Positions 1 to 64,000 of a stretch of 64,000 nucleotides of DNA are shown here, in pieces. The notes under the pieces were generated by a model that saw nothing but the letters and a program-made list of their open reading frames with translations, searched no databases and had not been told where the DNA came from. This stretch comes from Paenibacillus sp. FSL H3-0469. GTDB taxonomy: Bacteria; Bacillota; Bacilli; Paenibacillales; Paenibacillaceae. The stretch spans positions 7,688,001 to 7,752,000 of the forward strand of contig NZ_CP150302.1 in NCBI RefSeq assembly GCF_038051945.1, written 5' to 3'. Each line of letters begins with the position of its first letter. Positions within the stretch are counted from its first letter, which is position 1. Position numbers and translations under genes: made by a program.

Positions 1-191
1 CGTCCCCGCCCCCGGCTGGGGGTCCAGGTGATCCAGCCGAGATCGGCCATTTTGCGGATCACATGCAATGCATTGCGGTGGGTACAGCCAAGGGTCAGGG
101 CCAGCTCGTCCAGGGTGATGGAGATCTCGGCCGGACCTCCATGCTGCGAATGCAGCTTCAGGAATTGACTGTGCAGCTTCATGTGGGACAT
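1..191 (-). CDS. SgrR-like regulator / solute-binding protein, N-terminal part only
   Basis: Reads leftwards off the window edge; only about 60 N-terminal residues are present. They form a winged-helix-like segment with an ITLDELALTLGCTHRNA core followed by a GWITWTPSRGRG turn. This resembles the N-terminal DNA-binding domain of SgrR-type proteins, which in Paenibacillus is usually fused to a periplasmic-type solute-binding domain. Two ATGs are possible (first bases at 191 and 182); the AGGAGG at 195-200 is better spaced for the inner one (MKLHSQ). The rest of the protein is outside the window, so the transported or sensed ligand cannot be inferred. Confidence 0.72.
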   Translation of the reverse strand, partial: MSHMKLHSQFLKLHSQHGGPAEISITLDELALTLGCTHRNALHVIRKMADLGWITWTPSRGRG

Positions 192-305
192 TCTCCTCCT
201 GTCAAATCTATAAAATAGGAAATTAATGATAATATATTTCTCTTTTTCTTCTTATTTTATCAGCTAAAATCAGGGTATGACAGTAAAAAGATGGGGGAAT
301 TTACC

Positions 306-1844
306 ATGGGCGATCAAAATGATTCCAAACGGGGGCTTGGTCGTGTAGCTTTATTAGCCGCATTCCTGCTTGCGGTTGTGCATCAGTATCTGTTTTACGA
401 CAAAATGCCGGGAATCTCATATCCGATTTTTATCACGCTATTTTATGCCTTTATGCTCTATTTCGCCAAGGAGCGGCTGCGCAAGCAGACCTGGTTCAGC
501 TATGTTTGGATGGTGTCCATATTTCTGTTGTCCCTGACCTATATGCTGTTCGGCAACTGGTTTTTCTTTGCGCTTAACTTCGTTGTTATTCCGGTGCTCA
601 TTCTATTACATATGACGTATATGCTTAGTTACCGCAAGCCCGCATGGAGCGGACTTGCGCTGATCGGCGCGGCACTTGAGCATCTGTTCCCGCAAAGTCT
701 GCGCAACTGGGCCACGGCACTGAGGCTGCTGCGCCGGGGCAAAGGCGGGATGGCGAATGAACGCAAGCAGGTATTGATGCGGGTGATGATCGGCCTGCTG
801 ATTTCCGTGCCGCTGCTGCTGATCGTGATCTCGCTGCTCTCTACGGCGGACGGAGTGTTCAGTCAGCTGCTGGCAGCCCTCCCGGGGATTTTTGACAATA
901 TTTCGCTGGGGGACTGGATCTTCCGAGGCTTGTGGGTTCTGTTGCTCGGACTCGGCATGTTCGGCTTCCTCTGGGGGTTCGTACAGAGCAAATCCTATAT
1001 CCGCTCCCCTCTGGTCAGTGAGCTTGATGCGATGGGGAAGAAGCTGGAAACGGCTGAAGCAGGGGACGAGGGGATCGGTCTGGATGACCCGGTCATTATC
1101 ACTACCATACTTACCGCAATCAATGCAGTGTACATGCTGTTTGTGAGTGTCCAGTTCTCGTATCTGTTCGGGGCCTGGGATGGTATTCTGCCGGAGAACA
1201 GTACGTATGCGGACTATGCGCGGAGCGGTTTTCTGGAGCTGATTCTGGTCACATCGATTAACTTCGCAATCTTGCTGCTGTCCTTGCTGGCAGTGCGCAA
1301 AGCGGGCGGTATCCTGAAACGGGTCATTCAGCTCCTGCTGTATATTCTGGTGTTATGCTCCATGGTCATGCTGTATTCTGCATACTCGCGGCTGACGCTA
1401 TATGAAGAGGCGTACGGTTACACCTACATCCGGTTCCTGGTGCATGCCTTCATGATCTTCCTCGGATTGCTGCTGGTGCTGGCGGCCGTGCGGATTAGCC
1501 GGGAACCCTTCCCGCTTCTAAAATGCTACATTGTGCTCGGCCTGCTCTCCTATGTGCTGATGAACTATATAGGGATGGATCATATCATTGCGAAGCAGAA
1601 TATCCAACGATATAAGGCAAGCGGCACACTGGATGCCGGTTATCTGGCCGGGCTCTCCGCAGATGTGGTTCCAGAGCTGATCGAATTCAGCAAGCAGAAG
1701 AAGGGAATTCTGGACGAGGCGCTGCGCAGCAGACTGTCTAACCTTACTCAGCCTAAGCAAAGCTGGCCATCGTTCAATCTGGCGAATCACCGGGAGCGCA
1801 GAGCGCTTGCGGAATATTTTGCGGGAGAGGTAGCACAGAAATAG
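306..1844 (+). CDS. DUF4173/DUF4153 family polytopic membrane protein
   Basis: About 512 residues with roughly a dozen hydrophobic segments spread over the whole length. An LLSTADGVF motif lies near residue 180, after a charged cytoplasmic loop (RRGKGGMANERKQ), and is characteristic of the DUF4173 group. The C-terminal ~90 residues are soluble and basic. No enzymatic motif was recognised. The ATG at 306 is chosen because GGGGGA lies 8 bases upstream; the ATG at 291 lacks a convincing site. The Crp/Fnr-type regulator starts 64 bases downstream, so the two may be co-transcribed. The function is unknown; proteins of this group are often found near regulators. Confidence 0.8.
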   Translation: MGDQNDSKRGLGRVALLAAFLLAVVHQYLFYDKMPGISYPIFITLFYAFMLYFAKERLRKQTWFSYVWMVSIFLLSLTYMLFGNWFFFALNFVVIPVLILLHMTYMLSYRKPAWSGLALIGAALEHLFPQSLRNWATALRLLRRGKGGMANERKQVLMRVMIGLLISVPLLLIVISLLSTADGVFSQLLAALPGIFDNISLGDWIFRGLWVLLLGLGMFGFLWGFVQSKSYIRSPLVSELDAMGKKLETAEAGDEGIGLDDPVIITTILTAINAVYMLFVSVQFSYLFGAWDGILPENSTYADYARSGFLELILVTSINFAILLLSLLAVRKAGGILKRVIQLLLYILVLCSMVMLYSAYSRLTLYEEAYGYTYIRFLVHAFMIFLGLLLVLAAVRISREPFPLLKCYIVLGLLSYVLMNYIGMDHIIAKQNIQRYKASGTLDAGYLAGLSADVVPELIEFSKQKKGILDEALRSRLSNLTQPKQSWPSFNLANHRERRALAEYFAGEVAQK

Positions 1845-1908
1845 CTTCCGTGCTTTGACTTGTGTTACAGTGATTTCAGCTAAGATGACACAAGGAGAGA
1901 AGAAGCTG

Positions 1909-2607
1909 ATGCAATCGATTATAAATCCGGAGGCGGTTCGGAGCCTTACCGAGCAGAATGGCCTTACAGCCATGTTCAGCAGCAGCGCCATTGCCCAGAT
2001 GGAGCTTCGGCGCTACGGCGGCGGGGAGGCGGTCTGCTCAGTGGGCGACCGGCTGGAGCATATGTTTTTCCTGATGCAGGGCAAGCTGAAGATTCATACG
2101 CTGCTGCCCAACGGCAAGTCGATGCTGGTCCGGTTCGCCCGGCCGATGTCAGTGATCGGGGATGTGGAGCTGCTGCGTCAGTATCCGGTCAAGAATGAGG
2201 TTGTCTCTGTAGGGGATAGCCTGTTGCTTGTCGCCGGAAGGAAGCTGCTGCTCCGGGAGATTGAAGACAATACCGCGCTGCTGCGCTTCCTGGTAGGAGA
2301 GCTGAGCCACAAAATGTACACGCTCGGCCAGACCTCAGCCATGAATGTGCTCTATCCGGTGGAGAACCGGTTCGCGAGCTACCTGATGTCGCTGTTCGCG
2401 GACAACACCGGCGACCAGCGCGTAGAAGAGATTCGTACCTCCACGCTGACAGAGACAGCCGATCTGCTTGGCACCAGTTACCGGCATCTGAACCGGGTGG
2501 TGCGCCGCCTGATTGAAGACGGGATTATTGAACGCAGGAACGGCCGTCTGATTGTACGGGATGAGGAGCGGCTGGCAATGCTTGCGAACGGGAATTTGTA
2601 CGATTGA
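1909..2607 (+). CDS. Crp/Fnr family transcriptional regulator (YeiL-like)
   Basis: A 232-residue cytoplasmic regulator. Residues about 20-130 form a cyclic-nucleotide-binding-type beta-roll (MFFLMQGKLKIHTLLPNGKSML). Residues about 165-225 form a Crp-type winged helix with TLTETADLLGTSYRHLNRVVRRL as the recognition region. No N-terminal Cys cluster is present, so an Fe-S Fnr-type oxygen sensor is unlikely. The start at 1909 is preceded by AAGGAGAG with good spacing; the frame is open further upstream to a TTG at 1855. It lies directly downstream of the DUF4173 membrane protein and is followed by a terminator. The effector is not predictable from sequence. Confidence 0.85.
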   Translation: MQSIINPEAVRSLTEQNGLTAMFSSSAIAQMELRRYGGGEAVCSVGDRLEHMFFLMQGKLKIHTLLPNGKSMLVRFARPMSVIGDVELLRQYPVKNEVVSVGDSLLLVAGRKLLLREIEDNTALLRFLVGELSHKMYTLGQTSAMNVLYPVENRFASYLMSLFADNTGDQRVEEIRTSTLTETADLLGTSYRHLNRVVRRLIEDGIIERRNGRLIVRDEERLAMLANGNLYD

Positions 2608-2634
2608 ACCGGATGATTAGGAAGTAATTCAGAG

Positions 2635-2672
2635 AACCACTATTTCTGCCTTGGCAGGGATGGCGGTTTTTT
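2635..2672 (+). terminator. Rho-independent terminator after the Crp/Fnr gene
   Basis: An imperfect hairpin (AACC...GGTT outer stem with several G-U pairs) is followed directly by TTTTTT. Confidence 0.65.
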
Positions 2673-2756
2673 GCATTCAGATTTATTTAAGAATTATGAA
2701 GTACGATACATAGAGAATACATAGTAGAGCTTACATATCGAGTGGAGGTAGTTATC

Positions 2757-4460
2757 ATGTCGAACAGAGTTAGAGGAATCCGGGCCAAAATCATGTTTGG
2801 TTTCGCCGCTGTTATTATCGTGTTCATTCTCGCATTAACCGGCAGTACTCTATTTCAGGGTAAGGTGACCATGCTTACAGATCAGATCAACCGTAATTAC
2901 AGCAAGCTCTCGATGGTACAAAAATTAACCGATGAGATCCGGACGGCGGACGGCCTGGCCGCAAGGTATGTGATGAGTAATACCACTGAGGAGAGAACAG
3001 CCAATCTGACCGCCTATGAAGCCAAGATCCCGGAGATTACAGCCGCAGTCGAGGAGGTTAAGGGCGCCGGCCTGAATGAAGCGGAGCTTGCGGGAATTCA
3101 GAAGCTGGAGGGCGAGTGGGACAATTATCTGACGGTGCTGAAGCAGGCTTTTGCCTTGGCTAAGGAAGGGAACTTCCCGCAAGCGCAGAAATCGTTCACA
3201 AGCCTCTCCCTTACGACTATCATCGATTCACAGCTGGTGTTCGAGACGATGCTGCATGATGAAATTATGAAGGAACAGAGCCAGGCGGCAACCCACCGCA
3301 GCTCGGCAATGATTACCAGCATGGGGGTTACGGGCTTATCCGTGGGACTGGCTCTGTTGATCGCGTTCGTATTGTCCGCACGGATACTGAGGCCGGTGAA
3401 GGATATCAACAGGCAGCTCCAGGAGATTGTGGACGGCGATGCCGACTTAACCCGCAAGCTTAGTGTGCAGACGAAGGATGAGATCGGTGAGCTGGCCCGG
3501 AATTTCAATAAAATGACCGATAATCTAGGAGCGATGATCACCCAGGTGAAGCTATCCGCGAACGGTCTGGCGGCTTCTTCAGTGAAGCTGACCTCGGATA
3601 GCGGAATGACCGCCGGAACTACCGAGAAGATCGCCGGAATTATGGGTGAGGTCGCTAGTGGGGCGGGAATGCAGATGAATGACCTGCAGACTAACATGAA
3701 CAACATTATTGAAATGTCGGACGGCATTCAGCTGATTGCAGCCAGTGTACAGGAAATCTCGGAAGCTTCCCTGCGTTCTGCAGATTATGCGGTGGCCGGG
3801 GATCTATCCCTGCAATCTGCTGTCCGGCAGATGGATTCCATCAATGAATCCATTCAGTCGTTATCGCAGAAGGTGACGGGCTTCGTGAATCGTTCACAGG
3901 ACATAAGCAGCATTGTCGGGGTGATCAAGGGGATTGCCTCAGAGACGAATATGCTGGCACTGAATGCAACCATAGAAGCGGCCCGGGCCGGAGAGCACGG
4001 CAGAGGATTTGCTGTGGTAGCCGATCAAGTGCGCAGACTGGCCGAGCAGTCCGCAGATTCCGCCAATCAGATTGCAGAAATGGCGACTGGAATCCAGACC
4101 GATGCTGACCATGCAGTGAAGGTGATGAAGAATAGCATGAACGAAGTAATGGGCGGAACCCGGATCATAGAAGAGGCCGGGCAGTCTTTCAATGCCATCC
4201 GCCATTCGATCGATTCACTGGCGGGACAGGTTCAGAAGGTATCCGGTGCGGTAGAAGAAATCACGGCAGCGACGGAGGAAATTGTAGATTCCATCCGTAC
4301 TGTTACGCATATCTCGGAGACCACAGCGGCCAATACACAGCAGGTATCCGCAGCATCGCAAGAGCAGATGGCTTCAGTGGAACAGATCGCCTCTTCTGCC
4401 AGTGCCCTCAGCATGCTGGCGCAAGGACTGCAAGGACTGGTAGCACGGTTCAATGTGTAG
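2757..4460 (+). CDS. Methyl-accepting chemotaxis protein
   Basis: A 567-residue chemoreceptor. TM1 spans about 15-35; an extracytoplasmic all-helical domain of ~150 residues resembles the four-helix-bundle MCP sensor. TM2 lies at about 188-210, followed by a HAMP linker ([13 protein letters not shown]) and a long coiled-coil signalling domain. The hairpin tip ([20 protein letters not shown]), which contacts CheA and CheW, is intact. There is no C-terminal CheR/CheB pentapeptide. The ATG at 2757 follows TGGAGG; a GTG at 2742 is in frame but lies inside that site. The ligand is unknown. It is transcribed alone, with terminators on both sides and no chemotaxis genes nearby. Confidence 0.93.
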
Positions 4461-4465
4461 TTAGG

Positions 4466-4496
4466 CAAGCCCCCAACCTGAACGCAGGGAGGGGGC
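4466..4496. terminator. Convergent hairpin between the chemoreceptor and nucleotidyltransferase genes
   Basis: GCCCCC-aa-CCTG, a loop, then CAGG-ga-GGGGGC forms a strong stem between two converging genes. U-tracts are poor on both sides, so termination efficiency is uncertain. Confidence 0.5.
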
Positions 4497-4513
4497 CTGG
4501 TCTTGCTTATCTG

Positions 4514-5596
4514 TTACTTATTCATATATTGCCGGTACAGCTCTTCAAAAGTATCGTAACGCTGGGGCTGCCGGCCGACCCGGTGATATTCCTCCAGATA
4601 GCCGTCCATTGCCAGGAGGAACTGATCCTTGAACAGATCCAGATTGGCGGCATCAAAATACTGCATGAGCTTGAACTTCCGTGTTCCCCGCGACCCGGTC
4701 ATCTCATCCAGCAGACCCTGCGCTCCCAAGGCGGTGTAGAAGGCGTAAGAGGCATCCTTCTTTTCAGCACTAGCAATGACCTTGTTGCGGTAGTTGCACC
4801 ATAACTCCTCATAAGTACCTGCCAGATTATCATAAGTCGGGACTGGCTGTTCCACATATTTTTGATATAGGGTTCTGTACAAATCAAGGATACTTTTGAG
4901 CAGAATGCCGGAGGACCTTCGGATCTCGTTAACCGTCTTTGCGCAGATCACATTCATGTAGATCGTTTCATAATTCACAGGGAGATAGCGGTAGGCTGCG
5001 GTGTCCTCCAGGTATCTTTTCATCCCTCTTTTCAAATAAGTATTGTTCATATGCGTCAACGCGTTCACCAGATTGTAGACCAACTCCGCTGAAGCCAGCC
5101 TAACGGCTCCCTTATCCTCCGTAAGACAAAGATTCGCATATTCCTGCTTCGCCAGATCGATCCACTTCTTCGCCCTTTCCAGACAATCGCGTCCTACAGG
5201 CTTCGCTAGTGCATCCAGCGCCCGCTGCTGGTACCCTCTAAGCTTCTCCAGGTCCTCAGGCTTGGCATAATAGAGCACCTGCAAATCTATAAGCGAGGAG
5301 ATCATCGGACTCTCAAGCGCCGCCTGATCTTCGATCCGGGTCTCCCATGGAGTGCAGTAGATATCATAACCGACATCCCCCAAAATGAAGCAGGAAGAGA
5401 TGCTCCAGCCTTGGTTGTTATTATTGATGATGATCAGATCCAGATCGCTTTTCTCATGATAATCTCCGGTATTGTAAGAGCCTGTAAGTCCGATCACCGC
5501 AATCTCTTCCGGAAAATCCCGTTTGGCCCGCTCGATCACCATGTTGATCAATTTTTCATTTTTGGATAATAGCTTCTGCCTGATACTTTCATTCAT
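4514..5596 (-). CDS. Nucleotidyltransferase-domain protein
   Basis: A 360-residue soluble protein. The N-terminal ~100 residues carry the polymerase-beta-like nucleotidyltransferase signature: LTGSYNTGDYHEKSDLDLII gives the G-S helix turn followed by the metal-binding D-x-D pair. The remaining ~250 residues are helical and contain no motif I recognise. This arrangement resembles stand-alone nucleotidyltransferases related to aminoglycoside or lincosamide adenylyltransferases, but the substrate is not predictable. The start codon has AGGAGGA upstream. Its ATG overlaps the TGA of a short upstream frame (ATGA). No HEPN-type partner gene is present, so a MNT/HEPN toxin-antitoxin pair is unlikely. 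Confidence 0.82.
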   Translation of the reverse strand: MNESIRQKLLSKNEKLINMVIERAKRDFPEEIAVIGLTGSYNTGDYHEKSDLDLIIINNNNQGWSISSCFILGDVGYDIYCTPWETRIEDQAALESPMISSLIDLQVLYYAKPEDLEKLRGYQQRALDALAKPVGRDCLERAKKWIDLAKQEYANLCLTEDKGAVRLASAELVYNLVNALTHMNNTYLKRGMKRYLEDTAAYRYLPVNYETIYMNVICAKTVNEIRRSSGILLKSILDLYRTLYQKYVEQPVPTYDNLAGTYEELWCNYRNKVIASAEKKDASYAFYTALGAQGLLDEMTGSRGTRKFKLMQYFDAANLDLFKDQFLLAMDGYLEEYHRVGRQPQRYDTFEELYRQYMNK

Positions 5597-5796
5597 AGCT
5601 GATTCCTCCTGCGCTGTGGCTTGTTGTTGTACTCATTGTAAAAGGATCTGCCGCCCGCGGGTATGCCGACTTCAGCTAGGTTCATTCTCTCCCAGAACGC
5701 TCCGTATGTACGCACATACTTTTCATAGAATATGCCATCGACCTGAGCCAGGCTCTGTCTTATATTATTACCATAATTTGTTTTATGAAAGCGCAT
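5593..5796 (-). CDS. Short ORF upstream of the nucleotidyltransferase (doubtful)
   Basis: A frame of about 67 residues (MRFHKTNYGNN...) ending in an ATGA overlap with the nucleotidyltransferase start. Its composition is protein-like, and the overlap would suit translational coupling. Against it, no good ribosome binding site precedes the start and I recognise no family. It could be a small coupled leader protein, a remnant, or chance. Confidence 0.22.
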   Translation of the reverse strand: MRFHKTNYGNNIRQSLAQVDGIFYEKYVRTYGAFWERMNLAEVGIPAGGRSFYNEYNNKPQRRRNQL

Positions 5797-5837
5797 ACTC
5801 GAAGGTGGCACTATAATCTATGGGAGGTGGTTGTCAA

Positions 5838-8800
5838 ATGATCAGCAGAACCAGGTCTTCGGTGAAAAGGACATTCCTCATGTACGGTCTGATGCTTGTG
5901 TTATGTGTGGGACAGCTCGCGTTATTTCCGGCAACGGGGGCGGCGGCAGGCAATCTGGCTCAAGGCAAGACGATTAGCGCAAGCTCAGTCGGTGATGTGT
6001 ATGTAGCAGCGAACGCCAATGACGGTAACCAGGGGTCGTATTGGGAGAGTGCCAGCAATGCTTTTTCGCAATGGATCAAGGTGGATCTGGGTGCCGTCAG
6101 CAGTGTGAATCAGGTTGTACTCAAGCTGCCAGCAGCCTGGGAAGCAAGAACGCAGACGTTGTCGGTCCAAGGCAGTACGGATGATGCCTCATACAATAAT
6201 CTGACCGTCTCTGCGGGGTATGTGTTCAATCCTTCCAGCGGCGTTAGCTCCGTCACGATTCCCTTCACTGCAACAACCGCCCGTTATATCAAAATAAACT
6301 TCACGGCCAACACCGGCTGGCCTGCTGCGCAGCTGTCGGAGATTGAGGTGTACGGCACCACGGCCTCTCCACCGGGAACCTACGAAGCGGAGGCCGCCGC
6401 CTTATCCGGCGGGGCCAAGACGAACACCGATCACACCGGCTATACCGGTGCGGCCTTCGTTGACGGCTATTTGACACAGGGAGCAGCCACAACCTTCACG
6501 GTAACGGCTCCGGCGGCAGGGAATTACAGCGCGGCTCTGCGGTATGCCAATGCCTCAGGCAGTACGAAGACGCTGAGTATCTACGTGAACGGCATGAAGA
6601 TCAGGCAGACGCAGTTTGCCAATCTGCCAAGCTGGGATAATTGGTCCACGCAGGCTGAGGTGGTGGCCTTAGCTGCCGGAACTAACACGATTGCCTACAA
6701 ATATGAGGCGTCCGACTCCGGGAACGTGAATCTGGATCAGCTTGTACTGACAGCTTCAACGGCACCAACGGCAACGGTTGCCCCTACGCCCGTTCCAACG
6801 ATAGCGCCGACAGTTGCGCCAACGGTTGTGCCAACTGCAAGGCCGGCTACCACACCAACTGTAGCTCCAACGCCAACTACTACACCTGTGCCAACATCTA
6901 CACCAGTCCCTACAGCAACCCCAACCACAGGTCCCGGCGTGAACCTGGCGACCGGCAAAGCTGTGAATGCTTCCTCCTCCGTCTTCACCTTTGTTCCGGC
7001 CAACGCCAATGATGGAGATGTCACGACCTATTGGGAAGGAGCAGGGGGAGATTATCCGAATACGCTGACTGTTAACCTTGGTGCAAACGCCAATATAACT
7101 TCGGTAGTTGTGAAGCTGAATCCGGCAGCAGCCTGGTCAACCCGTACCCAAACTATTCAAGTCCTGGGGCATAATCAGTCGACAGGCACCTTCTCCAGTC
7201 TGGTACCGGCAGCTGTGTATACCTTCAATCCGGCCAGCGGCAACACAGTGACCATTCCGGTCACAGCAACCGTCAGTGAGCTGCAGCTGAAATTCACAGC
7301 GAACTCCGGATCAAGCGCCGGACAGGTGGCGGAGCTCCAGATCATCGGCACACCGGGGGCGAACCCGGATTTGACGGTGACCGGGATGTCATGGAGTCCT
7401 TCCGCTCCGGTAGAGACAGATTCTCTGACACTGAACGCTACAGTGAAGAATAGCGGCACTGCCTCATCCGCAGCTACCAATGTCAGCTTTTATCTCGGTA
7501 CCGTTCTTGCCGGATATGCCCCCGTGGATACCCTGGCCGCAGGAGCTTCGGCCAATGTCTCCTTCAGTGTTGGTGCCAAGGATGCCGGAACCTATACGGT
7601 AAGCGCCAAGGTAGATGAGATGAGCAATGTTGTAGAGCTGAATGAAGGCAATAACAGCTATACGCATCCTTCTGCCCTTACAGTAAATCCGGTATCCAGC
7701 TCAGATCTGATCGCCTCTCCGGTCAGTTGGTCTCCAAGCAATCCGGCAGGGGGGAACGTGGTCAGCTTCGCGTTAGCCATCAAGAATCAGGGATCAGCTT
7801 CCTCGGCAGGCGGCGCTCATAACATCACGCTGACCTTGTCCGATGCTACGACCGGCGCGGTCCTCAGAACGTTGACCGGCACTTATAACGGTGTCATTGC
7901 TGCCGGAAGTACTACCGCTCCTGTGGCTCTTGGAACCTGGACGGCTGTGAACGGTAAATATAATGTAAAAACAGAAATTGCCGTGGATGGCAACGAACTG
8001 GCGGTAAAACGGGCCAACAACATCCAGAATCAGCCGCTCTACATCGGACGCGGGGCCAATATGCCTTACGATATGTATGAGGCAGAAGATGGAGTGATCG
8101 GCGGCGGAGCGGTCAAGCTGGCACCGAACCGGAATATCGGTGATCTGGCCGGTGAAGCTTCAGGCAGACGGGCCGTTACGCTGAATACCACAGGCAGCTA
8201 TGTCGAATTCACCACCAAAGCCAGTACGAATACCCTGGTCACCCGGTTCTCTATTCCCGACTCGGCCAGCGGTGACGGCACAACAGCGACCCTGAATATT
8301 TATGTTAATGGTGTCTTTAACAAAGCCATCACCTTGAATTCCAAGTATGCCTGGCTCTATGGCTCAGAGACCAGTCCGGGCAATTCGCCAAGCGCCGGTT
8401 CCCCGCGCCATATCTATGATGAAGCGAACATCATGTTCGACAGTATCATTCCGGCAGGCAGCACGATCCGGCTGCAGAAGGATGCAGCCAACACCTCACA
8501 ATATGCGATAGACTTCGTGAGCCTGGAGCAGGTATCGCCGATCGCCAATCCTGATCCGGCGAAGTATACCGTTCCGCTTGGATTCACACATCAGGATGTG
8601 CAGAATGCGCTGGATAAGGTCCGTATGGATACAACGGGTAATCTTGCGGGTGTCTATCTTCCTGCCGGAAACTATGAGACCTCGAATAAATTCCAGGTCT
8701 ACGGCAAGGCAGTGAAGATCATCGGAGCCGGACCGTGGTATACCCGGTTCTATGCTCCGCTCAACCAGTCGAATACAGACATCGGCTTCCGGGCGACAGA

Positions 8801-9731
8801 TTCAGCGAATGGCTCGACCTTCTCGGGGTTTGCCTACTTCGGCAACTATACTTCACGGATTGACGGTCCCGGCAAGGTGTTCGACTTCTCCAATGTGGCG
8901 AACATAACGATCGACAATATCTGGACTGAACATCAGGTATGTATGTACTGGGGGGCCAATACCGATTATATGGTGATCCGCAACTCCCGTATCCGCAACA
9001 CCTTCGCCGACGGGATCAACATGACGAACGGCAGCACGAATAATCTCGTGTCCAATAATGAAGCCCGGGCTACCGGAGATGACAGCTTCGCGTTGTTCTC
9101 GGCGATTGATTCCGGCGGCTCGGATATGAAGGATAACGTCTATGAGAATCTGACCTCGATCCTGACCTGGCGGGCAGCCGGGGTAGCGGTATACGGCGGT
9201 TATGCCAATACCTTCCGCAACATCTACATCGCGGATACGCTCTGCTACTCAGGAATTACGATCAGCTCGCTTGATTTCGGTTATGCGATGAATGGCTTCG
9301 GCGCTTCGCCGCCGACGAACTTCCAGAATATCTCGGTCGTCCGGGCAGGCGGACATTTCTGGGGCTCCCAGACCTTCCCGGCCATCTGGGTGTTCTCCGC
9401 CTCCAAGGTGTTCCAGGGCATCCGGGTGAGTGATGTGGATATTGTGGACCCGACCTATCACGGGATTATGTTCCAGACCAATTATGTCGGCTCATCGCCG
9501 CAGTTCCCTGTGGCCGATACGATCTTCTCGAACATTACAATTTCCGGTGCCCTCAAGAGCGGTGACGCCTTCGATGCCAAGTCCGGTGTCGGTATCTGGG
9601 CGAATGAGTCGGCAGAGCCCGGCCAAGGACCGGCGGTGGGTAATGTAGTCTTCAACAACCTGAAGATCCTGAATACGGTAACGCCGATCAAAAACACGAC
9701 CTCCACGTTCACTATAACGGTGAATCCGTAG
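5838..9731 (+). CDS. Secreted GH87 alpha-1,3-glucanase (mutanase), multimodular
   Basis: About 1297 residues. In order: a signal peptide ending near AAAGN; a discoidin-like domain (DS1); a CBM6/35-like module beginning GTYEAEAAALSGG; a Thr/Pro-rich linker (about residues 310-375); a second discoidin domain (DS2); two CARDB-like repeats; a further CBM6-like module (YEAEDGVIGGG); and a C-terminal right-handed beta-helix. This closely follows the known Bacillus circulans Agl-KA plan (DS1-CBM6-TP linker-DS2-catalytic). The catalytic Asp trio of GH87 is matched: ADGIN has D1058 and GDDSF has D1081/D1082, the same 23/24 spacing as in characterised enzymes. Predicted role: cleavage of alpha-1,3-glucan in fungal walls or dental-type mutan. 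The start at 5838 follows GGGAGGTGG. It is transcribed alone and ends in a strong terminator. Confidence 0.9.
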   Translation: MISRTRSSVKRTFLMYGLMLVLCVGQLALFPATGAAAGNLAQGKTISASSVGDVYVAANANDGNQGSYWESASNAFSQWIKVDLGAVSSVNQVVLKLPAAWEARTQTLSVQGSTDDASYNNLTVSAGYVFNPSSGVSSVTIPFTATTARYIKINFTANTGWPAAQLSEIEVYGTTASPPGTYEAEAAALSGGAKTNTDHTGYTGAAFVDGYLTQGAATTFTVTAPAAGNYSAALRYANASGSTKTLSIYVNGMKIRQTQFANLPSWDNWSTQAEVVALAAGTNTIAYKYEASDSGNVNLDQLVLTASTAPTATVAPTPVPTIAPTVAPTVVPTARPATTPTVAPTPTTTPVPTSTPVPTATPTTGPGVNLATGKAVNASSSVFTFVPANANDGDVTTYWEGAGGDYPNTLTVNLGANANITSVVVKLNPAAAWSTRTQTIQVLGHNQSTGTFSSLVPAAVYTFNPASGNTVTIPVTATVSELQLKFTANSGSSAGQVAELQIIGTPGANPDLTVTGMSWSPSAPVETDSLTLNATVKNSGTASSAATNVSFYLGTVLAGYAPVDTLAAGASANVSFSVGAKDAGTYTVSAKVDEMSNVVELNEGNNSYTHPSALTVNPVSSSDLIASPVSWSPSNPAGGNVVSFALAIKNQGSASSAGGAHNITLTLSDATTGAVLRTLTGTYNGVIAAGSTTAPVALGTWTAVNGKYNVKTEIAVDGNELAVKRANNIQNQPLYIGRGANMPYDMYEAEDGVIGGGAVKLAPNRNIGDLAGEASGRRAVTLNTTGSYVEFTTKASTNTLVTRFSIPDSASGDGTTATLNIYVNGVFNKAITLNSKYAWLYGSETSPGNSPSAGSPRHIYDEANIMFDSIIPAGSTIRLQKDAANTSQYAIDFVSLEQVSPIANPDPAKYTVPLGFTHQDVQNALDKVRMDTTGNLAGVYLPAGNYETSNKFQVYGKAVKIIGAGPWYTRFYAPLNQSNTDIGFRATDSANGSTFSGFAYFGNYTSRIDGPGKVFDFSNVANITIDNIWTEHQVCMYWGANTDYMVIRNSRIRNTFADGINMTNGSTNNLVSNNEARATGDDSFALFSAIDSGGSDMKDNVYENLTSILTWRAAGVAVYGGYANTFRNIYIADTLCYSGITISSLDFGYAMNGFGASPPTNFQNISVVRAGGHFWGSQTFPAIWVFSASKVFQGIRVSDVDIVDPTYHGIMFQTNYVGSSPQFPVADTIFSNITISGALKSGDAFDAKSGVGIWANESAEPGQGPAVGNVVFNNLKILNTVTPIKNTTSTFTITVNP

Positions 9732-9770
9732 GGGGGACGAAGCACCGCCTTCTGTGAAGCAGCGTACCAC

Positions 9771-9810
9771 AAAAAACCGCCGCCCGTGTGTCCGGGAGAG
9801 GCGGTTTTTT
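9771..9810. terminator. Bidirectional Rho-independent terminator after GH87
   Basis: AAAAAACCGCC ... GGCGGTTTTTT, a hairpin with A-tract and T-tract on opposite sides. Confidence 0.85.
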
Positions 9811-9898
9811 GTGCTAAATCGCTGCGGGGTCCTTAGGCTTAGATTGCAGCATGACTACTCGACCACATAGGTTATCTTTCATACCACGCCTGGCTACG

Positions 9899-10127
9899 GG
9901 AAATCCTGCATCTTTTACAACAAATTAGTCTCTGCATAGCCTCCAAAACGGAAATCCTGCACAAATTACAACAATATGAACTCAGACTTCCCAATCTGCT
10001 GATTAATCCTGCAAAATGTGCAACAATCGTGGACCTGAGCTACTCTGAAGCTGGAAATCATGCAAAATGTGCAACAATCGGCGACCAGAGCTACTCTGCG
10101 GCTGGAAATCTTGCATAATGTACAACA
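9899..10127 (+). repeat. Five degenerate repeats with ~51-bp period
   Basis: Five copies start near 9899, 9950, 10002, 10053 and 10103. Each has a core of GGAAATC-x-TGCA, four to six variable bases and (T/G)(A/G)CAACA. Copies 3-5 are also alike between the cores (GAGCTACTCTG). The cluster fills most of the 430-bp gap between the GH87 terminator and cysK, which otherwise holds no gene. The period of 51 bp keeps one antisense frame open and gives a 17-residue peptide repeat, which I regard as incidental. Confidence 0.7.
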
Positions 10128-10241
10128 TTGCCGGTGTTGCAGATTCCACAATTCTTTAAAATCGACAAATGCTATCCCGTGACTATACAATGGGTGTTAT
10201 ATCGTGCATAGGATAAGGACAGAAACAAAGGAGGCACACCC

Positions 10242-11165
10242 ATGACGAATCGGGTAGTAAGCAATATTACGGAGCTGATCGGCGGTACGCCGGTTGTGCG
10301 CTTGAACCGGGTAACGGGACCTGCGGATGCGGAGGTGTATGTGAAGCTTGAGATGTTCAATCCCAGCGGCAGCGTCAAGGACCGGGCGGCCTATAATCTG
10401 ATTCTCCAGGCGGAGCTGGACGGGCGGCTGCAGCCGGGCGGGACGATTATCGAGCCGACTAGCGGAAATACGGGGATTGGGCTGGCAATGAACGCGGCAG
10501 CGAAGGGATATAAGGCCATTCTGATCATGCCGGATAATATGACGAAGGAACGGATCAATATCTTGAAGGCTTATGGGGCGGAAGTGGTGCTGACTCCGGC
10601 GGCGGAGCGGATGCCCGGTGCGATTGCCAAGGCGGTGGAGCTGGGACGGGAGATCCCCGGCAGCTTCATTCCGCAGCAGTTCGAGAACCAGGCGAACCCG
10701 GACATTCACCGCACCACCACCGCGCCGGAAATTCTGGAGCAGATGGAAGGGCGGCTGGATGTCTTCGTTGCCACTTCCGGGACAGGCGGCACTATTACCG
10801 GAACAGGCGAGGCGCTTCGCGCGGGGCTTCCGGAGCTGCGCGTGGTTGTCGTGGAGCCCCAGGGTTCGCCGGTGTTATCCGGCGGTCAGCCCGGGCCGCA
10901 TAAGCTGGTGGGGACCAGCCCCGGCTTCGTGCCGGCGATTCTGAATACCGGCATTTACGATGAGATCGTCCAGGTATCCGATGAGGATGCCTTGGAGATG
11001 GTAAGAGAACTGGCCCGTACCGAGGGAATTCTGATCGGACCTTCCGGCGGAGCCGCAGTCTGGACTGCCTTGCAGGAGGCACGGCGCCTGGGACGGGGCA
11101 AGCGGGTGTTATGTATCGCGCCGGATACCGGGGAACGTTACCTCAGCATGGGGATTTTCGACTAA
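10242..11165 (+). CDS. cysK: Cysteine synthase A (O-acetylserine sulfhydrylase)
   Basis: A 307-residue cytoplasmic PLP enzyme that makes L-cysteine from O-acetylserine and sulfide. The PLP-binding lysine is K46 in NPSGSVKDR. The substrate loop TSGNT lies at about 74-78, the phosphate-binding loop is GTGGTITG, and a GPSGGAA motif sits near the C-terminus. Length and motifs are typical of CysK/CysM enzymes. AAAGGAGG precedes the ATG. A lipoprotein gene starts 20 bases after the stop and is probably co-transcribed. No CymR box or S-box leader was recognised upstream. A CysM or cystathionine-type activity cannot be excluded by sequence alone. Confidence 0.93.
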   Translation: MTNRVVSNITELIGGTPVVRLNRVTGPADAEVYVKLEMFNPSGSVKDRAAYNLILQAELDGRLQPGGTIIEPTSGNTGIGLAMNAAAKGYKAILIMPDNMTKERINILKAYGAEVVLTPAAERMPGAIAKAVELGREIPGSFIPQQFENQANPDIHRTTTAPEILEQMEGRLDVFVATSGTGGTITGTGEALRAGLPELRVVVVEPQGSPVLSGGQPGPHKLVGTSPGFVPAILNTGIYDEIVQVSDEDALEMVRELARTEGILIGPSGGAAVWTALQEARRLGRGKRVLCIAPDTGERYLSMGIFD

Positions 11166-11184
11166 ATCATATTGGAGGACCGCT

Positions 11185-12201
11185 ATGAATCAAGCGAAGC
11201 GCAGTTTCCGGTACGGGGTAAGAGCGGCTGGAAGTCTTATTCTTACAGCAGCCATAGCCGCTAGCCTGAACGGGTGTGCCCGGACGAACAGCAATGACGC
11301 TGCCAGCAGTGCAGCAGCTTCGGCCGGTCCGTCTGCCGGCAGTCCATCGCCAGCCGCACAGCCGACGGATAGTCCGCCAAGTGCGGTCCCGGCAGCATCA
11401 GCGTCAGCTACGGCCTCCCAAGCCCCGGCTGTCTTCCTCGACCCTGCCAAGCTGCAGCCGGTCTTCGGATTCGCGAGTGAGACCGGGAGTCATATTATCG
11501 TCACCAGGGAAGAGGAGGGCGCCGGGGAGCAGATGAAGTCCCTGAATACTGCCATCGGGAACGGAGGCCAGGTGTTAGCTGTGAAGCTGGAGAAATGGCA
11601 GACGGGCAACGAGAATAACAACGGCCGGGAGCTGGCGAATAATATTCCGAATATGTCCGGTTATCTGTTCAAGGTAGAGGGTGACGCAGCGATGCGGGAT
11701 GAGACCTATGTTCTGGTTGATTCTGCGGTCTTTCCGCAGGCAGCCTTGCTGGAGCTTCAGCCTGCTGACCCGGCAGGCCCGCAGCTTGCAGCTGGTGATC
11801 CGGTCCGCAAGAGTATAGCAGCCGCCAAAGGGCGGAAGATCCAGGCAGCCTGGAAGCTGGCCGGGCTGGGCCCGGACAGACAGCTCTATCTCGTGCAGTT
11901 CGTAAGACAAGATAAGGATATGCTGTTTAGCCTTGTTCTGGAGGTGGACGGGAAGCTCAGCTTCAAGGACTATCCTGCGGAGATTACGGATAATGAATAT
12001 TCAGTCTGGCGTGTCGATGACGGCGGTGAGGTGAATCCGCAGATGTTCTCCCTGCTGTTCGCTGCACATTCCGCAGACGGACTACTGCTAGGGCTGAACT
12101 GGTGGGGAGCAGAGGGGGTGAACAGCTTTTTCCTGCAGCAGGAAGGCAATGGCTTCACAGAGCTAGCGATCGAATATGGCCGCTATATCTCTCCCTTGTG
12201 A
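11185..12201 (+). CDS. Lipoprotein of unknown function
   Basis: A 338-residue protein with a basic N-terminus, a hydrophobic stretch and a lipobox LNGC (Cys at about residue 31), so it is predicted to be membrane-anchored outside the cell. A Ser/Ala/Pro-rich low-complexity linker covers about 35-80. The remaining ~255 residues look globular but carry no motif I recognise. It sits 20 bases behind cysK, with GGAGG before the ATG, and ends in a strong terminator. The proximity suggests co-transcription, not a shared function. Confidence 0.78.
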   Translation: MNQAKRSFRYGVRAAGSLILTAAIAASLNGCARTNSNDAASSAAASAGPSAGSPSPAAQPTDSPPSAVPAASASATASQAPAVFLDPAKLQPVFGFASETGSHIIVTREEEGAGEQMKSLNTAIGNGGQVLAVKLEKWQTGNENNNGRELANNIPNMSGYLFKVEGDAAMRDETYVLVDSAVFPQAALLELQPADPAGPQLAAGDPVRKSIAAAKGRKIQAAWKLAGLGPDRQLYLVQFVRQDKDMLFSLVLEVDGKLSFKDYPAEITDNEYSVWRVDDGGEVNPQMFSLLFAAHSADGLLLGLNWWGAEGVNSFFLQQEGNGFTELAIEYGRYISPL

Positions 12202-12218
12202 GCAGGGCGAACGGACAG

Positions 12219-12258
12219 CAAGGCTCCCCGTCACTTTTGGGTGACGGAGGGGCCTTGT
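12219..12258. terminator. Convergent terminator between the lipoprotein and vanZ-like genes
   Basis: CAAGGC-tc-CCCGTCAC, a TTTTG loop, then GTGACGG-a-GGGGCCTTG. The last codons and stop of the vanZ-like gene lie inside the stem. Confidence 0.75.
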
Positions 12259-12746
12259 CTGCCTGTCATATAGATCATCTGGATAGGCCGGATCAGCATA
12301 TATCCCAGCATCCCGCCAAATGTATTCAGAAGAAGGTCATCCACATCAAAGGTTCCAATATAGAAGACGGCTTGCGAGCATTCCAGCACCGCGCTTAACG
12401 CGAAGGACCACAGCAGGACTCCGGTGAAGGAGCCGCTGCCTTTTCCATTCGGGTTGAGCAGCACCAGGAAGATGCCATAAGGAATGAATAAGGCGATATT
12501 CCCCAGGAAATTAACGACGGTGCTTGTGCTGATATGGTGATAGGTATTGGTTAAGGTGGCCAGCGGGACCAAATTTCCTCTTTGCAGACTGGCGGCAATA
12601 TGGCCCGGGCTGTTCTGGAGCTGCTGCCATAGAAACGGGAGATCCATCGAACCGAATTTGAACAAAATAATTTTAAACAAAATATACACGTAGACGATAA
12701 ACAGTACCTGTAAGCCGTACTTTGTCTGCTTGTGTGCCGTATTCAT
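12231..12746 (-). CDS. VanZ-like membrane protein
   Basis: A 171-residue protein with four or five hydrophobic segments and the VanZ-family signature: NFLGNIALFIPYGIFL followed by FDVDDLLLNTFGG near residue 140. VanZ confers low-level teicoplanin resistance in Enterococcus by an undefined mechanism. It lies 47 bases downstream of the VanY-like gene on the same strand and is probably in the same transcript, which is separated from VanS by a terminator. Confidence 0.88.
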   Translation of the reverse strand: MNTAHKQTKYGLQVLFIVYVYILFKIILFKFGSMDLPFLWQQLQNSPGHIAASLQRGNLVPLATLTNTYHHISTSTVVNFLGNIALFIPYGIFLVLLNPNGKGSGSFTGVLLWSFALSAVLECSQAVFYIGTFDVDDLLLNTFGGMLGYMLIRPIQMIYMTGRQGPSVTQK

Positions 12747-12793
12747 TTTATATCACCGCTTTCTATAGATTGTAATGTTATATGGCTTAGTCC

Positions 12794-13657
12794 TTAAGGA
12801 TAGACCGTCATAATCACACCGTTCATATTGTCGCCGGAGAACTCAATATGCTGAGCGTCAGGGGTGGGAACAGGAGTGTTCCCGGTAACTTTGATATAGG
12901 AAATTTGATATTCGACCCCGTTAACGGTAGTGACAATCGACTTCTGCTCCTTAAGGAATTCAAGGTATTCTTCCAGCGTGAAGTTCTTGTCGCGCATAAT
13001 CACACTGTGCGGAAGCCCTACATACCGGAAATGCCAGGGCTCATACTTGATGCCGGTGATATCTGTTTTATCCTCAGGATAGCGCAGAATGAAGCCGTAA
13101 TCCCATGCATGCTCCCGCAGCCATTGCCCTTCAGGGGCATGGCTCATGGACATCTGAGAGGAGCCGATGTCAAGCGACAAGCCCAGGTTATGCTCGCTGT
13201 ATCCGGGCGGAAGAGCGTAGTCTGCTCCTTTTTCCTCGTATAATTGCTTCTGCTTCTCATTGTCCCGGTAGCCGCTGCTGATCAGAAAGCTGTTGATGTC
13301 ATCCCCGGCTGCGGCATGTACCATCTTGGTGAATTTCTCTGCCACTTGCTTGGAGAGCAGCGTTTTGTGATCCAGCAGCAGGTAGCCGGAAGTCAGCTCA
13401 TCATAATCGGTAAGCCTTACAATATCCGCGCTGACCCCCGAGGGCTGAACGGGATACTCCTTGTTGACCAGCAGCAGGTTCCCCTGATAGATCTGGCCCT
13501 TCGGGATCACGGTCAGAGTCTTCGAGCCATTATCATTATCTGCCGAGACTCGTATTGTCTTAATATTCAGGTCTGCCGTGGCATCCTCTTTATCCCTGGA
13601 CAGCCACTCATAACCGATCAGCAGGGCAATCACAATTACCACTAACCATTTCTTCAT
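12794..13657 (-). CDS. VanY-like D,D-carboxypeptidase (peptidase M15B)
   Basis: A 287-residue protein with an N-terminal signal-anchor (MKKWLVVIVIALLIG). The C-terminal M15 zinc peptidase domain has the SxHxxGxxxD motif at SEHNLGLSLDIG (H156, D163), and EPWHFRYVG supplies the catalytic E206 and ligand H209. The predicted role is removal of the terminal D-Ala from peptidoglycan precursors at the outer face of the membrane, lowering vancomycin binding. AAGGAGG precedes the ATG. With the VanZ-like gene it lies downstream of VanR/VanS but beyond a terminator, so it should have its own promoter in 13658-13780. Confidence 0.9.
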   Translation of the reverse strand: MKKWLVVIVIALLIGYEWLSRDKEDATADLNIKTIRVSADNDNGSKTLTVIPKGQIYQGNLLLVNKEYPVQPSGVSADIVRLTDYDELTSGYLLLDHKTLLSKQVAEKFTKMVHAAAGDDINSFLISSGYRDNEKQKQLYEEKGADYALPPGYSEHNLGLSLDIGSSQMSMSHAPEGQWLREHAWDYGFILRYPEDKTDITGIKYEPWHFRYVGLPHSVIMRDKNFTLEEYLEFLKEQKSIVTTVNGVEYQISYIKVTGNTPVPTPDAQHIEFSGDNMNGVIMTVYP

Positions 13658-13781
13658 GTTCTCGTCCTCCTTGTTTCAATGACTTAAGCATAGGGGAGCG
13701 TGTTTAAATAGAAGTGGGGGAAAGATAAAGTTTTTCTTAAAACGTCTCCGCTTAAAGTGTTCCAGCTTGAAATGTACATGC

Positions 13782-13809
13782 AAAAAAAACCGTCCTTCTA
13801 AAAGGACGG
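13782..13809 (-). terminator. Terminator after the VanS-like gene
   Basis: On the minus strand CCGTCCTT-ttag-AAGGACGG is followed by eight T residues. It separates the sensor/regulator pair from the vanYZ-like genes. Confidence 0.85.
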
Positions 13810-13836
13810 CAACACTTCGGCTATAGCTGGAGCAGA

Positions 13837-14934
13837 CTAGTGGATCAGACCCGGCAGACGGACCTCGAAGAGCGTGCGGATCGTGTCACTCTGTACGGAG
13901 ATCGTCCCCTGATGCTGCTCGACGATATTTTTGGCAATGAACAATCCCAGCCCGGTACTGCCTTCCTGATGGGTTCGCGCCCGGTCGCCCGTATAGAACA
14001 TATCGAATAGAAAAGGCAGGTCCTCCTCAGGAATCCTGTCTCCATAGTTGATGACCTGGACAACGACCTGCTCACCCTCCGGGTAGCAGCGGATATCGAC
14101 ATAACGGCCGTCTTTGCCGTAACGCACCGCATTGGTCAGCAGGTTCTCGAACACCCGGGCCAGTAGTTCCCCGTCCCCGGTAATTTTGAGCTGCGGAGTG
14201 ACCTCAATCCGGGCCGTCAGCCCGTTGTTCTCCAATAGAGGATACAATTCCTCGATCAGCTGGACCAGCAGCTCGCTCAGATCAAGGGGGCGCTGCTCCA
14301 CGGTAAGCATGCCGTAGTTCATCCGGGTAATCTCGAACAGCTCATCGATCAGCTTTTCCAGCCGCTGTGATTTGGTGTAGGCAATCGTGGTGTAATGTTT
14401 AACTTGTTCGGCGGTTAATTCTCCGTCCTTCAGCACCAGATCCAGGTAGCCGAGTACAGAGGTCAGCGGAGTCCGCAGATCATGAGCCAGATTCAGCACC
14501 AGCTTGTCCTTGCTGTTCTCCGCGAAGTCCCCGCGTTCCACCGCTTCTTCGAGTTTGTCTTTGGCCTGGTTAAGATCGGCGGCAATATCCTCGAATTCAT
14601 CGTTAGAATGGATTTCGATCCGGCTTTTGAAATCCCCGTTAGCCAGCAGGCGGATATGATGCGAGATTTCTTTGAAATAGCGGGCGTACGGCTTGGTGAA
14701 CAGGAAGAAGAACAGCAGCGCCAGCGGAATGAAGAAGATCAGGAAGAAATTCAGGTCGCCGAAATCGGCAATTAGGTAACGGAAGCGGGTCAGCTTGTCT
14801 TCATACTTCACCTGAGAGGTATAATACATTTGCAGGCTTTTGTAGAGTACAAAGGTAATAACGCCGGAGCAGAGCATGCTGAGTACCAGCAGGGATATCA
14901 TTTTGAAGCGGAAGCTGCGGACCAGATTAGCCAT
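13837..14934 (-). CDS. VanS-like sensor histidine kinase
   Basis: A 365-residue membrane kinase. Two TMs (about 12-32 and 62-82) enclose a short extracytoplasmic loop of ~30 residues, as in VanS and other intramembrane-sensing kinases. HAMP follows, then a HisKA domain with the phosphorylated H151 in NLAHDLRTPLTSVLGYL, and an ATPase domain with N box (ENLLTNAVRY), G1 (GDRIPEED) and G2 (GSTGLGLFI) motifs. The ATG at 14934 overlaps the end of the upstream response-regulator gene by 8 bases, indicating translational coupling. The signal may be glycopeptide or general envelope stress; this is inferred from the neighbouring VanY/VanZ genes. Confidence 0.88.
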   Translation of the reverse strand: MANLVRSFRFKMISLLVLSMLCSGVITFVLYKSLQMYYTSQVKYEDKLTRFRYLIADFGDLNFFLIFFIPLALLFFFLFTKPYARYFKEISHHIRLLANGDFKSRIEIHSNDEFEDIAADLNQAKDKLEEAVERGDFAENSKDKLVLNLAHDLRTPLTSVLGYLDLVLKDGELTAEQVKHYTTIAYTKSQRLEKLIDELFEITRMNYGMLTVEQRPLDLSELLVQLIEELYPLLENNGLTARIEVTPQLKITGDGELLARVFENLLTNAVRYGKDGRYVDIRCYPEGEQVVVQVINYGDRIPEEDLPFLFDMFYTGDRARTHQEGSTGLGLFIAKNIVEQHQGTISVQSDTIRTLFEVRLPGLIH

Positions 14935-15622
14935 TGAACGTGTACCCAACTCCCCAGATCGTTTTGATCCATGTATTTTTACTCTGGTCTTCGCCCAGCT
15001 TTTTGCGCAGGGTGCGGATATGGACCATCACGGTGTTCCCGCCTTCATAATAAGCCTCACCCCAGATTTGCTGAAAAAGCTGCTCAGCGCTGAATACTTT
15101 CTTCGGGTAGCTGGCGAGCAAATACAGGATATCGAATTCCTTCGGCGTCAGCTCCACGGGCTGTCCGTACAAGGTCACGGAACGGCGGTCCGGATCGACA
15201 ATCAGTCCCCCGGCTTCCACCACGGCCTTCTGCTCGGTAACCGGCTGGTTCAGCTTCATGGAACGTCTGAGCTGCGCGTTCACTCTGGCGACCAGCTCCA
15301 TGGGATTGAAGGGCTTGGTCATATAATCGTCGGCGCCGATGACAAGCCCGGTGATTTTATCCAGATCCGAAGTCTTCGCGCTCACAAAAATAATCGGCAG
15401 CCCATGCTGCTCCCGGATCTGCCGGGTCACCTCATACCCGTCCAGCCCGGGCATCATAATATCCAGAATTGCCAGGTCGATATGCCTGGACTGGATGACC
15501 TGCACCGCCGCCGGGCCGTTTGTAACCTTTATAGGGTGGTAGCCTTCTTTTTCCAAATGCAGTCCGATCAGATCGGCAATTTCCGCATCGTCGTCGGCGA
15601 CAAGAATCGTAATTCGTTTCAT
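14927..15622 (-). CDS. VanR-like OmpR-family response regulator
   Basis: A 231-residue regulator with a receiver domain (phospho-acceptor D54 in LAILDIMMPGLDG, acidic pocket DDD at 10-12, K about 104 in TKPF). The C-terminal OmpR/PhoB winged helix has LTPKEFDILYLLASYPKKVFS and a VMVHIRTLRKKLGED recognition helix. It is the first gene of the regulator-sensor pair and overlaps vanS by 8 bases. Its likely targets are its own promoter and that of vanYZ. Confidence 0.9.
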   Translation of the reverse strand: MKRITILVADDDAEIADLIGLHLEKEGYHPIKVTNGPAAVQVIQSRHIDLAILDIMMPGLDGYEVTRQIREQHGLPIIFVSAKTSDLDKITGLVIGADDYMTKPFNPMELVARVNAQLRRSMKLNQPVTEQKAVVEAGGLIVDPDRRSVTLYGQPVELTPKEFDILYLLASYPKKVFSAEQLFQQIWGEAYYEGGNTVMVHIRTLRKKLGEDQSKNTWIKTIWGVGYTFNG

Positions 15623-15730
15623 TTCATTATCTCTCCTGTAGTGTCAGCATGAAATTATCCTTGATTGTGCTTCAATCCTAGTGTAACCTATCGGATATTG
15701 TTTCGCTAACTGTTATGATAGTAAGACTAT

Positions 15731-15978
15731 ATAAGAAGCACTTAAGATTTTTGAACTTGAAGCTTCATCGTCACTGCGGTGAACATTTGGACTTCCGGCC
15801 GCTGTTGTCCCCAGATTTCTTCATCCAATCCGCTGTTCGCGGTTGAAATCCGGTGACAGCTTATGCTTACGAGGTAGCTTTCCTGCGGAAAGCTTTCGGG
15901 CGGTCGCTACCGCTCCTACAGTTCCAAATTTCCCCTCCGTTTCTTTTGCTTTGTGTTAATTTCTTTAGCGCTTCTTAT
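15731..15978. repeat. MITE-like intergenic element with terminal inverted repeats
   Basis: In the 471-bp gap between the vanR-like gene and the next kinase, a 248-bp stretch is bounded by ATAAGAAGCACTTAAG (15731-15746) and CTTTAGCGCTTCTTAT (15963-15978). These are inverted copies matching at 14 of 16 positions. Inside is a strong hairpin, GGTAGC (15873-15878) to GCTACC (15906-15911), with a nested GCTTTCC-tgc-GGAAAGC. No ORF is seen. The form is that of a non-autonomous mobile or structured intergenic repeat. Confidence 0.5.
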
Positions 15979-16093
15979 TTAACATTTTAAATACTTAATT
16001 TCGTAACAATTATCTGTGGGTATAGCCCGAAAGAGTCATGCCGGGAAATGCCCGGGAATGATAAAGTAATCCATAGTAATTAGGGAGGGAACC

Positions 16094-16966
16094 GTGACGT
16101 ATACCCGAATTAAAGTGCTAATCCTGCTGATTCCAACAGTCATGGTGGGTATCTGGGAGTGGGTGAGACATCAGTTCCTGATGCAGTACATTTCCATGGA
16201 CACGGGAAACTACTTAACACCTGTATTGGTTTTTATGTTCAGTATTATTCTGCTGCTGCCGCTCTTTCGGATCATGGAGCGGAACCAGCGGGAGCTGGAG
16301 CAGGAGCGGGCGGCAACAGGGGCGATGGAAGCGCGGGAGGCTCTGGCCAAGGAGCTGCATGACGGAATGGCCCAATCCCTGTTCCTGCTCTCCGTGCGGA
16401 TTGACCGTCTGGAGCAGAGCCGTAAGGACGGCAGCGTCAGCGCGGACAGTGTGGATCAGATCAAGAAGACCGTTCACGAGGTGAACCGTTATGTACGTCA
16501 GGCCATTGCCAATCTGAAGGTGCCGGTGAGCGGCGCGGAGAGCTTTTCGCTGGAGCGTTCTATCCATGAGCAGCTGGCGGCAATAGCCGGAGAAGTCATG
16601 ATCGAGGTATCTCTGGACTGGCATCTGGAAGAGCAGGTGCTCACACCGGCGGAACAGGCAGAGCTGTTGTCCTGCATTCGTGAAGCGATTATCAACGTGC
16701 GTAAGCACACACGTGCGGGCAAGGTATCCGTATCGGGCCAAGGGAATGAGCATGGCTGGCGTGTAACCATTGCAGATGACGGTGCTGGAATTGAGCATGA
16801 CGATCCTTTTGCGGTGAACGGCAGCTATGGCCTGCAGATTATGAGGGAACGGTCCCGCAGTATGGGCTGGGCGCTTCAACTTCACTCAGGAGCGGACGGA
16901 ACCACTGTAGAAATTGTAAAAGGGGGTGCGCAGAATGGAACGCTGCCGGGTGCTGATCGTCGATGA
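16094..16966 (+). CDS. Sensor histidine kinase, NarX/LiaS type (HisKA_3)
   Basis: A 290-residue kinase. Two N-terminal TMs (about 5-22 and 40-60) are joined by a short loop. The HisKA_3 dimerisation domain has phospho-acceptor H89 in AKELHDGMAQSLF, and a compact HATPase domain has DDGAGIE and GSYGLQIMRERS. There is no obvious sensory domain, so it probably senses within the membrane or through a partner. The GTG start follows AGGGAGGGA. It overlaps the cognate regulator gene by 32 bases. Confidence 0.87.
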   Translation: MTYTRIKVLILLIPTVMVGIWEWVRHQFLMQYISMDTGNYLTPVLVFMFSIILLLPLFRIMERNQRELEQERAATGAMEAREALAKELHDGMAQSLFLLSVRIDRLEQSRKDGSVSADSVDQIKKTVHEVNRYVRQAIANLKVPVSGAESFSLERSIHEQLAAIAGEVMIEVSLDWHLEEQVLTPAEQAELLSCIREAIINVRKHTRAGKVSVSGQGNEHGWRVTIADDGAGIEHDDPFAVNGSYGLQIMRERSRSMGWALQLHSGADGTTVEIVKGGAQNGTLPGADRR

Positions 16967-17600
16967 CCATGCGCATGCACGTGAAGCGATGATCGAGATT
17001 GTGGGACTGGATGAACGGTTTGAAGTGATTGGTGCGGTGGCCAGCGGAGCTGAGGCGATCGTCTGGACCGGGCAATGGATGCCGGATCTCATTCTGATCG
17101 ATATCGAAATGCCGGGAATGGACGGTCTGGAGACCACGCGGCGCATTAAGCTGGAATATCCGTATGTCCGGATTGTCATTGTCACCGTGTCGGATGAGAT
17201 CTCTTATCTGTTCGAAGCGCTTAAGCAGGGCGCGCAGGGGTACCTCCTGAAGAACCTGGCCCCGTCCACCTGGATCGAATATCTGCTGGCAATTGTAAGC
17301 GAAGAGGTGCCATTGAGCCGGGAGCTGGCATTCCAGATTCTGAAGGAGTTCGCGGTCACCTCCGTCAAGGAGGAGCGGGAGGCATTAACCGCGCGGGAGA
17401 AGGAGATACTGGGCTGTGTATCCTCCGGGTCCACCAATAAGGAGATTGCCGTCACTCTCGGGATCTCCGAGCATACGGTCAAGAATCATCTCAAGAATAT
17501 TCTTCAGAAGCTTCAGCTTCAGAACCGCACACAGCTTACCAGATATGCGATGGAGCAGGGACTGGCTTCGCGGGAGCGGGATTTTCCGGGGAAGAGATAG
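16935..17600 (+). CDS. NarL/FixJ-family response regulator
   Basis: A 221-residue regulator with a receiver domain (D56 in LILIDIEMPGMDG) and a LuxR-type helix-turn-helix near 150-215 (LTAREKEILGCVSSGSTNKE, then EHTVKNHLKNILQKL). The ATG at 16935 has AGGGGGT upstream; it lies inside the kinase gene's 3' end. A YcnI-like gene follows 58 bases later and could belong to the same transcript. The target genes are unknown. Confidence 0.9.
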   Translation: MERCRVLIVDDHAHAREAMIEIVGLDERFEVIGAVASGAEAIVWTGQWMPDLILIDIEMPGMDGLETTRRIKLEYPYVRIVIVTVSDEISYLFEALKQGAQGYLLKNLAPSTWIEYLLAIVSEEVPLSRELAFQILKEFAVTSVKEEREALTAREKEILGCVSSGSTNKEIAVTLGISEHTVKNHLKNILQKLQLQNRTQLTRYAMEQGLASRERDFPGKR

Positions 17601-17658
17601 AGCTTAAGATAGCGTAGACAGACCCAATATCCATTATTAGAGAATAGGGGAGATTCCA

Positions 17659-18318
17659 TTGAATAGAATGTTTCGCAAAATAGCAGCACTGGCTGCACCG
17701 GCAGCCGCCGTACTACTGTTGTTCGCAGCCGTGGCGAGCGCCCACGTAACCGTTAGTCCAGCGCAGTCCAGCACGGGGGCCTGGGAGACGTATACCCTGA
17801 AAGTACCGTCTGAAAAAGAAAGCGCCACCGTCCAGGTGGATCTGCGGATTCCGGCAGGCGCGGAATTTAAGCAATACGAAGCCACTCCCGGCTGGGAGGT
17901 AACAGTGGACGGGAATAAAGTAAGCTGGATTGCCAAGGATGGCGGCATTCAGGCCGGACAGTTCCAGCGCTTCTACTTCACAGCCAAGAACCCGGACTCC
18001 GCAGGCGATATCGCCTGGGATGCCTATCAGCACTATGCGGATGGCAGCCTCGTGCAATGGTCCGGCGAAGCCGGCTCAGAATCCCCGCATTCCATCACCG
18101 CCATCGCTGAAGCCTCCGGCAGCGCCGATGGCGGTCACGGCCACGGTGCCGCAGACATGTCCGGCTCCGGCACCATGACCATGGACGAGCATCAGGCCAT
18201 TGTGGACAATGAAGGCGCCAGCACCGGCACCTCGCCGATGCTCTACATTACCCTCGGCATCTCGCTGGTCTCCTTCCTGCTGGCAGCGATAGCCTTGCTT
18301 CGGAGGAAGCAGGAGTAG
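17659..18318 (+). CDS. YcnI-like copper-binding protein (DUF1775)
   Basis: A 219-residue exported, membrane-anchored protein. The signal peptide ends ...AVASA so that H29 becomes the mature N-terminus (HVTVSP). In characterised YcnI proteins this N-terminal His is a Cu(II) ligand. DUF1775 covers about 29-145 (GWEVTVDGNKVSWIAKDGGI). A His/Met-containing linker (HGHGAADMSGSGTMTMDEH) follows, and then a C-terminal TM with RRKQE. The TTG at 17659 is the best start (AGGGGAG upstream). The usual partner, CopC/CopD-type ycnJ, is not adjacent. The two-component pair upstream may regulate it. Confidence 0.85.
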   Translation: MNRMFRKIAALAAPAAAVLLLFAAVASAHVTVSPAQSSTGAWETYTLKVPSEKESATVQVDLRIPAGAEFKQYEATPGWEVTVDGNKVSWIAKDGGIQAGQFQRFYFTAKNPDSAGDIAWDAYQHYADGSLVQWSGEAGSESPHSITAIAEASGSADGGHGHGAADMSGSGTMTMDEHQAIVDNEGASTGTSPMLYITLGISLVSFLLAAIALLRRKQE

Positions 18319-18353
18319 GCTGGAGGATTAGGATGGATTGACTTGTATGGAGA

Positions 18354-18394
18354 GAACCCCGCAGCAGATGTGATTTCTGCTGCGGGGTTCTTTG
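18354..18394 (+). terminator. Strong Rho-independent terminator after the ycnI-like gene
   Basis: GAACCCCGCAGCAGA, a 7-base loop, TCTGCTGCGGGGTTC, then TTTG. The remaining 263 bases to the next gene hold no gene; base composition changes sharply to AT-rich after about 18560. Confidence 0.9.
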
Positions 18395-18657
18395 TGGTTG
18401 GTATGGGTGCGGCGTTGGCCCGGACTGTTGTCTGTTGCACTATACTGGATGCTGTTTATATAATGGCTATTTGTGATAGCGCGGAGAGTGAGGGAATAAG
18501 TATTGGATCCCAAGTCGGTTGATTTCCTAAAAAAGGTAGCAAAAAGGCGGCAGAATCGTTAAAGTGTTTGTACCCCTATATCTTCCAAAATGAGATGACT
18601 TTATGAAAATATCTGAATTTTGAAGTTTTAGAAAAATTAATTGAAAGGAGATGCTTA

Positions 18658-18996
18658 ATGTTTGATTTTGAAGAATTAAAAAAATGGATTATAGAACACG
18701 ATATTGAACAAAAAGCATATAAGGGATTTTGGATGAATCTAGAGAATTATAAAATCGAAGAGCCTAATGAATTTATATGCTATTTTTCTGCATACAAAGG
18801 AAAAGAGGATAGAGGGGATTTTGAAGTCGAAATTAAATCAGTATCAATAAATTATAGTAACAACTATCCTAAATGTGATTATAATCATGTTATTGTTACA
18901 ATCCCTGTTAAATATAAAGGGAAAGAAGTTGGATACTATCAACTGCTTTTAAATTTTGATGGTACACCTGACGATGATTTTTTTGTAATACACTAA
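18658..18996 (+). CDS. Small AT-rich hypothetical protein, possible immunity protein
   Basis: A 112-residue acidic cytoplasmic protein with GAAAGGAG before the ATG. Codon use is much more AT-rich than in the surrounding chromosome, suggesting transfer. Its C-terminal part (GYYQLLLNFDGTPDDDFF) resembles the reconstructed end of the frameshifted gene at 19141-19454 (AEYYILLNLNGEIIDDGLSF), so the two are probably related. Its place in a block with toxin and immunity remnants suggests an immunity protein; no family was recognised. Confidence 0.6.
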   Translation: MFDFEELKKWIIEHDIEQKAYKGFWMNLENYKIEEPNEFICYFSAYKGKEDRGDFEVEIKSVSINYSNNYPKCDYNHVIVTIPVKYKGKEVGYYQLLLNFDGTPDDDFFVIH

Positions 18997-19039
18997 TATA
19001 GTTAGATTTATCAGTAGCTGTTTTACTGCTTCATGATAA

Positions 19040-19141
19040 ATGAATGAATCTAAATTGAGAATAATTTGGGTAGCCGAGAATCCAGAGCGGGAAGCACAAC
19101 AAGCAGGATTAAAATCCGTTCCAATTAAGGTGGAGAAATAA
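19040..19141 (+). pseudogene. C-terminal remnant of a polymorphic toxin (inferred)
   Basis: A 33-codon frame reading MNESKLRIIWVAENPEREAQ and ending GLKSVPIKVEK. Only the last ~25 residues look protein-like. Their style (WVAENPxREAxxxGLxSVPI) is like the extreme C-terminus of secreted nuclease-type toxins. Its TAA overlaps the ATG of the following gene (TAATG), as expected for a toxin-immunity pair. The rest of the toxin is absent. I recognise the style, not a specific family. Confidence 0.4.
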
Positions 19142-19454
19142 TGGGAGTAGAAAGCTTTTATGCTAAATTACTTGTTAAAGAACAAGAAGGGAATAATAAA
19201 TCAATATCTGATTTAATAAGTAGGCTTACTGAATTGAATATTAATTGTGTTCCAAGAAATGAAAATGAGTTTGAATTAGAGAAGTTTTTAATAATGACGA
19301 TTTTTCCCTTATTATAAATTACAGGTTTGATAATCCAATTGAATATGTGAATACTACTTTAAACGTAATTTTTATGGGGAGATCTTTCGCTGAATATTAT
19401 ATTCTTCTAAATTTGAATGGAGAAATTATAGATGATGGATTAAGTTTTGAATAA
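19141..19454 (+). pseudogene. Frameshifted small gene, probable immunity protein
   Basis: Starts with ATG (GGTGGAG upstream) and reads 58 codons (MGVESFYAKLLVKEQEGNNK...) to a TAA at 19315. In a second frame the sequence continues without loss of quality (EVFNNDDFSLIINYRF... to a TAA at 19452-19454). Joining the frames near 19285-19295 gives one ~104-residue protein whose C-terminus resembles the 18658 gene. A one-base indel is the simplest explanation; the G-TTT-TTA at the junction is not a canonical slippery site. Confidence 0.6.
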
Positions 19455-19514
19455 AAGGGAAAAAAGTATCAGATAAGTCGATACGAGTTAAATGACAATA
19501 AATAGGAGAACAAT

Positions 19515-19862
19515 ATGGAGAACCTCAAAGTGCTGTACTTAAATGATACTGAACGTTCAGAATGGGAGGGCAAGAGCAAAGGGTATAGGAATGATGTTTA
19601 CGTTAAGGTAGGGAACAAGTTATTTAACATAAAAGTCTATGATATGGTAAGGCTTCAGCAGGACTACGAATTAGAAATACAAACATATGGATACTACTCC
19701 ATTGAACCTAATCTGGTTTTAGTAAAAGATGTGAGCAAAGAGGAAATTGAATTTGTTGTCAGAAGATTGTTTGAACAGAACTATTTTGAAAATATACAAC
19801 CAATCGATGATGAGAATATCTATAGTCATTTTGAAAAAAATGCAAATAACGGTGAATATTGA
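19515..19862 (+). CDS. Small hypothetical protein in the immunity-type block
   Basis: A 115-residue acidic, AT-rich protein (MENLKVLYLNDTERSEWEGK...) with AGGAGAAC before the ATG. No transmembrane segment, signal peptide or known motif. The C-terminal half contains KEEIEFVVRRLFEQNYFENI, probably helical. Size, charge and setting are typical of orphan immunity genes, but this is inference. Confidence 0.55.
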   Translation: MENLKVLYLNDTERSEWEGKSKGYRNDVYVKVGNKLFNIKVYDMVRLQQDYELEIQTYGYYSIEPNLVLVKDVSKEEIEFVVRRLFEQNYFENIQPIDDENIYSHFEKNANNGEY

Positions 19863-19931
19863 GTTCATAATTCCAGGTGAAAGCTTTGTCTCTAAACTTG
19901 TATCAACAATTCGAACTCATAGGGTAGGTAT

Positions 19932-20453
19932 ATGGAAATAAAAAAAAGAACAATAGTGAGAGTATTATTTATCATTATGTTTACTATACTTATCGCTACA
20001 ATAGTCTTAAAGTATAGTTCATTTGAGCGAAGGATCTTGTTGTTTGAAATGTTTCGTGGGATAGTTTCTTTGTATGGACTAATTGTAGAGCTTCCTTTGG
20101 CATTCGTTCGAAATCGTAATCAGTTAGATAAGTTATGGAAAAGAGTAGTATTATTACCTGTTCTCATATTTGCAGTATTTAGTATCTGTGTTACTGGGAT
20201 AAATACATATAATCTGACCAAAGATGTCTTCACAGGATATCTCGTAAAAGTGGTATCCATTATTGAACGAGAACATGAGTATAGAAGTAGTGACCGTATT
20301 TGGGTTAGTGACAATTCTAAGCGTTTAAAGCTATACCTGGCCCCTGGATACGTTAATGTAGACGTTGGAAAAGCTTATACTTTCCGGGTTTTTGAGAATT
20401 CTCATATAGCAATTCCTATTAATAAAGTGGAGCAACCTAATGATGATAGCTAA
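19932..20453 (+). CDS. Small membrane protein of unknown function
   Basis: A 173-residue protein with about three hydrophobic segments (residues 9-26, 40-58, 73-93) and a C-terminal extracytoplasmic or cytosolic domain of ~75 residues. The ribosome binding site is weak (AGGGTAGGT), and the gene lies 69 bases after its neighbour on the same strand. AT-rich. It may be a membrane-located immunity protein; no family was recognised. Confidence 0.55.
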   Translation: MEIKKRTIVRVLFIIMFTILIATIVLKYSSFERRILLFEMFRGIVSLYGLIVELPLAFVRNRNQLDKLWKRVVLLPVLIFAVFSICVTGINTYNLTKDVFTGYLVKVVSIIEREHEYRSSDRIWVSDNSKRLKLYLAPGYVNVDVGKAYTFRVFENSHIAIPINKVEQPNDDS

Positions 20454-20490
20454 GGAAGGATCTATCTAATAAAAGGAGGAGGGAACGCAG

Positions 20491-21042
20491 ATACAATTAA
20501 GACTAGAAAAACTATGGAAGAGGGCACATATAGAAAGAAGCTACTTTAGTCTGGAGAAAATATCAGACAGATTTATTTTGGTGAAAATAGTATTTGATTA
20601 TGACAAGGTGAAAGATTATTACGGGAGACTAGTATGGTGTTATTATGGTAAAGCGGAACCTCTCATTATTTACTTTGATAAAAGCAGGGAAACTTATACA
20701 AGTGAAGAAGTTTTGCTCCCTAGTGAGTTGACATTTTTTGTTGACTCATTCTCAGATAAGTACGTAAATTATCCGCAGATAAGAACCTCAGGGCTTCCCG
20801 CTTTATCTTTAACAACAAAGGAAAGGATGAGTGATGACTTTCTTGTTGAGGAAAGAGGCGAGTTAACAGTGGCTTATAAGGACAACAACATCTATTGCCT
20901 ATTGAATGCAGGTCAACCTGACGATATTGTACAAGCGGGAGAGAATATTGGTTTTTATTTCTCTAACAAAATGCTGTCTGGAATTAAGCTGCAGTTAACC
21001 GATCATGATATGCTGCTACTCCAGCAGGTCCATTTAATTTGA
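20491..21042 (+). CDS. Hypothetical protein, apparent non-ATG start
   Basis: The protein-like reading frame extends upstream of the first conventional start (TTG at 20578) through IQLRLEKLWKRAHIERSYFS to a TAA at 20470. A strong AAAAGGAGGAGGG (20471-20483) lies just upstream, but no ATG, GTG or TTG follows at the right distance; an in-frame ATA at 20491 does. Either ATA is used, the start codon has mutated, or translation begins at the TTG (154 residues). No family was recognised. Its stop overlaps the start of the next gene, so the two are probably coupled. Confidence 0.5.
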   Translation: MQLRLEKLWKRAHIERSYFSLEKISDRFILVKIVFDYDKVKDYYGRLVWCYYGKAEPLIIYFDKSRETYTSEEVLLPSELTFFVDSFSDKYVNYPQIRTSGLPALSLTTKERMSDDFLVEERGELTVAYKDNNIYCLLNAGQPDDIVQAGENIGFYFSNKMLSGIKLQLTDHDMLLLQQVHLI

Positions 21043-21581
21043 CTAATACAGATTTATTGAGCGAGGTGATCCCCATAGCCGCTAACTTCAACATAGTCAT
21101 CTACTCTCGGGACATCATTGACCCGGATAAATTGTTGAGAATTGTGCGAGACAAGGGTTTTGCACCTGCTATCAAACAGATCGAATCAATAAGAAACTGG
21201 GAATATGAAGATTCGAGAACTCTCACGATTCAGGGAATGCTGACAGACCCTTTAACCGCTCTTCTAGAGGAAGGGAGAATTATTCTAATCCAGGGAGAGG
21301 CCAAGCTGAACAGGTTTGTAGTGCTTTTGAGCAAGTCGGAAGAAGTGTATGAAACAAGAATTTCAATCGATACCCGCCATATAGATTACCTGGACGATAC
21401 TCTGAACGAACGTAACCAGCCCTTCTATGATGCACTATCAAACCTGTTGTTATCTTCCGAACTGTCGAATGATTTCCTTGTTGCCGCATTAGGTGTTGAA
21501 GTGGTGGTAGACTACCATACCGACCCAAACAAGATGATGCGCAATAGCCACAATGTGCTGAAGTGGGTATTTAAACCATAA
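21039..21581 (+). CDS. Hypothetical protein, coupled to its upstream neighbour
   Basis: A 180-residue acidic soluble protein starting at a TTG that overlaps the previous stop (TTGA). No separate ribosome binding site, so translation probably depends on coupling. A central segment, ALLEEGRIILIQGEAKLNRFVV, and a C-terminal VAALGVEVVVDYHTD are seen; no family was recognised. GC content is rising back to the chromosomal level. It precedes a DNase-immunity-type gene by 14 bases. Confidence 0.6.
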   Translation: MTNTDLLSEVIPIAANFNIVIYSRDIIDPDKLLRIVRDKGFAPAIKQIESIRNWEYEDSRTLTIQGMLTDPLTALLEEGRIILIQGEAKLNRFVVLLSKSEEVYETRISIDTRHIDYLDDTLNERNQPFYDALSNLLLSSELSNDFLVAALGVEVVVDYHTDPNKMMRNSHNVLKWVFKP

Positions 21582-21595
21582 AGGAGGCTCCCATA

Positions 21596-21823
21596 ATGTC
21601 CCTATCCCGACAACAACTAATTGCTCTTGTAACCAAGATCGTGAACGCTGAAGGAACTGAGGCGGAGCTGGATGAGTGGCTGGAGGTGGTAGCGAGCAAT
21701 GTGCCTCATCCCGGCGTGAGTGATCTGATCTTCTGGAATGAGCCGGAGCTGACGCCGGAGGAGATTGTGGATGCTGCGCTAGGGTATCAGCCGATTGTGC
21801 TGCCGCCTCCAATAGAGAACTAG
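21596..21823 (+). CDS. Colicin/pyocin DNase-type immunity protein (E9imm-like)
   Basis: A 75-residue acidic protein. It matches the Im2/Im9 family pattern: LIALVTKIVNAEGTEAELDE forms helices I-II, followed by the family hallmark HPGVSDLIFW (HPxxSDLIY in Im9) and LTPEEIVDAAL. Im proteins bind and inhibit HNH-type DNase toxins. AAAGGAGG precedes the ATG. No cognate HNH toxin gene is present in the window, so this is an orphan immunity gene; it is the firmest evidence for the nature of the 18.5-21.8 kb block. Confidence 0.82.
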   Translation: MSLSRQQLIALVTKIVNAEGTEAELDEWLEVVASNVPHPGVSDLIFWNEPELTPEEIVDAALGYQPIVLPPPIEN

Positions 21824-21831
21824 CTCTGAAC

Positions 21832-21862
21832 TGCCTTGCGATTGCTGATCGCGAGGTTTTTT
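21832..21862 (+). terminator. Terminator after the immunity gene
   Basis: CTTGCGAT-tgctg-ATCGCGAG followed by GTTTTTT. Confidence 0.8.
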
Positions 21863-21934
21863 CATTACACAGTACCCCAATCCCCAAATTCGTCAAGTGT
21901 GAAAATGGTGCGCTAATTGCTGACAAAATTCCCG

Positions 21935-21940
21935 TATAAT
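21935..21940 (+). promoter_or_regulatory. Candidate -10 element for the GH74 gene
   Basis: A perfect TATAAT 82 bases before the start codon. The hexamer 17 bases upstream is not TTGACA-like, so activation or a different spacing may apply. Confidence 0.4.
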
Positions 21941-21982
21941 CAACCGTTTTCTCTCACAGCATCGGCGAAATCTGCTCTATGA

Positions 21983-21996
21983 TGGAAGCGTTACCA
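21983..21996 (+). promoter_or_regulatory. cre-like palindrome upstream of GH74
   Basis: TGGAAGCGTTACCA differs from the CcpA consensus at the two symmetric W positions only. It lies between the candidate promoter and the ribosome binding site, where bound CcpA or a LacI-type protein would block elongation. It fits a polysaccharide-degrading gene. Confidence 0.4.
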
Positions 21997-22021
21997 AAGT
22001 ATGCTTGGGGAGGTAAGGATC

Positions 22022-25000
22022 ATGAGTCGAAAACGTATCCGAAGACTAGGAATACTTGTCCTGCTGACAGCGATGTCAGGCTCTTTGTTGAACGTTGCTC
22101 CCGCTGTAACCCATGCCGCAGCCACTGAAGACTATAGCTGGAACAGTGTGGTTACCGGTGCGGGCGGCGGTTTTGTGCCGGGGATTATTTTCAACCAGAC
22201 GGAACCGAATCTGATCTATGCGCGGACGGATATTGGCGGCGCTTACCGCTGGAATGAGGCGGACAAGAGCTGGATTCCGCTGACTGACTCGGTCGGCTGG
22301 GCGGACTGGAACAAGAACGGGGTAGATGCGCTGGCTACTGATCCGGTTGATCCGGACAAGGTGTATATGGCAACGGGCACATACACGAATTCCTGGGACG
22401 GCAACGGTCAAATTATGCGTTCCAGCGACCGTGGGGATACCTGGCAGTCTACCCCGCTGCCGTTCAAGGTTGGCGGCAATATGCCTGGACGTTCAGCCGG
22501 AGAACGGCTGGTGATTGACCCTAATAAGAACAGCATCCTGTTCTTCGGGGCGCGGAGCGGGAACGGTCTGTGGAAGAGTGTGGACTCTGGCGTGACTTGG
22601 TCCAAGGTTACCTCCTTCACTAACGTAGGAACGTACATCCAAGATCCGGGGAATGAGTATCAGAGTGATATCGTGGGCTTGTCCTGGATTACTTTTGATA
22701 AAAGCACGGGCTCTGCCGGACAAGCGACCCAGACGATCTATGTCGGCGTCGCCGATACCGCCAAAAGTGTGTTCCGCAGCACAGATGGAGGCGCCACCTG
22801 GTCTGCGCTGCCCGGCCAGCCTGTAGGCCTGCTTCCGCATCATGGGGAGCTGTCTCCTACCGGCGATCTGTACATTACTTACAGTGACGGGGTAGGTCCG
22901 TATGACGGACACAAAGGCGAGGTCTGGAAATACAACACAACCAGCGGGGTTTGGAAAAATATCAGCCCTACAACGGGGGCCGACAACTTCTACGGCTTCG
23001 GTGGGCTTGCCCTGGATGCCCAGCATCCGAATACGCTGATGGTCGCCAGTCTCAACGCCTGGTGGCCGGACGAGGTGATCTTCCGCAGTAAGGACGGCGG
23101 AGAGACCTGGAGCCGGATCTGGGATTGGGGCTTCTATCCGGAGCGCAACTACAAGTTCGAGATGGATATCACGGCGGCGCCGTGGCTTAATCTTGGACTG
23201 ACTTCGAGCTCGCTTGATCCTGCACCGAAGATGGGCTGGATGATGGGGGACCTTGAGATTGACCCGTTCAACTCGGACCGGATGATGTACGGCACGGGTG
23301 CTACGATCTATGGTACGAATAACCTCGGAGCCTGGGACACCGGCGGCAAGGTCAAGATATCCGTTATGGCTAAAGGGGTAGAAGAGACCGCAGTGCTTGG
23401 GCTGATCAGCCCGCCAGCGGGTGCCCACCTGATTACCGCACTTGGCGATGTGTCCGGCTTCCGGTATGAGGATCTGACAGCGGCACCCGTCAAGTTCCAG
23501 ACCAGCCCTTCCTGGGCCAGCACGAACAGCATCGATTATGCGGAGCTGGACCCGGCCTATGTCGTCCGTGTCGGCGGTGTGGACAAAGAGAAATATCCGA
23601 ACAGCAAGTCGATCGGGATTTCGAATGACAACGGCAAGAACTGGTATATGCCCAATGCGGAACCCTCCAGAAACGGCAGCACCACGGTAGGCCAGGGCCA
23701 GATTGCTGTATCGGCGAGCGGCAATGCGCTGCTGTGGAGCACCTCAGATATCGGGGTCTTTTATTCCAAGACCGGGGGCAATGCCTGGACCGCAAGCAGC
23801 GGCGTACCTGCCGGAGCGAAGATTGCCTCGGACCGGGTGAATCCGAATAAATTCTATGGCTTCTATGAGGGCAAGCTCTATGTCAGTACGGATAGCGGAG
23901 CTACCTTCACTGCTACGGCAGCCACCGGCTTGCCTGCCAATAACGTGAACGGCCTGCAGCCCAGCCAGGCACAGGTCAGTCTTAAGGCGATGCCAGGCGT
24001 TGAAGGAGATATCTGGTTCGCCGGCGGGCATCCGCTGGATAAGTACGGCATCTGGCATTCTACCAACTCAGGTGCCAGCTTCACGAAGCTGAGCAATGTG
24101 GAAGAAGCGGACCTGATCGGGTTCGGTAAGGCCGCGCCGGGTGAGAATTATATGGCACTCTATACGGTAGCCCAGATTGACGGGGTTAGAGGAGTCTTCC
24201 GTTCGGATGACGCCGGAGCCAGCTGGGTGAGGATTAATGATGATAATCATCAGTATGCCAGAATTAATATGGCGATTACAGGAGATCCGCGCGTCTATGG
24301 CCGTGTCTATCTCGGAACCAATGGCCGCGGGACGTTATATGCAGATCCGGTGAACCCTCCGGCAGCAGGCTCCGTCATTACGCCGGTCACTGCCAGCTTT
24401 GATAAGAAGACGGGGAATCAGAGCGACATTGCAGTGACGATGACCTTGAACGGAAATACCCTGGATTCCATCACCAATGGTTCTACTACGCTAACTGCTG
24501 GCACGGATTATACAGTCAGCGGTTCAACAGTGACGATCCATAAGGCTTATCTGGCAGCGCAGGCTGTGGGAACTAGCACATTAAGCTTCCATTTCAGTGC
24601 CGGAGCTGCGAAGACCTTAACGGTTACGGTGGCAGATACGACATCAACGGCTAATGATTCAGCCATAACACCAGTCACTGCCAGCTTCGACAAGAAGACG
24701 GGTAATCAGAGCGACATTGAAATAGCGATGACCTTGAACGGGAATACTTTAGCTTCTATCAAAAATGGCCCGGCAGTGTTAACCGCCGGAACCGACTATA
24801 CAGTGAGCGGATCGGTTGTAACGATCCACAAGGCCTATCTGGCAGCACAGGCTGTGGGAACAACCACGCTGAGCTTCCAGTTCAGTGCAGGGGCTGCGAA
24901 GACCCTGGCGGTTACAGTAAGCGATACGACAGCGCCGGTGGACGGCGGTCTGAAGGTCCAGATGTTCAACAGCAGCACGGCAGCTGCAACGAATGCCCTC

Positions 25001-25399
25001 AGCCCGCGGATCAAGCTGGTGAATACCGGTACTGCTGCGGTCTCCCTCGCAGATGTGAAGCTCAGATATTATTACACCAGTGACGGCGAGCAGGCCCAGA
25101 ATTTCTTCTGTGACTGGTCCCAGATAGGGAGCGCCAATGTGACAGGGACGTTCGTGAAGCTTCCGGCAGCCTTGAGCGGAGCGGACCATTACCTGGAGCT
25201 GGGCTTCACAGCAGCAGCAGGCTCGCTTGCTCCGGGAGCCAGCATCGATATCCAGATGCGGGCCTCCAAGGTGGACTGGACCAACTATAACCAGTCCGAT
25301 GACTATTCGTTTAATCCTACAGGTACAGCTCCTGCGGATTGGGCCAAGCTTCCGGCTTACCTCTCCGGCAGTCTGGTATGGGGGAATGAGCCTTTGTAA
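22022..25399 (+). CDS. Secreted GH74 xyloglucanase with two X2 modules and CBM3
   Basis: About 1125 residues. Signal peptide ending near VTHAAA; a GH74 catalytic domain of two beta-propellers (about 38-780) with repeated DGGxTW/DSGxTW Asp-box-like turns; two near-identical X2 modules (each beginning ITPVTASFDKKTGNQSDI); and a C-terminal CBM3 (LKVQMFNSSTAAATNALSPR). The two conserved catalytic acids are D70 (YARTDIGGAYRW) and D476 (ALGDVSGF). The predicted activity is endo-xyloglucanase, with CBM3 anchoring to cellulose. The ATG at 22022 follows GGGGAGGTAAGG. The two X2 modules are strongly alike at DNA level, indicating recent duplication. It stands alone between terminators. Confidence 0.93.
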   Translation: MSRKRIRRLGILVLLTAMSGSLLNVAPAVTHAAATEDYSWNSVVTGAGGGFVPGIIFNQTEPNLIYARTDIGGAYRWNEADKSWIPLTDSVGWADWNKNGVDALATDPVDPDKVYMATGTYTNSWDGNGQIMRSSDRGDTWQSTPLPFKVGGNMPGRSAGERLVIDPNKNSILFFGARSGNGLWKSVDSGVTWSKVTSFTNVGTYIQDPGNEYQSDIVGLSWITFDKSTGSAGQATQTIYVGVADTAKSVFRSTDGGATWSALPGQPVGLLPHHGELSPTGDLYITYSDGVGPYDGHKGEVWKYNTTSGVWKNISPTTGADNFYGFGGLALDAQHPNTLMVASLNAWWPDEVIFRSKDGGETWSRIWDWGFYPERNYKFEMDITAAPWLNLGLTSSSLDPAPKMGWMMGDLEIDPFNSDRMMYGTGATIYGTNNLGAWDTGGKVKISVMAKGVEETAVLGLISPPAGAHLITALGDVSGFRYEDLTAAPVKFQTSPSWASTNSIDYAELDPAYVVRVGGVDKEKYPNSKSIGISNDNGKNWYMPNAEPSRNGSTTVGQGQIAVSASGNALLWSTSDIGVFYSKTGGNAWTASSGVPAGAKIASDRVNPNKFYGFYEGKLYVSTDSGATFTATAATGLPANNVNGLQPSQAQVSLKAMPGVEGDIWFAGGHPLDKYGIWHSTNSGASFTKLSNVEEADLIGFGKAAPGENYMALYTVAQIDGVRGVFRSDDAGASWVRINDDNHQYARINMAITGDPRVYGRVYLGTNGRGTLYADPVNPPAAGSVITPVTASFDKKTGNQSDIAVTMTLNGNTLDSITNGSTTLTAGTDYTVSGSTVTIHKAYLAAQAVGTSTLSFHFSAGAAKTLTVTVADTTSTANDSAITPVTASFDKKTGNQSDIEIAMTLNGNTLASIKNGPAVLTAGTDYTVSGSVVTIHKAYLAAQAVGTTTLSFQFSAGAAKTLAVTVSDTTAPVDGGLKVQMFNSSTAAATNALSPRIKLVNTGTAAVSLADVKLRYYYTSDGEQAQNFFCDWSQIGSANVTGTFVKLPAALSGADHYLELGFTAAAGSLAPGASIDIQMRASKVDWTNYNQSDDYSFNPTGTAPADWAKLPAYLSGSLVWGNEPL

Positions 25400-25440
25400 T
25401 CTGTAACGCATAGCCAGGGAGGTTCCGGCGGCAGCACAAG

Positions 25441-25482
25441 AACCGGTTGCACATGATGAAACTCATGGGCAACCGGTTTTTG
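25441..25482 (+). terminator. Terminator after GH74
   Basis: AACCGGTTGC, an 18-base loop, GCAACCGGTT, then TTT. Confidence 0.8.
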
Positions 25483-25576
25483 ATATGTCAGGATGAAATA
25501 AATTGCATAATAAGGGAACCTTCGGCCGGTACCGGACCAATATAGAGTGAAGTCAACTTAGAGAGGGGAGAGGAAG

Positions 25577-26170
25577 ATGACTGAAGAAGAGCTTCGGGAT
25601 TGTCTGCAAAGGCTGGCACAAGGAGATAAAGAAGCCTTCACCGTATTACATAACACCATCCGGCAACAGGTATACGGAACGGTCAGCCTGCTGGTGAACC
25701 GGCAGGCTGATGTGGCAGATGTAGTCAATGAAATTTATGTCGAGCTGTTCCGTTGCCTGCCGCAGTATGATGGCACACGCCCCTTCGGCGCCTGGTTGAA
25801 CGGTATAATCGTCAGGCAATGCAGTAATTGGAACCGCAGAAGCTGGCGCCTGATGCGGCTCATGATCCGCAGCCGGGAGAATACATCTGAGATCCTGTAT
25901 CCGGGGGCGGATGCACAGCTTCTGATGCAGGAACAACAGGGCGAACTGATGCAGCTGGTCAGCGGACTGCCGCCCAAGCTCCGCAGTGTAATTGTGCTGC
26001 GTTACTATGGGGAGTGCAGCTATGATGAGATTGCTTCAGCCTTGGGCATACCACTGGGGACAGCTAAGTCCAGGCATCATAAAGCGCTGCGCAAGCTGCG
26101 GCAGCATGCGGCTTTTACGGAGGAAGATGAGATGAAGGAGGAATGGACATGTCTGCCGAGAGTCAACTGA
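25577..26170 (+). CDS. ECF-type RNA polymerase sigma factor
   Basis: A 197-residue sigma-70-family factor with region 2 (about 20-85; ADVVNEIYVELFRCLPQYDG) and region 4 (about 125-175; LPPKLRSVIVLRYYGECSYD, then GIPLGTAKSRHHKALRKLR). GAGGGGAGAGG precedes the ATG. A GGAACC at 25515-25520, about 60 bases upstream, resembles an ECF -35 element and suggests autoregulation, though the -10 region is not convincing. The next gene encodes a single-pass membrane protein that overlaps it and is the likely anti-sigma factor. Confidence 0.9.
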   Translation: MTEEELRDCLQRLAQGDKEAFTVLHNTIRQQVYGTVSLLVNRQADVADVVNEIYVELFRCLPQYDGTRPFGAWLNGIIVRQCSNWNRRSWRLMRLMIRSRENTSEILYPGADAQLLMQEQQGELMQLVSGLPPKLRSVIVLRYYGECSYDEIASALGIPLGTAKSRHHKALRKLRQHAAFTEEDEMKEEWTCLPRVN

Positions 26171-27135
26171 AGCAGGAGTATGCTGAGTATAGACGTACCA
26201 TAGCCGTACCGGAGCCGCTAGAGCAGCGGTTAGCAGCGAGCTTTGAGCAATTTCATCTGCCGCAGCAGCGGGGAAATACCGGCCGGCCCGTGCGCGTGCG
26301 CGGGACAGCGAGGATCGCCCTGGTACTCTGCGGACTGATGCTATTCGGCGGCGTGGTCTATGGTGCGGAGCGGCTATGGCAGGTTACTTATGGTGCCACC
26401 AGTTTGGAAGTAGACATTCATGAGGGAGCTAATGAGTCGACAGCCTTTGCGAACCATACAAGGCGAATGATTACAGACATTCAGTCCCAGCTCGCTGATA
26501 ATGAGTCGGCTATGCTGCTAATTTCCAGGTCAAACGGGATGACGGAGCTCCGTATGATTAACCGCCCGCAGATATTCACAGATATCGATAGCTGGAAGAA
26601 GGCTATGGAGCCTGTCACAAGTAAGCTGAGCGTGCCGGGCCGAATGCCGGAAGGGTATCATTTTGCCGAAGGAAGATCCGACAGTACAGTGGGCATTACA
26701 GACAGCTCCTGGGTCAAAAAATACACGAATGTCCTAACCAAGCGGCTTAAGCCCGGTGAGCATTATGCCTGGATCAAGAGCTTCAATGTGCCCAACCAGC
26801 AAGCCGGGACGGTTAGTCCTGAGCTGGTGTACCAAGGTCCTAAGGGAGAAAATGATTTCATCTCGATTACTTATTCCCCGCTTACTCCATGGGCACAGCT
26901 TACATCTGATGTTTGGGCAAATACAAAGGTTGAGCATCTAAAGGTGAATTCTGAGGAAGCCTTGTATGTTGAGAACCGCCAAGCCTATGAGAATAACAGC
27001 AACGGTTATTATGCTTACATCCGCTGGATTGAGGTGCGGGAGGATGAGGAGAGGAATTTGATGTATCAGGTAAGTACCGGCTCGCCTAAAGTCACCAGAG
27101 AGATGCTGCTAAAAGTGGCTGAAGGCCTGCGTTAA
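26149..27135 (+). CDS. Putative membrane anti-sigma factor
   Basis: A 328-residue protein with a cytoplasmic N-terminus (~50 residues), one TM (about 52-72, IALVLCGLMLFGGVVYGAE) and a large extracytoplasmic domain of ~250 residues resembling DUF4367-type sensor parts. No zinc-binding HxxxCxxC motif is seen, so it is not a ZAS-type anti-sigma. The ATG at 26149 is preferred because AAGGAGGA lies at good distance; the ATG at 26143 is too close. It overlaps the sigma gene by 22 bases. The role is inferred mainly from this position. Confidence 0.72.
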   Translation: MSAESQLKQEYAEYRRTIAVPEPLEQRLAASFEQFHLPQQRGNTGRPVRVRGTARIALVLCGLMLFGGVVYGAERLWQVTYGATSLEVDIHEGANESTAFANHTRRMITDIQSQLADNESAMLLISRSNGMTELRMINRPQIFTDIDSWKKAMEPVTSKLSVPGRMPEGYHFAEGRSDSTVGITDSSWVKKYTNVLTKRLKPGEHYAWIKSFNVPNQQAGTVSPELVYQGPKGENDFISITYSPLTPWAQLTSDVWANTKVEHLKVNSEEALYVENRQAYENNSNGYYAYIRWIEVREDEERNLMYQVSTGSPKVTREMLLKVAEGLR

Positions 27136-27166
27136 CCTAGAGCGGCGGTAAGACTGTGCAAACACA

Positions 27167-27212
27167 TATAAACCTCTATCGTTGATCAGTACATCAACAA
27201 TAGAGGTTTATA
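27167..27212. repeat. Long palindromic stem downstream of the anti-sigma gene
   Basis: TATAAACCTCTATCGTTGAT, a CAGTAC loop, then the inverted copy with one mismatch in 20. There is no following T-tract on the plus strand, so it is not a standard terminator; it could be a mobile-element end or an RNA stability hairpin. Confidence 0.6.
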
Positions 27213-27755
27213 ATGTTACCACTATACCCATGTTAGTCTCAGACTCCTTATCCTATCCTTTGTACTCAGCCGGGTAGAAATGGTCCGAGGCGGCAGTATA
27301 TTTGCCTATCCTGCACATTCATACTGCTCTAACTGATCCGCTTACCACGATAGGATTGGATGGTGTAGCCTGTGAGCTTTAAGAAGCTCATACCGTTTCG
27401 TGCAGGGACTCACTTAAGGCGGGAATGTCAGGATCAAAGATATAGTCTCAGTCACAAGGTGGAGCGCTGCTTAAGATTAGCTGCCGGAGATTCTGCCCTG
27501 GCTCACGTTCTTTCTGCAGTGTCTGTTTCCTTGAGCTGATATCTGAATTATACCGTCCGTACGGAGAATAGTAAAAAGCCGAAATTTTTAAATTTGCACT
27601 TCCTGTTTGGAAAAAGGTCTTGTAAGCGCTATTATTCTGCGATTTCCTTAGAATCTGCTGAATTCAAATCCCACTGCCTTTGCTGTATAATGAAAAGGAT
27701 GGTTTCAATGCTGCGTATACTCCGGCAGCTTTGCGTGGAGGGAAAGGATACGGAA
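27213..27755. other. 543-bp stretch without a recognisable gene
   Basis: No ORF with a ribosome binding site is seen. Small hairpins occur (for example GAGCTT-taag-AAGCTC near 27370-27390). Base composition is like the chromosome, not like the AT-rich block. A longer frame runs from 27594 into the next gene, but its first ~50 codons look non-coding. Possibly the decayed non-coding end of an insertion element; not identified. Confidence 0.4.
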
Positions 27756-28379
27756 ATGAGCTTGTATGGGGTGAAGCTTGAGGAACCCGGCAGCGGGCTG
27801 CTGAAGTCCTTTTTGGAGGATAATTATATATGTGCGGGCTATCCCGGCGTGGGTGATCTGGAGCATCATAGCAGAGAAGAGATTATCCGTAAACTGGTTG
27901 CTGCCAGCTATCACGGACAGGAGCTGGAGAGTGCAGCGAATACCCTGGATATCTTCGTCAATGCGATGCAGGATGGGGATTATGTGCTGATCGCCGATGA
28001 AGAGTGGGTATATCTTGGGGATCTTGGCGATTATTTCTATGATACCCGGCACAGCGGAACAGAGGACAGTACAGCACACCGGCGCGGTGTCACCTGGCTG
28101 AAGAGTCTGCCCCTCGCTGCGGTTCATCCGGCTGTAACAGAGCTGCTTGCCTCTGACAGCAGAATAACTGTCTATTCCGGAGTGCTGCCCGCAGCCCGTA
28201 TCGATCTGTGGCTGGGGAATCAGGCAGGGGATGGCGGGAGTGCCGCCGGGTCCTGTTCAGTTCAGGTGGATGAAGCTACAGTTGCGCAGGCGCTGGCTAT
28301 CCTGAAGGCGGCTCTGCACAGCACGGATGTAGAGCGGCAGGAGCGTGCGGCTGTGGCAATTTTGCAGTATGCCCGGTGA
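27756..28379 (+). CDS. Uncharacterised soluble protein
   Basis: 207 residues from the ATG at 27756 (AAAGGA upstream); the in-frame ATG at 27690 is an alternative. Distinctive segments are NYICAGYPGVGDLEHHSREEIIRKLV (residues ~24-50) and DYVLIADEEWVYLGDLGDYF, then HRRGVTWLKS. These recall the N-terminal domains found on Mrr-type restriction proteins and related nucleic-acid-sensing modules, but no nuclease domain is attached. The function is unknown. It is transcribed alone and is separated from the convergent nitroreductase by a bidirectional terminator. Confidence 0.65.
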   Translation: MSLYGVKLEEPGSGLLKSFLEDNYICAGYPGVGDLEHHSREEIIRKLVAASYHGQELESAANTLDIFVNAMQDGDYVLIADEEWVYLGDLGDYFYDTRHSGTEDSTAHRRGVTWLKSLPLAAVHPAVTELLASDSRITVYSGVLPAARIDLWLGNQAGDGGSAAGSCSVQVDEATVAQALAILKAALHSTDVERQERAAVAILQYAR

Positions 28380-28415
28380 GGATGGGGTTATGAATACGGA
28401 AGGATGATATAAATA

Positions 28416-28452
28416 AGGGTCTTTCGGTGTAGTAGCCGGAAGACCCTTTTTA
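28416..28452. terminator. Bidirectional terminator before the nitroreductase gene
   Basis: AGGGTCTTTCGG, an 8-base loop, CCGGAAGACCCT, then TTTTTATT. Confidence 0.85.
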
Positions 28453-29070
28453 TTAGATAAATTCAACAAACTCATTAACCGGCTTGCGGTAGCCGCGCGA
28501 TCTGATCTTGTGCTGGTTGTCCTTGCCGATCGTAATCAGCATTACTGGAACCATATGGTCGCCCAGACCGAGGGTAGCCTTCACAGCCTCCGGATCGAAG
28601 CCGATCATCGGGCAGGTATCCCAGCCCTTATCCTTGGCAATCAGCATGAACTGCATCGCCGACAGAGAAGCATTGCGGATCGCTTCATCCCGCTGGAACG
28701 CATCATTCCCGGTATATGCATCATTGATGGATTGAATGGTTTGCTCATAAGCATCTTCGCTCATTGCTCCCAGCAGCTTAAGCCCGCTATAGATTTCAGG
28801 AGCCTGCTGATAGGCATTCTTGTCACCCAGCACGACAATAACAGCAGAAGCAGTGTGGATCTTGTATTGGCCATACGCGTCCTTGCGGATGGCTTCCTTC
28901 ACGTTGTCATCGCTGATTACTTTGTAATGGGCGTGCTGAAGATTATAAGCTGAGGGAGCCAGACGGGCCAGGGAGAACATCTCTTCAAGCTCACTCTGCG
29001 GGATGGTAACACCTTCCACGAAATTATTAGCCGATCTGCGGGATTGCACCAATTCGGAAAAAGTACTCAT
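28453..29070 (-). CDS. Nitroreductase-family FMN oxidoreductase
   Basis: A 205-residue cytoplasmic flavoprotein of the NfsB/YodC type. The FMN-binding N-terminus is RRSANNF, followed by LAPSAYNLQHAHYKVI. A central SLSAMQFMLIAKDKGWDTCPMIGFDPEAV segment and a C-terminal PVMLITIGK are typical. It reduces quinones or nitro compounds with NAD(P)H; the natural substrate is unknown. GGAGG precedes the ATG. Its upstream region is shared divergently with the yjlC-ndh operon. Confidence 0.88.
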   Translation of the reverse strand: MSTFSELVQSRRSANNFVEGVTIPQSELEEMFSLARLAPSAYNLQHAHYKVISDDNVKEAIRKDAYGQYKIHTASAVIVVLGDKNAYQQAPEIYSGLKLLGAMSEDAYEQTIQSINDAYTGNDAFQRDEAIRNASLSAMQFMLIAKDKGWDTCPMIGFDPEAVKATLGLGDHMVPVMLITIGKDNQHKIRSRGYRKPVNEFVEFI

Positions 29071-29256
29071 AAATCATTACCTCCATCTAATTATGTATGC
29101 TGCTTAGTTAAAATTAATTGCTGATATTAATTAATAAACTTACAATAAGTTACTTGCTTAAGATATCACGACTATCCGTATACGTCAATGAGCAAAAACA
29201 TAATCATTTGTAAATTTAACCTGATTTAATGACTAAGTTGGATGAAATCGACGAGG

Positions 29257-29274
29257 AAGTGATAATAATCACAA
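29257..29274 (+). promoter_or_regulatory. Rex-like operator, site 1
   Basis: AAGTGATAATAATCACAA fits the Rex consensus TTGTGA-N6-TCACAA at 10 of 12 positions. It lies ~50 bases upstream of the yjlC-ndh promoter. An Fnr/Crp-type site (TGTGA-N6-TCACA) would look similar. Confidence 0.5.
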
Positions 29275-29298
29275 AAATAGGTTGAAAAGACAAAAAGA

Positions 29299-29331
29299 TT
29301 GTGACAATAATAACAAATAGAGTGTTATAAT
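29299..29331 (+). promoter_or_regulatory. yjlC-ndh promoter overlapped by Rex-like site 2
   Basis: TTGTGACAATAATAACAA (29299-29316) fits the Rex consensus at 11 of 12 positions and covers the -35 region of a promoter whose -10 is TATAAT at 29326-29331. A bound Rex dimer would block RNA polymerase when NADH is low. A further TCACA half-site follows at 29334. Confidence 0.6.
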
Positions 29332-29394
29332 AGTCACATAGTTTTACCTGGATGTCATTATGCAAGAATACGATTTGTAAAAGGAGACTTCGAT

Positions 29395-29832
29395 ATGTCA
29401 GAAACCCTTACCCAAAATCTTCCTGAACAAGAAATACCAGAAGCAGCCCTTCCCAAAGAGGATGTACTGAAAGAGCTCTTGAAGCCGGAGGTTCAGCAAT
29501 CTCTGATGGTACTGGTCGAGCAGCTGCCGCAGATCACACAAATGGTCAGTGTATTGTCCAAATCATTAGATTTTGTGCAGTCGGTGGCCACGGATGAAGT
29601 GCTTAAGAATGACACAGTCGGTGCGATCAAGGAAATGGCGGGTCCTGTGGTGGGCACAGCCAAGAATCTGGCGGCTACTGTCATTGAAGCGAAAGACCGC
29701 GCGGAAGCAAGCAGCGAAACCGTCAGCCTGTTCGGCATGATGAAGATGATCAAGGACCCGCAGGTGCAGAAGGCTCTCCGGTTTATGAATGCCTATCTGC
29801 AGGTCAGCGGTGAACGCCAATCGGGCAAATAA
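29395..29832 (+). CDS. yjlC: DUF1641 protein, YjlC-like
   Basis: A 145-residue soluble protein with GAATACG...AAAGGAGA upstream. DUF1641 features are the segment LVEQLPQITQMVSVLSKSLD and the C-terminal GMMKMIKDPQVQKALRFMNAYLQVSG. In Bacillus subtilis yjlC precedes ndh in one Rex-controlled operon; here too the NADH dehydrogenase gene follows after 31 bases. The molecular role is unknown; accessory function to Ndh is plausible. Confidence 0.85.
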   Translation: MSETLTQNLPEQEIPEAALPKEDVLKELLKPEVQQSLMVLVEQLPQITQMVSVLSKSLDFVQSVATDEVLKNDTVGAIKEMAGPVVGTAKNLAATVIEAKDRAEASSETVSLFGMMKMIKDPQVQKALRFMNAYLQVSGERQSGK

Positions 29833-29863
29833 GCCCGTAATACTTAATGATGGAGGAATAATC

Positions 29864-31042
29864 ATGTCAAAACATATAGTGATTCTAGGTGCAGGCTACG
29901 GCGGTCTGCTTAGTGCCTTAACCGTTCGTAAATATATGAGCAAAGCGGAAGCCAAAATTACGGTTGTCAATCAGTATCCGACACACCAGATTATTACGGA
30001 ATTGCACCGGCTTGCAGCGGGCAGTGCGTCTGAACAGGCGGTTGCCATGCCACTGGCGAAGCTGTTCGCCGGTAAGGATATTGATCTGAAAATCGCCAAG
30101 GTCAACTCGTTCTCCGCAGAGAACAAGCAGGTTATTCTCTCGGACGGCGTTATGCTGACTTATGATGCTCTCGTTGTCGGTCTCGGCAGCACCACCGCAT
30201 ACTTTGGTATTCCGGGACTTGAAGAGTACAGCATGGTGCTGAAATCAGCAGCAGATGCGCTGCGGATCCGCCGTCATATTGAAGACCGGATTCGTGACTA
30301 TTCCAAAACCCGCAACGCAGCAGATGCTACGATTCTGATCGGCGGCGGCGGACTGACCGGCGTAGAGCTGGTAGGCGAAATTGCTGACATTCTGCCTAAG
30401 CTGACGAAGCAATACGGAGTGAATCCTGCTGAGATCAAGCTTCTGCTCGTTGAGGCGGGTCCGAAGATTCTCCCCGTCCTGCCGGATCATCTGATTGAGC
30501 GCGCTACGGCCAGCCTGGAGAAGCGCGGGGTGCAGTTCCTGACGGGTCTTCCGGTTACGAAGGTGGTTGACAATACGATTGATCTGAAGGATGGCCAGCA
30601 GATTGTGGCGAACACCTTCGTCTGGACCGGCGGGGTACAGGGCAATCCGCTGGTTGGGGAATCCGGTCTTGAAGTCAACCGCGGCCGGGCCACGGTGAAT
30701 GAGTTCCTGCAGTCCACTTCACACCCTAATGTATTTGTAGCCGGAGACAGCGCTGTTGTCTTTGCACCGGATGGCCGTCCTTATCCGCCAACGGCACAGA
30801 TCGCCTGGCAGATGGGTGAGCTGATCGGCTACAATCTGTTCGCATATCTTAATGATAAACCGCAGGAAGCCTTCAGCCCGGTCAATTCCGGCACACTTGC
30901 CAGCCTCGGACGCAAAGACGGGGTAGCCATTGTCGGCGGTAACTCCACTCCGCTGAAGGGGCTGCCGGCTACACTGATGAAGGAAGCCAGCAATATCCGT
31001 TACTTGACTCATATCCATGGCTTGTTCAGCCTGGCCTATTAA
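29864..31042 (+). CDS. ndh: Type II NADH dehydrogenase
   Basis: A 392-residue peripheral membrane flavoenzyme that passes electrons from NADH to menaquinone without proton pumping. The N-terminal FAD-binding GxGxxG is ILGAGYGGLL; the second, NADH-binding Rossmann motif is LIGGGGLTGVELVGE near residue 155. A VFVAGDSAVV motif (C-terminal FAD contact) and an AQIAWQMGE quinone-site segment are present. The ATG at 29864 follows TGGAGG. It forms an operon with yjlC and ends in a terminator; Rex-like operators precede the operon. Confidence 0.93.
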   Translation: MSKHIVILGAGYGGLLSALTVRKYMSKAEAKITVVNQYPTHQIITELHRLAAGSASEQAVAMPLAKLFAGKDIDLKIAKVNSFSAENKQVILSDGVMLTYDALVVGLGSTTAYFGIPGLEEYSMVLKSAADALRIRRHIEDRIRDYSKTRNAADATILIGGGGLTGVELVGEIADILPKLTKQYGVNPAEIKLLLVEAGPKILPVLPDHLIERATASLEKRGVQFLTGLPVTKVVDNTIDLKDGQQIVANTFVWTGGVQGNPLVGESGLEVNRGRATVNEFLQSTSHPNVFVAGDSAVVFAPDGRPYPPTAQIAWQMGELIGYNLFAYLNDKPQEAFSPVNSGTLASLGRKDGVAIVGGNSTPLKGLPATLMKEASNIRYLTHIHGLFSLAY

Positions 31043-31056
31043 TCTTTGATCCTAAG

Positions 31057-31097
31057 ATCCCCCTCGGGCTGTCATATGGCAGTCTTAGGGGGTTTTC
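31057..31097 (+). terminator. Terminator after ndh
   Basis: CCCCCT ... AGGGGG stem with an inner CTG/CAG pair, then TTTT. Confidence 0.75.
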
Positions 31098-31207
31098 TAA
31101 TTTAAAATAGAAGGAATAATTTTCAATGAAAACGTGTCCGCAGGAAAGTCTATTTGCTATAATGATCATGTTTATATAACAGATGTTTTCATAGGAGGAT
31201 TTCAGGC

Positions 31208-31837
31208 ATGCCATTTCAAAAGAACGATATCATCCTGTTCCAGGGGGATAGTATCACGGATTGTGGACGCAATTACGCCGATGCCTCATCGCTGGGTGTA
31301 GGTTACGCGCTGATGGCCGGCGCCCGGCTTGGCCTTCAGTATGCAGAGAAGAATCTTACGTTCCTGAACCGCGGAATCAGCGGCAACCGGGCGGTAGACC
31401 TGCAGGAGCGCTGGGAGCGGGATTGTCTTGCGCTGAAGCCAACCTGGGTATCTATTTATATTGGAATAAATGATACCTGGCGCTGGTATGATTCGGGGCA
31501 GGAGACTACAGCAGCTGAATTCGAGTCGTCCTACCGTGATCTGATTGAACGGACCAAGCAGCATCTGGATGCCAAGCTGGTACTGGTGGAGCCGTTCGTA
31601 TTGCCGGTGCCGGAAGACCGCAAGGGCTGGCGTCAGGACCTGGACCCCAAAATCCATGTGGTCCGTGAGCTGGCCCGTGAATACGGAGCGGTGCTGGTGC
31701 CGCTGGACGGCCTGTTCGCAGCGGCATCCGTCAACGCTGAACCTGGCTACTGGGCGGCGGATGGCGTGCACCCTTCGCCTGCCGGACATGCCCTAATCGC
31801 CGATGCCTGGATGAAGGCTGTAGGTGCAATAAGGTAA
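31208..31837 (+). CDS. SGNH/GDSL-family hydrolase
   Basis: A 209-residue soluble esterase-like protein with all four SGNH blocks: GDSITD (nucleophile S15), GISGN (G59), GIND (N88) and DGVHPSPAGH (D185, H188). No signal peptide is present, so it acts in the cytoplasm, probably deacetylating or de-esterifying small carbohydrates as related bacterial enzymes do. ATAGGAGG precedes the ATG. It is a single-gene unit. Confidence 0.9.
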   Translation: MPFQKNDIILFQGDSITDCGRNYADASSLGVGYALMAGARLGLQYAEKNLTFLNRGISGNRAVDLQERWERDCLALKPTWVSIYIGINDTWRWYDSGQETTAAEFESSYRDLIERTKQHLDAKLVLVEPFVLPVPEDRKGWRQDLDPKIHVVRELAREYGAVLVPLDGLFAAASVNAEPGYWAADGVHPSPAGHALIADAWMKAVGAIR

Positions 31838-31933
31838 TAGGTACGTTCATTTCACTCTGCGTAACAAGGCTGTTATACTTGTAGGATACATACTCAAGGT
31901 GTAGCTTTGATAACGAGAGGAATGTGAGCAGGG

Positions 31934-32680
31934 ATGACGAGCGAGACGCTCCAGGATATGCAAGGACTGAAAGCGGCGGGTGCAGTGGTAGGCCACACCA
32001 TCGCGGAGATGAAAAAAAGTGTAGTTCCCGGAATGACGACTGCGGAGCTGGATGAAGTGGGGGCGAAGATTCTGAACCATTTTGGCGCAAAATCTGCTCC
32101 AAAGGTAACCTACAACTTCCCTGGAACGACCTGTATCAGTGTCAATGAAGAGGTGGCACATGGAATTCCGGGACAACGCGTCATTCAGGCCGGAGATCTG
32201 ATCAATATTGATGTCTCCGCCGAGCTGAACGGTTATTTTGGCGATGCCGGGGTATCGTTTCAACTGCCTCCTTATAATGAGAAACTGGTTCACCTCTGCC
32301 GGAGTACGGAAGAGACCATGATGAGCGTGATTAATCATCTCCGGGCGGGTATGAAGGTTAACGAGATCGGCCGGGTTATGGAGTCTGAAGCACGGAAGCG
32401 CGGCTATAAAGTCGTGCGTAACCTATGCAGCCATGGCATCGGCAAAGCGTTGCATGAGAAGCCGTTTGAGATTCTGCCCTTCTATAATCCGCGTGTTTCG
32501 ACGGTTCTGAAAGAAGGACAGGTGATTACCATCGAGCCGTTTCTGTCCACGGGAACTGATTTTGTAGAGCAGCAGGCGGATGGCTGGACACTCAGCGTCG
32601 CCGACAACAGCCGCGTGGCCCAGTTTGAGCACACCATTGTGGTCACCAAGGGCAAGCCGATTATTTTGACCAGTGCGTGA
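31934..32680 (+). CDS. map: Methionine aminopeptidase, type I
   Basis: A 248-residue enzyme removing N-terminal Met from nascent proteins. The five metal ligands are in place: D93, D104, H167, E201 and E232; H76 of the substrate pocket is also present. The zinc-binding N-terminal extension of some homologues is missing. It stands outside a ribosomal-protein cluster, so it is probably the secondary MAP (YflG-like) of the genome. GAGAGGAATG lies upstream. A GTAATG-tatg-CATTAC palindrome at 32707-32722 follows the gene. Confidence 0.92.
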   Translation: MTSETLQDMQGLKAAGAVVGHTIAEMKKSVVPGMTTAELDEVGAKILNHFGAKSAPKVTYNFPGTTCISVNEEVAHGIPGQRVIQAGDLINIDVSAELNGYFGDAGVSFQLPPYNEKLVHLCRSTEETMMSVINHLRAGMKVNEIGRVMESEARKRGYKVVRNLCSHGIGKALHEKPFEILPFYNPRVSTVLKEGQVITIEPFLSTGTDFVEQQADGWTLSVADNSRVAQFEHTIVVTKGKPIILTSA

Positions 32681-32800
32681 AGAGATTTAGGAATATTTAA
32701 CAGTTGTAATGTATGCATTACGCAAGAAACCCTCATACTAAAGATGATGTTATGATTTGGAATGCAAGAATATGTTTCCAGAATCGGAGGGTTATTTAAA

Positions 32801-33121
32801 GTGGATAATGTACCGCAAGTCAGTCATGCCTTTATGACATTTATGAAGGAAGCGCCGGAGCAGCAGAAAGCCCTTGGCGAAATTGTGAAGAAGCTGGATG
32901 CTGCAAGCAGCCTGGATGCCAAAACCGAGGAGATTGCTTATATTTCCGTACTCGCGGCGGTTAGGCTGGAGAGCGGGCTTCCCTTTCATGTCAAGCATGC
33001 CAAAGCGCTCGGCGCAACCCGTGACGAGATCATCAGCGCAGTGCTGCTGCCCCTTCCGGCGGTGGGCAATGTGGTGATTCAAGCCCTGCCGGTGGCATTG
33101 CAGGCTTATGACAGTGAATAG
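32801..33121 (+). CDS. Carboxymuconolactone decarboxylase (AhpD-like) family protein
   Basis: A 106-residue all-helical protein. The family core is EIAYISVLAAVRLESGLPFHVKHAKALGATRDEI. The CxxC redox pair of AhpD-type members is replaced by ESGLPF, so peroxidase-type disulfide chemistry is unlikely. The GTG at 32801 is chosen because CGGAGGG lies 9 bases upstream; the ATG at 32762 has no site. It ends just before the promoter of the Rrf2 gene. Confidence 0.82.
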   Translation: MDNVPQVSHAFMTFMKEAPEQQKALGEIVKKLDAASSLDAKTEEIAYISVLAAVRLESGLPFHVKHAKALGATRDEIISAVLLPLPAVGNVVIQALPVALQAYDSE

Positions 33122-33151
33122 TGTTCTGTTGTCTGCAAACTCCTCGCGGGA

Positions 33152-33187
33152 TTGACAATTGCTCGAAATGTAACTATTATAGTTGCA
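33152..33187 (+). promoter_or_regulatory. Promoter and palindromic operator of the Rrf2 gene
   Basis: TTGACA (33152-33157), a 17-base spacer, TATTAT (33175-33180): a near-consensus sigma-A promoter. TGTAACTATTATAGTTGCA (33169-33187), a near-perfect palindrome, covers the -10. The position fits autorepression by the adjacent Rrf2 protein. Confidence 0.75.
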
Positions 33188-33228
33188 TCTGGCGGAAGTT
33201 TTCCGGCCAGTGTGAAGGAGTGATTGTT

Positions 33229-33651
33229 ATGAACATTAGCACGCGGTTTGCGGTGGCTATTCATATTTTAACCTTAATTGACAGCAACAAAGACGGCAAA
33301 AGTACCTCCGAGTGGATCGCCGGCAGCGTGAATACCAACCCCGTAGTGATTCGCCGCCTTACGGGTATGTTGAATAAGGCAGGACTTGTGGAAGTTCGTC
33401 CCGGTGTAGCCGGAGCGAAGCTTGCCCGCAGTGCAGCTGATATTACGCTGCTGCAGATTTATAAGGCAGTGAATGCGGTGGAAGAGGACTCTCTGTTCTC
33501 TGTCCATGAGCATCCGAACCCGGAGTGTCCGGTGGGCAAGAACATTGCAGGAGCTATTGTTCCTGTGTTCTCTCTTGCACAGAAGGCGATGGAGAATGTG
33601 CTGCAGGAGGTCACCCTGGATCAGATCGTACATCAGATTCCTGTAGGGTAA
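33229..33651 (+). CDS. Rrf2-family transcriptional regulator (YwnA-like)
   Basis: A 140-residue winged-helix regulator: MNISTRFAVAIHILTLI opens the family fold, the recognition helix lies around NPVVIRRLTGMLNKAGLV, and the wing is RPGVAGAKLARS. Only one Cys (NPECPVG) is present, so an Fe-S cluster as in IscR or NsrR is unlikely; it is closer to YwnA-type members. The start at 33229 follows GAAGGAG. A palindrome overlapping its promoter suggests autoregulation. Its effector is unknown. Confidence 0.88.
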   Translation: MNISTRFAVAIHILTLIDSNKDGKSTSEWIAGSVNTNPVVIRRLTGMLNKAGLVEVRPGVAGAKLARSAADITLLQIYKAVNAVEEDSLFSVHEHPNPECPVGKNIAGAIVPVFSLAQKAMENVLQEVTLDQIVHQIPVG

Positions 33652-33708
33652 GCCAGGATTTGATGGAAGTGAATTTTAAGGAAACCTTCAGCCCCGCTTT
33701 ATGTTTTT

Positions 33709-33797
33709 TTAAGGTTCGGGGAGTATAGTGAAGTTCTCCACCCCCCAGTGGAACCATTTGTGGAAGACCCCGCCGTGCCTCGGCAGGGTTTTTCTTT
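33709..33797 (+). ncRNA. Candidate short transcript, unit 1
   Basis: A promoter-like block TTAAG-G-TTCG-GGG-AGTATAGT (33709-33729) is followed, without any ORF, by a terminator at 33767-33797 (ACCC-c-GCCG...CGGC-a-GGGT + T-tract). The predicted transcript would be ~60 bases. A near copy of the promoter block starts at 33856. Confidence 0.35.
33767..33797 (+). terminator. Terminator of unit 1
   Basis: ACCCCGCCG-tgcct-CGGCAGGGT followed by TTTTCTTTTT. It could also serve the Rrf2 gene. Confidence 0.8.
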
Positions 33798-33821
33798 TTG
33801 CTACTATATATATTCATGCAT

Positions 33822-33939
33822 TTTCATTAAACCTTTATGTGTTTTTCATCTGGCCTTAAGCTTCGCTCAGTATAGTAGACCCATGACCCCCTTACAATAG
33901 ACTTTGGCCCTGCCGGTTACCGGCGGGGCCACTTTTTTT
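33822..33939 (+). ncRNA. Candidate short transcript, unit 2
   Basis: A promoter-like block TTAAG-C-TTCG-CTC-AGTATAGT (33856-33876) is preceded by two TTTCAT motifs 22 bases apart (33822, 33844), a spacing typical of OmpR-type regulator sites. A terminator closes the unit at 33906-33939, ~30 bases after the expected +1. Between them only a five-codon frame (ATG...TAG) exists. Confidence 0.38.
33906..33939 (+). terminator. Terminator of unit 2
   Basis: GGCCC-t-GCCGG-tta-CCGGC-g-GGGCC followed by ACTTTTTTT. No gene lies between it and the previous terminator. Confidence 0.85.
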
Positions 33940-34039
33940 GACGCGTAGCTGTCCTGGCGTTAACTTTACACTGCGATTTCTATCGTTTAGACTGACACAT
34001 ATGTGACAGGATTACAGGAATATAAGGGGAGATCTCATA

Positions 34040-34588
34040 ATGATTCTATTTCAGAACGGGGACCTCAGTGTCCGCAGGCTGGAACAGCAAGATGCGCCGC
34101 TGCTCGTACGATGGCTCTCAGACCCGGAGGTGCTGGAATATTACGGGGGCCGTGACCTTCCGCATGATCAGGAGCTGGTGCAGACGACTTTTTATAATCA
34201 TGAGGAAGAGGAGATTCATCGGGCAATTGTGCAGTTCAAAGGCAGGGACATAGGCTATATCCAGTTCTATCCTGTCGGCAGGGAAGAGCTGATAGAGTAC
34301 GGTTACGCAGAGTATATGGGAAAAGTCTACGGTATGAATCAATTCATCGGTGAGCCGCAGAGCTGGAACCAAGGCATTGGTTCACTATTAGTAGGCGGGA
34401 TGGTGAAGCATCTGATTGAAGTGGAGCAGGCAGACCTGATTGTCATGGACCCGCAGTGCTGGAATCATAGGGCACTCAGAGTCTACGAGAAAAACGGATT
34501 TGTCCGCGGCAAGCTTTTACCGGAGCATGAACTGCATGAAGGAAAGTGGAGAGACTGTTGGCTCCTTACGTATAAGGCTGCGCATTAA
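34040..34588 (+). CDS. GNAT acetyltransferase, AAC(6')-like
   Basis: A 182-residue acetyltransferase. The acetyl-CoA loop is WNQGIGSLL (Q/RxxGxG/A type). The segments YGMNQFIGEPQSWNQGIG, DLIVMDPQCWNHRALRVYEK and LLPEHELHEGKWRDCWLLTY resemble aminoglycoside 6'-N-acetyltransferases such as the N-terminal domain of the bifunctional AAC(6')-APH(2'') enzyme. Whether it acetylates aminoglycosides is not shown; chromosomal relatives often have other substrates. GGGGAG precedes the ATG. Confidence 0.82.
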   Translation: MILFQNGDLSVRRLEQQDAPLLVRWLSDPEVLEYYGGRDLPHDQELVQTTFYNHEEEEIHRAIVQFKGRDIGYIQFYPVGREELIEYGYAEYMGKVYGMNQFIGEPQSWNQGIGSLLVGGMVKHLIEVEQADLIVMDPQCWNHRALRVYEKNGFVRGKLLPEHELHEGKWRDCWLLTYKAAH

Positions 34589-34617
34589 TCTAACATACAT
34601 ATAAGGAGATGCTGTTC

Positions 34618-35013
34618 ATGAAGAATCAATATACCGTCCTGGGAGCTGCTCTGATTCTGGGCCTGTGTCTGGTTGCCGGCAGCTTTGTGATCGGTGATCG
34701 GATTAGGGCGGGTTATGAGACGCAACTGCCGGCACCTGCCGGAGCGCAGACGGAGAGCCAAGCTGAGGATCATCCGTTAATGACACTTGCAGAGACTGCG
34801 CAGTTCCTGCGGCTGAGTGAAGATCAGGTGAAGAATATTATGAAGGCGGAAAATGCAATGTTGCGTAATGACGGACCCTTCGAGGGGACGAAGCTCCCTT
34901 ATCTCAGAATAGATAATGAGTTCCTGTTCAATAAGCAGCAGTTAACCGTCTGGATTCTGGCTGCTTCGCAGGAGCATAGGGTATACGCGGGGGCGAAGCT
35001 GGCCGGGAATTAA
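34618..35013 (+). CDS. Single-TM protein with an excisionase-like helix-turn-helix
   Basis: 131 residues: one N-terminal TM (about 8-27), a ~30-residue linker, then MTLAETAQFLRLSEDQVKNI with a basic/aromatic C-terminal part (LPYLRIDNEFLFNKQQLTVWI). This is the pattern of MerR/excisionase-type DNA-binding domains. The ATG at 34618 follows AAGGAG. By the positive-inside rule the C-terminus may be cytoplasmic (RIRAG after the TM). A membrane-tethered DNA-binding protein or a degenerate fold is possible. It lies between two unrelated genes. Confidence 0.65.
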   Translation: MKNQYTVLGAALILGLCLVAGSFVIGDRIRAGYETQLPAPAGAQTESQAEDHPLMTLAETAQFLRLSEDQVKNIMKAENAMLRNDGPFEGTKLPYLRIDNEFLFNKQQLTVWILAASQEHRVYAGAKLAGN

Positions 35014-35043
35014 GGATCGCTACAGAGTGGAGGGAAGGGCAGA

Positions 35044-35718
35044 ATGAAATTTTTCACAATACCCTGGTATGAAGAAATGCAGGTGCGCGGGTTCATGGTC
35101 TTCCCGGAGACAGAGCAGGATTGGGTGGAGGATGTGGCCTGGCATGTGGCGGAAGGGATCAGCTACGAGGAGCGGGCCAAGGATTGTCTGGAATATATGA
35201 AAAAAGATCTGCTGAAATATCTTCCCGGGTACTTCCACGCTTCGATACATGACGGAACGATAAATTCCACCTATCCTGCGTCTGAGTTCAAGGAACGGGC
35301 CTTGCAGTGGGGCAGGGAATACGATGAACGGATGCAGGTGCTTTTCAGGGAATACCGCAAAGGGTACGAAGCTGTTAAGCATGAACTCCCGGAGGGCGCG
35401 GTACAGCTAGTCGAGAAGAGTCTGCATGATGCAAGAGTAATCTCTTATGCCATACCTGCAGAAGGGGTGCTGGAGATGATTCTGGACTGCGGCGGGGCAA
35501 TGCATTACCAGTGTGAGGTGAAGCTAACGTTCAGCGGTGTGAGCGGACTGCGCTTGCCAGAGCCGCTGGAGAAGAAGTATTGGCTGTATGACGAGATCTA
35601 TGCCGTGGAGCAGGGGTTCGAGCTACGGGTTCTGATGGATTCCCCGCCGAGTGAACTAAGAATTACTGCACAGGATGTATCGATAGAGATCCTTGGGGAA
35701 CCTAAGTATATGGAATGA
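35044..35718 (+). CDS. DUF4085-like protein
   Basis: A 224-residue soluble acidic protein beginning MKFFTIPWYEEMQVRG, the opening typical of DUF4085 proteins of Bacillus and Paenibacillus. The middle part is helical (WGREYDERMQVLFREYRKGYEAV) and the C-terminal ~90 residues are beta-rich. GGAGGGAAGGGC precedes the ATG. No catalytic motif was recognised and the function is unknown. Confidence 0.72.
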   Translation: MKFFTIPWYEEMQVRGFMVFPETEQDWVEDVAWHVAEGISYEERAKDCLEYMKKDLLKYLPGYFHASIHDGTINSTYPASEFKERALQWGREYDERMQVLFREYRKGYEAVKHELPEGAVQLVEKSLHDARVISYAIPAEGVLEMILDCGGAMHYQCEVKLTFSGVSGLRLPEPLEKKYWLYDEIYAVEQGFELRVLMDSPPSELRITAQDVSIEILGEPKYME

Positions 35719-35794
35719 CTGTGCTTTCGGAGTTTAGTAGAGCATCAGATTAAAAAGGATGGATAAGCTTGTTAAACCCTATCGACCCAAAATC

Positions 35795-35977
35795 TAACGG
35801 ACCGGAGAGATCTTATCCCCGCGAAAGCGCCACTTTTTGCAGCTTAACGGACTCCGTGGAGCTTATAGTCTCTCCATGAGACATTTCGGAGTTGACGTGC
35901 AAAGGATAAGGCCTGTGTAGTCCGTTACTTGCCCCATTGGCGACTTTCTTCCCAGATAAGAGCACCTCAGTCCGTTA
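35795..35977. repeat. Four-unit intergenic repeat in two-forward, two-reverse arrangement
   Basis: A unit of TAACGGAC(T/C), about 8 variable bases and CTTATCC or CTTATAG occurs forward at 35795 and 35845 and inverted at 35904-35927 and 35954-35977. The outer and inner pairs make a large imperfect palindrome. The rest of the 572-bp gap (35719-36290) contains no gene, only the catE promoter. Confidence 0.6.
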
Positions 35978-36129
35978 CGCTACGCCAAACGCCCCTGAAG
36001 AACAACGCCCGCTTGGAAAAAGATGAAATTCGAAGCGGAATTTCGTCTGCTCCACTATTTTAAATCTGATAAGGTACTGGCCTGTTGGCTGGGCTTTTTT
36101 GTTGGACATGACCTGTATTATAAAAGTAA

Positions 36130-36158
36130 TTGACAAACATATATAATGCTACTAATAT
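36130..36158 (+). promoter_or_regulatory. Promoter of catE with inverted repeat
   Basis: TTGACA (36130-36135), 17-base spacer, TAATAT (36153-36158). An inverted pair TACTAA ... TTAGTA brackets the -10 and start region and may be an operator. Confidence 0.55.
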
Positions 36159-36290
36159 TAAGTAAGTTAGTATGTAACGGAAATCGAAATTACCTTTGCA
36201 TGGACAGGATAGGAACAGTTAACACTAACCGTTAATATGCACCGGGGATTGTATTTGAATTAGCATACATTTATTTCAGGAGGGATTCCT

Positions 36291-37157
36291 ATGACAACAA
36301 CAGCTATTTTACCGCAACAACTGGAAATTGGACTTGTACAGATTCGTGTAAGTAATTTGGAGCGCTCGCTCAGCTTTTACCAGAATGTGATAGGACTGAA
36401 AATCCTGCGGCAGCAAGGGCGAACGGCAGAGCTGACGGCGGACGGCCAGCAGGTGCTGCTGGTTCTGCGGGAGATTGAGCAGGCTCAGGTGCTGCGCCGG
36501 AACTCGGTAGCCGGACTGTACCATTTTGCAATTCTGCTGCCGGACCGCCCCTCTCTGGGACTGGTGCTGCGCAATCTGATCGACTCCGGGATATCGGTCG
36601 GACAGGGGGATCATCTGGTCAGCGAAGCTCTGTACATCGAAGACCCTGACCATAACGGAATCGAGCTGTACCGCGACCGCCCCCGTGACACCTGGAAGTA
36701 TGAAGCAACAGGCGAGGTGGTCATGACCACAGATCCGGTGGATGTGGACGGTCTGCTGGCTGCCTCGGAAGGACTGAGCTGGACCGGGCTGCCTGCCGGC
36801 ACTGTAATGGGTCATGTTCACTTCCATGTGGGCGATCTGGCAGAGGCCAAGAAATTCTACGTGGATGCGCTTGGATTCGCGGTGACCGCCCATTATGGCG
36901 ATGCGGCCATGTTCATTTCGGCTGGAGGCTATCATCATCATATGGGACTGAATACCTGGGCTGGCAAGGGGGCTCCTGCGGCTCCGGCGAATGCGGCGGG
37001 TATCGATTATTTTACACTATTGCTCCCTGACATTCAGGAAGTGCATGAAGTGGCTGAACGTGTGAAGCGTGCCGGATACCGTGTTGAAGAAGAAGGCGGT
37101 ATAGTCACTCTGTGGGACCCGTGGAATATTGGCATACAGCTGCTAGTGAAACGCTAA
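36291..37157 (+). CDS. catE: Catechol 2,3-dioxygenase, VOC family
   Basis: A 288-residue enzyme of two VOC modules (about 12-130 and 168-285), closely like B. subtilis CatE (YfiE). Candidate Fe(II) ligands are H171 or H173 in GHVHFHVGD, the HHHMG segment and the terminal Glu-type position. It cleaves catechols extradiol and protects against catechol or quinone stress. CAGGAGG precedes the ATG. No MhqR-type regulator is adjacent. Confidence 0.85.
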   Translation: MTTTAILPQQLEIGLVQIRVSNLERSLSFYQNVIGLKILRQQGRTAELTADGQQVLLVLREIEQAQVLRRNSVAGLYHFAILLPDRPSLGLVLRNLIDSGISVGQGDHLVSEALYIEDPDHNGIELYRDRPRDTWKYEATGEVVMTTDPVDVDGLLAASEGLSWTGLPAGTVMGHVHFHVGDLAEAKKFYVDALGFAVTAHYGDAAMFISAGGYHHHMGLNTWAGKGAPAAPANAAGIDYFTLLLPDIQEVHEVAERVKRAGYRVEEEGGIVTLWDPWNIGIQLLVKR

Positions 37158-37339
37158 AATAAAAGGGCGGACAGCATCACGTTACTATTTACTGCTAGAC
37201 ACGCGGCGGACAGCCGTGAATGATAAGGCAACGGAAGGTACGGGCGGAGAATCATAATTTCCGTGGTGCCTTCCGTTTGTTGACGTTAGCCGGGTCACTG
37301 CAATATTATAATTGATTATCAGACGGGGAGATGATGGGC

Positions 37340-39370
37340 TTGGAGACTTTTCTGGCTGTGCTGTTAATGCTTGGATTAATCGCCGTATCGAATATCTTGA
37401 ACCGCTTCATTCCGTTTGTCCCCGTTCCCCTGATTCAGATCGGACTTGGAATCATTGCTGCACTCATTCCGACGGGAATACATATGCACTTCGAGCCTGA
37501 GCTGTTTTTTGTATTATTCATCGCTCCGCTGCTCTTCAATGACGGGCGGCGGACACCGCGCGGTGAGCTGTGGAACCTTAGGGCCCCCATTTTGCTGCTG
37601 GCGCTTGGACTTGTGTTTGTCACGGTATTTGTAGCGGGCTATGCAATTAACTGGATGATTCCCTCGATTCCGCTGGCGGCATCCTTCGCTCTGGCGGCTA
37701 TTCTGTCTCCTACCGATGCGGTCGCGGTGAGTGCGCTGGCTGGAAGGGTTCATCTTCCCAAAAGCATCCACCGGATTCTCGAAGGAGAATCGCTGATGAA
37801 CGATGCTTCCGGCCTGGTCGCCTTTAAATTCGCGATTGCAGCCATGGTTACCGGTGTGTTCTCTCTGCCTAAGGCCTCGCTCAGCTTTGTGCTGATTGCC
37901 GCAGGGGGACTGCTGCTTGGGGCAGTGCTGTCGTTCCTGCTGATCCGGCTCAGCGTGTTCATCCGCAGGTTCGGCATGGAGGATGTGACGATCCATGTTC
38001 TGCTGCAGATCCTTACCCCGTTTATTATTTATCTGATCAGTGAGGAGATCGGGGTCTCAGGCATCCTGGCCGTTGTGGCAGGGGGAGTCATGTATGCCAT
38101 TGAGAAGGACCGGGCAGTCTCTCCGCAATATAAGCTTCAACTGGTATCTGCCAGTACCTGGTCAGTACTGCTGCTGGTGCTGAACGGGCTGGTCTTCCTG
38201 ATTCTCGGCGTGTCCGTTCCGGATGTGGTCGAGGTTATTTACCGGGATCAGACGCTCAATAACTTCATGGTCGCCGGCTATGTTCTGGCGATCACAGCGC
38301 TGCTGATTGTGCTGCGGTTTCTGTGGGTCTATGGGTACTCCTTATGGGAGAGCAAGCGGCTGAAGGCAGAGAAGGCTCCGCTTAAGTCACAGATTATTAC
38401 ATCAATCTCAGGCGTGCGTGGAGCGGTTACCCTTGCTGGTGCTTTTTCGATTCCGTTGGTGCTTGGGGATGGAGTGACGCCATTTCCGGAGCGGGATCTC
38501 ATTATTGCGCTGGCGGCAGGTGTCATTCTGATGTCGCTGGTCATCGCCAGCATCTTCCTTCCGCTGCTTGCGGACAGTGAAGAGACCATAGTTCAGAGCG
38601 CCGGAGCTGTGCACGGGAATACGGAGCTGACGGCCAGAAATGTGGTCATTGACGCCGGGATGTCGATGCTGCGCAGCCTGGTCTCAGAGAGCCCGGAACG
38701 TTCAACACAGCCTGTGCTGCTGGAATTCACAGATAAGGTTGACCGGCTGTGTGCTGCCAAACCGGATCATGATCCGGCCCATGAGCAGTTCCTCCGTCTG
38801 GGAGTCGAGGCACGCAAGAGTGCGCTCGAAGCTGAACGCACAGAGCTGCGGCGGATTATGGAGAACGGGTCACTGCCGGAGCCTGTTGCTGTGAAAATGG
38901 AGGAGCTGCTGGACCATACGGAGTCTCTGCTGTGCAAACGGCTGAATACGCAGATTAGGTTCTCTTTAACAGAAATTCAGCGTCTGTTCTCTGGACTGTT
39001 CTCAGGTAAGCTCGGCGGGGAAGAAGGACAGCTCGCTATGCAGAATGCCGAGAGTGCGCGGACGGCGAAGATTGCGATGTGCCAGGCGGCTGTATCCGCC
39101 GTTAGTGCGGGAATAAGTGATGAGAATCGGCTCGCCTCACAGAAGGTCATCGACAAGTACGAACGGCTGGAATCCAAGCTGGTACAGGGCGAAGGCTGGA
39201 TTAATGACGGCGTGCTGGATGATGACAAGCTGGAGCTGAAGCTGCAGGCAATTCAGGAGCAGCGGAATACCGTGCAGGAGATGTACCAGAACGGGGCGAT
39301 TAATCTTAAGATTGCCGGCAGGCTGCGGCGGTTCGTCGATCAGCTTGAAACCTCAATCTGGGAGGATTAA
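37340..39370 (+). CDS. nhaK: Na+(K+)/H+ antiporter, CPA1 family (NhaK-like)
   Basis: About 676 residues: 12 or so TMs in the first ~410, then a ~260-residue hydrophilic cytoplasmic tail. The ion-binding region SPTDAVAVSAL has the conserved Asp; GESLMNDASGLVAF is the second family motif and GVRGAVTLAGAFSIP the third. It closely resembles B. subtilis NhaK (YvgP). The TTG at 37340 is the likely start: GGGGAG lies 9 bases upstream and homologues begin M(D/E)xFL; the tandem ATGs at 37331/37334 are too near the site. Confidence 0.9.
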   Translation: METFLAVLLMLGLIAVSNILNRFIPFVPVPLIQIGLGIIAALIPTGIHMHFEPELFFVLFIAPLLFNDGRRTPRGELWNLRAPILLLALGLVFVTVFVAGYAINWMIPSIPLAASFALAAILSPTDAVAVSALAGRVHLPKSIHRILEGESLMNDASGLVAFKFAIAAMVTGVFSLPKASLSFVLIAAGGLLLGAVLSFLLIRLSVFIRRFGMEDVTIHVLLQILTPFIIYLISEEIGVSGILAVVAGGVMYAIEKDRAVSPQYKLQLVSASTWSVLLLVLNGLVFLILGVSVPDVVEVIYRDQTLNNFMVAGYVLAITALLIVLRFLWVYGYSLWESKRLKAEKAPLKSQIITSISGVRGAVTLAGAFSIPLVLGDGVTPFPERDLIIALAAGVILMSLVIASIFLPLLADSEETIVQSAGAVHGNTELTARNVVIDAGMSMLRSLVSESPERSTQPVLLEFTDKVDRLCAAKPDHDPAHEQFLRLGVEARKSALEAERTELRRIMENGSLPEPVAVKMEELLDHTESLLCKRLNTQIRFSLTEIQRLFSGLFSGKLGGEEGQLAMQNAESARTAKIAMCQAAVSAVSAGISDENRLASQKVIDKYERLESKLVQGEGWINDGVLDDDKLELKLQAIQEQRNTVQEMYQNGAINLKIAGRLRRFVDQLETSIWED

Positions 39371-39444
39371 GCTCAGATCAAGTGGAAACGGCATTGCCGT
39401 CCTTTTAAGGACGTATGCAACATATAAATTCTTATATTTGTACA

Positions 39445-39490
39445 AAGCCCGCTTGCACAAGGACCCGGAGGCCTTGCTGCAAGCGGGCTT
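39445..39490. terminator. Long hairpin between nhaK and the exporter genes
   Basis: AAGCCCGCTTGCA ... TGCAAGCGGGCTT with an inner AAGG/CCTT pair. A very stable stem between convergent genes, though T-tracts are short on both strands. Confidence 0.6.
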
Positions 39491-39536
39491 GTCTATGCTG
39501 CCTGAAGGCTCAGGCTGCTATCTGTGAAATGGAGCG

Positions 39537-39974
39537 TTACGGTTGTTTGGGCAATTTCCTGAGGCGCATAAAGACTTGGCCCAGCACCTCGCTCAGCACC
39601 AGCCCGGTAGCAATGGCCCCGGACAGCAGGAGCGCCTGAACCCCATACTGGATGCCGAGGTTATTATCATTCTCCACGAACCTGCGCATGGCATCATACG
39701 CAAGACCGCCCGGCACAAGCGGGATAATGCCGCCGACACTGAAGATGATGACCGGCATCTTGAAGGAACGCGCAAAAAACTGGCTGATCAGTCCAACCAC
39801 AACGGTAGCACCAAAGGTTGCGACGACAGTATCGGAACTGTAATCCAGCAGCAGGTACAGCATCCAGCCGATCATTCCGGCAAAGCCGCATTGCAGCAGC
39901 GCGCGCACCGGCGCATTGAATAGAATGCAGAAGGTTGAGGCAGCGATGAAACTGGTGATCAATTGCAAAATCAT
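39537..39974 (-). CDS. Threonine/serine exporter-type protein, YjjB-like half
   Basis: A 145-residue protein with four or five TMs (ThrE_2 domain), including MIGWMLYLLL and VGGIIPLVPGGLAYDAMR, the conserved PxxPG loop. It pairs with the ThrE/YjjP-type protein encoded 27 bases upstream; in E. coli YjjP and YjjB together export succinate, and in Corynebacterium the fused ThrE exports threonine and serine. The substrate is not deducible. Confidence 0.87.
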   Translation of the reverse strand: MILQLITSFIAASTFCILFNAPVRALLQCGFAGMIGWMLYLLLDYSSDTVVATFGATVVVGLISQFFARSFKMPVIIFSVGGIIPLVPGGLAYDAMRRFVENDNNLGIQYGVQALLLSGAIATGLVLSEVLGQVFMRLRKLPKQP

Positions 39975-40001
39975 GGCAGGAAGACCTCTTTCAAGTGGGT
40001 G

Positions 40002-40769
40002 TTAAAAAATGGACAGGACCAGCCCGATGCCGGTCCCGATGGCGAACGCAGTCAGAAAGGCGTCGGCCCCTTTGGAGATGCCGGATACCAGATGCCCGGC
40101 CATCAGGTCACGGACCGCATTGGTGATGAGCAGCCCCGGCACGAGGGGCATTACACAGCCGATAATAATCTTGTCCATCTCCCGTCCCACGCCGAGCTTG
40201 ACGGAGAAGAAGGCCAGCAATCCAATAATGAAGGAAGCAATGAATTCCGCGAAGAAGCGGATCTGCACCAGACGGTGAAGATAAGTGGCTGCTGCGAAGC
40301 CTGTACCGGAGATCAGCAGCGAAGGCAGAGCATCCTGCAGGCTGCCCTTGAACATAACCGTAAAGCAGGCTCCGGTCAAGGCTGCGGCTGCGATCTGTAC
40401 CCATACCGGGTAAGCATGGGCTGCGTCATCGACCACGCCAAGGCGTTCGCGGGCTTCAGCAGCTGTCAGCTGACGTTCGGTCAGCCGCCGGGAGATGTCA
40501 TTCACCTCGGATACCTTTTGCAGGTCTGTTGTCCGTTCGGCGATCCGGAACAGCTTCACCGGCTCGGTCCGGCTGGTGGTGAACATAATGACCGTGGGCG
40601 TGACGTAGCTATGCGCACCGGGGAAGCCGAGTGCCGCCGCCATCCGGCTCATGGTATCCTCCACACGGTAGGTCTCTGCACCGCTCTGCAGCATGATCTT
40701 GCCTGCCAGCAGGCACAGATCGACAATGTCATGTGTGGAAGGGTTGCTATTCGTGCTTGTACTATCCAA
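40002..40769 (-). CDS. Threonine/serine exporter-type protein, YjjP-like half
   Basis: A 255-residue protein. The soluble N-terminal ~115 residues have the ThrE signature (CLLAGKIMLQSGAETYRVED, then SYVTPTVIMFTTSR). About five TMs follow, with CVMPLVPGLLITNAVRDLM as the conserved PxxPG loop. It is first in a two-gene operon with the YjjB-like half. Confidence 0.88.
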   Translation of the reverse strand: MDSTSTNSNPSTHDIVDLCLLAGKIMLQSGAETYRVEDTMSRMAAALGFPGAHSYVTPTVIMFTTSRTEPVKLFRIAERTTDLQKVSEVNDISRRLTERQLTAAEARERLGVVDDAAHAYPVWVQIAAAALTGACFTVMFKGSLQDALPSLLISGTGFAAATYLHRLVQIRFFAEFIASFIIGLLAFFSVKLGVGREMDKIIIGCVMPLVPGLLITNAVRDLMAGHLVSGISKGADAFLTAFAIGTGIGLVLSIF

Positions 40770-40919
40770 CTTCGTTAATCCTCCCCGGGAATGTTATCTA
40801 TTCGATTGTCGCCTGAAAGTCTGAAAATTTCAACCTTTATTCCATAGCTTCCGGCAAATCCCGGGATTTTATCAAAAATAGCGCGGAAATCATGCTTCCG
40901 GCGGCCTAATGGTTACTGT

Positions 40920-41510
40920 CTATTCCTCCAGTGTGCATAATCCTGTAGCCACCCCTCCTGCAATAATCGTCAGAATCGAATGTAAAAAGGTCTCCTTGGA
41001 GATCAGAATACCGCCAGCACCGATGATCAGGAAATCCGTCAGGAAGATAATCAGGCCGACATTCAGCGGAAGGTAGCGCTGGATGAATCTGGCGAGGAGG
41101 TCGGTTCCGCCTGTACTGGCTTTGAAGCGCAGCATCAGCCCTAGTCCGGTGCCCATCAGGAAGCCGCCGATAATGGCGCTTGAAATGGAGCCCAGCTCAA
41201 TATAGTACAGGAAATAATACTGGAGCGGAAAGAGCAGCTCGATCAGCAGGGAGGAAGCCAGCAGACCCAGAATGCTGTTGTAAAAGATTTCCCGCTCACG
41301 GAACCAGGCCAGCAGGAAGATAGGCAGACTGCATAGCATAATGCACAGTCCGATTTTGGCGCCGGAGATATAATTAATAATGAGGGCAATGCCGATAATT
41401 CCTCCATCGAGGATTTTATAGGGGACCAGAAAGAAGTTCGTTCCTGTTGCAATCAGCAGGCTGGCCAGCAGAATAATCACATAGCTTGGGAAGGATCGCA
41501 TAGTTAACAT
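40920..41510 (-). CDS. YitT-family (DUF161) membrane protein
   Basis: A 196-residue protein with five or six TMs. LDGGIIGIALIINYISGAKIG and KASTGGTDLLARFIQRYLPLNVG are the typical YitT repeats. The C-terminal cytoplasmic DUF2179 domain present in most YitT proteins is missing; the protein ends after the last TM (GGVATGLCTLEE). No function is established for the family. Confidence 0.85.
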   Translation of the reverse strand: MLTMRSFPSYVIILLASLLIATGTNFFLVPYKILDGGIIGIALIINYISGAKIGLCIMLCSLPIFLLAWFREREIFYNSILGLLASSLLIELLFPLQYYFLYYIELGSISSAIIGGFLMGTGLGLMLRFKASTGGTDLLARFIQRYLPLNVGLIIFLTDFLIIGAGGILISKETFLHSILTIIAGGVATGLCTLEE

Positions 41511-41617
41511 CTCCGGAATTAAGGCATGTCTTAAACCTTATGCGCCTATCTGGAAAAAAATAGCTAAAATCTCTGCTCTGCCCGAATCAATTGACGATAA
41601 AGCAGGTGAAGTCTGAA

Positions 41618-41839
41618 ATGGGTGATTTCTATAAAATACTGGAGACTGATATGGAGCTGCTGGCTGCTGCATTGTCGGAGGTGCCGGTGGCAGTATTGCT
41701 GAAGAGCGGATCAGAGGAGCAGCTGGAGACGGGACCGATCAGAGCCTACACGCCGCAATCCGTGCGGATTCGCGGGTTATCCTACTGCCGGGAGCTGCAT
41801 CAGTTCCGTATCCTTGCCCCGGGTTCCGCCTGGCCATAA
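41618..41839 (+). CDS. Small hypothetical protein
   Basis: 73 residues (MGDFYKILETDMELLAAALS...), acidic N-terminal half, basic C-terminal half (SVRIRGLSYCREL). The ATG at 41618 follows AGGTGAAG; a TTG at 41591 is in frame upstream. It lies convergent to the cellobiose phosphorylase gene. No family was recognised, but base composition and codon use look coding. Confidence 0.5.
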   Translation: MGDFYKILETDMELLAAALSEVPVAVLLKSGSEEQLETGPIRAYTPQSVRIRGLSYCRELHQFRILAPGSAWP

Positions 41840-41842
41840 ACA

Positions 41843-41890
41843 AACAACCCGGCTGTACCGCTTTGGCGGACAACCGGGTTGTTATGCTTT
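41843..41890. terminator. Bidirectional terminator downstream of cellobiose phosphorylase
   Basis: AACAACCCGG ... CCGGGTTGTT with an inner CCGC-ttt-GGCG stem, followed by ATGCTTTT. Confidence 0.75.
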
Positions 41891-41908
41891 TATAGGAGTG
41901 ATAGATAA

Positions 41909-44344
41909 TTAACCGAGAGTGACTACAACCTGGTGTACTGCACCGTCGCCTGCAGGAGCGATAATGTTGCCTTCCACGGCAGTGCCGTCGAGGGTCAGGC
42001 TGGCTACGCCTTTGGAGACATGGTTCGGATTCTGGATCGAGATCACATAGGTGTCGCCGCGGAAGACGCGGGTAATCTCGAAGCCGTCCCATTCTGCAGG
42101 GATACAAGGGTCAACCTTGAGCCCGGCGAAGTCTGCCTGAATCCCCAGGATAGACTGTGTAATCGCTACATAGTTCCATGCGGCTGTACCTGTGAGCCAG
42201 GAGTTTTTCGCTTCCCCGTGACGTACGGCATCTTTACCGGCGATCATCTGGGAGTACACGTAAGGCTCCATACGGTGCACTTCGCTGATGTCCTCCAGGT
42301 AGGCCGGAGCGATTTTGCGGTAGATGTCAAAAGCTCTGTCGCCATGTCCAAGGACTGTCTCTGCAATCATGATCCACGGGTTGTTATGGCAGAAGATCCC
42401 GGCATTCTCTTTGTAGCCCGGAGGGTACGTGGAGATTTCACCTAAGTTCACATAGTATTTGGAATATGGAGGCTGCTGCAAAACGATACCATAGTCCGTA
42501 TCCAGACGTTCCTGCACGGAAGTCAGGGCGCGGGCCGCTTCACCGTTCTCTACACCGATACCGGCCATTACGCACATGCCTTGCGGCTCGATGAAGATCT
42601 GTCCTTCTTCGTTCTCCTTGCTGCCGATCTTGTCGCCATAGTGGTCATAAGCGCGCAGGAACCAGTCGCCGTCGAAGCCGTGGGACAACGTAATGGCACT
42701 CATGTTCTCAATCTTGGCAACAGCGTCAGCGGCTACATCATCCAGTCCGCGCATCCGGCAGATCTCGGCATAGTCCGGTCCTACGAAGACGAACAGACCT
42801 GCGATGAACACAGATTCCGCTACGCCGCCTGCGATATTCTCCGTGGTCTGGAACGATTCTCCCGGTTCGGTAGAGAAGCAGTTCAGGTTCAGACAGTCAT
42901 TCCAGTCCGCGCGTCCGATCAGCGGCAGGCCGTGAGGCCCGAGGTTGTTCGTCACATGCTCGAAGCTCAGCTTCAGATGCTCGAACAGGGTTGCAGTATG
43001 ATCCGGATTGCTGTCAAAAGGAACCTGCTCATCAAGGATCGAATAGTCGCCGGTCTCCTTAATATAGGCAGCTGTACCAGAGATCAGCCAGAGCGGATCA
43101 TCGTTGAAGCCGGAGCCGACTTCATTGTTGCCCTTCTTGGTAAGCGGCTGGTACTGGTGATATGCGCTGCCGTCAGGGAACTGGGTAGCGGCGATATCGA
43201 GAATCCGTTCTCTGGCACGCTCAGGAATCTGGTGGACGAAACCGAGCAAATCCTGGTTGGAGTCGCGGAAGCCCATACCGCGGCCGATTCCGGATTCGAA
43301 GTACGAAGCGGAACGGGACATGTTGAAGGTTACCATACACTGGTACGGATTCCAGATGTTCACCATCCGGTTCAGCTTGTCGTCACCGCTCTTGATCTGG
43401 TATTTGGACAGCAGATTATCCCAGTGTGCAGCCAGAACCTCCAGAGCAGCATCCACTTGGGCATCTGTAGCAAACTGATCGATGACAGCCTGGGCAGGCT
43501 TCTTGTTAATAACGTTCAGGGCTTCCCATTTCTCATCCTCAGGATTCTCGATATAGCCGAGCACGAAGATGAAGCTTTGTTCTTCACCCGGCTCCAGCGT
43601 GATGTCCAGAGCGTGGGAGCCGATTGGCGACCAGCCGCTGGCGACAGAGTTAGTAGCTTCACCGGCAGCAACCGCCTGCGGAGCATCCAGGCCATTGTAC
43701 ATGCCCACGAACGATTCGCGGTCCGTATCGAAGCCGGCAATTTCCTTATTTACAGAATAGAAGGCGTAGTGGTTTCTGCGCTCGCGGTATTCTGTTTTGT
43801 GATAAATGACGGAATCCTTCACTTCGACTTCGCCCGTGCTGAGGTTACGCTGGAAGTTGGTCATATCATCGTTGGCATTCCACAGGCAGAACTCGGCAAA
43901 AGAGAAGAGCTTCACAGTCTTCTTCACATCGCCTGTGTTCTTAATGACCAGACGGTGGACTTCCGCATTGTGGCCCATCGGTACAAAAGCAAGCTGATTC
44001 ACGGAAATGCCGTTACGCTCGCCAGTAATGGAAGTGTAGCCCAGACCATGGCGGCATTCGTAGAAATCGAGATCCCGCTTCACCGGCATCCAGCCCGGAG
44101 TCCAGAAGTCCCCGCCATCGTGCAGGTAGTAATAGCGGCCGCCGGTATCCAGCGGAATATTGTTATACCGGTAACGGGTAAGTCTTCTCATCCGCGCATC
44201 GCGGTAGAAGGTATAACCCCCGGCAGTATTAGAGATCAGGCCGAAAAACTGCTCGTTGCCGAGGTAGTTAATCCAAGGGTAAGGGGTTTTGGGGGTGTTG
44301 ATTACATACTCTTTGCGGGTGTCGTCAAAATTTCCGAATTTCAT
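41909..44344 (-). CDS. Cellobiose phosphorylase (GH94)
   Basis: 811 residues, the same length as characterised clostridial cellobiose phosphorylases. It cleaves cellobiose with phosphate to glucose 1-phosphate and glucose in the cytoplasm, saving ATP. The N-terminus ([45 protein letters not shown]) and the catalytic region [14 protein letters not shown], with the proton-donor Asp, are typical. No signal peptide. The ATG at 44344 has AAAGGAG 11 bases upstream. A LacI-type operator lies directly upstream; the regulator gene is the next gene upstream on the same strand. Confidence 0.93.
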
Positions 44345-44365
44345 GAGAGACAAGTCTCCTTTCGA

Positions 44366-44385
44366 TTGTGAACGCGCGTTTACAA
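44366..44385 (-). promoter_or_regulatory. LacI-type operator in front of cellobiose phosphorylase
   Basis: TTGTGAACGCGCGTTTACAA is a palindrome with one mismatched pair, 21 bases before the start codon. The core AAACGCGCGTTTA recurs before the LacI-type regulator gene. Confidence 0.75.
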
Positions 44386-44391
44386 AACGGA

Positions 44392-44422
44392 GAAAAAATT
44401 CCCTTGGGGCAAGGGATTTTTC
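44392..44422. terminator. Bidirectional terminator between regulator and phosphorylase genes
   Basis: AAAAATTCCCTTG-ggg-CAAGGGATTTTT. It ends the regulator transcript and leaves little room for a separate phosphorylase promoter. Confidence 0.75.
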
Positions 44423-44455
44423 TGTAACCGGATAAGTGCAATATGCGGTAAAACT

Positions 44456-45514
44456 TTACGGCTTCTTCGGTGGCTGACAGGAATCCCGGGTAATCAGACT
44501 CGCCGGGAAACTGATGGTGCTGAAGGTCGGCTGCTGTGAATCACATAGCTCAATGACCTTCTCGACTGCGGCTTTGGACATTTCATAAATCGGCAGGCGG
44601 ACGGAGGTCAGCTTGGGATGAATCCGCGCAGCAAGCTGCACATCGTCGAACCCCGCGATGGAGATATCCTCCGGCACGGAAATGCCATGCTCCGAGAACG
44701 CTTCCATCGCCGAAATAGCCATATCATCGTTGGAGGAGAAGAAGGCAGTGGGCAGCGGTCCGCCGGACTCCAGCAGCTTCTTCACCTCCTGATAGGCGGT
44801 CTCCTTGAGAAAATCACCCTGAAGGACGAAGTCCTGCTGCAGGGCAAGTCCATGGCGCTTCAGCGTATCCTCGTAAGCCATGTAGCGCTCCCGCCCAGAA
44901 TAAGTATTCATCCGCCCGCAGATCATGCCGATTTCCTGATGGCCGAGGCCGATTAAGTATTCAATGGCTTCAACCGTACCTTCATAATCCTTGGAATTCA
45001 CAATAGCGAGATGATTACGGTCCAGATGCTCGGACATAATCTCCGAAATGTCATAATCGATCAGCACAAGCGGGGAGCCGAGACCCACCATCTCCCTTAC
45101 AATCTCGATATCCTTCTGGGTGCCGACAATGATGCCGCCGTCAATCCGCTTCTGCAGGAAGGCCTGCTTGACCTTCAGGAAGTCGTCAGGAGAATAGACG
45201 GTGTGAATCAGAACATAACAGCCGCGGGCATTCGACGTATCTACCACAGCATCGACGAACGGGGCAAAATAATTATTCTGATAAATCCGCGTTGCATTCT
45301 CCTTCTCGTTCATGCTGATGGCAAACAGCCCGATCGTGTCGGTCTTCTTGCCGGCCAGAGCCCGGGCGAAGCTGTTCGGCTCGTACTGATGCTGTTCAAT
45401 TACCTTCAGCACCTTGGCCCGGGTCTCTTCAGGGACATTGGAATAGTTGTTGATCACACGGGATACGGTGCTTCGCGAAACCCCGGCTAGCTTGGCAATA
45501 TCTTCGCTTCGCAT
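44456..45514 (-). CDS. LacI-family repressor of the cellobiose phosphorylase gene
   Basis: A 352-residue regulator. The N-terminal helix-turn-helix is IAKLAGVSRSTVSRVINNYS, the hinge YEPNSFARALAGKKT, and a periplasmic-binding-protein-type ligand domain follows (about 62-345; FFSSNDDMAISAMEAF, GFDDVQLA). The ligand is likely cellobiose or another beta-glucan sugar, inferred from the neighbouring gene. A copy of the operator (45530-45549) lies 16 bases before the start, so it probably represses itself. Confidence 0.9.
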   Translation of the reverse strand: MRSEDIAKLAGVSRSTVSRVINNYSNVPEETRAKVLKVIEQHQYEPNSFARALAGKKTDTIGLFAISMNEKENATRIYQNNYFAPFVDAVVDTSNARGCYVLIHTVYSPDDFLKVKQAFLQKRIDGGIIVGTQKDIEIVREMVGLGSPLVLIDYDISEIMSEHLDRNHLAIVNSKDYEGTVEAIEYLIGLGHQEIGMICGRMNTYSGRERYMAYEDTLKRHGLALQQDFVLQGDFLKETAYQEVKKLLESGGPLPTAFFSSNDDMAISAMEAFSEHGISVPEDISIAGFDDVQLAARIHPKLTSVRLPIYEMSKAAVEKVIELCDSQQPTFSTISFPASLITRDSCQPPKKP

Positions 45515-45529
45515 AATGTACCCCCTCTA

Positions 45530-45549
45530 ATGTAAACGCGCGTTTATGA
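45530..45549 (-). promoter_or_regulatory. LacI-type operator in front of the regulator gene
   Basis: ATGTAAACGCGCGTTTATGA shares the TAAACGCGCGTTTA core with the site at 44366-44385. Confidence 0.75.
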
Positions 45550-45702
45550 ATTCATTGTAGAATAAATCTGTCCAGCGGTCAATCGTCCGCCGCAACATTT
45601 TTGCCATGCGATAAGAGCGTTTCCACTTGCCGGATTCTCTGATCTGCGTTACAACTAGAGACAAATCATAGCTCCACAGAGCTGCGGGGAGAAGGAGGGC
45701 TA

Positions 45703-47529
45703 ATTATCTTTTATTCGTTGAAAAACCGCTTGATCGCGTTCTTTGTTGTGCTGCTGGTGCTGTCCTTCGGCACGATGTCGCTGCTGCTGTTCAATCAGTC
45801 ACGCATGATTATCCGCTCTTATATCGAATCCTCTGCCCTGGAGAAAATGGACGAGTACGGGTCATTTATCAATATGGCGCTGCAGCAGAGCTATGACTTG
45901 TCCTCTCTGGTCTATAACAGTGATATTACCCAGAAATGGGATACCCAGCTTACGAATCCCGCTTCTACCGAAGGACAGAAGATGCTCGCAAGCATTACCA
46001 TGAGCAAATTCCTGACCCAGACGACCAACAATTATTCGATTGTCTCCTCGGTCAGCATCTACCGGGAGGAGGGGCTGCGGGTCGGAGCCGAGAATCAGGT
46101 GATTACAGATACCTCCTTCAGGCAGGAGGCCTGGTACCGCAATTTCATTGAACACAGCAATCACTGGGTTCCGGCCCATACCGATCAGGCGGAGATCAAG
46201 GGGGCCAAGCCGTACGAGGTGGTGAGCCTGCTGCTGCCGATAGGTATCTTTGAGCCATCGCTGGCGAGGAATGTAATGAAGGTGAATATCAAGGCGGACT
46301 TTCTGCTGGAGCCGCTGAATCGCATACACCTGGGTGAAAGCGGTACCATCTTCCTGCTGAATGAGCAAGGCAGCCCCATTCTGTCCCAGGAGGAGTACAG
46401 CGCCTATCCGGAAGCGGCGAAGGAGGTTGACCGGGTCCGGTCAGGCCGGACCTTGCAGGGGGTGAGCTACCTGGAGGATCAGCAGGGTGCCTCTCATATT
46501 CTGGTCTATAAAAAGCTGCCCATCACCAACTGGCTTCTGGTGGGCTTTGTCTCGGAGAGGGACCTGTATGCCAATCTGTTCAAGCTTCAGAAAAGCATCA
46601 TTGTGTTCGCTTCGATTATGCTGATAGCCGCCTTTGTACTGGCTTACTGGATCTCCTACGGGATTACCAAGCCGCTGTCCCGCCTGGTGTCGGCTATGCG
46701 CCATGTGCAGAAGGGGGACTTCGCCCAGGCCGAGCGGCTGACCCCGCCTGAGCGCAGGATACGGAGCGAGGTCGATTACGCCACCGATACCTTCCGTAAC
46801 ATGGTCCGGCAGCTGCGGCATCTGATCCGGACCGAGTTCGAACAGAAGCTCCTGCGCCAGCAGGCGGAATATAAGGCGCTGCTGATGCAGATGAATCCGC
46901 ATTTCCTGTTCAATACGCTGGAGCTGATGAGTAGTCTGGCTATCCAGCAGCGGACGAAGGACACCGTTACGGTCATTGATTCGCTGGGCAAAATGCTCAG
47001 ATTCTCGCTGCGCATCAGCGAGGATCTGATTCCGCTGCGCGAGGAGTTAAGGTATGTCCGCTATTATATGTCCATTCTGGAAATCCGCTTCGGTCCGGGT
47101 CTGGATCTGCAGCTGGAAGAGGAGGGGACACTTGACGATCTGGAAATCGTCAAGTTCCTGCTTCAGCCGCTGATTGAGAATGCGGTGAAATACAGCTTCA
47201 TTCACCAGGCGCATGCCAAGGTGCGGATAATAGTGAGACAGGACGGGGAACGGCTGGTTCTGTCCGTGGCTGACAATGGCATCGGGATGGACCCGGAACT
47301 GCTGCGGCAGCAGCATCATCAGGATATGCGTCAGCAGCTGGAGCAGCTTCTGCAGAGCAGAACGCATCAGATTGGACTGCGTAATGTGCTGGCGAGATGC
47401 TGGCTCTATTACGGCGATTTGTTCAGCTTCCGGATCGATTCGGATCAAGACAAGCGGGGCACCTCTATTGAGCTGAGCCTGCCCCTGCAGAGGAGGAATG
47501 AAGATGTATCGCGTATTGATCGTGGATGA
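45703..47529 (+). CDS. YesM-type sensor histidine kinase with ATT/ATC start
   Basis: About 608 residues: TM1 (about 10-30), a large extracytoplasmic dCache-like domain, TM2 (about 300-320), HAMP, a His_kinase domain with QMNPHFLFNTLELMSSLAIQ (phospho-acceptor His), and a HATPase domain (PLIENAVKYSF, DNGIGMD). The first conventional start is a TTG at 45718, but AAGGAGGG (45692-45699) sits at the right distance from ATT (45703) or ATC (45706), and the extra residues IIFYSLKNRL match how such kinases usually begin. The kinase gene overlaps the response regulator gene and heads a sugar-uptake operon. The signal is probably an oligosaccharide. Confidence 0.85.
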   Translation: MIFYSLKNRLIAFFVVLLVLSFGTMSLLLFNQSRMIIRSYIESSALEKMDEYGSFINMALQQSYDLSSLVYNSDITQKWDTQLTNPASTEGQKMLASITMSKFLTQTTNNYSIVSSVSIYREEGLRVGAENQVITDTSFRQEAWYRNFIEHSNHWVPAHTDQAEIKGAKPYEVVSLLLPIGIFEPSLARNVMKVNIKADFLLEPLNRIHLGESGTIFLLNEQGSPILSQEEYSAYPEAAKEVDRVRSGRTLQGVSYLEDQQGASHILVYKKLPITNWLLVGFVSERDLYANLFKLQKSIIVFASIMLIAAFVLAYWISYGITKPLSRLVSAMRHVQKGDFAQAERLTPPERRIRSEVDYATDTFRNMVRQLRHLIRTEFEQKLLRQQAEYKALLMQMNPHFLFNTLELMSSLAIQQRTKDTVTVIDSLGKMLRFSLRISEDLIPLREELRYVRYYMSILEIRFGPGLDLQLEEEGTLDDLEIVKFLLQPLIENAVKYSFIHQAHAKVRIIVRQDGERLVLSVADNGIGMDPELLRQQHHQDMRQQLEQLLQSRTHQIGLRNVLARCWLYYGDLFSFRIDSDQDKRGTSIELSLPLQRRNEDVSRIDRG

Positions 47530-49111
47530 TGAGCCGGAGATCCGTCAGGGCCTGCGGCTCAAGGCGGACTTTGCCGGTCTCGGGATGAGCGTAACCGGTG
47601 AGGCAGGCAACGGGCTGGAAGCCATGGAACGGCTGGCCCGTGAGCCGGTTGACATTGTGATCACAGATATGAATATGCCTGTCATGAACGGCGTCTCTGT
47701 GCTTGAGGATTGCTACAGGCTCTACCCGGAGCTGAAGCTGATTGTGATTACCGGCTATGAGGATTTCCAGTATGCCAGAGCGGCGGTCCGCAATCAGGCG
47801 CGTGATTATTTGCTGAAGCCGGTGACCGGGGATGAACTGACGGCGGTACTCCTGAAGGTGAAGGAGGAGCTGGACCGGGAGCGTAGTGAGCAGGACCGGC
47901 AGGCCTTCGCCCAGTGGCGTCTGTCCCAGTATTACAAGGAGATGAAGGAGCATTTCCTGGTGCAGCTTGTCAAAGAGGAGGTGGAGCAGGCGGCTGTGCT
48001 GAAGGAGCGTGCCGCACTGTTTGAGCTGGGCGAGTGGGATCTCGCCGATGTACGCTTCGTGACAGCCGGACTCCGCGAACGGACAGGGGATGCACCGGAG
48101 GCGCCGGAGCGCACGCCCGGTATGCTGCGTCTGCCGTTTGAGCTGCTGGGCAGAGAATTCGCAGGCGGATACGGCAGTCCTTGCGCTGTATTCCGCGATC
48201 CGAATTATCCGGGGCTGGTGCATTATATACTGCAAGATGGTGGAACAGATCTGGCACACTTCAGTGCGGAGCTGGCCGGATGTGTCACCGCACATCTCGG
48301 CTACGAGCCGGTCATCGGCTATAGCGGACTCAAGCTTGGCTTCAGCCAGTGGAAGGAAGGCTATCTGGAATCGCTGCTGTCCTGGAATCTCTCGGAGAAT
48401 GCGGCCATCCCCCTGGCCGCAGGAAGGGCGGAACCGGAACCCGTTCTGACCGATGAGCTGGCACGGACCTTGCGCCGCCTGCTGCTTCAGGGAGAGCGGG
48501 ACGCCACCCGGCAGACGGTGAGGCGTGAATTGCAGGCAGCCTTCGCCCAGTCGCGGTCCTGCCTGGTGAAGCTGATCTTCCAGCTGTATTTGCTTGTGGA
48601 TACTGCGGTTGGCGCTGCGGCAGACCGGGGCGGGCAGGCCCAGCAGCTATGGCTGTATCCCGAAATGGTCCATAGGCTGGATTCGGTAGACAAGGCTGAA
48701 CAATTCCTCATGGAGCTTATAGACCATGCGGACCGTGCGGTGCAGGCTGGCGGAGATGCCGAGGATTCGGTCATCCGTACGGCGACACAATATATCGACA
48801 GCAATTACATGTATGATCTCAACCTGACCCAGCTCGCCCAGCGGTTCAATTACAATTCATCGTATTTCTCGGAGCTGTTCAAAGCCAAGGTCGGCCGGAG
48901 CTTCATGGCCTATCTGACCGGCACCCGGATGGCCCAAGCCACGCACCTGCTGGTAAGTACAACCCTTGGACTCTGGGATATTGCCGAGCTTACCGGGTTC
49001 TCGAATGCCAGCTACTTCAGCGCAAGATTCAAAAAGATGTACGGCATCGCCCCGTCGGACTTCCGCCAGAACCCACCCGAAAAATTCAATAGCCAGCAGC
49101 CGAAGAAATAG
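47504..49111 (+). CDS. YesN-type response regulator, AraC family
   Basis: A 535-residue regulator. Receiver domain (D55 in IVITDMNMPVMNG), a middle region of ~290 residues without a named domain, and a C-terminal AraC-type double helix-turn-helix (LNLTQLAQRFNYNSSYFSEL and DIAELTGFSNASYFSARFKK). The ATG at 47504 follows AGAGGAGGA. Together with the kinase it should activate the transporter and hydrolase genes downstream. Confidence 0.92.
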   Translation: MYRVLIVDDEPEIRQGLRLKADFAGLGMSVTGEAGNGLEAMERLAREPVDIVITDMNMPVMNGVSVLEDCYRLYPELKLIVITGYEDFQYARAAVRNQARDYLLKPVTGDELTAVLLKVKEELDRERSEQDRQAFAQWRLSQYYKEMKEHFLVQLVKEEVEQAAVLKERAALFELGEWDLADVRFVTAGLRERTGDAPEAPERTPGMLRLPFELLGREFAGGYGSPCAVFRDPNYPGLVHYILQDGGTDLAHFSAELAGCVTAHLGYEPVIGYSGLKLGFSQWKEGYLESLLSWNLSENAAIPLAAGRAEPEPVLTDELARTLRRLLLQGERDATRQTVRRELQAAFAQSRSCLVKLIFQLYLLVDTAVGAAADRGGQAQQLWLYPEMVHRLDSVDKAEQFLMELIDHADRAVQAGGDAEDSVIRTATQYIDSNYMYDLNLTQLAQRFNYNSSYFSELFKAKVGRSFMAYLTGTRMAQATHLLVSTTLGLWDIAELTGFSNASYFSARFKKMYGIAPSDFRQNPPEKFNSQQPKK

Positions 49112-49174
49112 CATTCAAGCAGGTGGCGCTTCTTCCTATAATGAGCCTATATCCATGAAGAGGAGGAGGCGCAT

Positions 49175-50089
49175 ATGAAGACAGCACACAGACCGGCTAT
49201 GTGGAGAAGGAGCGGCACCGCTTACCTGTTCCTGCTCCCGTGGCTGATCGGATTTTTTGGACTGACCCTGGGCCCCATGCTGGGTTCGCTCTATCTGTCC
49301 CTGACCAAGTATAACCTGCTGAACGCCCCGGAATGGCTGGGGCTGGCGAATTACAGGCACATCTTCACGGCAGACGAATATTTCTACCAATCGCTGTCGG
49401 TAACCTTCCGGTACGTGCTATTCTCGGTCCCGCTGAAAATGGCCTTTGCCCTCTTGGTCGCCGTTGCCTTGAACAAAGGCATCCGGGCGCTGGGCATCTA
49501 CCGGACCGTCTATTACATTCCCTCCCTGCTCGGGGGAAGCGTAGCGATCGCGATCGTCTGGCGTCAGATTTTTGACGGGGAAGGGCTGGTCAATCATTTC
49601 CTCGGCTGGTTCGGGATCGAGGGTCCGGCCTGGATCGCCCATCCCAGCTACATTCTCTCCACCATCGTCACCTTGTCGATCTGGCAGTTCGGCTCGGCGA
49701 TGGTCATCTTCCTGGCTGGAATCAAGCAGATTCCGGCTGACCTGTACGAAGCGGCGCAGGTGGACGGAGCCGGGAAGCTGCGGCAATTCGCGCGGATTAC
49801 ACTGCCGATGCTGTCACCTGTGATCTTTTTTAACCTGGTCATGGGGATCATTAATTCCTTCCAGGTCTTCACACCGGGATACGTGATTGGGGATGGGCGG
49901 GGCGGTCCGGTCAACTCCACTCTGTTCTATACGCTGTATCTGTATCTCAAGGGCTTCTCCTTCTTCGATATGGGCTATGCCGCGGCTCTGGCGTGGATCA
50001 TGCTGATCATTATCGGCCTGTTCACCTCCATCGTGTTCATAACCTCCCGGTTCTGGGTGTTCTACGGCGACGGAAAGGACGTGCGATAA
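49175..50089 (+). CDS. Sugar ABC transporter permease 1 (CUT1, UgpA/LplB type)
   Basis: A 304-residue inner-membrane protein with six TMs and the MalF/G-type EAA loop EAAQVDGAGKLRQFARITLPML, which contacts the ATPase. AGGAGGAGG precedes the ATG. No ATP-binding subunit is encoded in the operon, so a shared MsmX-type ATPase elsewhere is expected, as usual for CUT1 importers in Bacillus relatives. Confidence 0.92.
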   Translation: MKTAHRPAMWRRSGTAYLFLLPWLIGFFGLTLGPMLGSLYLSLTKYNLLNAPEWLGLANYRHIFTADEYFYQSLSVTFRYVLFSVPLKMAFALLVAVALNKGIRALGIYRTVYYIPSLLGGSVAIAIVWRQIFDGEGLVNHFLGWFGIEGPAWIAHPSYILSTIVTLSIWQFGSAMVIFLAGIKQIPADLYEAAQVDGAGKLRQFARITLPMLSPVIFFNLVMGIINSFQVFTPGYVIGDGRGGPVNSTLFYTLYLYLKGFSFFDMGYAAALAWIMLIIIGLFTSIVFITSRFWVFYGDGKDVR

Positions 50090-50092
50090 TTC

Positions 50093-50932
50093 ATGGCTGA
50101 ATCCAAAATGATCTTCAGGCTCGGCAAGCATGGCGTCATTATTCTGTTCGGGCTGCTGATGCTGTATCCGGTGCTGTGGCTGCTGTCCAGTTCCTTTAAG
50201 CCGAATGAGCTGATCTTCTCGGAGCCGGGTCTGTGGCCGTCGAGGTTTACACTGGAGAATTATTTGAATGGCTGGAAGGGTCTGCAGGGCATCTCGTTCA
50301 GCCGCTTCTTCCTTAATTCCGCTACCATCTCGGTGCTGTCGGTAATCGGCAATATTCTGACCTGCTCGCTGGCGGCTTACGCCTTTGCCCGGCTGGAGTT
50401 CCGCTTCAAAGGTGTGCTGTTCGCCTGCATGCTGGTGACGATTATGCTGCCATACCATGTCCTGCTGATTCCGCAATATATTATCTTCAGCAAGCTGGAG
50501 TGGGTGAACACATATCTGCCGCTGATCGTTCCCAAATGGCTGGCGCATGATTCGTTCTTCATTCTGCTGATGATCCAGTTCATCCGCGGCATTCCGAAGG
50601 AGCTGGACGAGAGTGCGACCATTGACGGTTGCGGCCAGGGCCAGCTCTACTTCCGGATCATTATTCCGCTGCTGGTTCCGGCGCTGATCACTACAGCGAT
50701 CTTCACGTTCATCTGGAGCTGGGATGACTTCTTCAGCCAGATGATCTATCTGAGCCGGATCAATCTGTTCACGGTACAACTGGGCATACGTTCGCTCTAT
50801 GACCCCTCGGGATCATCCGACTGGGGCGCGCTTCTGGCGATGTCCGTGCTGTCGCTTGTGCCGATTATGACGATCTTTATGCTCTTCCAAAAGCATTTCC
50901 TGGAGGGCATTGCTACAACCGGCCTGAAATGA
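50093..50932 (+). CDS. Sugar ABC transporter permease 2 (CUT1, UgpE/LplC type)
   Basis: A 279-residue protein with six TMs and the EAA-type loop DESATIDGCGQGQLYFRIIIPL. It begins 3 bases after the first permease gene stops; translation is probably coupled. It forms the importer channel with permease 1. Confidence 0.92.
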   Translation: MAESKMIFRLGKHGVIILFGLLMLYPVLWLLSSSFKPNELIFSEPGLWPSRFTLENYLNGWKGLQGISFSRFFLNSATISVLSVIGNILTCSLAAYAFARLEFRFKGVLFACMLVTIMLPYHVLLIPQYIIFSKLEWVNTYLPLIVPKWLAHDSFFILLMIQFIRGIPKELDESATIDGCGQGQLYFRIIIPLLVPALITTAIFTFIWSWDDFFSQMIYLSRINLFTVQLGIRSLYDPSGSSDWGALLAMSVLSLVPIMTIFMLFQKHFLEGIATTGLK

Positions 50933-50968
50933 GCAAGCGATTACAATTACTCTTGGGGGGACTTAATC

Positions 50969-52288
50969 ATGAAAAAGATCTTGGGTCTTACATTGGCTGC
51001 ACTACTGCTGACGGGAACGGCCGGCTGCTCCGGCGGGAATAGCGGCAAGCCTGCGGCGGCGGGGAATAAGGATTCCGCTGAGCCATCCGGGGATCAGGTG
51101 GAGCTGCGGATCATGTGGTGGGGCGACCAGAAGCGGGCGGACAAGACGAACGAGGCGCTGCGCAAATTCGAGGAGAAGCATCCGAACATTAAGGTAGTCG
51201 GGGAGTTCGCCCCGAACTCCGGGTACTTTGACAAGCTGAACACGCAGCTGGCTTCGGGAACGGCTCCTGATGTGTTTTTCCTCGGAGGGAATGTTACCGA
51301 TTATGCCGATAAAGGCGTGCTGCTGGATCTGCAGCCCTATGTCGGCAAAGAGCTGGATCTGACCGATATGGATCAGACGATGATGGAGTACGGCACGCTT
51401 AAGGGCAAGCTGGTGCATATCTCGGCCGGAGCCAATGCCAGAGGCATGGTCCTGAATACCGAGCTGTTCAAAAAAGCGGGCATCGAGCTTCCGGCTGACG
51501 GCTGGAGCTGGGAGGATTACGCGAGCATCAGCAAAGAGATCTCTGAGAAGCTGGGCAAGGGCTTCTACGGTACCTATAATTTCACAGTCGAGGGCATGGA
51601 TATCTATATGAAGCAGCGCGGGAAGCAGGTCTATGACATGGAGAAGGACGCGCTTGGCTTCGGCCAGCAGGATGCTGAGGACTGGTTCAACTACTGGAGC
51701 GGGCTGGCGGAGAGCGGAGGGATGGTGACCCCATCGATGCAGGTATCCAATCCGCCGGGGGACACGAGTAAATCGCTGGTGGTGACGGGAAAAGTGGCGA
51801 TGAGCCTGATTCCGTCCAACCAGTTCGCTGCCCATCAGAATCTGATTCAGGACACGCTGACCATGGTGCAGGTGCCGCGCGGACCTAAGGGAACGGGAGT
51901 CGTCTTCGAATCCAGCCAAGGGCTGTCCGGGTATGCGAAGACCGCGCATCCGAAGGAAGTGGCGGAACTCATGAACTACTGGATCAATGATCCCGATGCC
52001 GCCCGGATTCTGGGCAGTGACCGCGGCGTGCCGGTGACCTCGAAGATGCGCGATCTGCTGATGAAGGATGCGACTCCGCTGGAGCAGACGGTCTACGACT
52101 TCACGAGCCGGGTATCGGAAGCGACGAAGAAGGAGCCTTTTGCCATAAGCTATAATCCGCCAAGCTTCACCGAGTTCACCAAGCTGGCCGAAACCGCTGT
52201 GCAGGAGATTGGCTTCGGGCAGAAGGATGTGAAGCAGGGAGTAGAGGACTTCTACAATGGGGCGATGCAGTTATTCGGTGCCAAATAG
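50969..52288 (+). CDS. Sugar-binding lipoprotein of the ABC importer
   Basis: A 439-residue extracellular solute-binding protein, family 1. The signal peptide has lipobox TAGC (Cys about 20), followed by a short Gly/Ser/Ala linker. The binding fold begins VELRIMWWGDQKRADK and includes ASGTAPDVFFLGG. TGGGGGGAC precedes the ATG. The ligand is not deducible; the two downstream glycosidase-type genes imply an oligosaccharide. Confidence 0.92.
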   Translation: MKKILGLTLAALLLTGTAGCSGGNSGKPAAAGNKDSAEPSGDQVELRIMWWGDQKRADKTNEALRKFEEKHPNIKVVGEFAPNSGYFDKLNTQLASGTAPDVFFLGGNVTDYADKGVLLDLQPYVGKELDLTDMDQTMMEYGTLKGKLVHISAGANARGMVLNTELFKKAGIELPADGWSWEDYASISKEISEKLGKGFYGTYNFTVEGMDIYMKQRGKQVYDMEKDALGFGQQDAEDWFNYWSGLAESGGMVTPSMQVSNPPGDTSKSLVVTGKVAMSLIPSNQFAAHQNLIQDTLTMVQVPRGPKGTGVVFESSQGLSGYAKTAHPKEVAELMNYWINDPDAARILGSDRGVPVTSKMRDLLMKDATPLEQTVYDFTSRVSEATKKEPFAISYNPPSFTEFTKLAETAVQEIGFGQKDVKQGVEDFYNGAMQLFGAK

Positions 52289-52298
52289 GCATGAAGGG

Positions 52299-52332
52299 AG
52301 AGAAGCGGTCTGCCCGGGCAAGCTGCTTCTCT
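52299..52332 (+). other. Intergenic hairpin after the binding-protein gene
   Basis: AGAGAAGC ... GCTTCTCT with a GCCCGGGC-type loop, not followed by a T-tract. In such operons a hairpin here often stabilises the binding-protein message and lowers expression of downstream genes. Confidence 0.5.
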
Positions 52333-52372
52333 GCTGCGGGACGGGCAAAGTGAAGATACAGGAGGGGACAGC

Positions 52373-54025
52373 ATGACTGCTGACAGCATATTACAGCAGC
52401 TGCGGAAGATTACCGTAGAGGACAGGATCGGAGCGCTTACAAAGGAAGAGGACCGTGAATCTCTGGAGCAATGGAAGCAATCGGGAGTGGTCTTCGCTGC
52501 CTCGTCTGCGGACATGGAGAATGTCTACTATTCCGCGGTGCATAAGCTCATGGATTGTATCGTGCCAATGGATGGGGGCGGCCTGGTCCTGCATGAAGGC
52601 GGGGTCTATCTCGGGAGCTGGCTGGAGAGTACCGGCACGATCAGCGCGGAACGGCTGTCACGCTTCATGCCGGAGGTGGCGGAGGCGACCTTCCGGCTAT
52701 TCGCGGAATATCAGCGGGAGGATGGGCTGATCCCTTACAAGGTAACCCCTGCTGGACCGGCTTACCGGCAGATTCAAATGGTGACTCCGCTGGCCCGGAG
52801 TGTCTGGAATCATTATATTGGAACCGGACACAGCAAGGCGTTCCTTGCCGAGATGTACCAGGCGATGAGCAGGTTCGACGCCTGGCTGGCCTCCCGGCGC
52901 AATACACGAGGAACCGGCTGCATCGAAGCCTTTTGTACGTTCGATACCGGACATGATCTCTCCCCGCGTTTCTGGCATGTGCCGGATACGCCCCATCTGG
53001 AGGATGCGGCCAGGGTTCATCCGGATTCGCCGCTGCTGCCCTTCCTGGCCCCTGATCTAACTGCCAATGTCTATTGCCAGCGGCTATATCTGTCCAGGAT
53101 CGCAGAGGAGCTGGGGGAGAGCGATGCCGGGTGGCGGGCTAGAGCAGCAGCCAGCAGCCACAGCCTTTTCAGCCATTGCTATGACGGGGAGGATGCATTT
53201 TTCTATGACCGTGACCAAGGGGGAAGGCTGGTCCGGGTGCAATCGGATGTCTTGCTGCGGGTACTGGCCTGCGAAGTGGGGGACCGGGAGTTCTTTGATG
53301 CTGCCCTGCGCCGTTACCTGCTGAATACCGGCAAGTTCTTCGCCAAATATCCATTCACCTCGCTTGCGATGGATGATCCGAGGTTCGACCCTTCCTCCGG
53401 CTATAACACCTGGGGAGGGACAACTAACTTCCTCAGTCTGATCCGTGCGCCGCATGCCTTCGAGCATCATGGGCGTTACGTCGAGCTAACCTGGGTGCTG
53501 CAGCCTATTCTGGCGGCATGTTCGCGGATGACGCGGTTTGCCCAGACCTTAAGCCCGTGGACGGGAGAAGAAGGCTATACCGAAGCCTATTCACCGGCCA
53601 TATTGTGCCTGCTCGATTATGTAGAGCGGTTGTGCGGCATTCTGCCGGCAGGTGGGGGGGAGCTATGGTTCACCTGTCTGCTCCCCTATAATATGGATCA
53701 CGGCCGGGAGACGGCCCATGAGACAGGCTACCGCCGGATCGTAGATGGAACCGTATTTGAGCTGATTAATACGCATGAACAAGCTGTGATCTACCGCAAT
53801 GAAGAGGAATACCTGCGCTGTCCGTTTGGAGTGCGTGTGGTGCTGGACCGGGCCGGACACCTGCGGAAGCTGATTGGCATGAGCGTCCGCCAGATTGAAG
53901 GAGAGGTCCGGTATCAGGGCAAGAGACTTCCATTTAATGTCAAGGGCAATGAACAGTTGGAGTATGCGGACGGCGGATTTGTCAGCATCAGTGATATCGG
54001 AGTGGTCTTGCCGGAATACCGGTAA
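52373..54025 (+). CDS. Putative (alpha/alpha)6-barrel glycosidase, family not recognised
   Basis: A 550-residue cytoplasmic protein, no signal peptide. Helical-repeat composition and aromatic/acidic motifs (SSGYNTWGGTTNFLSLIRAP, LSPWTGEEGYTEAYSPAILC, YNMDHGRETAHETGYRRIVDG) resemble (alpha/alpha)6 toroid hydrolases such as GH63/GH37-like enzymes, with a C-terminal beta domain of ~100 residues (LIGMSVRQIEGEVRYQG). The exact family is not recognised. Its place between the importer and a GH43-type gene points to intracellular degradation of the imported oligosaccharide. GGAGGGGAC precedes the ATG. Confidence 0.62.
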   Translation: MTADSILQQLRKITVEDRIGALTKEEDRESLEQWKQSGVVFAASSADMENVYYSAVHKLMDCIVPMDGGGLVLHEGGVYLGSWLESTGTISAERLSRFMPEVAEATFRLFAEYQREDGLIPYKVTPAGPAYRQIQMVTPLARSVWNHYIGTGHSKAFLAEMYQAMSRFDAWLASRRNTRGTGCIEAFCTFDTGHDLSPRFWHVPDTPHLEDAARVHPDSPLLPFLAPDLTANVYCQRLYLSRIAEELGESDAGWRARAAASSHSLFSHCYDGEDAFFYDRDQGGRLVRVQSDVLLRVLACEVGDREFFDAALRRYLLNTGKFFAKYPFTSLAMDDPRFDPSSGYNTWGGTTNFLSLIRAPHAFEHHGRYVELTWVLQPILAACSRMTRFAQTLSPWTGEEGYTEAYSPAILCLLDYVERLCGILPAGGGELWFTCLLPYNMDHGRETAHETGYRRIVDGTVFELINTHEQAVIYRNEEEYLRCPFGVRVVLDRAGHLRKLIGMSVRQIEGEVRYQGKRLPFNVKGNEQLEYADGGFVSISDIGVVLPEYR

Positions 54026-54075
54026 AGCTTATATAGATATTGCTTGCAATGTGAGGGAAGAAAGGAGAGGCATTC

Positions 54076-54975
54076 ATGATAGATAACCATAACCTGCAGA
54101 TCAGAGATCCGTTTGTGCTGCCGCTTGCCGGACAGAGGCAGGGAGAGGGACTCTACTATTTATATGGCAGCACCGACAGTAATATCTGGGGCAAGGGGAC
54201 CGGCTTCAATGCGTATACCGGCAAGGATCTGGAGCATTGGGAGGGGCCATTCCCGGTATTCCGGCCGGGGACGGATTTCTATGCCGAGCGGAATTTCTGG
54301 GCACCGGAGGTCTATGAATACGGCGGCAGCTACCTCATGTTCGCTACCTTCCGGCGCAAGGACAATGATCTGCTGGGTACGGCCGTGTTAATCTCGCAAC
54401 ATCCGCTGGGCCCATTCCTCCCGCACAGTGAAGGACCGGTCACTCCGGCGGATTGGAGTTCGCTGGACGGAACACTGCACTTAGATCATCAGGGCCAGCC
54501 GTGGATGGTCTTCTGTCATGAGTGGCAGCAGACCGGAGACGGGGAAGTGTGCGCTATGCGGTTAACGGAGGATCTGCGGAGCGCGGCAGGAGAACCCGCC
54601 GTGCTCTTCCGGGCCTCGGAAGCTCCGTGGACGACTCCGTTCGTATCTGCGCGTTATACGGATCAGCTCAATTATGTAACCGATGGGCCGTTTCTGTTCA
54701 GGTCAAGCGGCGGTACGCTGTATCTGCTGTGGGCCAGCTTCATTAATAACACCTATGCACTGGGCATCGCCCGTTCTGGAAGCGGAGAGATTACAGGGCC
54801 GTGGATTCATCAGGAAGAGCCGCTCTATACTAAGGACGGAGGACATGCCATGGTATTTCGCACCTTCAGCCATCAGCTGATGCTGGCGATTCATACACCG
54901 AATCAGACGCCGGAGGAACGGCCGGTTTTTGTAGAGCTGGAGGAAGAGAATGGTGTGATGAGGGTGAGGGTGTAA
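54076..54975 (+). CDS. GH43-like five-bladed beta-propeller glycosidase
   Basis: A 299-residue protein without a signal peptide, so cytoplasmic. GH43-type features: IRDPFVLP with the catalytic-base Asp near residue 11, WAPEVYEYGGSYLMF, and SSLDGTLHLDHQGQPWMVFC. The usual acid Glu motif (EGP) is replaced by TDGPFLFR, placing Asp there. Predicted arabinosidase/xylosidase-type activity is therefore uncertain. AAAGGAGAGG precedes the ATG. It is the last gene of the operon and is followed by a terminator. Confidence 0.78.
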   Translation: MIDNHNLQIRDPFVLPLAGQRQGEGLYYLYGSTDSNIWGKGTGFNAYTGKDLEHWEGPFPVFRPGTDFYAERNFWAPEVYEYGGSYLMFATFRRKDNDLLGTAVLISQHPLGPFLPHSEGPVTPADWSSLDGTLHLDHQGQPWMVFCHEWQQTGDGEVCAMRLTEDLRSAAGEPAVLFRASEAPWTTPFVSARYTDQLNYVTDGPFLFRSSGGTLYLLWASFINNTYALGIARSGSGEITGPWIHQEEPLYTKDGGHAMVFRTFSHQLMLAIHTPNQTPEERPVFVELEEENGVMRVRV

Positions 54976-54980
54976 AAAGA

Positions 54981-55022
54981 AAAACGATTGCCGGTCCATC
55001 ACGGATCAGCAATCGTTTCATT
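54981..55022. terminator. Terminator ending the sugar operon
   Basis: AAACGATTGC-cggtcc ... GGATCA-GCAATCGTTT, with an A-tract before and TTCATT after. It also serves the convergent lipoprotein gene. Confidence 0.75.
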
Positions 55023-55034
55023 GCGGTGCGAAGC

Positions 55035-56315
55035 TTATTCGATATCAATGCTCCATTGTCCGTCTGCTTCTACAGAAAAGACATAAATTCCGTCGGTGTC
55101 GATTTTTTCCGCGGTAGAACCGGAATAATTACCAACTTCATTCACCAGCCCGCTATCATTCAATCTGACGATAAAGTTCGATTCACCTGTATGTTTGGAG
55201 GTGAACCGGGTCAGCTTGCTTTGCAGCTTTGCAAACACAACATCGTTACCCTTACCGGATAACTTAACCGGTGCGCTCTTGATATTCTCAGGGATGCTCT
55301 GCTTAATATCTGCCTTCCAGGAGCCATCCGACTCTACCTTCAGCATATACTTCCCGTCTTCGGGAATCACCACTAAAGACTTGCCCTTGTATGGTCCAAT
55401 CTCGTTAACAACATATTCTTCAAAGTCTCCAGTTTCATCATACATGTGGATAATAAAGTTAGAATTCCCGGCGTCTGAGGCCTCCACAATTGCGATCCCG
55501 CTATTAAGTTGGAAGAACTCCGTAGCCTGGTCTTTTTTTCCTTTGAGATGAACGGCTTCGTCCTTTGCCGCTGCCGGGGCTGGCGTAGCGGTTACAGCCG
55601 TTGCTGAATCAGGTAAGCCTTGGTATAACGGGAGCAGCTCAGCATATAGTTTTTGAACAGTTGCCTTGTCATCTTTTTGAATGGCAGTGGCCATTTCCTT
55701 GTATTTGCTTTGGTTTTCCTTAATTATAAACTCCATGCTATGGAGAAAATATGCTGAAATATCATCTTTTATTTCTTGGGTAAGCTCCTTTTCCAGATAG
55801 CTTTTGGCTAAATCAAGTCCTCTCGATCCAAACTCCTGGTCTGCTTCTAGGTAGGTCATATCAGTATCCCCGCCAGAGGGTGCATCCGTTTCATCGGGTG
55901 TAGGTGTGGGATCCGGATAGCGGGCGGCAACGGAAGCAGGCAGAACTCCACCAATTTTCGTAAAAATCTTCTTTACATTTTGCACATCATTTTTCTCAAT
56001 AGAGTCAGCAATCTCCAGATAAGTGAAGGTATTCTCTTTATCCTCTCTGGCCTTAATCCGGATGTTCTCGGCAATTTCTTTGGACGACTCAGCATTCCAA
56101 GCACTGGTGCCGAAGTTCTCCAGGTATTCCTGCGTCTTATCCTTCACAGAGAAGTTCTTCAGTTCTGGTGCTGGAGTAGGAGACGCAGTCGGTGCAGCAG
56201 AAGGAGTCGCGGTTGCAGCTTGCGTAACCTCAGCAGACCCGCCACATCCACTTAATATCACCGGTGACGCTAAAAGAGCAAAAGCTAAAGTCATTTTGGT
56301 TAATTTTCCGTACAT
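55035..56315 (-). CDS. Lipoprotein with two C-terminal beta repeats
   Basis: A 426-residue protein with lipobox LSGC (Cys about 24) and a Thr/Pro/Ala-rich linker (TATPSAAPTASPTPAP). A helical middle part (about 50-240) is interrupted by PDPTPTPDETDAPSGGD. Two C-terminal repeats of ~70 residues follow, each with SNFI(I/V) and ending in SDGSWKADI or ADGQWSIDI. The repeats look like beta-sandwich domains. Exposed at the cell surface; the function is unknown. It is transcribed alone. Confidence 0.75.
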   Translation of the reverse strand: MYGKLTKMTLAFALLASPVILSGCGGSAEVTQAATATPSAAPTASPTPAPELKNFSVKDKTQEYLENFGTSAWNAESSKEIAENIRIKAREDKENTFTYLEIADSIEKNDVQNVKKIFTKIGGVLPASVAARYPDPTPTPDETDAPSGGDTDMTYLEADQEFGSRGLDLAKSYLEKELTQEIKDDISAYFLHSMEFIIKENQSKYKEMATAIQKDDKATVQKLYAELLPLYQGLPDSATAVTATPAPAAAKDEAVHLKGKKDQATEFFQLNSGIAIVEASDAGNSNFIIHMYDETGDFEEYVVNEIGPYKGKSLVVIPEDGKYMLKVESDGSWKADIKQSIPENIKSAPVKLSGKGNDVVFAKLQSKLTRFTSKHTGESNFIVRLNDSGLVNEVGNYSGSTAEKIDTDGIYVFSVEADGQWSIDIE

Positions 56316-56479
56316 CAGTAATTTCCCCCAAATGTTTAATCATACTTAGCCAGTATATCAAAATTGGATTATTTCTACAGTAAAATTTAATAGAACTTTG
56401 CATTCCTTACACAAACGTGCCAAACTTGATATGATTAGGATATAGACTTGTATCATGTTGAATTAGGGGGATGTAAGCT

Positions 56480-56695
56480 GTGTATATGACAGGTTTTGGG
56501 TCCTTGCTTGCTGGAGGATTCAGTATTTTTGCTCTTTTGCTCTGGTTGACTTGTTTGGGGATGGGGATATATTTATTCGTTCTGGTGGTGAAGCTGGCAC
56601 GCAGAGGAATTATCGCGCTGGACTTGTACAATCACTCCAAAAATCTGGAAATCCGCGACCGCTACGAATCTGTTGGGCGGCGAGATGGACTCTAA
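56480..56695 (+). CDS. Small membrane protein
   Basis: About 71 residues from a GTG (AGGGGGATG upstream); one or two hydrophobic stretches (about 8-45) and a charged C-terminus (NHSKNLEIRDRYESVGRRDG). The next small-protein-like feature is absent. The function is unknown. Confidence 0.55.
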   Translation: MYMTGFGSLLAGGFSIFALLLWLTCLGMGIYLFVLVVKLARRGIIALDLYNHSKNLEIRDRYESVGRRDGL

Positions 56696-56860
56696 GTGTA
56701 GTTTAGAGTACATAGGAGTATCGAATGCCCTGCCGGATTGGCAGGGTATTTCTTTGGCTTGACAGCCTTCTAAGGGGTATGTTGCATCTGGTGGCAGGAT
56801 TTATTATACTCCCAATATGGAATATTCAAATTTGTTATAAATGGAGAGGAGTATGATCGA

Positions 56861-57532
56861 ATGAAGAAGAAGATGACTGCTGCACTGACTGCATTTGCCG
56901 TACTTGGAGGAATGGGCACGGGCGTGTATGCCGGAGCCAACCTGCAGGAGATCAAGGCTTTCCTGAATCCAAGCATCAAATTCAAGATGAACGGCCAGCC
57001 CGTACAGCTTAAGAATGGCAGCGGTGCGGTGATTGCCCCAATTTCCTATAAGGACACAACGTATCTGCCGGTCCGTTCCGTATCTGACCTGCTTGGCGTC
57101 ACTGTCAAGTTCGATGCTGCAACTAACACCATTTCTCTTGGAGAGCAGACGGCAGGTGTGCCGATTGCTACAGGCTTTGACAATATGTATCATACCAAAG
57201 ACCCGGGCAAGACTGTATACAAGGACAAGGACTACAAGGATGTATTCTTCGATGACGCCAGCAGCGACCGCGGAAGTTCCTTCATGCTGGAGCCTAACAA
57301 AAAGTATCAGAAGCTCTATCTTCAGATCGCCGCAATTGGCGGGGAGATCAAAGACTTCACGATTCAAGACGCGGACACCAACACTGTGCTGAAGAAGCAG
57401 ACCATTGACCCGGCCAGCGGGCTCACGACCATCGAAGTGGATATTGCCGGAGTCAGCAGCTTGTATCTCACCGGCGATGTGAAGAAGGGAACCTCGGTCT
57501 TCGTTCCGCTTACGACATCTTATTATAAATAA
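56861..57532 (+). CDS. Secreted stalk-domain protein (copper amine oxidase N-like)
   Basis: A 223-residue protein with a signal peptide (MKKKMTAALTAFAVLGGMGTGVYA). A copper-amine-oxidase-N-type stalk domain covers about 35-95 (YLPVRSVSDLLGVTVKFDAATNTI), a fold common in Paenibacillus surface proteins and not a sign of oxidase activity. The C-terminal ~120 residues resemble an NPCBM-like beta-sandwich (SFMLEPNKKYQKLYLQIAAI). GGAGAGGAG precedes the ATG. Probably a cell-surface carbohydrate- or wall-associated protein. Confidence 0.78.
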   Translation: MKKKMTAALTAFAVLGGMGTGVYAGANLQEIKAFLNPSIKFKMNGQPVQLKNGSGAVIAPISYKDTTYLPVRSVSDLLGVTVKFDAATNTISLGEQTAGVPIATGFDNMYHTKDPGKTVYKDKDYKDVFFDDASSDRGSSFMLEPNKKYQKLYLQIAAIGGEIKDFTIQDADTNTVLKKQTIDPASGLTTIEVDIAGVSSLYLTGDVKKGTSVFVPLTTSYYK

Positions 57533-57696
57533 TTTCTGAACTTATAAATTATTCGATTCACCCGGGAGCCTTGGTTTCCGGGCTTCTTTTTGTCTACATT
57601 TGTTGTTTGGAGGAATGTGAAAAGGGGTATTATCCGGTAAGCCATTGAATCTAACTGGCGATGTTAAAGTTCCATGAAATCATGAGGAGTGAGAAG

Positions 57697-58293
57697 ATGT
57701 ACACCAAAAAACTAATAATGTCCTTATCCTTGACCTTGTCCCTGCTGGTCCTGAGTGCGTGCAGTAATTCAGCGAATGCGCCGTCCGCTGAGCCGTCCCA
57801 GGAATCCACACCGACAGCCGAAGCGGTGCAGACCCCTGCGGCGTCAACAGAGCCGGAGCAGACACCAGCAGCAACGGATGAACCGGAGCAGACGCCCGCA
57901 CCATCGGCAGAGCCGGAACAGACGCCTGAACAGTCGGACGCTGGAGGCGGTACTGCTTCCGGCAGCGTAGACATTCCGAAAGAGCTTCCAGAGGATTTTC
58001 CGATGCCGGATAATATAACAGAGACTGTGCTGTCCACAACGTCTAAGAACGAAGGCAAAACATCGGTGATGCTGGTTTATAGAACGTCCGATAGTATGGA
58101 AGCTGTAACGAAGCTCTATGATGATTATCTGTCTGCCCAAATGGGGGACCAGTCTGTGAAGACCATTGATGCCAAGAATCTAATTATTCAGGGTATGACC
58201 AAAGACAACAAACACAGCTGGTCAGTTATTGGCGGTCCGCTTACTTCCCAGGAGGGAATCGTGGAGATTAACATCATCTGGTCCGAAATTTAA
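57697..58293 (+). CDS. Lipoprotein with EPEQTP repeats
   Basis: A 198-residue protein with lipobox LSAC (Cys about 20), then a linker containing three EPEQTP repeats (about 45-80), then a ~110-residue globular domain (ELPEDFPMPDNITETVLSTT...). The ATG at 57697 follows GAGGAG; in-frame starts at 57661 and 57682 lack sites. Function unknown; similar lipoproteins are common in Paenibacillus. Confidence 0.75.
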   Translation: MYTKKLIMSLSLTLSLLVLSACSNSANAPSAEPSQESTPTAEAVQTPAASTEPEQTPAATDEPEQTPAPSAEPEQTPEQSDAGGGTASGSVDIPKELPEDFPMPDNITETVLSTTSKNEGKTSVMLVYRTSDSMEAVTKLYDDYLSAQMGDQSVKTIDAKNLIIQGMTKDNKHSWSVIGGPLTSQEGIVEINIIWSEI

Positions 58294-58324
58294 TTCGAAT
58301 AGCCAAGCTGTTATATACAGAAGA

Positions 58325-58370
58325 ACATCCGTTGAGACTCGATTCAGAGCATTCAGCGGGTGTTTTTTTG
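58325..58370 (+). terminator. Terminator before the agr-like locus
   Basis: ACATCCGTTGA ... TCAGCGGGTGT (two G-U pairs), followed by TTTTTT. Confidence 0.75.
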
Positions 58371-58431
58371 CCTTGAGTAAAAAGTGTCGAATTTTGTAAT
58401 TAAGTAGTATACGTCTGGTGCGGCGTGGATA

Positions 58432-58437
58432 TATAAT
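58432..58437 (+). promoter_or_regulatory. Candidate -10 element of the agr-like operon
   Basis: TATAAT 40 bases before the first gene. No TTGACA-like hexamer lies 16-18 bases upstream, which would fit a promoter needing an activator such as the LytTR protein of the locus. Confidence 0.45.
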
Positions 58438-58476
58438 TAATCTTGTAAACGAAAATTAGTCAGGCGGTGTTTTGGT

Positions 58477-59100
58477 TTGTCGTGGGAACCTGTAGGCTTT
58501 ATGTTTTTTTCAACTATAGAGACGCTTGCGCTCTATTATCTGATTATGTCGCTCTTTCGATTCAAATGGAGATGGTACATATGGCAGGCCCTATTCGTCA
58601 TTTTGCTGAACAACCTCCAGAGCTATCTATTACGCAATGAACTGGGCATGTCAAATGTCGCACCACTCGTATTAATCCTGATCTTTATCTTATTCTTTGC
58701 AGCGGTAGTGAGGATGCCTCTAATCTTGTCCATTATTGCAACGATATCAGGATTTGCTATTTTTGCAGGGATTCAGACGTTGATTCTTTGGAGTGTCTTC
58801 GGCTCCGTTTCGAATATCGACAATAAGGCGAACGGGTATTTTCTGCAGGTTGCGACCGCTGCTATTGTCTTTGGAGTATTCGGCTACCTATACCGCAAAG
58901 GCAAAGGCTTCACCTTCGATCTGGATAAACTCCGCTTCAAAATAGAGGATATCTTGCTGTCCGTGCTGATTTGTGCATTTGTAATAGTAGTATCTCTCCT
59001 GCTCTATTACAATGATATTTTGTTAAATGCACTGATTTTTTTGGTTATGTCTGTCTTCCTTCTATACTATTCCACCCGGAAGGAGATGGAAGATGCTTGA
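58477..59100 (+). CDS. AgrC-like polytopic membrane protein without kinase domain
   Basis: A 207-residue protein with six hydrophobic segments filling almost its whole length, like the sensor half of AgrC-type peptide receptors. It ends RKEMEDA directly after the last TM, where a GHKL kinase would begin. The TTG start follows AGGCGGTG. Its stop overlaps the start of agrB by 8 bases, so the two are translationally coupled. Likely role: receptor for the AgrD-derived peptide, or a membrane partner that holds the LytTR regulator. The family assignment rests on topology and context, not on a motif. Confidence 0.6.
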   Translation: MSWEPVGFMFFSTIETLALYYLIMSLFRFKWRWYIWQALFVILLNNLQSYLLRNELGMSNVAPLVLILIFILFFAAVVRMPLILSIIATISGFAIFAGIQTLILWSVFGSVSNIDNKANGYFLQVATAAIVFGVFGYLYRKGKGFTFDLDKLRFKIEDILLSVLICAFVIVVSLLLYYNDILLNALIFLVMSVFLLYYSTRKEMEDA

Positions 59101-59662
59101 ATTCATGTCCGGCAAGCTTGCACTGCGCATCAAACGTATAGTTCCCGAGCATCCGGCATCTGCTACGGTCCTGAAGTTTGCTATTGCGGTCATCCTTAAT
59201 GCGTTATTTATTATTGGGCTGACACTGGTGTTGTCCCTTCTGACGGGCAGGACAAAGGAGACTATTCAGATTTTGATCTCCTTTGCCTTATTGCGTCAGG
59301 TATCCGGCGGGTTGCATCTGAAATCGGGAATGGCCTGTGTCTTGTTTACAGCAACTTTGTTCACGTTCTTGTCCTTCATTAAAGCAGGAGATACAATGAT
59401 TCTGCTTATGAATGGAATCAGTCTATTGATTGTACTGTGGCTGGCCCCTATCGGAATCGAACGCCAGACCCGGATTCCCAGACAGCACTGGCCTAAGCTC
59501 AAAGTCATAGCAGTAATGCTTGTTATGGCCAATGTGGTGGCAGGTTCACCGGTGATTGCTGCCAGTTTTTTGGCTCAATCGATCAGTCTGCTTATTGCTA
59601 GAAGGGGGGTGAGAACTGAGAATGAAGGGGTTACAGGCTCTACGACGCACAGTAGTGTATAA
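59093..59662 (+). CDS. agrB: AgrB-type peptide-processing membrane protease
   Basis: A 189-residue membrane protein. The AgrB catalytic pair is present in LRQVSGGLHLKSGMACVLF: H75 and C82, seven residues apart as in staphylococcal AgrB (H77/C84). Four or more TMs follow. AgrB cleaves the C-terminal tail of AgrD and closes the ring. AAGGAGATGG precedes the ATG. The agrD start lies within its last 41 bases. Confidence 0.88.
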   Translation: MLEFMSGKLALRIKRIVPEHPASATVLKFAIAVILNALFIIGLTLVLSLLTGRTKETIQILISFALLRQVSGGLHLKSGMACVLFTATLFTFLSFIKAGDTMILLMNGISLLIVLWLAPIGIERQTRIPRQHWPKLKVIAVMLVMANVVAGSPVIAASFLAQSISLLIARRGVRTENEGVTGSTTHSSV

Positions 59663-59765
59663 ACTTGCATCCGGTTTGTCTGCCTTCGCTGCCCTTATCG
59701 TGTTGGTTACAGCAAGTGTATTTTACATTAACCAACCCGAGGTTCCTGAAGAGTTACTTAAATAA
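59622..59765 (+). CDS. agrD: AgrD-type cyclic peptide precursor with ring Ser
   Basis: A 47-residue peptide starting at the ATG at 59622, overlapping the end of agrB in another frame. An amphipathic hydrophobic leader (VYKLASGLSAFAALIVLVT) is followed by a putative core ASVFYI and an acidic tail NQPEVPEELLK. The tail aligns with the staphylococcal AgrD recognition tail (DEVEVPKEL). A five-residue ring S32-V-F-Y-I36 would be closed as a lactone through Ser, not a thiolactone through Cys. There is no Cys in the peptide. Confidence 0.8.
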   Translation: MKGLQALRRTVVYKLASGLSAFAALIVLVTASVFYINQPEVPEELLK

Positions 59766-59782
59766 CATTGGAGTTGATCCCT

Positions 59783-60178
59783 TTGAGCACGATATCTGTT
59801 ACTAGAGACACAGAGGGAAACACTGGTGTATTCTCACTCGATATTGAAAAAATAACTTTTATGGAATTTGAACGGACTATCTATCGGATCATTGTCCATA
59901 CGTACGATCAGACCTTTTATACAGTAGGTACGCTGAAATATTGGCTTAATACCCTGGCCAGTTCAGGATATAATTTCGTTCTAGCAGATAGAAACACGTT
60001 AATTCAGGTTTCTAACATTATCCAGTTGGATAAGACGTTTCATATTGCTTATTTTGGGGAAGACCACAAAGGAGTCGAGCAAAAGTGTTTTCTGTCAGAG
60101 AAGGGCTATAAAGAAATTCTCAAATACGTAAAGACATCCGCATCGGATATTCAATTAGTGGAGCTGCCCCAGTGGTAG
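59783..60178 (+). CDS. LytTR-type DNA-binding protein without receiver domain
   Basis: A 131-residue protein from a TTG at 59783 (GGAG upstream); a TTG at 59768 is in frame. It consists essentially of one LytTR domain: beta strands with FMEFERTIYRIIVHTYDQTF, TLKYWLNTL, then FVLADRNTLIQVSNIIQLDK, the typical closing strand-loop. AgrA-type regulators have a REC domain in front; here it is absent, so phosphorylation control is not possible. Last gene of the agr-like operon, followed by a terminator. Confidence 0.8.
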   Translation: MSTISVTRDTEGNTGVFSLDIEKITFMEFERTIYRIIVHTYDQTFYTVGTLKYWLNTLASSGYNFVLADRNTLIQVSNIIQLDKTFHIAYFGEDHKGVEQKCFLSEKGYKEILKYVKTSASDIQLVELPQW

Positions 60179-60210
60179 CTTTATTTTTTATGAAGGCTTG
60201 TATATAAAAT

Positions 60211-60262
60211 AAGGCTGACCCTGCGCTGTTCATTCTGAAGCGCCTGGGGCCAGCCTTTGTTC
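60211..60262. terminator. Terminator after the agr-like locus
   Basis: AAGGCTG-a-CCCTG-c-GC ... GC-gcct-GGGG-CCAGCCTT, then TGTT. Convergent with the acetyltransferase gene. Confidence 0.7.
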
Positions 60263-60270
60263 AGATTATC

Positions 60271-60801
60271 CTAATCTGCAGCTAATTTAGAATACATACA
60301 CAGGTCAATGAAGGTTCCGTTGGACCGCTCACTCTGTCTCATTGTTCCTTCCAGCGAGAAGTTTAATTTCTGCAATACTTTAATAGAATTGATATTAGCA
60401 GGCTGAGCCTTTGCTTCTATTCTATTGAAGCCCAGTGTATCAAACGCATAATCTATTAGCGCACGAAGGGCTTCAGGCACATAACCTCTTCCCCAGAACT
60501 CGCGGCTAAGGTCATAACCGATCTCTGTCTTCGCATTGTCATAGTCCAGCATATTGTAACCGCATGAGCCGATAATCCGGCCGGATTCTGCTTCAATGAT
60601 AGAATAGCGGATCGCCTGATTCTCATCGGCTAACTTACCAAGCAGCTCAATCATTTCTACGGCCTGACTCTCATCTGTGAAGCTGCTGATATTCATGAAG
60701 CGGGTGACTTCAGGATCAGACCAGATCGCGAAAAGGCTGGCTGAATCGGCGGTACTCATTTGTCTTAACACTAATCGCTCGGTACGTAATTCAGTAATCA
60801 T
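60271..60801 (-). CDS. RimJ/RimL-type GNAT acetyltransferase
   Basis: A 176-residue enzyme opening ITELRTERLVLRQMSTADSA. The acetyl-CoA loop is REFWGRGYVPEALRAL and the C-terminal EAKAQPANINSIKVLQKLNF is typical. It acetylates N-terminal amines of proteins or small amines; substrate unknown. The ATG at 60801 follows GGAGG; the open frame up to 61008 is not protein-like and is excluded. Confidence 0.88.
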   Translation of the reverse strand: MITELRTERLVLRQMSTADSASLFAIWSDPEVTRFMNISSFTDESQAVEMIELLGKLADENQAIRYSIIEAESGRIIGSCGYNMLDYDNAKTEIGYDLSREFWGRGYVPEALRALIDYAFDTLGFNRIEAKAQPANINSIKVLQKLNFSLEGTMRQSERSNGTFIDLCMYSKLAAD

Positions 60802-61104
60802 CAAAGTGTTACCTCCATGAAGTATATATGGTATTGGTGAGGTACAACTATTGATATCTGCGCATAGTTCAGTCCTTTCCGTGTGTAAGCTGACTCTATT
60901 ATATAGAATGCACGGGAGAAAGTTAAATATCTGGTGTGCGATCCTGACGGCGGTGTTCAAAAGACGCTGACAGTAACGACCTGATTGCTGTAAATTCGTA
61001 ACCGTCATTATTAGAGGTTGTGTGAGCTTGTGCTCATGCAGTCTTTTTTATGTTTCTTATTCCTCCAAGCATGGTAAGGTTTAGGTAAAAACATCCGGGA
61101 GGGC
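60802..61104. other. Intergenic region between divergent genes
   Basis: About 300 bases with no ORF of note. It must carry the promoter of the acetyltransferase gene on the minus strand and that of the lipoprotein gene on the plus strand. A short TGAGC-ttgt-GCTCA hairpin at about 61025-61038 is followed by CTTTTTT. Confidence 0.4.
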
Positions 61105-61650
61105 ATGATGAGAAAAACGGTACTGGTAATGTTGTTCTTGTTCGTATTGACGGCTTGTGCGGATTCCAAAGACGGGGTAACCACCAAAGACTTAGCCATC
61201 CAAAAGGTGAACGATCATAAAGCCATGGTTGAGTATGGTATGAGCCGCGCGGAAGCAGAAGAGGTATTGGGCAAAGGAGAAGATAAGGATATTGCGAATT
61301 CAATCATGTACAGCTCTGGCGTAAGAATTATGTACCGTGAGGATAAAGTGGCAGGTATTACTCTGGCGGAGGAATCGAAAGATACGTATGAAACCACTGG
61401 CGGTTTTAAAATTGGCATGTCTAAGGATGACTTCAAACAAATCTATGGCGATCAGTATCTGACGGATATGGAGCGCAACCTGGATTATGCTTACGATTCC
61501 ATCAACAAGCGGTATTTGCATGATAAAGAATGGGCAGCGAAAGCTGAAGATGATACGAAAATATATGTAATTTCAGGCCTGTTCAACGGTAAGGGTGAAG
61601 CGGACGGCGTGGTATTGGTGGATAAGCGAATGGCGATAACTTACAGGTGA
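61105..61650 (+). CDS. Lipoprotein of unknown function
   Basis: A 181-residue protein with lipobox LTAC (Cys about 18). Two similar segments, MVEYGMSRAEAEEVLGKGED and FKIGMSKDDFKQIYGDQYL, suggest an internal repeat resembling the (G)MSxxEvexilG motif of SmpA/OmlA-like (BamE-fold) lipoproteins. GGGAGGGC precedes tandem ATGs. No adjacent gene suggests a role. Confidence 0.72.
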   Translation: MMRKTVLVMLFLFVLTACADSKDGVTTKDLAIQKVNDHKAMVEYGMSRAEAEEVLGKGEDKDIANSIMYSSGVRIMYREDKVAGITLAEESKDTYETTGGFKIGMSKDDFKQIYGDQYLTDMERNLDYAYDSINKRYLHDKEWAAKAEDDTKIYVISGLFNGKGEADGVVLVDKRMAITYR

Positions 61651-61700
61651 ATGGGAGGGCTGAATATAAAACTGGGCTTGTATGTTTCATAGATCTTTGA

Positions 61701-62243
61701 AGGGAGAAACAATTTATTCTGGACATTAAAGCCAAGACGGCTGAGGGCAAACGGATCAACATCGAAATGCAACTATTCAATCCATATAATATGGAGAAGC
61801 GGACACTTTTCTACTGGAGTGAGATGTATTACCACCAAATTCAAAAAGGCGACGATTACATTCAATTGAAGAAGTGTGTAACGATCAATATTTTGAACTA
61901 TTCCTGTCTTCCTAATAACCGCCATCATAATATCTTTCGCCTTCGGGAAGATCACACCGGGATTCCACTGAACAATGATCTGGAAATTCATGTAATAGAA
62001 TTAACAAAGCTCGAGGAGCAGGCCGTCCCATTAACTGGTGGTCTGATCAACTGGTTATTATTTCTGAAGGGTGTTGAGCAACCAAACTGGGAGGTGCTGA
62101 CCATGAATGAACCGATGTTGAAAAAAGCAATGGATACGCTGGAGTTCCTGAGTCAGGATGCCGCTACAAGGATGGAGTATGAAGCCCGGATGAAGTATTT
62201 GCGGGATGAGGCGTCTCGGATGAACGGGGCTAAGGCAGAATAA
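61701..62243 (+). pseudogene. N-terminally truncated Rpn/PD-(D/E)XK nuclease (transposase-like)
   Basis: The frame reads ILDIKAKTAEGKRINIEMQL, the D...ExQ catalytic region of Rpn-family recombination-promoting nucleases, and then FNPYNMEKRTLFYWSEMYYHQI, also typical. An in-frame TGA at 61698 closes the frame upstream, and the ~70 N-terminal residues normally present (…DYAFKxxF…) are missing. No start codon with a ribosome binding site precedes the catalytic Asp; the first ATG (61767) lies inside the motif. Probably a decayed copy. Confidence 0.7.
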
Positions 62244-62265
62244 AACTGTTGCAATGATAACAACG

Positions 62266-62303
62266 AAAAACGAAGCCGATCATATGATCGGCTTCGTTTC
62301 TTT
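62266..62303. terminator. Bidirectional terminator between the nuclease remnant and tRNA-Val
   Basis: AAACGAAGCCGATC-atat-GATCGGCTTCGTTT is a perfect stem with A- and T-tracts on either side. Confidence 0.9.
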
Positions 62304-62318
62304 AAGGCTATCCATATA

Positions 62319-62390
62319 TAGGACGGATGGGGTTCGAACCCATGACCCCTACCCTGTCAAGATAGTGCTCTCCCGCTGAGCTACCGTCCT
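62319..62390 (-). tRNA. tRNA-Val (anticodon GAC)
   Basis: 72 bases on the minus strand form a complete cloverleaf: acceptor AGGACGG/CCGTCCT, D-arm GCTC...GAGC, anticodon stem CTATC/GGTAG with loop TTGACAG (anticodon GAC), a 5-base variable region and a T-arm ATGGG-TTCGAAC-CCCAT. The discriminator is A; CCA is not encoded. A solitary tRNA gene, followed by a terminator. Confidence 0.93.
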
Positions 62391-62584
62391 GCAACGAAAT
62401 TTATAATAACACAGGACGTAAGGGAATGGCAAGAGATTTTTAAATATGCTATAGATGATCAGTTAAGCATGACCCTTCCATACCACCGCAGTGACAAAAA
62501 CCCACGACACCCCATCCATAGTATATTACAATAATGGCGCTTGTCTGGAAGTTCCTTAACCAACATAAAAGGTGGAATTCTATC

Positions 62585-63007
62585 ATGATCGTAACATTGC
62601 ATGAAGCGGAGTGCCCTGGGGGGAGTCTCAAATATGTAGTGATTTTTATGAAGCAAGGGAAGGATTGGGTTCTGGTACGGCACCGTGAGCGGTCCACGTG
62701 GGAATTTGCCGGCGGGCATATTGAGGCGGGTGAGAGTCCCGGGGAAGCTGCGGTAAGAGAACTCTACGAAGAGACAGGCGCTGAAGATTATGAACTGCAT
62801 CCGCTATGCATCTATTCGGTCAGAAGTGATGAGCTGGCAGAGAGCTACGGGATGTTGTATTATGCAGATGTCAAAAGGTTCGGAACTTTGCCCCCGTACG
62901 AAATGGCGGAGCTTCGAAGCTTCAGCGAGCTGCCGCAGGCTGTGACCTACCCGGGGATCTACCCCACGCTATATGCGAGAGTATGTGAATATGTGAAGCA
63001 TCTGTGA
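62585..63007 (+). CDS. Nudix hydrolase (MutT-like)
   Basis: A 140-residue enzyme with a complete Nudix box, GGHIEAGESPGEAAVRELYE then ETGA (Gx5Ex7REUxEExGU). It hydrolyses a nucleoside diphosphate linked to X; the substrate is not predictable. The ATG at 62585 follows AAAGGTGG; the upstream in-frame ATG at 62534 has no site. Confidence 0.9.
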   Translation: MIVTLHEAECPGGSLKYVVIFMKQGKDWVLVRHRERSTWEFAGGHIEAGESPGEAAVRELYEETGAEDYELHPLCIYSVRSDELAESYGMLYYADVKRFGTLPPYEMAELRSFSELPQAVTYPGIYPTLYARVCEYVKHL

Positions 63008-63069
63008 ATCAATCTTAATCGTATTTCTGGTAGAATAGACACTCGATTGGCTGAAAGGAGGCCCAGCTC

Positions 63070-63879
63070 ATGAGCAATGAGATTACGAGGTTTAAGCGTC
63101 TTGGCGACTACCTGAGATCACGCCGGGACCGCCTGCAGCCAGAAGCTGCAGGGATCAAGGAAACGAACAGTCAGCGCAGAACACCAGGTCTGCGGCGGGA
63201 GGAGGTTGCGGTTCTGGCCGGTCTCAGCAGCACTTATTATACATGGCTGGAGCAGGGCAGGGAGGTTACCGCCTCCAGAGAGGTCATGGAGAGTCTCAGT
63301 CAGGCGCTGCGGTTGTCGGCAGATGAGCGCAAGCATCTGTTTGAGCTATGGAATCCCGGCTTGCCGGATACACTTGCTTCTATAGATACGGTCAGTCCGG
63401 AGCTGAGTCCGCAGTGGCGGGATATTATCCGGCAATTGACTTATCCGTCTTTTATTACGAATGAGCGGTCTGAGGTACTGGCCTGGAATGATAAAGCGAG
63501 TGAAGTGCTTAGTGATTTCGGAGGTCTGTCTGCTTCTGAGCGCATTATGATGCGTCTTCTGTTCCTGGATCTGGAGCTGCGCTGCCGGATGCTGAACTGG
63601 GAGGAGTTCGCCCTACATTCAGTAGGTGTGTACAGAACCTATTATGACTTGAACCTGCATGATCCTTGGCACAAGGAGATGGTCGATCAGCTCTTGGAGG
63701 ACAGTGCGGATTTCGCCGAGATGTGGAAACAGCACAATATTCAGGGGAAAAGAGTCAACCGTGTGGTCATAGAGAGTCTGGGTACAAGTGAGCCTGTAGT
63801 CTACGACATCAATTCGATGGCCAATCTGGCGGATCACCCGGGACTGCATATTTGTATCTATACGCCTGTTATAACGTAG
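63070..63879 (+). CDS. Helix-turn-helix regulator with MmyB-like ligand domain
   Basis: A 269-residue regulator. The N-terminal Xre-type HTH (about 5-85) contains GLRREEVAVLAGLSSTYYTW and LEQGREVTASREVMESLSQA. The C-terminal MmyB-like PAS-type ligand-binding domain (about 105-265) includes PSFITNERSEVLAWNDKASE. In actinobacterial relatives such domains bind fatty acids. GAAAGGAGG precedes the ATG. The likely target is unknown. Confidence 0.9.
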   Translation: MSNEITRFKRLGDYLRSRRDRLQPEAAGIKETNSQRRTPGLRREEVAVLAGLSSTYYTWLEQGREVTASREVMESLSQALRLSADERKHLFELWNPGLPDTLASIDTVSPELSPQWRDIIRQLTYPSFITNERSEVLAWNDKASEVLSDFGGLSASERIMMRLLFLDLELRCRMLNWEEFALHSVGVYRTYYDLNLHDPWHKEMVDQLLEDSADFAEMWKQHNIQGKRVNRVVIESLGTSEPVVYDINSMANLADHPGLHICIYTPVIT

Positions 63880-64000
63880 CAGACGATTCTCGGGGGACAT
63901 ACGCCCTACGTTTCCTCCGCTCCCTGGTAATGATCTTACTAGCATGAACGTACTGTGGCTGCTCCACGGCAGGACGGTTAGAATAAGGACATGTTCGTAA
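63880..64000. other. Right edge, no gene recognised
   Basis: The last 121 bases contain no ORF start with a ribosome binding site and no clear terminator. Confidence 0.4.

Follow-up and report, generated by a model that had tools for sequence, protein, structure and literature searches.

A kinase-free variant of the agr locus in Paenibacillus, its relatives and their phages

Four genes on one strand of the window, a stretch of 64,000 nucleotides from the 7.77-Mb genome of Paenibacillus sp. FSL H3-0469, form a locus best described as a variant of agr without a kinase. The agr system is the textbook two-component peptide system. Like classical agr (AgrBDCA of Staphylococcus and other Firmicutes), the locus combines AgrB, an AgrD with a PxxP tail, an AgrC-type sensor, and an AgrA-type LytTR domain. 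Unlike classical agr, its sensor (designated C) has no kinase, its LytTR protein (designated T) has no receiver, and its genes run C-AgrB-AgrD-T (C-B-D-T) rather than B-D-C-A. We consider it somewhat probable that a peptide acts on C, that C controls T directly without phosphotransfer, and that the operon is thereby placed under positive feedback; the ligand, the contact, the sign of control, and the targets in this reading are all putative. The four genes were found where the first-pass annotation had placed them, overlapping or abutting, and their coordinates are collected in Table 1.

Table 1. Coordinates of the locus, of nearby features, and of related proteins; positions refer to the window unless a locus number precedes them.
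Feature	Position	Strand	Basis
C, kinase-free AgrC-type sensor, 207 aa, TTG start at 58477, 7 predicted TM helices	58477..59100	+	
AgrB peptidase, 189 aa, His75/Cys82	59093..59662	+	Pfam AgrB, E 2.8e-19
AgrD precursor, 47 aa, PEVPEELLK tail	59622..59765	+	NCBIfam TIGR04223, E 4.7e-8
Predicted signal core Ser-Val-Phe-Tyr-Ile, putative five-residue Ser lactone ring	59715..59729	+	ends predicted from agr chemistry
T, lone LytTR DNA-binding protein, 131 aa, no receiver	59783..60178	+	Pfam LytTR; Foldseek 4g4k
Conserved promoter element TAAGTAGTATACG, -35 region, candidate T-binding/activation site	58401..58413	+	conservation 5' of C in relatives
-10 box TATAAT, operon promoter	58432..58437	+	kept in relatives
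Hairpin, probable terminator 3' of T, possibly shared with converging gene	60211..60257	+	RNA-fold stem, z -1.98, weak
Neighbour with copper-amine-oxidase N-terminal domain, outside core	56861..57532	+	Pfam PF07833
Phage LytTR-type proteins (PHROG 15081)	L260:4651-5019, L261:4654-5019, L262:4648-5004, L263:4653-5018		
AgrC-like proteins with degenerate kinase, agr loci of other Bacilli families	L251:1788-3053, L253:3583-4803, L255:1833-3074		

No family in Pfam or NCBIfam matches C, and its match in PHROG is to family 15604, labelled membrane protein (E 3.5e-9). In a comparison with AgrC sensor domains, as had been proposed beforehand, the C profile aligned from end to end with 15 canonical AgrC-type sensors (hhalign 98.3%, E 9e-14), while the control comparison of C with AgrB gave 0.2%. 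By this full-length profile match C is an AgrC-type polytopic sensor, a homologue of the AgrC sensor domain that stops where the kinase begins, at 207 residues and with no HATPase. The first-pass annotation had described a six-helix AgrC-like protein ending at the kinase boundary; the homology and the end point hold, but the AlphaFold2 model (pLDDT 83) has seven membrane helices. Judged by loop charges, the N-terminus faces out and the C-terminus lies on the inner side. The best conserved loops of C are the predicted cytoplasmic ones, at 2.9-3.3 bits versus 2.2-2.4 bits outside, and the conserved inner loop is GKGFTFDLDKLR. Searches of the PDB by sequence and by fold returned no credible relative of C; as no AgrC sensor structure was among the matches, they are uninformative about its homology.

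T consists of a LytTR domain alone, as expected for the receiver-less regulator first proposed. It scores 26.8 bits against Pfam LytTR (cut-off 22.6) in an open frame of 136 residues, and 36 of 36 aligned members of its family match LytTR and LytTR only. Searched against the PDB, the T profile retrieves Staphylococcus aureus AgrA (E 1.7e-5), and the T model superimposes on the AgrA LytTR domain structure 4g4k (Foldseek E 3.2e-6, TM 0.85 on the target), which places the LytTR fold of the DNA-binding family in T. Translation probably starts at TTG 59783, behind a GGAG ribosome site; the alternative TTG 59768 would give 136 aa. The gap between AgrD and T is 2 or 17 nt, depending on which start codon is chosen.

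The two peptide-processing components were likewise borne out. AgrB has its catalytic His/Cys pair intact, and the H-x6-C spacing occurs in 136 of 143 AgrB copies, the remainder being shortened copies or H-x5-C. The AgrD-type precursor scores 33 bits against TIGR04223 (cut-off 19) and ends in the charged PxxP tail. Its ring residue and nucleophile is Ser, not the Cys of the classical agr ring (SVFYI-NQ-PEVPEELLK), and Ser stands at the corresponding place in nearly all AgrD of this kinase-free branch. A second family, type 2 (L001:2007-2126 and relatives), and most of the phage loci discussed below (L260-L263) have an AgrD in which neither Ser nor Cys occupies the usual ring position; all 22 sequences parsed by eye have Lys at -6 from the PxxP, as in MKPAIHS-PEAPKELRK, and the signal from these precursors may be linear or Lys-based.

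The genes are tightly packed, with overlaps of 8 nt between C and AgrB and 41 nt between AgrB and AgrD. The feature had been taken to start at 58432, but that position is the -10 box itself and the true start lies further upstream. A block consisting of TAAGTAGTATACG followed by TATAAT is conserved 5' of C in many relatives. A sigma-70 -35 sequence was sought in the TAAGTAGTATACG region with no match, as would be expected of an activator-dependent promoter, and T would be the protein that binds the block. The search of the whole 7.77-Mb genome for T targets through this element gave one perfect match to TAAGTAGTATACG, at the operon, which is also the sole match genome-wide to TATACG-N18-TATAATTA; matches with up to two mismatches are rarer across the genome than those to a reversed-pattern control. 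The gene with a copper-amine-oxidase domain that lies 5' of the locus in one species group lies just 3' of T in another; besides the window, L097, L098, L100-L102, and L104 have such a neighbour, which is a candidate output, target, or companion of the locus. Also near the locus, at 61767-62243, is a PD-(D/E)XK family transposase protein (Pfam PF12784, E 5.5e-39).

Of 100 genomes from the genus, 78 contain C. The four-gene order, which we sought across Paenibacillus genomes as the first-pass annotation had advised, proved to be conserved, occurring in 108 of 152 distinct C loci; no kinase-length extension is present in 149 of the 152 C genes, and the C-B overlap (median 8 nt, 143 loci) and order are near universal. 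Most sampled loci contain C by construction, and an independent check comes from an AgrB-led sample, picked mostly by short AgrB profile matches, in which a kinase-free C lies just 5' of AgrB in 18 of 20 loci. Among eleven close relatives all four genes are under strong purifying selection, with dN/dS of 0.079 for C, 0.131 for B, 0.073 for D, and 0.152 for T; dN/dS for the type 2 family covers C and B only. Since dN/dS is low, order conserved, and length constant, C is not a truncation. The absence of domains on both sides of the phosphorelay would fit a decayed agr locus that had recently lost kinase and receiver, yet dN/dS of 0.07-0.15 in all four genes, a single length class for nearly all C genes, and the single grouping in the AgrB tree described next make that account wildly improbable. 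Truncation or decay of the locus is ruled out by the low dN/dS together with the constant length of C.

The AgrB of kinase-free loci also forms a tree group apart from that of classical agr. In a tree of 84 rows, all 64 AgrB sequences from kinase-free loci fall in one group (support 94/88), and a single change between kinase-free and kinase-linked states is needed, against a mean of 18 when states are shuffled. Branches are long among the kinase-linked rows, so that the placing of these and of the pseudokinase loci described below is unsure; row L229, labelled "kinase?", has an intact H-box and was counted as kinase.

Among the hosts of the locus are Paenibacillus, Cohnella, and a genome that carries the label Neobacillus mesonae. 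A phylum-wide scan with the C profile found matches only in the window's own genus and family; with seven candidates at most scored per genome, it misses more distant copies, which the AgrB search revealed. In a copy on a Paenibacillus plasmid, T is annotated as a LytTR-family regulator, and 28 loci lie on putative viral contigs.

Phage cassettes were reached through the AgrB search, a phage search with C as query having given no match at E 0.01. The order C-B-D-T occurs in phages Abouo, Davies, and Emery and in Paenibacillus phage Harrison. The fourth gene of these cassettes, recorded as "peptidase" or hypothetical, is recognised by the T profile (2e-12 to 7e-8), and in two of the four phages it also exceeds the Pfam LytTR cut-off; the "peptidase" label of PHROG 15081 thus covers T. 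Several cassettes lie near integrase and repressor genes. Davies and Emery (L261, L263), and one related chromosomal locus (L227), have a tandem pair of C genes 5' of AgrB. AgrB/AgrD and an "AgrC lacking HATPase" were seen in Abouo, Davies, and Emery in 2014 (Hargreaves 2014, PMC3901668). This is the same gene cluster, in which we identify the next gene as T; the part of that paper on which we draw reports neither the LytTR partner nor chromosomal copies. Neither the partner nor the chromosomal family was found in the open literature, a search that left most subscription journals and bioRxiv outside it.

Two other kinds of phage-borne peptide signalling invite comparison. Clostridioides difficile phage phiCDHM1 likewise carries agr genes (agr3) in a temperate phage, but there AgrC includes a HATPase domain, and a response regulator gene was not found. 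What Arbitrium (AimR-AimP, of SPbeta phages) has in common, and with the phage copies alone, is peptide signalling set in a lysogeny module. It employs a linear peptide read by the cytoplasmic receptor AimR, and its proteins are unrelated to those of the agr cassette. No AimR-type receptor is present in the cassette, which holds C, AgrB, AgrD, and T only.

Evidence bearing on the proposed partnership of C with T comes from loci in which the peptide genes have gone. In several species (L015, L020, L021, L024, L041-L043) B and D are lost or broken while C and T remain intact and under purifying selection, with dN/dS of 0.08-0.16 for C and 0.05-0.10 for T. In L016 and L018 the AgrD frame has no ATG, GTG, or TTG start. 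Across 55 non-redundant full loci, the partial distance correlation of C with T given B is 0.49, versus 0.21 for B with T given C, and the bootstrap range of the difference is 0.13 to 0.41. The loss of B and D, the co-variation of C with T, and the conservation of the inner loops lend indirect support to a C-T contact. The partnership proposed in the first-pass annotation fares well in so far as C and T are kept without B and D and co-evolve more tightly than B and T do.

The same data bear on the idea that C, instead of serving as receptor, assists AgrB in export or maturation of the peptide or in self-protection, with T merely autoregulating. In its favour, the partial correlation of C with B given T (0.58) exceeds the other two, C and AgrB overlap in almost every locus, and 25 of the 152 C loci are C-B-D with no adjacent detectable T. 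Because such loci exist, T may there act elsewhere, or another output may exist. A helper of AgrB, however, would not be expected from homology to the AgrC sensor, nor from a C that remains alongside T after the loss of B and D, and we judge this role for C very unlikely.

The retention of C and T under purifying selection where B and D have been lost would also suit a pair that senses something other than its own peptide, such as membrane state or a foreign peptide, with AgrBD as a linked, T-controlled output, possibly an inter-strain or toxic peptide. The known LytTR Regulatory Systems (LRS) answer unknown signals without a peptide (PMC6193735). Against such a pair stand the homology of C to a peptide sensor, the near-universal overlap and order of C and B, and an AgrD strongly conserved in close relatives, unlike a diversifying toxin; we regard it as rather unlikely. 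The parallel with HdrRM and BrsRM drawn in the original interpretation survives as an analogy of logic, a receiver-less LytTR regulator adjoining a kinase-free membrane protein (PMC6193735), but not in gene order or membrane-protein family. In LRS the regulator gene lies directly 5' of the membrane-protein gene (R-M), four of five Streptococcus mutans LRS membrane proteins contain DUF3021 or DUF2154, and there is no AgrBD peptide (PMC6193735); here the order is C-B-D-T, and DUF3021 and DUF2154 matched none of 43 C members. Because gene order and membrane-protein family differ, the locus is not classed as an LRS, though by analogy it may work like one.

A further alternative keeps phosphotransfer: C would sense the peptide but work through an unlinked histidine kinase, for example by forming mixed dimers or by acting as decoy or modulator, and T would be controlled only by its level through autoregulation. 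The genome does contain 18 GHKL-kinase matches, two of them adjoining LytTR response regulators. The reading frames at all 18 were compared with the C and AgrC sensor profiles without a match (best E 0.3), and no GHKL match coincides with either of the two AgrB genes in the genome; the second AgrB gene (L001) is likewise in a C-B-D-T locus, so that both are kinase-free. The main reservation attached to the original proposal was a kinase and receiver elsewhere dedicated to this peptide; no such kinase was found in the genome by this comparison. Two loci do favour a kinase route and count against the C-T reading: in L237 the LytTR regulator that accompanies a kinase-free C has a receiver, and L253 pairs a C-type sensor with a full AgrA-like receiver-LytTR regulator in the order C-B-D-A. 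The C-B-D loci without T point the same way. Yet C co-varies with T, and the presence of C-B-D-T in phages and many hosts makes a specific host kinase less likely; altogether we hold an unlinked kinase to be unlikely. In one locus, L230, C-B-D-T is followed by an extra response regulator.

L253 also belongs to a set of three proteins of about 410 residues, each adjoining AgrB, whose N-terminal 200 residues are matched by a profile made from short C proteins only (E 3e-11, 2e-10, and 3.5e-6). In these three the phospho-acceptor His is replaced by Lys, Lys, and Arg, while it is His in 15 of 15 canonical kinases. Pfam HATPase finds none of the three, against 5e-18 for a canonical neighbour. Judged by these residues and profiles, they look like pseudokinases, and they share the C-B-D order. 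With canonical, pseudokinase, and kinase-free sensors all found, three forms coexist: sensor with intact kinase, sensor with dead kinase, and sensor alone.

The direct control of T by C that we favour would proceed as follows. AgrB would cut AgrD, releasing a small cyclic peptide, which by agr chemistry is probably SVFYI closed as a Ser lactone, perhaps preceded by one or two further residues. C, related to a peptide receptor by homology, would presumably bind it and signal to T through direct contact at the membrane. In the simplest version C would keep T inactive and free it on peptide binding; with the opposite sign, C would activate T when peptide is present. Acting at the conserved -35 element, T would then switch on the operon that encodes it, a positive feedback, and would probably act on a few other genes as well.

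The wide occurrence of this four-gene design in Paenibacillus, its relatives, and phages suggests a direct receptor-to-gene switch, of which the literature searched holds no earlier description or test. In its most general form the proposal is of peptide quorum sensing free of phosphotransfer: a 7-TM receptor akin to the AgrC sensor would gate a minimal LytTR factor directly, an arrangement common to chromosomes, plasmids, prophages, and temperate phages of Paenibacillaceae and related Bacilli, with phage copies that could serve lysogeny decisions; for this broader statement we find the balance of belief and doubt about equal. A branch so widespread, with signal, sensor, and DNA-binding domain retained but neither phosphorelay module, would show the relay to be dispensable, and a kinase-free agr would link agr with the poorly understood LytTR regulatory systems. 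The locus is a compact four-gene switch, amenable to rebuilding in a laboratory host. It also accounts for phage genes annotated as "hypothetical" and "peptidase", and raises the question of whether phages decide on lysogeny by this cassette.
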